IMG/VR virus record: IMGVR_UViG_3300033571_000164
Location: 1 to 21,621 of that record
Direction: 5' to 3' (one strand)
From: a virus
DNA length: 21,621 nt
Of this stretch, positions 1-21,621 are shown piece by piece; position 1 is the stretch's first letter; every line of letters begins with the position of its first letter. Under the pieces are notes generated by a model. The model ran no database searches. It was not told the origin of the DNA and saw only the letters and a program-made list of their open reading frames with translations. The translations under genes were made by a program, and so were the position numbers.

Positions 1-264
1 ATCGTGTGCATACAGCGCCTGACGCTCTTGGAGTGCCGTTTGATTGTTTGATACGTCTGCGTTGATTTGCACTTGCTCGGTTTGAATATGTGCAATTCGT
101 TCCTCAACCTCTAGCCCCGCCTTTTTCAAAGCCAGTTCACGCTCAGTCTGCAATTGAGCCAAAGCTAGTTCATGCTTTTTGTCAGACTTGTCTTGGAAGA
201 AATCCAGTAGTTTCGGCAAACCGCCAGAAAGAAACGATACAACAGTAGTGAGCAGGGTAAACAT
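1..264 (-). CDS. N-terminal part of a putative phage holin-like protein, cut by window edge
   Basis: An ATG at 264 opens a frame that stays open to base 1, giving 88 residues without a stop, so the gene continues beyond the left edge. The visible part has a short hydrophobic, glycine-containing start (FLSGGLPKLLDFF, about residues 10-22) and then a charged helix rich in Q, E, A and L, likely a coiled coil. From memory of the family, this N-terminus resembles phage proteins whose C-terminal half carries two or three membrane helices and which are often called 3TM holins; that part lies outside the window, so the holin call is inference. The start overlaps the stop of the preceding gene as TAATG, which suggests coupled translation. 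It would be the last gene of the small membrane-protein run at the left end. Confidence 0.6.
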   Translation of the reverse strand, partial: MFTLLTTVVSFLSGGLPKLLDFFQDKSDKKHELALAQLQTERELALKKAGLEVEERIAHIQTEQVQINADVSNNQTALQERQALYAHD

Positions 265-527
265 TATTTAGCCTTTTGCCTTTCTTCCATCAATTTGACC
301 CGAACTTGCAGATCGTGAATGTCCCTGTAAATTTCTTCCTTCAATTTATGCCTAGCCTCGGCAGAAACGGGGCTATCCGTAGGCGTTCCAGCCGGTGTAA
401 TCAAAGCTGGCATAGAGCCTTCAATCTTGGTCAACCGCGTAGAAAAGTCAGACACCTGCCCCAAAAGCCAAGCAAGGGCGGCTACCAATACCGGAATAAT
501 CGCTTTTAGGACATCTTGCCAGTTCAT
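264..527 (-). CDS. Small single-pass membrane protein of the putative lysis region
   Basis: This 87-residue protein has one hydrophobic helix near the N-terminus (about residues 9-24, AIIPVLVAALAWLLGQ), then a proline/threonine-rich linker (about 38-54), then a charged helix ending in KLMEERQKAK. One membrane anchor plus a soluble helical tail fits a small phage inner-membrane protein, such as an accessory holin or a lysis regulator, but no motif fixes the role. AGGTGA lies about 4 bases before the ATG. Its stop overlaps the next start as TAATG. Its neighbours on both sides are also small membrane proteins, which is the main reason to place it in a lysis cassette. Spanin is a less likely alternative because no lipobox or periplasmic coiled coil is evident. 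Confidence 0.7.
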   Translation of the reverse strand: MNWQDVLKAIIPVLVAALAWLLGQVSDFSTRLTKIEGSMPALITPAGTPTDSPVSAEARHKLKEEIYRDIHDLQVRVKLMEERQKAK

Positions 528-530
528 AAA

Positions 531-695
531 TCACCTATGCAAAACAGGAAATGCTTGCCTAAAAAACATATGTATTTCGTGCATATACATACCAAAAACA
601 ATCACGATGTAAACACTAAATATGAACAGAAAATAAATAAGGATTGCTGCAAAAATAGATAAAAAGAAGTCTTTGATTGCATTTTTGAATGCTTC
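531..695 (-). other. -1 frame extension encoding a transmembrane helix (possible frameshift product)
   Basis: Counting back one base at the last AAG of the A9 run in the upstream gene (zero-frame codons TTA AAA AAA AAG, last base 695), the -1 frame begins GAA GCA TTC and stays open for 54 codons to a TGA at 533-531. It encodes a long hydrophobic stretch (about extension residues 10-38, starting FFLSIFAAILIYFLF) followed by a short tail ending FPVLHR. The TGA ends 3 bases before the next gene's ATG at 527, so the extension fills what would otherwise be a 74-base gap in a very compact operon. The fused product would be 136 + 54 = 190 residues. Remembered relatives of this family have a C-terminal membrane helix after a charged stretch. 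Programmed -1 frameshift, real mutation and homopolymer error all remain possible. Confidence 0.7.
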
Positions 696-1102
696 TTTTT
701 TTTTAACTTTTGCTGCTCAACCCTAGCTTGATCCTTAATTTCCTGTTGCCTTGATTCAATGATATTTGCCCTAATACCACACATCTTTTTATACATATCC
801 AATTTGCCTTGCAGGGCAAACATATCTCGCAATTCTTGCTCAGAAACTCTCAGTTCTTCTGCCCTCAAAACACAGTCCATCGCAATCGCAGTGGCAGACT
901 TTTCTTTGTTCCTTTTAGGGTCTTTGCGTATTGCCTCGGCCTCTTTAGCCGCAGCCTCAACTTCACCCTGAGCCGTAAAAAAGCTACCCAATTCCTTAGT
1001 CATTGAAGATATGTCGTGACCAAGGCTAATAGCCTCACGAATCAGCTTTACGGCGGTTTTAGCCCCCGCTACAGCAAGCCCTATTGATACTGGATCAATC
1101 AC
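602..1102 (-). CDS. Conserved phage protein, helical; zero-frame form of a possible frameshift pair
   Basis: This 166-residue frame starts with GTG at 1102, overlapping the previous stop as GTGA. The N-terminus (IDPVSIGLAVAGAKTAVKLI) is an amphipathic, alanine/glycine-rich helix, followed by SLGHDISSMTKELGSFF and a charged helical middle. This resembles a conserved family of phage proteins, usually found near the end of the structural genes, whose function I do not know. The zero-frame C-terminus after K136 (30 residues, ending LVFTS) looks unlike coding sequence shaped by selection. The -1 frame after the same point gives a convincing membrane helix. I think the N-terminal 136 residues are the real conserved domain and that the native C-terminus is probably the -1 one. 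It sits between two other small membrane proteins. Confidence 0.75.
   Translation of the reverse strand: MIDPVSIGLAVAGAKTAVKLIREAISLGHDISSMTKELGSFFTAQGEVEAAAKEAEAIRKDPKRNKEKSATAIAMDCVLRAEELRVSEQELRDMFALQGKLDMYKKMCGIRANIIESRQQEIKDQARVEQQKLKKKKHSKMQSKTSFYLFLQQSLFIFCSYLVFTS
695..701 (-). promoter_or_regulatory. A AAA AAG slippery heptamer (candidate -1 frameshift site)
   Basis: Nine As on the minus strand (bases 704-696) followed by G are read in the zero frame as TTA AAA AAA AAG, so the heptamer A AAA AAG is in the phase used by the well-known E. coli dnaX -1 site. A weak 5-bp hairpin GCATT-CAAA-AATGC follows after only 2 bases (692-679). I see no convincing stimulatory Shine-Dalgarno-like element at the usual distance upstream. 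The heptamer is certain; its use is inferred. Confidence 0.6.
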
Positions 1103-1329
1103 TTGTCGGCCTTATCGTCCAACTTATCAAATATCTTCCCGCAGATATCTTTTAATTCATCAATGTCACGCCTGTAATCAACCCTGTTAACATAGTTCAA
1201 GGGCATGGATCTTACGTCGTTGTCCAGCTTGTCCAGACTGCTTGTAATCCGGTTAAGAATATAACCACCCATAAAAGCAGCGATACCAAGCACAATATTA
1301 AAAGCAATCTGGAAGTCCATTTCAGTCAA
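1099..1329 (-). CDS. Small membrane protein with C-terminal charged helix, holin-like
   Basis: The longest form is 76 residues from a TTG at 1329. An ATG at 1320 gives a 73-residue form starting MDFQIAF and lies one base after the previous stop (TGA at 1324-1322). AGAGG lies 2 bases before the TTG and 11 before the ATG, so spacing does not settle the start; remembered homologues begin MTE/MTD, which favours TTG. One membrane helix spans about residues 8-25 (AFNIVLGIAAFMGGYIL). It is followed by SSLDKLDNDVRSMP, a YRRDIDELKD motif and a lysine/aspartate-rich end. The layout fits a small phage holin-like or lysis-accessory protein. Its TGA overlaps the next GTG. Confidence 0.75.
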   Translation of the reverse strand: MTEMDFQIAFNIVLGIAAFMGGYILNRITSSLDKLDNDVRSMPLNYVNRVDYRRDIDELKDICGKIFDKLDDKADK

Positions 1330-1495
1330 AACCTCTCAAAGTCTTGGCAAGACGAGCGCGTTGCCCCATCTTTCCGGGCTTTTTAGAAGCCGCCTCAAGC
1401 TTCTTGGCTGGAATCTTATGCCCAGACTTAACGCCAAGGGATTCGCGCAACGCTCCGGGCTTTTTAATCGCCTTCTGAATCCATTTCTCAGCCAT
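1322..1495 (-). CDS. Small basic hypothetical phage protein (57 aa)
   Basis: An ATG at 1495 opens a 57-residue frame ending TGA at 1324-1322. It is very lysine-rich and carries two similar halves: IQKAIKKPGALRESLGVKSG and a second part with SKKPGKMGQRARLAKTL. The repeated KKPG and the many basic residues suggest a nucleic-acid-binding or virion-associated peptide, but no known domain is visible. The start overlaps the end of the previous small gene by 8 bases and its stop touches the next start, so it fits the operon's packing and fills an otherwise empty stretch. Moderate confidence, based on position, frame integrity and coding-like codon use. Confidence 0.65.
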   Translation of the reverse strand: MAEKWIQKAIKKPGALRESLGVKSGHKIPAKKLEAASKKPGKMGQRARLAKTLRGFD

Positions 1496-1664
1496 TTTGA
1501 GCCTCTTCTGTTTTTGATTGAGATTCGGCTTCTTTTTGAATTGCTGTAATCAATGCAGAAACTTCAACATAAGGACGAGAACCCAAATATTGAAGGATTG
1601 CATTTACAACCTGAATCGGAAGGTTAAGATTTTCCATATTAATATTTACCTTCTGCAAAGACAT
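1488..1664 (-). CDS. Small conserved phage protein (58 aa)
   Basis: The frame opens with an ATG at 1664 and ends TGA at 1490-1488, giving 58 residues. The central part (NLPIQVVNAILQYLGSRPYV, about residues 14-33), followed by EVSALITAIQKEA, looks like a widespread family of very small phage proteins with a strand, then a helix, then LP/RPY, then a second helix; its function is unknown to me. A second ATG at 1637 (Met10) has AGAAGG about 11 bases upstream, while the first ATG has no clear ribosome site, so a 49-residue product is possible. It lies between the fibre-associated 79-residue gene and the small basic gene. Confidence 0.7.
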   Translation of the reverse strand: MSLQKVNINMENLNLPIQVVNAILQYLGSRPYVEVSALITAIQKEAESQSKTEEAQNG

Positions 1665-1685
1665 TTATAAAAACAGTTCAATCTT

Positions 1686-1925
1686 TTAGATAGTCACTGT
1701 TCCAGTATTATTTTGTTGAATAGGTTTTGGTTTTGGCGGTGGCAATGGGATCAAAATAATTTGTTGAGTGCTTGGATCGTAATAAAACTGATCTGCAACA
1801 ACATCATCTGCACAGTCAACCCAAAACAAACCTTCCGCAACAACAAAAGTTTCATTATCCGCAGCAACTTGTGCCACGCGATAACCTGACTCTCTTGGTT
1901 CAATTGTAGAGATTAAGGCTTTCAT
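1686..1925 (-). CDS. Small fibre-associated hypothetical protein (79 aa)
   Basis: This protein follows the 444-residue fibre gene by 8 bases. Visible blocks are STIEPRESGYRVAQVAAD, then VAEGLFWVDCADDVVADQFY, then a proline/lysine-rich tail (PLPPPKPKP). I remember close relatives of this type immediately downstream of tail fibre genes in phages of aquatic bacteria. That position suggests a fibre tip, fibre-assembly or fibre-bound protein, but this is inference from location. No signal peptide or membrane segment is present. The proline-rich end is probably unstructured and may act as a linker or contact region. Confidence 0.7.
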   Translation of the reverse strand: MKALISTIEPRESGYRVAQVAADNETFVVAEGLFWVDCADDVVADQFYYDPSTQQIILIPLPPPKPKPIQQNNTGTVTI

Positions 1926-1933
1926 GTTTATTC

Positions 1934-3268
1934 CTAGTATTCAAATATGATTACGCCAGCTTTACCTGCCCCGCCACTTCCTGTGGCTATGAAACCGATT
2001 GTTCCGCCACCACCAGAACCATATCCAGTTGCAGCCCCACTACTTGCATTTCCAGCGCCGCCAAAAGGCGAAACTCCACCCGAAGTAGCGTAGGTGCCTC
2101 CAGCAGCACCATTTATATTTAAAGTCCCGTTAGAAGCCGTTCCTCCAGCACCTCCAGCACCATAACCAGAACCGCCAGAACCGCCACCACCTGCGCCGCC
2201 TGTACAAGTAACAGTAGTAATTGTTTGTGTTCCGGAAGATAAACTTGTTGATCCGCCAGAAGTCCCAGCGCCTGCACCAGTACCCCCGCCCCCTCCTGCT
2301 CCAACAGTATATGTAAGAGTATTTCCAGCGGTCAAACCTGTTAAATAAACAATTGCATACCCGCCAGCACCGCCACCGCCCCCTGTATATGATCCTGAAT
2401 TATCTGCGCCACCTCCACCGCCGCCGCCTACCAGCGTAACTTTTACCTTTGTAACTCCAGCAGGAATAGTCCATGTGGCTGAAGTTCCTGTTGTTTTGAC
2501 ATCAGGAGTAGGTATAGGAGAACTACTGCCTCCCGCAGTAGCCCAAGAAAGCGTTCCAGAGCCATTTGTGGTCAGCGTTTGACCGTTTGTTCCGTCTGCG
2601 CTTGGCAAAGTGTATGTAGTCGATCCAGCAACTGCCGCAGGAGAAAGACCAACATAGCCAGAAGTTGCACCATACAGGCGCATAGTTGTGAAATAACCTG
2701 TATTTTGCGTAGTGGCACCGACAGTTCCGTTGATGTTGATAGAAGCAGTACCAGTCAAATTGGTAACAGTCCCGCTGGAAGGCGTGCCGAGCGCACCGCC
2801 GTTTACAACAAAAGCGCCTGCAGTTCCGGTATTAACGCCGAGAGCCGTAACAACACCAGTCCCTGTTGTCACAGTAGAAGGCGCTACGCCAGCGCCACCA
2901 CCAACCATAAGAGCATTTGCTGTCAATACAGCAGAAGATGCCCAAGTGGATGCGCTAGAGAAATACGGAACACCACCGGAAGTTCCGGCAACAGTGAGTG
3001 CAAGAGTTCCAGATGTCGTGATGGGTGAACCCGCTACAGAAATCAGTCCACCCGTAAAGGATTGAGCAACACTGGTTACAGAACCAGATGCGCCAGCTTT
3101 ACTGGCAATCAGTTGCACTGCACCTGCGCTGTCTTTGTAATATAGCTTGCCATCAGCAGTATTTATGTTGATTGCAAGTTCACCGTTAGCCAAATTCGCA
3201 GCGGAAGGCGTAGCAGACGCCGTAGTGCTGTAGTAGAGAGAAATAGGGGTATAGCCAGTAGCAGCCAT
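1934..3268 (-). CDS. Tail fibre with glycine-rich C-terminal receptor-binding-type domain
   Basis: This 444-residue protein starts with an N-terminal module (about 1-60, containing NLANGELAININ and DGKLYYKD) typical of phage tail fibres and probably used for docking. Residues about 64-195 form a block nearly identical to one in the 1308-residue fibre upstream. A linker with TYTLPSADGTNGQTLTT (about 215-235) follows. From about 279 to the end the protein is dominated by glycine runs (several GGGGG) with hydrophobic strands, ending AGVIIFEY. Glycine-rich C-termini are known in phage adhesins, where polyglycine helices pack and the loops bind the receptor; that structural link is inference here. 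Its start overlaps the stop of the long fibre (TGATG). Confidence 0.88.
   Translation of the reverse strand: MAATGYTPISLYYSTTASATPSAANLANGELAININTADGKLYYKDSAGAVQLIASKAGASGSVTSVAQSFTGGLISVAGSPITTSGTLALTVAGTSGGVPYFSSASTWASSAVLTANALMVGGGAGVAPSTVTTGTGVVTALGVNTGTAGAFVVNGGALGTPSSGTVTNLTGTASININGTVGATTQNTGYFTTMRLYGATSGYVGLSPAAVAGSTTYTLPSADGTNGQTLTTNGSGTLSWATAGGSSSPIPTPDVKTTGTSATWTIPAGVTKVKVTLVGGGGGGGADNSGSYTGGGGGAGGYAIVYLTGLTAGNTLTYTVGAGGGGGTGAGAGTSGGSTSLSSGTQTITTVTCTGGAGGGGSGGSGYGAGGAGGTASNGTLNINGAAGGTYATSGGVSPFGGAGNASSGAATGYGSGGGGTIGFIATGSGGAGKAGVIIFEY
2684..3079 (-). repeat. Copy A of a 132-codon block shared by both fibres
   Basis: Residues 64-195 of the 444-residue fibre match residues 994-1125 of the 1308-residue fibre at 122 of 132 positions by my count. 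The DNA is much less alike: in an aligned 144-base stretch (2781-2924 against 3917-4060) I count 37 mismatches, nearly all silent. Confidence 0.85.
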
Positions 3269-6200
3269 CAGAATGTGCCTCCTGAAATTCCACCAGTTAA
3301 AGCACCAGTAGAAGGATTACAAGTTATTGAAGAGTTTACCAATTGCCCTAAATTACCGGAAGTGGCATTAACAAAAGTCAAGTAATTTGTGGCATTTGTT
3401 GAATTTGATGTAACGGTAGTATTCGTAGCCGTTCCAGCGGTATCTGCATTCAGGTTTGCCACCTGAGTCGTGCTGGCTACCGTAAAAGGGGCAGTCCCAG
3501 TAGTTACAGTTGAAGTAATAACCCCAGAAGCAGAAACCGTTCCATTTAAAGTTATACTTGAAGTACCGCTAGTGGATCCAATAGTAATGGCTGTAGTGCT
3601 GCCTGCCGCTGAACTTGTGCCAATATTTAATGTTTTTGTTGATCCTGATGCAGTTGCGCCTGTGGCAATATTTAAGGTTTGATTTACAGTAGACCTTCCA
3701 ACAAAAATATTTCCAGTTTGACTACTGCCACCAATTTGAATGCTACCTGTTGTTTGAGAAGTGCCAATCAATATGTTATTAGCAGCCGTAGAAAAAGATA
3801 TAGCCCCAGAAGCAAATAATGTAGTAAATGATCCAGTATTAGGGGTTGTAGCGCCAACAGTGCCATTAATGTTTATAGACGCTGTTCCGGTCAGGTTTGT
3901 AACATCTCCAGAAGACGGAGTTCCTAATGCCCCTCCGTTGACCACAAACGCACCGGCAGTTCCTGTATTGACGCCCAGCGCAGTAACAACACCCGTTCCG
4001 GTTGTAACCGTTGACGGCGCAACACCTGCACCGCCACCGACTACCAGAGCATTAGCAGCTAAAGCCGCCGAAGATGCCCACGTTGACGCGCTGGAAAAAT
4101 AAGGAATGCCACCAGACGTTCCCGCAACAGTCAGAGCCAAAGTGCCGCTTGTCGTTACGGGAGACCCTGAAACAGATATCAAACCACCAGTAAAAGTTTG
4201 AGCAACCGATGTGACGGTTCCACTACCACCTGTGGATGCAATAGTGATTGACCCATTACCATTGGTAATTGTGATCCCTGAGCCAGCCGTCAATGTTGCT
4301 TTAGTAAGCGTATTTCCGGTTGAATTACCGATCAGCAACTGACCATCGGTATAACTGGTTTGACCTGTGCCGCCATATCCAACGCCAATGGTTGAGCCAT
4401 TCCAAGTCCCAGAACCAATGGTTCCTACGGTAGTAAGACTTGAACTACCCGCAAGAGGAGAAGCACCTACGGTATTGTAGGAAATTGTATAGGCAGTTCC
4501 ACCGTTAAATACGGTGCCTGATGTAGCGCCAGTCCCAGAATTATCAAATGTTAGTGAATTAGGAGTATTTGCGGTAACAGTAGTACTTCCGCCAAGGCTT
4601 ATGGAATTTCCATTAACTGTAATAGAGGAATTTGCCAAATAAGAATTGGCAATAGGCGTTGCATTCCACGTTCCAGCGGTAAGAGTCCCAACTCCAGTAA
4701 TGCCCGTATATGAGCCACTGATATATGAGGATCCAACCGTTCCTGATGTAATCTGATTGCCGTTGATGGCAATAGAAGAATTACTCGCAGAGGTAATCTG
4801 CCCCTGAGCATTTACGGCAATAGTCGGAACACTAGATGCAGAACCATATGTTGCGGCAGTAACACCAGTATTGCTGATGTTAAATGTGGTCGCAGGAGAA
4901 AGATTTAGACCAGTTCCAGCCGTATAGGTAATCGGCGCATTGAATTGCAAAAATACAAGAGCCGTCGTTCCAACCGTAATAGGCAGCGGAGTCTGCTGAA
5001 CCCACGCAGTAGAAGCATTAGTCCCAGACAAGACCAGAACATAGTCACCGGCATCAATCTCATTCGTGCCTGACCCGCTTGTGTCGTAATCTGTTGCACG
5101 GGTTAGAATAAATGGAGAACCAGCACTACCAGCTTGAGTTACAGTGTAAATACCGTTATATGGCTCGTTTGCTCCGGCTTCATCTTTAACCAGCAAACGC
5201 TGCGTTACTGTCGGAGAACCGCCCCCAAAAGACAGCGCACCATTGGCATTAGCCGTGATGGTTGCCCCAACACCAGATGATCCGTTGTTGTAGGTATAGG
5301 CAGGAAGTGCTGCGGTAGAAGCATAGTTAACAGGCTGATGGTAATTAAGACCAGAGGCAATAGAGTCAACATATTGCTTGGTCGCAACCTGCAAATCAGA
5401 TACAGGATCTTGCGTTAGAGTAATTGAGGTTAAACCAGCAAGAGTCGTTGCAGTCCCGCCAAGGGATATTGAAGTTGAACCAATAGTCAGCGAACTATTC
5501 GTCAACGCGCTATTCGGAATGTTTGTCAGCGTATTTGTAGAACCGCTGATAGACTTGTTTGTCAGCGTTTGACTGCCGGTCAACGTGGCAACAGTAGAAT
5601 CAATTGCAATCGTTACTGCAGCCGATCCGTCATAAGACGTTCCGGACAACCCTGTGCCGATAGTAAGCGCATTAGGATTAACAGCCGTAATGGTAGTAGA
5701 ACCGCCAAGACTGACGGATGATCCATTAATCGTAACGGAACTATTTGTCAGGCTGCTATTGCCAATATTAGTCAGTGTATTGCTTGCGCCGCTGATAGAC
5801 TTGTTGGTTAAAGTCTGTGTATCGGAGAGCGTTGCAACAACAGTATTGTCGATTGCAACAGTGCCGCTAGATGTGATTGTCCCGCCTGTCAAACCAGTTC
5901 CTGCTGTAATGCTGGTAACAGTTCCACCAGAACCTGTCGCAGACAGAGTTCCACCAGCAAAAGAAACGCCACTGCCAATCGTTACATTGCTAAATCCACC
6001 AGAACCATCACCATACAGAATACTTGTTCCGCTGGTTGCTGGGGCATAATCAGTGCCAGATGTAGCTGCACTAATGGCTGTTCCGTTACCTTTTAATATT
6101 CCGGTAACGGTTGTGGTCAGCGTAATTGCAGGAGTCGCGCCACCACTTGATGTTCCGGCAAATCCATTTGTGGGAACAATAGAAACAGCAGTAACAGTGC

Positions 6201-7194
6201 CACTACCCTTGCTATTGAATGTTGACCAGTCAGCGGATGACAAATATCCATCAGCAAACGCAGTGGCTTGTGGAATGGAAATTGCCGGAGTATTCCCACC
6301 AGAACTGACAATAGGCGCAGTTCCGGTAACACTGGTAACAGTCCCGTTTCCCTTGTTGTTAAACGTAGTCCAATCCGCAGAACTTAGAACCCCGCGATTT
6401 GTAGCAGATGCGGTAGGAACATTTAACGTAATAACAGGTGTCGTAGTAGGGTCGGTAACCGTAGAACTAAGGTCAGTCCCAGAAGTCCCCAGAGTAAGGG
6501 CGGAAACATAAGTAACAGTCCCGCCAGCCGTTGATGGAGTTAAAGATACAGATGTCAATCTGCCTTTGTTATCAACAGTAACAACAGGAATTTGATTTGT
6601 TGACCCGTATGTCCCCGGCGTTACCGCTGTATCCGCAAGGCTGAAAGTGGGGTCACCAGACGCCCCTGTTCCATTGGTAACGTCAATTTCACCTGCAGTT
6701 CCGGTCAAAACCCTCGGAACTACCGTCCCATTATTGGGAAAAGCCGCAAATCCAGCCCCAGATACATTAGCCAGAGAAGAAACCAGACCATCTAGGCTAA
6801 TTGTGGGGTCTCCAGCCTGCCCATCCCCATCCGCTATAACGAGTCCAGAGCCGCTTACAGCGATTTCTCGCGCAATTACGGTATCTGCGTCCGTTTTTAC
6901 CTGAAAACCCGTTCCTGAGCCGTTTAGAGAAGCCGCAGCCCCCTGCAAAGACAGACTTATGGTCGATTGTGCGCCGTTATCGGTCACTCCAATCCCAAAA
7001 GTGCTGGAAAGCGCCCTGCTATTCGGCAGGGTAGGCTCCTGATTGACCGTAATAAACGTCTGAGTCTGCGACGGAGCAGCAGAAATAGCCCCAGTGGTAG
7101 TTCTGACGGTAATTCCGTCCTGCACAACAGGAACAGATTCAGCCCCAGTGAGAGGCTGCGCCGCAGGCAGGTCAGTTATTTTTACGTTTGCCAT
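3268..7194 (-). CDS. Long tail fibre / structural repeat protein (1308 aa)
   Basis: The N-terminus (ITDLPAAQPLTGAESVPVVQ) is a docking-type module shared with the 194-residue protein at 9193-9777. A long threonine/serine/glycine-rich shaft follows, with recurring units: LSSADW-x-TFN-x-KG at about residues 269 and 316, TLTNKSISG with SLGGS at about 455 and 538, and a related NSSITVNGNSISLGGS further on. At about 595-755 there is a distinct module (DLQVATKQYVD, then LLVKDEAG, NGIYTVTQ, TTALVFLQF) that recurs in many phage fibres. The block shared with the next fibre covers 994-1125. After it come short beta-type repeats such as LNIATGAT, LNIGTSSA and ITIGSTSG. It probably forms an elongated trimer that reaches the host surface. 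Its start overlaps the preceding stop as TAATG. Confidence 0.88.
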   Translation of the reverse strand: MANVKITDLPAAQPLTGAESVPVVQDGITVRTTTGAISAAPSQTQTFITVNQEPTLPNSRALSSTFGIGVTDNGAQSTISLSLQGAAASLNGSGTGFQVKTDADTVIAREIAVSGSGLVIADGDGQAGDPTISLDGLVSSLANVSGAGFAAFPNNGTVVPRVLTGTAGEIDVTNGTGASGDPTFSLADTAVTPGTYGSTNQIPVVTVDNKGRLTSVSLTPSTAGGTVTYVSALTLGTSGTDLSSTVTDPTTTPVITLNVPTASATNRGVLSSADWTTFNNKGNGTVTSVTGTAPIVSSGGNTPAISIPQATAFADGYLSSADWSTFNSKGSGTVTAVSIVPTNGFAGTSSGGATPAITLTTTVTGILKGNGTAISAATSGTDYAPATSGTSILYGDGSGGFSNVTIGSGVSFAGGTLSATGSGGTVTSITAGTGLTGGTITSSGTVAIDNTVVATLSDTQTLTNKSISGASNTLTNIGNSSLTNSSVTINGSSVSLGGSTTITAVNPNALTIGTGLSGTSYDGSAAVTIAIDSTVATLTGSQTLTNKSISGSTNTLTNIPNSALTNSSLTIGSTSISLGGTATTLAGLTSITLTQDPVSDLQVATKQYVDSIASGLNYHQPVNYASTAALPAYTYNNGSSGVGATITANANGALSFGGGSPTVTQRLLVKDEAGANEPYNGIYTVTQAGSAGSPFILTRATDYDTSGSGTNEIDAGDYVLVLSGTNASTAWVQQTPLPITVGTTALVFLQFNAPITYTAGTGLNLSPATTFNISNTGVTAATYGSASSVPTIAVNAQGQITSASNSSIAINGNQITSGTVGSSYISGSYTGITGVGTLTAGTWNATPIANSYLANSSITVNGNSISLGGSTTVTANTPNSLTFDNSGTGATSGTVFNGGTAYTISYNTVGASPLAGSSSLTTVGTIGSGTWNGSTIGVGYGGTGQTSYTDGQLLIGNSTGNTLTKATLTAGSGITITNGNGSITIASTGGSGTVTSVAQTFTGGLISVSGSPVTTSGTLALTVAGTSGGIPYFSSASTWASSAALAANALVVGGGAGVAPSTVTTGTGVVTALGVNTGTAGAFVVNGGALGTPSSGDVTNLTGTASININGTVGATTPNTGSFTTLFASGAISFSTAANNILIGTSQTTGSIQIGGSSQTGNIFVGRSTVNQTLNIATGATASGSTKTLNIGTSSAAGSTTAITIGSTSGTSSITLNGTVSASGVITSTVTTGTAPFTVASTTQVANLNADTAGTATNTTVTSNSTNATNYLTFVNATSGNLGQLVNSSITCNPSTGALTGGISGGTF
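3820..4215 (-). repeat. Copy B of the 132-codon fibre block
   Basis: This is the matching segment in the long fibre (residues 994-1125). The ten substitutions from copy A are mostly conservative (I/V, S/T, A/S). Silent divergence is high, which argues against a recent duplication or recent gene conversion. Confidence 0.85.
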
Positions 7195-7544
7195 TATTCT
7201 GGAGATGGAGTTACCTGCAATCCCTCAAGATTGCCGTCATTTTGAACAACTCCACCACTTTCATTAGCTGAAATTACATAACCACCATACTCTCCGGTGA
7301 TCAAATTATTCGGATCAGTCGCAATACTCACATCCGGACGCGGAAAACGTATGGTAATGCGCTCAGTTTGTCTTGCCGGAAGCCGGTAGGGGTCTTTCTG
7401 GTCAGCACATCCTTGAGCGCACACCAACAAACCGGGGAAATTAGGGTCATTCCTCGCTTCCGCGTGCGGTCTCTTCATCTTGCATCTATCGCAGATAAAG
7501 ATTGCAATATCAGAAAGACCATGTGTATCCAAAAAACGGGGCAT
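7194..7544 (-). CDS. Conserved virion-region protein with zinc-ribbon-like cysteines (116 aa)
   Basis: Near the N-terminus are two cysteine pairs, C18-x2-C21 (FICDRCKMK) and C42-x3-C46 (VCAQGCADQ), spaced like a small zinc ribbon. DPYRLPARQ and FPRPDVSIA follow, then a glycine/asparagine-rich tail. The protein is of a conserved type that I remember in this gene neighbourhood in phages of aquatic bacteria, with no established role. It lies between the putative head-tail connector and the long fibre, so it may be a connector or tail-assembly component. Metal binding is inferred from the cysteines only. It overlaps the next start by one base (TAATG). Confidence 0.75.
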   Translation of the reverse strand: MPRFLDTHGLSDIAIFICDRCKMKRPHAEARNDPNFPGLLVCAQGCADQKDPYRLPARQTERITIRFPRPDVSIATDPNNLITGEYGGYVISANESGGVVQNDGNLEGLQVTPSPE

Positions 7545-7552
7545 TTTTTACC

Positions 7553-8638
7553 CTATTTGGTGTATACCGAAATATTCGGCGCGAGGTAAATTGGCGAACG
7601 ATCTCTCTCCTCAGCTTCAGCCTGCGATAGATACATATCTGCCATCTTTTCCAGATAGCCAATACGCTCCATAGGCACCCCCGGCAACTCCAGAGCCATC
7701 CTGTGAGACAACATCATCACCGTAGCCTCATACCACCGCTGCGGAATCTCCAGTTCATTCTGCAAAGACCCGACATCCTGAATCTGGCGCGAATACCAAA
7801 CCGTCATCTGCACAAAAGGATCAGACGGAGTAGGCCACAAATAGATTTTTGACTGCGGAATTGTCCGGTCAAACCAATATTGGAAAGGCTGATTTGCCGT
7901 GAAATTCTTATTCGGCAGATTCGTGTAATCATCACGATTCAGCCGCGCCATAGTAATCTCTGTGCTGTTGTTACCAACGTAAAACTCACGCAGCGCCAGA
8001 ATAGTGCCGTTATAAGCACGAATACGGTAATACTGGCAGTTTTGACCGGGGTCGATGTCATACCACAGCCACTGATTGTCAGTAACCGTAATAGTCCCAA
8101 CATCTTCTAGGGTATACCAGCTACTACCATCCGTTGAATACTCAAGCACAAAAGACCAACTGGCACTACCAATATTTGCCACATAAGGCAAAACGCCAAT
8201 AGATCCGGCATAAATCGGATTGTTTTGCCCGTAATTAATACCTATCGTCTCGTTCGCAATGGTTTGCTGGCAATAGGTATCAATAGCACTGTCAAACGCA
8301 TTGACAGTTGTCCCGCCACCAGTATTGATATAAGCGCCCGTAGAATTAGGCGTAGGACGATTCATACGCCGATACAAGGCATTCAATACATCATTTGCCC
8401 CTACAGGCAATTCGTAGATATATTGATTGGCATTAAGGCCAAATACCTTCTTATCAATAGCCCAATACTGGATGCCAAGATTGATAAGGTTAGAAAGCAG
8501 GAAAAACAGGCTCTCCCTTGCGGATACCTGTTGCTCAGAAGTCAGTTCTTCAGCGAGTTTCCCGCAGCGCCGCGCTCCGTGATCTATAAGCTGCTGAACG
8601 TCAATTACGGTCGCGCCAACAGTTCCTGATGTAGCCAT
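7553..8638 (-). CDS. Putative head-tail connector / tail accessory protein with inserted beta-sandwich
   Basis: This 361-residue protein has an N-terminal helical part (about 12-65, VIDVQQLIDHGARRCGKLAE and a leucine-rich helix). Its C-terminal part (about 230-345) contains LNRDDYTNLP, YWFDRTIPQSKIYLWPTP and a helical end with RWYEATVMMLSHRMALELPG. That layout recalls short-tailed-phage head-to-tail proteins (P22 gp4 or T7 gp11 type) but is about twice their length. The extra mass is a central insert (about 115-225) with WSFVLEYSTDGSSWYTLEDV and YYRIRAYNG, which looks like a discoidin (F5/8 type C) beta-sandwich. Position between head and fibre genes supports the connector call. A host-binding or stabilising role for the insert is inference. 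Confidence 0.65.
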   Translation of the reverse strand: MATSGTVGATVIDVQQLIDHGARRCGKLAEELTSEQQVSARESLFFLLSNLINLGIQYWAIDKKVFGLNANQYIYELPVGANDVLNALYRRMNRPTPNSTGAYINTGGGTTVNAFDSAIDTYCQQTIANETIGINYGQNNPIYAGSIGVLPYVANIGSASWSFVLEYSTDGSSWYTLEDVGTITVTDNQWLWYDIDPGQNCQYYRIRAYNGTILALREFYVGNNSTEITMARLNRDDYTNLPNKNFTANQPFQYWFDRTIPQSKIYLWPTPSDPFVQMTVWYSRQIQDVGSLQNELEIPQRWYEATVMMLSHRMALELPGVPMERIGYLEKMADMYLSQAEAEERDRSPIYLAPNISVYTK

Positions 8639-8650
8639 GTATTCATCCCT

Positions 8651-9193
8651 CTACCAGCCCGGACATTTCCAACGTCGTAATGAGGCTTTTGCCCTCGGTG
8701 CGTCTCCTGAAGCATGCTTCACGACCCCCGACATCCGGGCGCAGAATGAATCCTTGCGAGAACCGCCTTGCGGCTGCGGTGCCTTTAGATGGCTACCTGT
8801 TTCCCTATTATACTTTGCCCTGCCCTTTGCTGTAAGTCCTGCACCGCGCTCTACAGACAGTTTTTCTCCGCGACCAACAGACAGCGAAACGCCACCCTCT
8901 TTCATCTTGGCAGTCTTTGCGGCCTGTTTAAAAGCATCTGCAGTCGGCGCACCAGCAGAACCTACCTTACGCATTTTTTCCCCAGAACCATGAGCAATAC
9001 GCTCACGTTTGGCATGGATATTTGCATACAACCCACCGCCATCTTTCTTATGCTCAGGCAGCTTCTTGTAACTTTTAGTGGCTTCTGCAAACTCTTTCCC
9101 GACAGATGCGGGAATGCCGGTTTTCTTCGCAAACTTAGGACTGTGAGCAACAGCCTGCATCAAACGATATTGCGCTTTAGATTTGGCTGGCAT
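8651..9193 (-). CDS. Basic multidomain DUF-type protein (180 aa)
   Basis: Three recognisable pieces are fused. The N-terminus MPAKSKAQYRLMQAVAHSPK resembles DUF3008-type small proteins. The middle has GLYANIHAKRERI and SGEKMRKVGSAGAPTADAF, followed by MKEGG. The C-terminus GLTAKGRAKYNRETGSHLKA, with FCARMSGVV and RRWKCPGW, resembles DUF6321. No enzyme motif is visible and the functions of these families are unknown to me. The protein is strongly basic (many K and R), consistent with binding DNA or RNA or packing inside the capsid. It is coupled to the preceding gene by TAATG. Family names are from memory and need a domain search. Confidence 0.75.
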   Translation of the reverse strand: MPAKSKAQYRLMQAVAHSPKFAKKTGIPASVGKEFAEATKSYKKLPEHKKDGGGLYANIHAKRERIAHGSGEKMRKVGSAGAPTADAFKQAAKTAKMKEGGVSLSVGRGEKLSVERGAGLTAKGRAKYNRETGSHLKAPQPQGGSRKDSFCARMSGVVKHASGDAPRAKASLRRWKCPGW

Positions 9194-9777
9194 TATCCCA
9201 CCTGAAACATGGTTGCAATAACAGATGGAATTGCAGGATAAACAGGAGAAGCACTTTCCGGAAGAGCCTCAACAGTTACTGTTGTAGATGTTGGAACCCA
9301 AATAATTTCAACATATTGACTAGCCGTCATGCTTAGAAAAATATTCCAAGCAGCAACAGCATACCCAAAAATTGACGCAGACTTTCTTGCGGGAACGGTA
9401 ATTTGTGTTGCAGAATTAGAAACATCAGAACCATTAATTCTGAACCAAATAGTGGCGTCCTGTTGAGCATTATCGGTATTTTTTAGCTGTGCGCTAAACT
9501 GCAAATTGTATACGCCAGTAACAGGAACAGTAATTCTAGATCCACTTGCAAGAGTAACCCCATCCGCAACATCGGTTGCGCTAAAAGTCATTGCAGTTCC
9601 AGATTCAATATTGCCAGTCTGATCCGATGCGTCACTAAAAGCGCCATAATTAGCCCCATAAGCACGCAAAGTGCTTAGAGTTGCCTTGACGTTAGCCCCA
9701 GATTGCACAAGAGGAACCAGTTCCGCCCCAGTCAAAGTTGACGCAGATGGCATTGCTGATATTTTGGTGTCAGCCAT
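9193..9777 (-). CDS. Small fibre/decoration protein with C1q-like domain
   Basis: The first ~35 residues (DTKISAMPSASTLTGAELVP, then VQSGANVKATL) match the docking module at the start of the 1308-residue fibre. The rest (about 45-194) is a beta-rich domain with TLASGSRITVPVTGVYNLQF, ATIWFRINGSDV, QYVEIIWVP and a PAIPSVIATMFQV ending. This layout, with a Y-x-L-x-F strand after a TG turn and a terminal hydrophobic strand, is that of C1q/TNF-like jelly rolls found in phage fibres. It is probably a trimeric head fibre or decoration protein that binds surfaces. It lies among head genes rather than next to the long fibre. Both ends overlap neighbours by one base. Confidence 0.75.
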   Translation of the reverse strand: MADTKISAMPSASTLTGAELVPLVQSGANVKATLSTLRAYGANYGAFSDASDQTGNIESGTAMTFSATDVADGVTLASGSRITVPVTGVYNLQFSAQLKNTDNAQQDATIWFRINGSDVSNSATQITVPARKSASIFGYAVAAWNIFLSMTASQYVEIIWVPTSTTVTVEALPESASPVYPAIPSVIATMFQVG

Positions 9778-10010
9778 TAGTTACTCTCCAATTCAATTTT
9801 GGCAGAATCTTCCTGTAATACATAACCCGATGATTCCATCAGGATGTAATACTTGACCCTCTCAGACCCACCATAAAGATCAACAACGCCATTGTCACCA
9901 ACATCATCGCCGGGAGTAGCGCCAACAACATTAGCTGCGCTCTCATGCAAAGCAAAGCCATCAGTCGTGTTGGCTTGGTTTGCTACCCCAGTGTAGCCAA
10001 CGTATGGCAT
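9777..10010 (-). CDS. Hypothetical small acidic protein (77 aa)
   Basis: I do not recognise this protein. It starts MPYVGYTGVANQANTTDGFA, is rich in G, D, V and N, and ends with YYILMESSGYVLQEDSAKI. There is no membrane segment, signal peptide or cysteine motif. It is joined to both neighbours by TAATG overlaps, so it is very probably translated with them. Among virion genes of this type, small beta-rich proteins are often minor structural or head-fibre-associated components, but that is only context. Confidence 0.65.
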   Translation of the reverse strand: MPYVGYTGVANQANTTDGFALHESAANVVGATPGDDVGDNGVVDLYGGSERVKYYILMESSGYVLQEDSAKIELESN

Positions 10011-10321
10011 TACGCAATACCGGCTTGAACCAGATTCAACGTGGCGCTATAGGTGCCAGTGCCTGAATTAACCAAAAGCTTAATACCAGTCACAGGAAAC
10101 GCATAATTTCCATCCTGATTGTCAGTCTTGCTGGCAATCGTCGGATGAGAATACCAAGTGGTAAAACCAACAGCCGGATCATCAAAAGTATGCTGAACCG
10201 TGTAATCAACAGTCCCGCTGACAACCACGCCAAAACCCACATTAAACGGCGTGCAATTGGTATTCATCACAATAGCATCGCTAGAACCAACAGCATCCTG
10301 AGAAACAGTTTGAACTTTCAT
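10010..10321 (-). CDS. Small virion-type protein, likely decoration or head-associated (103 aa)
   Basis: The sequence is beta-rich: KVQTVSQDAVGSSDAIVMNT, TPFNVGFGVVVSGTVDYTVQ, then HTFDDP, TWYSHPTIASKT and NYAFPVTGIKLLVNSGTGTY. I remember similar short proteins (VQHTFDDP ... DGNYAFPVTGI) among structural genes of several phages, without assigned function. It is the first gene after the intrinsic terminator; its ATG is only 11 bases beyond the T-tract and is preceded by AGAGGA, so it has no room for its own promoter. Confidence 0.72.
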   Translation of the reverse strand: MKVQTVSQDAVGSSDAIVMNTNCTPFNVGFGVVVSGTVDYTVQHTFDDPAVGFTTWYSHPTIASKTDNQDGNYAFPVTGIKLLVNSGTGTYSATLNLVQAGIA

Positions 10322-10332
10322 AGTGATCCTCT

Positions 10333-10360
10333 AAAAAGCAGGGAGCCGAAGCTCCCTTGC
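10333..10360 (-). terminator. Intrinsic terminator with cUUCGg tetraloop
   Basis: On the minus strand a stem GGGAGC-TTCG-GCTCCC (10356-10341) is extended by GCA/TGC pairing across one bulged A and is followed at once by TTTTT (10337-10333). C(UUCG)G is an exceptionally stable loop. It sits one base after the stop of the lysine/glycine-rich gene. Only 11 bases separate it from the next ATG. Confidence 0.85.
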
Positions 10361-10361
10361 C

Positions 10362-11447
10362 TTATTTAGCTTTACCGCCCCAGCACATCCCGCCACGTTT
10401 CTTGAGACGCAAGTCTTTCATGAAGTTTTCGTGACCCTTATCGGTATTACGATCCATCTTTTTCTCTTGCATTTCACGGCGCATACGCTCAGCCTTTTCA
10501 GGCGTAGGAATGTCGGTAGTTACCGTTTCCTTCTCGACAGTAACAGAACGAGGGGGCATAGCACCACCGTCAGCCTTGCGCTTTACATGACCACCTTTTT
10601 TGAAGGTGCCGGAAAGCTGATTGATGGCAACAGGCGGGGTGGGTTTTTTATGACCCTGCGGCATCTTGACGGCGCGTCCGCTATCTTCTACGCGGCCACC
10701 GTCAGCATACTTTTTTGCCGCACCACCCTTCTTGTAACCACCGGCATTGCTTTTCTTGACCTCGCCAGTCGTGGTATTGGTAACGCCCGGATGCGCCGTA
10801 GTCACATTACCATCAACATAGCTAAGACCACCCTTGGCTTTGCGCTGAGCCTTGCCGCCATGCTTGTAGCCGCCAGCATTGCCCATCTTCACATCGCCAG
10901 TTTTCTTGGCAGAATGATCCGGCTTGGCTTCGTGCATCTTGGTATTGCGATACTCGCCACCCTGATCTTCGGTGTTGATGATGCCCGACTTAACAGCACC
11001 GCCTTTATTGTAACCAGCGGCTCCCATAGCAACGCCGCCAGTCTTCAGTTTCAGCTTGGTGCCTTTGCCGCCTTTATGCTCTTGCTCATCGTGCTGCTTC
11101 ATGGCTTTCTTGATCATGGCTTTATCTTGCGCCATGTCAGCCTTGCCACCTTCCTTCATAACAGGGGCAGGCATAGCACGACGCGAACCAGCCATCATCG
11201 CAGCGCGACGAGCAGCCATTGACGGCTTGGCAGGAACACGAACAGGAGCATTAACAGCAGGACGCCCAACCATAGCCGGAGTCCGCGCCAAAACATCCAT
11301 CGCACCACCGTCATACTTGTGCATCGGCTTGTGACCATGCTCGGCTTTTGCAGTGGCTTTCTTGTTAACGTGACCACCCTTCTTAAGCTTCAGAACAACC
11401 GAAGGCTCAGAAGATTCCATCTTCAGGTTATATTTAAACTGACCCAT
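10362..11447 (-). CDS. Lysine/glycine-rich repeat protein with many K-x-G-G motifs (361 aa)
   Basis: The protein is basic and low in complexity, with 17 GG pairs by my count, most preceded by K, R, D or A. Examples are LKKGGHV (residues 21-27), YDGGA, MKEGG, YNKGG and FKKGGHV (282-288). A longer unit occurs twice: GDVKMGNAGGYKHGGKA (184-200) and GEVKKSNAGGYKKGGAA (228-244). There is also an alanine/arginine/methionine-rich stretch (75-95) and a charged C-terminal helix, ending GGMCWGGKAK. It is probably largely disordered. A role in binding packaged DNA or as an internal head protein is plausible from its charge and position but is not shown. The intrinsic terminator follows directly. Confidence 0.8.
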   Translation of the reverse strand: MGQFKYNLKMESSEPSVVLKLKKGGHVNKKATAKAEHGHKPMHKYDGGAMDVLARTPAMVGRPAVNAPVRVPAKPSMAARRAAMMAGSRRAMPAPVMKEGGKADMAQDKAMIKKAMKQHDEQEHKGGKGTKLKLKTGGVAMGAAGYNKGGAVKSGIINTEDQGGEYRNTKMHEAKPDHSAKKTGDVKMGNAGGYKHGGKAQRKAKGGLSYVDGNVTTAHPGVTNTTTGEVKKSNAGGYKKGGAAKKYADGGRVEDSGRAVKMPQGHKKPTPPVAINQLSGTFKKGGHVKRKADGGAMPPRSVTVEKETVTTDIPTPEKAERMRREMQEKKMDRNTDKGHENFMKDLRLKKRGGMCWGGKAK

Positions 11448-11459
11448 GTTGGTCTCCTA

Positions 11460-12206
11460 TTAAGCCTGCGTTACGCCAAGAGCGCCAGCGCGAGTAGCAT
11501 TCGGGCCACACTGAATCGCGGTCAGAAGAATCGCAACAACCAGACGCTTTGAGCCATCACAAGCAGAACTCGGCACAACAGTGCCGCGCACATCGCCAGT
11601 GGTCGTGGTAGCAGTCGTGGCGTCAGCCACAACAACCGTAGCAGCATCTTCAGCCAGCGCACCATTCCAACCACAACGAGCAATATAGCCCTTGTTGTTG
11701 AAGCGAACCGGAGAGCCAATAATGTCAGTCGTGCCAACCGTAATCGCAGTGCTGGTGCCGCCGCTTACCGTAATGCCGGTAATCTGAAAGAAAGCCTTCA
11801 GACCGTTAACCGTCGAACCGGCAGTGCAAGCAATAACTTCGCTCATCGCTTGACCATAATAGTCAAAGCCCGACACGGTGAAGTTACGAGTCGTAGCCAG
11901 AGCAGCAGCAGTTACCGACACGGCACGCGGAACATCCAGTTGATATGCGGTCGCGCCAGAATTCAGCACAACAGCAGTAACGCCAGCGCCTGCAGTCAGG
12001 GTCAGCGAACCGGCAGCAGCCGGAGTAGTCGAGGTAACAAGGTTATTAGTGGCTTTGGCAGCAGGAACCGTATCCCAAACGTAAATACGTCCTACAGGGC
12101 CAACGCCCAAATCCATCGGAGAGGGATCACCCAACGCAGAGTTGGTATTGACACCCATGTAAGTCTGGGCTGAACCCAGAAACAAATCATCGCTAAATTG
12201 CGGCAT
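11460..12206 (-). CDS. Structural protein after MCP, probable capsid-associated (248 aa)
   Basis: It starts QFSDDLFLGSAQTYMG, followed by DPSPMDLGVGPVGRIYVWDT; this start is familiar from phage structural proteins encoded just after the MCP. The rest is alanine/threonine/valine-rich and strand-forming, with FDYYGQAMSEVIACTAG in the middle and a C-terminal segment containing KRLVVAILLTAIQ. No catalytic motif is visible. It probably belongs to the head shell or its decoration. It is preceded by AAGGA about 6 bases from the ATG and by the hairpin that follows the MCP, so its expression may be set separately from the MCP. Confidence 0.75.
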   Translation of the reverse strand: MPQFSDDLFLGSAQTYMGVNTNSALGDPSPMDLGVGPVGRIYVWDTVPAAKATNNLVTSTTPAAAGSLTLTAGAGVTAVVLNSGATAYQLDVPRAVSVTAAALATTRNFTVSGFDYYGQAMSEVIACTAGSTVNGLKAFFQITGITVSGGTSTAITVGTTDIIGSPVRFNNKGYIARCGWNGALAEDAATVVVADATTATTTTGDVRGTVVPSSACDGSKRLVVAILLTAIQCGPNATRAGALGVTQA

Positions 12207-12240
12207 ATCGTTTCCTTCTTGAAAAGTTTAACGAGAGTAG

Positions 12241-12265
12241 TGCGGGGGTTTAAGGCACCCCCGCA
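12241..12265 (-). other. GC-rich hairpin downstream of the MCP gene
   Basis: A perfect 9-bp inverted repeat TGCGGGGGT / ACCCCCGCA with a 7-base loop lies 13 bases after the MCP stop, in the longest intergenic gap of the head region (12207-12278). No T-tract follows on either strand, so it is not a standard intrinsic terminator. It may protect the 3' end of MCP mRNA or reduce read-through. Confidence 0.75.
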
Positions 12266-12278
12266 TAGCCCTTATTGC

Positions 12279-13193
12279 TTAGACGCCAGCAGTGCCATAC
12301 ATAGCACGCGGATCCGTCCAGCCCACCGTATAACGCTCAGTGGCTTTGTAACGCATCGAATCCGTTTCAAAGTCACCTTCCATAGTCTTTTCAAGACCAC
12401 GGCGCATCATCAGCTTCATGCCTTCCGGAGCATCCGTCTGCACCCACCATGCCGAAGCATTGGTAAGACGCGACAGAACCGCAGCGCCTTCGTCCAGCAG
12501 GCCAATCGACTTGATCGGATTCAGGTCGTTGTTGGCAGTGCCAGTACGCAGAACGCTCTTCAGCAGAACTTCCGCTTGGAAGATGTTGCCCGGAGCCACC
12601 ACCAGTTGACGCGGCACAAGACGAATCTTCTTGCCGTTGTTGTCAACCGCTTGGCGAATCTGGATCAGCATTTGTTCCAGCGAGGTTTGCGAAAGGTTAG
12701 CGGCAGTGGTCAGCAGGTTGCTGAAGGTGCCGTTAACAATCGGGTGAGCATTGCTGTTCAGTTCCACACCGTCACCGCCCGGATACGCGCTGTTGAACGC
12801 ACGATTAAGCACGTTCGCCGACAGCGTTTCCTTCGTCTCAATCAGCGACTGAGCGAGGTGTTTGGCATAAACCTGACCAATACGGATGTGGTCACCGTCT
12901 TCAACCAGCACTTTCGTCAACGCGAAGGCAAGGCCATACACGTTGTAGACGTAACGCTGGAGGAACAGCACACCACCTTGTTGGTACGTGACCGGCGTGC
13001 CATCAGGCAGTTGCGGAGCAGCACCAAAACCGTAAAGAACCGGCTCTTCATGGTAGTTACGCGGAATGCCTTGTTGTTCGCGGAAAACACGCGACCATTC
13101 GTCAGCACGTTGTTCGTACACGCCATCGAAGCATTCGTTGAGGATAGGCTCAACAATACTACGAAAGTCAGTACTTCTCATCGGAGCAGCCAT
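12279..13193 (-). CDS. Major capsid protein
   Basis: This 304-residue protein forms the head shell. Visible signs are a helical N-terminal region (SIVEPILNECFDGVYEQ), an E-loop-like region, LNRAFNSAYPGGDGVELNSN then AHPIVNGTFSNL (about 129-160), QLVVAPGNIFQAEVLL (196-211), RTGTANNDLNPIKS (216-229) and WWVQTDAPEGMKLMMRR (249-265). The order HP-x-x-x-G-x-x-SN, then LVV-x-P, then GT-x-NDLN is that of Mu gpT-like, HK97-fold major head proteins. The length fits a mature-size MCP without a long cleaved N-terminal arm, consistent with the separate scaffold gene upstream. GGGAGG lies 7 bases before the ATG, the strongest ribosome site seen in the window, fitting a highly expressed product. Confidence 0.9.
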   Translation of the reverse strand: MAAPMRSTDFRSIVEPILNECFDGVYEQRADEWSRVFREQQGIPRNYHEEPVLYGFGAAPQLPDGTPVTYQQGGVLFLQRYVYNVYGLAFALTKVLVEDGDHIRIGQVYAKHLAQSLIETKETLSANVLNRAFNSAYPGGDGVELNSNAHPIVNGTFSNLLTTAANLSQTSLEQMLIQIRQAVDNNGKKIRLVPRQLVVAPGNIFQAEVLLKSVLRTGTANNDLNPIKSIGLLDEGAAVLSRLTNASAWWVQTDAPEGMKLMMRRGLEKTMEGDFETDSMRYKATERYTVGWTDPRAMYGTAGV

Positions 13194-13200
13194 GTTCTAG

Positions 13201-13206
13201 CCTCCC
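13201..13206 (-). promoter_or_regulatory. Strong ribosome binding site of the MCP gene
   Basis: GGGAGG on the minus strand lies 7 bases before the MCP ATG at 13193 and directly after the stop of the preceding gene. It fixes the start and is consistent with very high translation. Confidence 0.75.
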
Positions 13207-13779
13207 TTAGATAGCATTAACGGACGCATTGAACTGCGACTCGTTAATGGTTACGCGCACAATCGTGTACGCATCGCCCCAAGCATTGTCGGGATAGGGT
13301 GCCAGATCACGAATCAGCATTTGCGCCGAGTTACCAGCGCCAACGAGAGACGTTGACAGGGTGCATTGCGACAGACCAGTAGTGCTTGAGCCAGCCGTCG
13401 TGTTCGACAGGTCAGCCATGTCACCAATAGCGGTTTGAGCAAGCGAACCAGCGGCTTGAATTTCATAAACGATGTTCGGATCGTTGTAGAAATACGCGAC
13501 GCAGGAACCGGCAACATACGCCGTATTCGCAGGCCAGTAGTTGCTGACGCGACGACGACCAGTCGTATCAGTCCACTCTACACCAGCGAAAGCACCTTGA
13601 AACGCATCACCAGCCGCCGCCACAACAATGTTGCCACTGCTGTTCAGCTTGACCGGTTGCCCTTTGAGAATGTCGGTGTTATAAGCCGACGCAATTCCGT
13701 TAGCCAGCGCCTGAGCGCGATCCAGACCAGAAGGATGGAACGCAGGACGCAAACCGAACGGAGCATTAGTTGCAGACAT
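13207..13779 (-). CDS. Probable capsid decoration/structural protein before MCP (190 aa)
   Basis: It starts SATNAPFGLRPAFHPSGLDR, followed by ALANGIASAYNTDILKGQPV. The middle has AFAGVEWTDTTGRRRVSNYW and CVAYFYNDPNIVYEIQAAGS, and the end has NESQFNA. I recognise it as a conserved phage family lying immediately upstream of the MCP; from position and strand-rich composition it is probably a decoration or cement protein. Its role is not proven. AAGGAG lies 5 bases before the ATG, indicating strong translation, as expected for an abundant head protein. Confidence 0.78.
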   Translation of the reverse strand: MSATNAPFGLRPAFHPSGLDRAQALANGIASAYNTDILKGQPVKLNSSGNIVVAAAGDAFQGAFAGVEWTDTTGRRRVSNYWPANTAYVAGSCVAYFYNDPNIVYEIQAAGSLAQTAIGDMADLSNTTAGSSTTGLSQCTLSTSLVGAGNSAQMLIRDLAPYPDNAWGDAYTIVRVTINESQFNASVNAI

Positions 13780-13796
13780 ATCAACTCCTTTCTTAC

Positions 13797-14336
13797 CTAC
13801 CCAGCAAATGCCGGAGCAGGAATCGGTTTATCAATTTCGCCCAAACCTTCGCCTTCTATCGAACCCAGACTCTTCCCTGAGCTATCGCGGCCCTGCATCT
13901 GCTCAGCTTGAACTCGGATCTTTTCCGCGTCTTCAAGAGGAGCATGATGGTGCATCTCTGCCATCACTTCCTGATAAATATCCATAGGAAGCTTGTAGAG
14001 AAGCATTTCATTGCACGCGATATAACCATCGTGTTGACCAGACTTTACGCGATTATTCTCGAAACCCGGTATCTCATCTGCTTTCACAGGCACATATCCG
14101 AGTCGGATTCGCTTATCAATACTGTCATACGCATTGGTTGTCGATAACCAGCAAAAGTGCCACCCCGGAATCTCCGGAACGGCAGGCAGCGCACGTTGTG
14201 TCCATTCATCCTTCCACATCTTTCGACGCTCTTCGGACGATACGAACTTGTTCTCCGGTGCCTCACGAACTGAATCATGATTAGCGCGGGTTTCGCGCCC
14301 ACCGGCAGTCAAACTTTTCTTAAGACGAGAATCCAT
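13797..14336 (-). CDS. Conserved head-region protein, unknown role (179 aa)
   Basis: Conserved-looking blocks are EERRKMWKDEW, then EIPGWHFCWLSTTNAYDSID, KRIRLGYVPVKADEIPGFEN, KSGQHDGYIACNEMLLYKLP and a helical YQEVMAEMHHHAPLEDAEKI. The last 35 residues are glycine/proline-rich and probably flexible. I remember this family between scaffold and capsid genes of phages of this type; no activity is assigned. Its length and position suggest a minor capsid, capsid-assembly or completion protein. It begins three bases after the scaffold stop. Confidence 0.72.
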   Translation of the reverse strand: MDSRLKKSLTAGGRETRANHDSVREAPENKFVSSEERRKMWKDEWTQRALPAVPEIPGWHFCWLSTTNAYDSIDKRIRLGYVPVKADEIPGFENNRVKSGQHDGYIACNEMLLYKLPMDIYQEVMAEMHHHAPLEDAEKIRVQAEQMQGRDSSGKSLGSIEGEGLGEIDKPIPAPAFAG

Positions 14337-14339
14337 TTG

Positions 14340-15323
14340 TTATCTCCTTTGGCGTGCTTCGTTAGCGTATCGTTTAATCATCTTGGCGCGAAGTGCGGGG
14401 TCTTCCCACATTCCGGCATCTTTCATGGCGCGGACTTGATCCGCTGATAGCGTAAACGTGTTACGCCCTCCACTACTTGCTGCACTTTCGCGTCCTGATC
14501 CCGTAACAGCACTCCTAGGTCTCTTGACAGATGGTTTCTCTTCTGCTTCATCAGTATAGCGATGTGGTAGCCTACTTTGCAAGCGATTGTCAAGTTCATC
14601 CCAATATTCAGGAGAACGCGGGTCATACCCTTCTGCAATCAGACCCTCATCGACTACCTTGGCAATCTTTGAGTCAACATCTTTAGTCTGTGGGTCATAC
14701 CAGTCGTTACGCTCCATCCAAGCTGCAGCATTACGCTGAATTGCCAAATCAGGCGCAATCGGCTGCTGCTTCGGCGGCTGTGCGGCTTGTTTCCGCAGAT
14801 TCTCCAGCGCCTCCACTTTTTGCCGAGCGTCGTACCACATCTCCTGAGCATTAGCCATCGCCTCGCCATCATTGGCAGACGCAGCCTCAGCCATCTTCAT
14901 CTTGGCATACTGCAGGCGGACTTGATGATCCTCAATCGCCTTGTCAACTCGCGCCAACTCAGAACCATGTGTCTTTTGTTCCACCGCAGACAAACGCTGC
15001 AACAACTCCTGATTCTGACGCACTAACTGATTGTATCGTAAGTCTTTTTCGGCTTGTTGCTGGCGATGATACTGTTTCTTCAGCTTGCGCTTCTCTCGAC
15101 GCGCAGCACGAATAGCCTCGGTATCGTCAGGATGATCTTCGCCACCATCCTCCGGAACCTCGCCACCATCAGCCTTCTCTTCGGCTTTCTGCTCAGGCTT
15201 ATCTTCGCCCTCTGCTTCTACCTCTGGTATCCCTTCGACGGTTACGCTACCGTCTTTTTGCTCTTGGACTACCAGTTTTTCGTCTTCTGCCTGATCTACA
15301 GGCTTTTCGGTTTGTTCGCTCAT
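14340..15323 (-). CDS. Scaffolding protein
   Basis: This 327-residue protein would guide procapsid assembly and then leave the head. The N-terminal third (about 1-70) is very acidic and probably disordered. A long charged coiled coil follows (about 72-185: AARREKRKLKKQYHRQQQAE, then LLQRLSAVEQ and further heptad-like stretches). A middle segment has WMERNDWYDPQTKDVDSKIA. The C-terminus (about 270-327) is basic, with FTLSADQVRAMKDAGMWEDP and a final ANEARQRR helix suited to binding the capsid inner face. This acidic, coiled-coil, basic-tail layout and the position between portal and MCP are typical of phage scaffolds. ATGA couples it to the co-chaperonin gene. Confidence 0.85.
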   Translation of the reverse strand: MSEQTEKPVDQAEDEKLVVQEQKDGSVTVEGIPEVEAEGEDKPEQKAEEKADGGEVPEDGGEDHPDDTEAIRAARREKRKLKKQYHRQQQAEKDLRYNQLVRQNQELLQRLSAVEQKTHGSELARVDKAIEDHQVRLQYAKMKMAEAASANDGEAMANAQEMWYDARQKVEALENLRKQAAQPPKQQPIAPDLAIQRNAAAWMERNDWYDPQTKDVDSKIAKVVDEGLIAEGYDPRSPEYWDELDNRLQSRLPHRYTDEAEEKPSVKRPRSAVTGSGRESAASSGGRNTFTLSADQVRAMKDAGMWEDPALRAKMIKRYANEARQRR

Positions 15324-15742
15324 ACGAAAGCCTTCACGGTAAGGGGATTGCCCGTAATCTTGGCAACAATCTCATGGTCATTAAGAATAAGGAATTCAAC
15401 CTTGTCTTCCTCATCCTCGGCATCAGGCAACTTCACTTCCCAGCGGTCACCTGTCCACTTCGGACACCGCAGGTAGTCACCTTTCTCACACCACGAACCT
15501 TCAGGCCACGGCTCCATCGTATCGCGCTTCTTGAACGCCAGCGGCCCAATATCGACCACTTTACCCACTACGTTCTGAACCTTCTCCGTCTCTTTCGTTT
15601 CCGTTACCAAAACGATACCAGAGGAAGTCATTTTCTTTTTCGGCTTGCGAAGCTGAACCAGAATACGCGCTCCCAACGGCTTAGCGCCCGGATCAATCTC
15701 CGGAAACGCTTCCTTCAACTCTTCATTCATTTCCATCATCAT
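15320..15742 (-). CDS. GroES-like co-chaperonin (Cpn10 family)
   Basis: This 140-residue protein matches GroES in order. KPLGARILVQLRKP (21-34) corresponds to the first strand. A lysine/threonine-rich loop contains SSGIVLVTE (40-48), whose IVL (43-45) equals the GroEL-binding tripeptide of the GroES mobile loop. VVGKVVDIGPLAF (58-70) equals the GEVLAVG region, EKGDYLRCPKW (86-96) the VGD-x-V strand, and FLILNDHEIVAKI (117-129) the final strands. It is longer than GroES (about 97 residues), with an insert around 70-86 and an acidic stretch at 107-114. It would cap host GroEL to fold phage proteins, most likely the MCP. Three early ATGs occur; GAAGGA is 2, 5 and 8 bases before them, so the second or third may be used. 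Confidence 0.82.
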   Translation of the reverse strand: MMMEMNEELKEAFPEIDPGAKPLGARILVQLRKPKKKMTSSGIVLVTETKETEKVQNVVGKVVDIGPLAFKKRDTMEPWPEGSWCEKGDYLRCPKWTGDRWEVKLPDAEDEEDKVEFLILNDHEIVAKITGNPLTVKAFV

Positions 15743-15911
15743 CTTCCTTCAATAAGTTATCAAGGATCATAAGAGCTTCTTCAAGCCCTGCATGATGACC
15801 AACAAGACGGCAGTAAGAATCGTAATCAACCGCTGTTCCAGCAGTCAGAGATCGGCTTATTTCAGCCTGACGAGCCTTAATGCCGCCAATAAAGTCTTCT
15901 ACATAGCGCAT
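15723..15911 (-). CDS. Small hypothetical phage protein (62 aa)
   Basis: A short helical, acidic protein: RYVEDFIGGIKARQAEIS, then TAVDYDSYCRLVGHHAGLEE and ALMILDNLLKEDDD. Similar short proteins with a Y-x-RL-x-G-x-x-x-GL-x-x-AL pattern occur near portal genes in other phages, with no known function. It overlaps the co-chaperonin gene by 20 bases and starts by a TAATG overlap with the preceding 45-residue gene, so it belongs to the same translation unit. Confidence 0.7.
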   Translation of the reverse strand: MRYVEDFIGGIKARQAEISRSLTAGTAVDYDSYCRLVGHHAGLEEALMILDNLLKEDDDGNE

Positions 15912-16048
15912 TATTTATTTTTTTCTTCAATCCCTTTCTGGCTATCGCCTTTCGGTTGGTAACTGGTGCCATCAAGCTTTTCGCCCATAGCAATCCGTTT
16001 ATGTTGCGGAACTTCTACGCTTTGCTGCTCTTTGTCGCTGGTTGCCAT
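15911..16048 (-). CDS. Very small hydrophilic protein after portal (45 aa)
   Basis: The frame runs from ATG at 16048 to TAA at 15913-15911, giving 45 residues starting ATSDKEQQSVEVPQ and including MGEKLDGTSYQPKGD. It is highly charged with no hydrophobic core, so it is probably disordered. AAGGAG lies 6 bases before the ATG, a strong ribosome site that supports real translation, and its stop overlaps the next start as TAATG. It begins one base after the portal stop. Function unknown. Confidence 0.7.
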   Translation of the reverse strand: MATSDKEQQSVEVPQHKRIAMGEKLDGTSYQPKGDSQKGIEEKNK

Positions 16049-16049
16049 G

Positions 16050-18566
16050 TCAAACTCCTTTGTTTAGGTTACGTTGCAACTCATTTTGCAGGGCAATAGC
16101 AGATTCACCCTGCTCCTTCTTCAACCGCGCAGCATCAACCGTCAAATCCAGCGTCTTCAGCCGTTCTTCAGTCAATAGCTTCTCGGTATTCTGTGCAGCC
16201 TCAAACTGCTGCTTCTTGTCCTGCTCAGCCATGTCCTGCTGCATCTGCGCCTGTTTAAGCTGGATATCAGCCTGATCCCGCTGCGCTCTACGCTGCGTCT
16301 CAGCCATAGAAGCCTGCAGCACAGCCTGAGACTCGCCATCCATCTGGGGCTGCGGTTTGAACTGCTGCGCCATCTGAGCCATCTGCTGAATCGTCTGCAT
16401 GAACGGAGCCAAAACCTCTTTTGTGTCCATCGTAACGTGTTGCGCCGCAACCGCTACCACACGATCAATCTCAGCCGCCAATTTCGAGTCTTCATACTTC
16501 TCTTTATCCAGACCCGCAGGCTTCAGAGCATACGTCCGAACAGACTGCGTATACCAAAGCATCATGTGCTGCTTCAGATGTTCCAAAGCTGCAGGCACAA
16601 ACATCGGTGCCATGATGGGATTCGACCCTAGCATCGGGTTTTGGAAGAATTCCAGATGCGACCGGATATGGGCAATGTGATCCTGACGCGGATATGCCAC
16701 CGCAGGATGCCCCATTACCATCGCCGCATTCTCATCTGCAGCATTCAACTCAATGGGTTTCCGATATTGCGGCATCAATTCGTCAATATTCGGCACCTTC
16801 AACTGTCTCAGCGCCCTGCCAATCACCGCACGCTGATCAAACAACTGCGGATACTTGTCAGCCAGCGACAAAACAGCCTGAGTCTGCGCCATCCGCTGCG
16901 TTTCCGAGAAAATATGCGGATCCGACACCGGAATTACGTCACCATTACGCTGAAAATCCTTCCGATGAATGGGCAAATCGGCAATTACGTCACCTTTCTT
17001 CTGCTCATCCAGATACCAGCGGTTAATACGCTGCAAAACCATCAAAACACGCGCTTGTGATGCGTGTAAACGAGCATGAATAGCCGAAAACACCGCCGCA
17101 CCCTGCTCAATCAGCGCCTGAGTCGTGCCAACCGGCGCATTGTTGGTGATATCAGCAATTTTTTCCTCGGAAGTCGTAATAACTCCCTTAGCCGCAGTGC
17201 TAAGCCACCCCAAAAGCTGGAAAAGCACAGCAGAAGGCGGGTTAAACGGCATCGGCATCGCCACAGAACGGATGTCATTCACGCCCGGGCCAGCCTCAAC
17301 CTCCACTACCTGAGTGACCTCAACCTGCTGGGACTGCCCTGACATCTTGCCGCCCTTAAGCTTGAGCATAGTAGCAGCGTTATTGATATGGGCAGAATCA
17401 AGCAAAGCACGCAAAGCACCAGTAAGAGCCGCAGACAACCCTCCAATAAGCTGAGCAAGACCAATCGCATAAGCACCACGCCACGGAATAAACTTAAATT
17501 CAATGATCCAGTCCAGTTTGGTCAGCGTTTCATCGCCTTCCTCCCAGTTCCGGTAAAGACCGATAACTTCCATATCGTTCTTGTCGATCATCAGGATATA
17601 CGGAGCCATTTCCCCCTTGGAATGCTTGTCATCTTCCAGTTCCAGCCATGTATAAATGTGGAAAACCCGCCGAAGACCATCCTCATTGTCCTGATATTTC
17701 TTGCCCTCGACCTTCTGATTCGCCTTTTCCGTATGGCTTTCCTCCGGCTCCAGCGCCGCACGAATGATGTCTACATCCTTATACAGCCCACGACGGATGC
17801 GATTCTTAAATTCCCATTCGGAAATGTCCTGAACCTCAGTAACACGCTGTGCCGTGTAGAAAGAAACCGCCGAAAAAGGCAGATATACGTTGTCAATAGG
17901 CAGGAATTCAGCAGCAGGACGCTTTTTCTGGTCATCCCAATACAGTTTCAGGAACTGCGACCCACCCAGAGGCAACTGAGTCAGCATCTGTTCCTGCTCA
18001 TCGCGGAACTCTTCAATCTGTTCCGTCAACTGCCAGTTCAGATAATCCTTCTTACGCTCGGCAACCTCTGTTTTTTCCTCGTTAACCTCACCAATAATGT
18101 TGGTGCGGACAGGGCCATCAGGCGGGAAAATCTCTTTAATCGCCCTCGCAGCGAAGTCAATACACGCTTCCGTCATCGCCGGATGCACAACCTTACTCGC
18201 CCCCATGAAGGTAGCGCCACCGGGGGCATCATTCCCCATGCCAGTCCGTTTAATCCCCTCCTCATACTGCTTGTCGCGCTCACTACGGGCATTCTTGTCC
18301 TTGCCGATAAGGTCAAGATAGCGGATAGCAAGACTGCTCAACTCCTGAAGATCATAGGTCTCTGCCATGTTCTCGTAGAAGTCGGGATCCTCTTCCGGCC
18401 CTTTGTAGTCTTCCAGCGTAACAACAGCAGAACCATCCTCCAATTCTTCTACTTCCGGAGGCGCTTCTTCCAATTCAATCTCAGCACCACCATCTGCGTT
18501 GATGGTAATACCTTCAATACCGTCAATATGGCGGTCGTAATCCTGCGGGATAGGCATCTCAGCCAT
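16050..18566 (-). CDS. Portal protein
   Basis: This 838-residue protein would form the dodecameric ring through which DNA enters and leaves the head. The first 65 residues are acidic and probably flexible. The core begins near 75 (LSSLAIRYLDLIGKDKNARS) and includes KVVHPAMTEACIDFAARAIK, LTQLPLGGSQFLKLYWDDQK, FLPIDNVYLPFSA (222-234), and ELDWI/EFKFIPW-type segments (wing and clip). The C-terminal ~120 residues are glutamine-rich and form a long coiled coil, like the barrel of P22-type portals. It is somewhat longer than P22 gp1 (725 residues). AAGGA about 8 bases before the ATG lies inside the end of the previous gene. The position just before scaffold and MCP supports the call. Confidence 0.88.
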   Translation of the reverse strand: MAEMPIPQDYDRHIDGIEGITINADGGAEIELEEAPPEVEELEDGSAVVTLEDYKGPEEDPDFYENMAETYDLQELSSLAIRYLDLIGKDKNARSERDKQYEEGIKRTGMGNDAPGGATFMGASKVVHPAMTEACIDFAARAIKEIFPPDGPVRTNIIGEVNEEKTEVAERKKDYLNWQLTEQIEEFRDEQEQMLTQLPLGGSQFLKLYWDDQKKRPAAEFLPIDNVYLPFSAVSFYTAQRVTEVQDISEWEFKNRIRRGLYKDVDIIRAALEPEESHTEKANQKVEGKKYQDNEDGLRRVFHIYTWLELEDDKHSKGEMAPYILMIDKNDMEVIGLYRNWEEGDETLTKLDWIIEFKFIPWRGAYAIGLAQLIGGLSAALTGALRALLDSAHINNAATMLKLKGGKMSGQSQQVEVTQVVEVEAGPGVNDIRSVAMPMPFNPPSAVLFQLLGWLSTAAKGVITTSEEKIADITNNAPVGTTQALIEQGAAVFSAIHARLHASQARVLMVLQRINRWYLDEQKKGDVIADLPIHRKDFQRNGDVIPVSDPHIFSETQRMAQTQAVLSLADKYPQLFDQRAVIGRALRQLKVPNIDELMPQYRKPIELNAADENAAMVMGHPAVAYPRQDHIAHIRSHLEFFQNPMLGSNPIMAPMFVPAALEHLKQHMMLWYTQSVRTYALKPAGLDKEKYEDSKLAAEIDRVVAVAAQHVTMDTKEVLAPFMQTIQQMAQMAQQFKPQPQMDGESQAVLQASMAETQRRAQRDQADIQLKQAQMQQDMAEQDKKQQFEAAQNTEKLLTEERLKTLDLTVDAARLKKEQGESAIALQNELQRNLNKGV

Positions 18567-18568
18567 AA

Positions 18569-20437
18569 TTATTTCCTTAATTGTTTATTCATTACGGCAA
18601 GGCGCATGGCATCCATGCTTACAGCCCCACCTCGCTTCATAGGCTGCTCAGGAACCTCTTCCTGCGGCGCTGCAAGAGTGCCTGCACCTACCCCAGCCGG
18701 AATCATCTGATACAGCGGCTGACCCTTTCCTGTGATTTCCTCGCGCATCTGCGGGGTGATATCGAAAGAGTGAACCGGAATGTTTTCATTCCTGAATGAA
18801 TCCATCAGGGCATTGCGTTGCGCCTGATCCATTGCCAATACTTCATCCTTTGAAACCAGACCCTGATCAATAGCATCCTGAATGGATGAAATAGGCTGCT
18901 TTCTCGGCACAGATAGTTCATGCTGCCCAACACTAGCGCCCCACTTCTTGCCGTATTCGTTCAGGAAAGATGGAAGCATCTTGTCGTAAAAACCTTCCAT
19001 ACCCTCGCCGCCAACCTTCAAATCAAGATTAGAAAGCGTCATCGACCCCTGACGCATACGGGAAGTCCCTTCATACGGAGTCCCAACATTAGCCATGATC
19101 TTTTCGGCCAGTTCCTTACCAACATACTCCGGCAATTTATCCTTTTGTATATCTTCTTCATGAAGATTAGCAAGCCCTGATTTCTTATCTGTGCCAATGA
19201 TGCTGATAGTTCCGTCTTCATTGTGCTTGTAAGAAATTTCGCCAAAGTGTTTACTGAGGTCATAACGCTTCGCCTGCTCCGCCCCCGGCGTAATCACAAC
19301 CTTGTCGTAACCCTTTTTAACTGCATCGTCCAGCAACCTCTTCATCGCCAGTTCATGCCAGTTTTGTTTAAAAGGCGCATCTGGAACCGCTTGAGATTGT
19401 TTGGCTTCAAAATCTTTTTGCGCTTGACGATTAATTGCGTGTAATCCGCGTTTTCTTGCTTCAATCATGTCATTCATCGGGCCTTCTGAAGCGCCACGAA
19501 TCATCACAGGATTATTATTTTCTAACAAAACATTTACTTGATCACTTCCGCCCAATTCAGGCAAACCAATATGCTTATTGATTGAATTCTTTAGTTCAAT
19601 CCATTCAAGTCCATCTTGACCTTGCGTCTTAACGAATTCGTCAACCGTCATTTGCTTTCCAGTTATTTCTGGAATGTTTGGCTGAAATTCTTGTTTATAT
19701 CTTTTTTTACGCCCAGCTTGATGCCAGTCAGACTGAATCTCCTCCACATGGAGAATCTTTTCCCCATTAGGGCCAACCCTGTCAGATACCCTTGCGTGCG
19801 CTAGGATGTTTGGTTCATCGAAGTGAGTAGAAACAAAATCAGATACGCCCTCTCTGTCTGCTTTCGCAATCGCTTCGTTATATTCAGCCCTTCCCATGTT
19901 TTTAATACTAGGACGATAGCTTGGAATCATCAGCTTTATCTCGCGGTAGTTCTTCCCGCCCGGTAGCTGATACTTTTCATATTGCGATGTGCCATGACGC
20001 AATTCTTTCAAATAATCTTCTGCATCATCATAATCGCGGAATGACTTCACCACGTTGCTGTAATCATCAACAACGTCAAACCTGTCGTTTAATTCATCAT
20101 GTTCTATACGATGACGAATGTCTGCCGGCCCCTTCTCCACCTTCTCCATTACCTGCGCCGCAGGATGCTCTGCCGCAGCCTTCGTCAATTGTTCCTTTGT
20201 TACCTTTGGCTGCTTCAACAATTCCTGAATGACAGGACGATCCTTTAACTCCTTGCTGACGCCCTTTGTTTTCTTGAGTATCTGCTCTATCTGCTGACCC
20301 GTTCCCTTATTCTGGGTAATTTCGGAAATGGCTTTGTCCAGCGGGGAATAGAAAGGCTTAGCAGGCATGGGAGCCTCACCCAGACCCCTCACCAATGATT
20401 TGGCAATTTGCTTCCCAACCTCTTTAAGCGGACTCAC
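18569..20437 (-). CDS. Polyvalent-type phage protein, possible virion-borne effector (622 aa)
   Basis: Conserved-looking blocks are HVEEIQSDWHQAGRKKRY (230-247), FKQNWHELAMKRLLDDAVKK (356-375), GYDKVVITPGAEQAKRYDLS (376-395), FYDKMLPSFLNEYGKKWGAS (483-502) and HSFDITPQMREEITGKGQPL (556-575). I recognise this set from large polyvalent proteins of phages and mobile elements, where it accompanies toxin, protease or ART domains; its own activity is unknown to me. The polar motif E232-E233-I-Q-S-D-W-H and the WHELAMKR helix could form an active site. The N-terminal 110 residues are helical and basic. The C-terminus ends MKRGGAVSM and a basic tail. It overlaps the ART-like gene by ATGA and lies two bases before the portal, so it may be packaged and injected. 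Confidence 0.7.
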   Translation of the reverse strand: MSPLKEVGKQIAKSLVRGLGEAPMPAKPFYSPLDKAISEITQNKGTGQQIEQILKKTKGVSKELKDRPVIQELLKQPKVTKEQLTKAAAEHPAAQVMEKVEKGPADIRHRIEHDELNDRFDVVDDYSNVVKSFRDYDDAEDYLKELRHGTSQYEKYQLPGGKNYREIKLMIPSYRPSIKNMGRAEYNEAIAKADREGVSDFVSTHFDEPNILAHARVSDRVGPNGEKILHVEEIQSDWHQAGRKKRYKQEFQPNIPEITGKQMTVDEFVKTQGQDGLEWIELKNSINKHIGLPELGGSDQVNVLLENNNPVMIRGASEGPMNDMIEARKRGLHAINRQAQKDFEAKQSQAVPDAPFKQNWHELAMKRLLDDAVKKGYDKVVITPGAEQAKRYDLSKHFGEISYKHNEDGTISIIGTDKKSGLANLHEEDIQKDKLPEYVGKELAEKIMANVGTPYEGTSRMRQGSMTLSNLDLKVGGEGMEGFYDKMLPSFLNEYGKKWGASVGQHELSVPRKQPISSIQDAIDQGLVSKDEVLAMDQAQRNALMDSFRNENIPVHSFDITPQMREEITGKGQPLYQMIPAGVGAGTLAAPQEEVPEQPMKRGGAVSMDAMRLAVMNKQLRK

Positions 20438-21621
20438 AGCGGTGTCTCCTGCACAATCAGGTCATCAGAGGTAATGCCGCCTTCTGATTTGTGGACAACT
20501 CCGCCCTTCTTCTCCCTGCCCACAATGTTCATCAGGTCTTCACCACCGGGAAATACCACGAAGTTGCGCGTCCCTTCTCCTGCTGCACGAGAGGATTGGT
20601 CTAGGTATTTGATGCCGGGGATACCCATTGAGCGAAGTCGTTCGCTTGTTGGAATTTGATAGTTTTCAGGATCAAACAACCCCGGACTATAGCCTTCATC
20701 CATCATAATCATGCGATGAAGTTCTGCCCCAGTAGTTTCGCTATCTATTTTTCCGCTTTCCTTCCTTGCATCATCAACATACTTTTCCCAATTAGCGTTA
20801 TTGATATAATCAACTGGATCCCCACCAGTTTCATCAGCCCAATCATTAGCCTCTTGGCGAAGTCGCATATCTGCAATCTTTTCTGCCTCCTTATTACTAA
20901 TCCCGATTTCGTAGTCTGTTCCTTTTAAAAACTTTTGAATCTTCGGCTGCTCACTCAGCGGCTTATCCCAATCCAGCATCTTCGCTATGGCTTCGTCGGG
21001 GAGGTTTACAGCATAAAATGATCCGGGCTTTTCGCCCATTTTCAAAGAAACACTGCCACGCTTGGACAATTCATCTTTCAATTGCTTTGCATAAGGAACA
21101 CCTTCAGGCCATTCGTCAGCATAATCTTTGATGCGCCGATCCAGATTATCCATAATGATTTTCTGAATAGCTTTATCTCCACCAGAAGAATGCGCCGCCA
21201 CTAAATCCGATTCGTCAATCAACAAATCCTCAATAAGAGAGGCATGGATATTTTCTTTTGTCGAACTGGTTTTCGGTGAATAGTCAAATTGATTGTATGG
21301 GCCTATAGCCTTATTACCAACTTTCAATCTAACTATCTCAGGCCTTCCCGCCAATCGCGCCCTATATTCGTGAGCAGTCCCCGGCGCTTCAGCCAAATAA
21401 TGTCCATACCCATATGCCTGCGCCCCCTCTCCAGTCCCAATCTTTGTAGGGTCGAACTCCCCTAAAGGATTCTTCTCAGTCGGCGGGAAACGATGTGGAG
21501 TGCCATGCCATGTAATCAGCGGCCTCGGCGCTACACCAGCCAGCGCACCAGCAAGCGGCCCTTCCCCCTTCGTCATGGCTTGATGAATGCGGTAGGCAGC
21601 TTCGTTTGCCAGTGCTTTGGA
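20434..21621 (-). CDS. ADP-ribosyltransferase-like polyvalent protein, start beyond window edge
   Basis: The frame is open from the right edge to TGA at 20434. An ATG at 21576 exists, but 15 further in-frame residues (SKALANEAAYRIHQA) reach the edge and look like the same protein, so this is probably the C-terminal part of a larger one. Counting from that Met, WHGTPHRF (23-30) and FDPTKIGTGEGAQAYGYGHY (41-60) followed by LAE match the first two motifs of ART domains in polyvalent proteins (histidine H24, tyrosine Y60). GIPGIKYLDQSSRAAGEGTR (318-337) with NFVVF then PGGED matches the C-terminal core. About 250 residues lie between, including a long helical insert. It likely transfers ADP-ribose from NAD to a host target; the third catalytic residue is not assigned. 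The end has EKKGG and KSEGG motifs. Confidence 0.78.
   Translation of the reverse strand, partial: SKALANEAAYRIHQAMTKGEGPLAGALAGVAPRPLITWHGTPHRFPPTEKNPLGEFDPTKIGTGEGAQAYGYGHYLAEAPGTAHEYRARLAGRPEIVRLKVGNKAIGPYNQFDYSPKTSSTKENIHASLIEDLLIDESDLVAAHSSGGDKAIQKIIMDNLDRRIKDYADEWPEGVPYAKQLKDELSKRGSVSLKMGEKPGSFYAVNLPDEAIAKMLDWDKPLSEQPKIQKFLKGTDYEIGISNKEAEKIADMRLRQEANDWADETGGDPVDYINNANWEKYVDDARKESGKIDSETTGAELHRMIMMDEGYSPGLFDPENYQIPTSERLRSMGIPGIKYLDQSSRAAGEGTRNFVVFPGGEDLMNIVGREKKGGVVHKSEGGITSDDLIVQETPL

Follow-up and report, generated by a model that had tools for sequence, protein, structure and literature searches.

A conserved T-A9-G run and predicted -1 recoding in a phage membrane protein of the PHROG 32327 family

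A phage gene of the PHROG 32327 family very probably undergoes programmed -1 recoding at a T-A9-G run, judging from the conservation of this run and of two overlapping reading frames within one close-knit phage group. Standard decoding of the gene would yield a protein of 166 aa whose tail is under little constraint. In part of the expression events the reading would move into the -1 frame at the A-run, either by slipping of the ribosome on A_AAA_AAG (A_AAA_AAA in one relative, L008) or by addition of one A by RNA polymerase, and these events would give a protein of 190 aa with a C-terminal membrane helix. The comparison of relatives indicates that the site and both frames are conserved, that the -1 frame is selected, that its product is homologous to membrane proteins encoded in a single frame and that there is no alternative start. 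Both forms are presumably made in useful amounts, and their ratio would then matter.

The gene, the A-run and the encoded protein

The window, i.e. the whole stretch of DNA that was analyzed, is IMG/VR record IMGVR_UViG_3300033571_000164, a complete virus record of 21,621 bp. The features relevant to the recoding are the following.

602..1102, minus strand: zero-frame gene with GTG start at 1102, 166 aa, PHROG 32327 family
695..705, minus strand: conserved T-A9-G slippery run, with the A's at 704-696, the G at 695 and the heptamer A_AAA_AAG at 701-695
531..695, minus strand: -1 frame extension past the predicted shift, ended by the TGA at 533-531; fused product of 190 aa
600..656, minus strand: predicted membrane helix, the 19 residues of highest hydrophobicity in the -1 frame (Kyte-Doolittle 2.86)
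602..694, minus strand: zero-frame tail past the site, weakly constrained (pN/pS 0.69) and of moderate hydropathy (1.50)
1099..1329, minus strand: upstream gene, 76 aa, PHROG 462, overlapping the start of the recoded gene (GTGA)
264..527, minus strand: next gene, 87 aa, with one hydrophobic segment and no family match at E 0.001
525..536, minus strand: junction AGGTGATTTATG, holding a Shine-Dalgarno-like AGG(TG), the -1 stop TGA and the start ATG of the next gene

Across the run, the zero frame of the minus strand reads TTA AAA AAA AAG AAG; the entire 21.6-kb window has no other A/T run of eight or more. An initial annotation, made from the sequence of the window, had placed a zero-frame A_AAA_AAG heptamer at 701-695, and both the coordinates and the frame were borne out. 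The same holds for the open -1 frame and its strong hydrophobic helix (the encoded stretch is FFLSIFAAILIYFLFIFSVYIVIVFG), for the 3 nt between the -1 stop and the ATG of the next gene at 527, and for the gap of 74 nt that separates the end of the zero-frame gene from that next gene. The observation of a slippery run followed by an open, helix-encoding -1 frame is therewith confirmed. The gene had further been proposed to give a soluble form of 166 residues and a membrane-anchored form of 190. The lengths and the membrane helix stand, but the term 'soluble' is doubtful because the zero-frame tail is itself fairly hydrophobic (best 19-residue Kyte-Doolittle value 1.50, versus 2.86 for the -1 frame).

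The profile of PHROG 32327, a family of unknown function, matched residues 1-162 of the protein over profile positions 1-146 of 152 (E 7e-9). Searches with the recoded gene gave no match in Pfam, none in isolated phages by tblastn and none in bacterial genomes. In BFVD the matches at E 0.001 or better were to uncharacterised proteins, all but one, which is unnamed, listed as proteins of uncultured Caudovirales phages. As a stand-in for the recoded 190-aa product we modelled the single-frame homologue L009 (L009:3001-3558; 21 sequences). The model (mean pLDDT 89.7, pTM 0.62) contains a bundle of three helices of 23-30 residues, followed by one helix of 85 residues with the membrane segment near its end. 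A fold search of the PDB returned only weak matches to helical bundles (E 0.4 or worse), including N-terminal domains of syntaxins. The modelled likeness to the syntaxin bundle (Foldseek E about 1) is likely convergent, a matter of shape and not of kinship.

Conservation and selection among relatives

Scans of IMG/VR yielded eight relatives with the same arrangement (L001-L006 and L007/L008). Since L007 and L008 represent one virus from two samples (2997 of 3000 bases identical), these are seven distinct relatives, and together with the window they form a recoding group of eight distinct sequences in nine assemblies, all from one collection. Two extra scans of IMG/VR with group-specific patterns returned the same eight contigs and that of L009, and none that was new. 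The seven relatives show 70-96% amino-acid identity, and pairwise nucleotide identity among the eight distinct sequences is 64-95%. All eight have exactly nine A's followed by a G, and a recoded product of exactly 190 aa. The heptamer A_AAA_AAG lies in the zero frame in seven of them (the window and L001-L006). L008 has its run shifted by 4 nt and composed differently, as GAG AAA AAA AAA GAC; this run is still A9G and still leads into the -1 frame, with A_AAA_AAA as the heptamer instead of A_AAA_AAG. The A9 is hence found in two codon phases within the group. Thus, the alignment of homologues that had been suggested as a check on the initial annotation finds the A9 and both frames kept in seven distinct relatives.

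The third codon positions upstream of the site are near saturation, with 12 of the 125 degenerate ones invariant, and at the site itself (codons 133-137) every third position is invariant. Codons 133-135 provide the cleaner evidence because the last two codons are also held by the -1 frame; codon 133 specifies Leu, Val or Ile, yet always ends in A. In an alignment of six sequences no invariant stretch of the gene exceeds the 14-nt TAAAAAAAAAGAAG, and the second longest measures 8 nt. Between the site and the zero-frame stop, pN/pS is 0.29 for the -1 frame and 0.69 for the zero frame; past that stop the values are 0.25 and 1.51, respectively. The zero-frame stop occurs at three different positions in the group, whereas the distance from the -1 stop to the following ATG is 3 nt throughout the eight distinct sequences. 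The purifying ratios and the fixed -1 stop, set against the shifting zero-frame stop, therefore argue that the -1 extension is a selected protein sequence. Its hydropathy over the best 19 residues ranges from 2.5 to 3.0 within the group, that of the zero-frame tails from 1.3 to 1.7. The tail had been described as non-native, and the ratios of 0.69 and 1.51 and the varying stop agree with that description: it appears to be at most weakly selected. Since the tail is little selected and its stop variable, the short form may be a mere by-product. A slippery site that is conserved with both frames across diverged relatives, combined with selection on the -1 frame and a weakly selected zero-frame tail, supports the original proposal of a -1 recoding site that adds a membrane helix.

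The recoded products align without gaps, across both the junction and the helix, with L009, in which the helix is encoded in one frame without a slippery run. In all 39 further homologous loci the helix likewise lies in the zero frame (best 19-residue hydropathy 2.3-3.1), and the single-frame state is for that reason the norm of the family. The initial annotation had held that homologues with a single frame and no slippery run would speak against recoding. All the more distant homologues examined are of this kind and none of the seven close relatives is; the former show the usual arrangement of the family and do not refute recoding in the close group. Trees built from the N-terminal part place L009 within or next to the recoding group, with weak support, and do not reject a single origin of recoding (p-AU 0.26). 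The site may have been lost in L009; alternatively, L009 may be the closest outgroup of the recoding members. Its locus, on the 133-kb contig IMGVR_UViG_3300042987_001940, is AT-rich, with 34% GC versus 44-49% in the others. On comparative grounds the anchored form appears to be the selected product, matching what is the norm in the family: a tail-anchored helical-bundle protein beside lysis genes.

Level of the shift and alternative readings

Transcriptional slippage is reported for Thermus dnaX, mxiE and IS elements, and slipping of RNA polymerase on the A9, by which one A is added to part of the transcripts, has in our estimate an even chance of being the route taken here. It would account for a count of exactly nine A's in either codon phase, even in L008 with its run displaced by 4 nt, and for the A at the end of codon 133, which the heptamer does not need, although that constraint concerns a single column. 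The run also corresponds to what is expected of programmed transcriptional slippage, namely an A/T homopolymer of about nine or more whose length is conserved. Nine is the length at which many bacteria avoid such runs, and the dnaX gene of Thermus slips at an A9 (PMC1088944). What argues the other way is that seven of the eight distinct sequences have A_AAA_AAG, which is the perfect heptamer for E. coli. That same right-frame heptamer speaks for ribosomal frameshifting, in which tandem lysine tRNAs slip back one base as in dnaX of E. coli, and to which we assign a substantial but less than even chance. Few heptamers are as prone to shifting in E. coli as A_AAA_AAG (PMC5009743; PMC4066793). The A_AAA_AAA of L008 is much less shift-prone in that organism (PMC5009743), however, and the heptamer leaves the conservation of the whole A9 unexplained. 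Moreover, neither a stem-loop nor a conserved Shine-Dalgarno-like element accompanies it: alignment folding of the group gave no consensus pairs for a downstream stem-loop (z-scores -1.16 to 0.57), and an upstream Shine-Dalgarno-like stimulator at 6-17 nt before the motif was at the edge of that range in three of the eight sequences and absent or out of range in five. A downstream AAGAAG/CTTCTT complementarity in the window, seen by eye, found no support in the alignment folding. The lack of a conserved stimulator counts in favour of the transcriptional route. Considering the conserved run length, the two codon phases and this lack, we slightly favour transcriptional slippage, to which ribosomal slippage may add. 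The dnaX-type ribosomal shift put forward initially is thus upheld with respect to the right-frame heptamer in seven of the eight sequences, but slippage at the A9 fits at least as well.

The remaining readings do without recoding. A9 homopolymers can undergo phase variation (PMC3711429), and replication slippage on the A-run could in that manner toggle the helix between genomes. Such a switch should show both states and one was found: the run is out of frame and of equal length throughout the nine assemblies, with no joined state among them, and L007 and L008, as two assemblies of one virus, agree. We consider it very unlikely for that reason. Homopolymers are also error-prone, and a one-base change or an error in the A9 run was the rival that the initial annotation itself had named. 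We rejected it, as eight other assemblies (seven distinct relatives) have the A9 at equal length and in two codon phases; decay of the gene is countered by purifying selection, which acts on the -1 frame all the way to its stop, so that error or decay is highly improbable. Finally, the open and selected -1 frame might represent an independent small gene that has a start of its own and is not fused to the upstream frame. However, none of the eight distinct sequences has an ATG, GTG or TTG in this frame upstream of the helix, which excludes a separate start, and the fused product matches the single-frame homologues across the junction. This reading deserves hardly any credence.

Genomic context, possible role and comparison with known systems

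In the relatives L046 and L047 the gene is directly followed by a holin (GTA_holin_3TM, PF11351, E 9e-10) and a GH108 endolysin (E 2e-28), and the upstream gene order of L047 is that of the window. The record of the window ends before any holin would be reached, and the lysis genes are those seen in these relatives, where their place beside the gene agrees with the lysis-like cassette suggested earlier. All eight distinct sequences of the recoding group share AGGTGATNTATG at the junction with the next gene (window 525-538). The gene behind it is of three kinds, an 87-aa MNWQD protein, a holin or an MFTLL protein, and one kind resembles the gene at 1-264 of the window (PHROG 6637). With three different genes behind one AGGTGATNTATG junction, it looks as if genes were exchanged at a common element for ribosome binding and termination. 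Because the -1 stop lies so close to the following start, recoded ribosomes might also promote translation of that gene through coupling; in many single-frame relatives the junction is just as tight (-4 to +2 nt).

Elsewhere in the window, two adjacent Gly/Ser/Thr-rich repetitive proteins of 444 and 1308 aa (1934-7194) have near-identical segments in common, e.g. TLALTVAGTSGG and ALGVNTGTAGAFVVNGGALGTPSSG; they are probably fibre proteins with exchanged or duplicated modules. At 18569-21621 two large adjacent proteins overlap by 4 nt; the first has 622 aa, and the second, truncated where the record ends, has at least 395 aa. Neither has a confident Pfam match, and the 622-aa protein has a marginal match to an endolysin PHROG alone.

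With respect to function, recoding would lower the anchored share and add an unanchored or loosely membrane-associated form. As to the roles of effector and regulator that had been proposed for the two forms, one form could possibly antagonise the other. The next gene is a holin in several relatives, and A9G recoding might serve as a dose or timing control of lysis, which we regard as unlikely. If it did, only recoded expression would yield the anchored protein and bring ribosomes to a stop 3 nt short of the next gene, and the frequency of slipping would set both the anchored-to-unanchored ratio and the translation of the lysis genes. Annotation pipelines are likely to truncate the recoded protein and to miss its membrane helix.

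The closest comparison is with the single-frame members of PHROG 32327 (L009 to L097), which have the N-terminus MIDPVSIG and the C-terminal membrane helix of the recoding group, and often a tightly spaced, holin-type next gene. They differ in that the helix is encoded in one frame without the A9 run, and one-frame and recoded relatives together provide a natural contrast for what recoding adds. The dnaX gene has the same A_AAA_AAG within an A9, which is used for a ribosomal -1 shift in E. coli and for A9 slippage in Thermus thermophilus, and has two products that differ at the C-terminus, as predicted here. However, the long product of dnaX comes from the standard frame, whereas here the long, membrane-anchored product would come from recoding; E. 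coli dnaX has a stem-loop and a Shine-Dalgarno stimulator, of which none was found here, and the proteins are unrelated. In the transcriptional realignment of IS elements and mxiE, slippage on an A- or U-run is needed for the longer fused product, and the same would hold here. Those products are a transposase or a regulator; in our case the product would be a phage membrane protein beside lysis genes. The family also offers a clean test of ribosomal versus transcriptional slippage.

Among tailed phages, the tail assembly chaperones are the main known case of recoding. G/GT of lambda resembles our case in that a phage gene has a conserved -1 shift close to its end, which yields a minor product with a C-terminal extension. 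The frameshifted G/GT gene has the tail tube gene on one side and that of the tape measure on the other. Our gene does not take that position, its neighbours being small genes after fibre-like proteins, followed by holin and endolysin in relatives. By position and family it is a non-tail gene, with a membrane helix as its extension and with another slippery site and other neighbours. Searches of the literature within reach, with most subscription journals outside it, found no report of recoding for the PHROG 32327 family. The trick is known in principle and appears new for this phage protein family, in which it would constitute a conserved recoding event in an uncharacterised membrane protein beside lysis genes, outside the tail chaperones.
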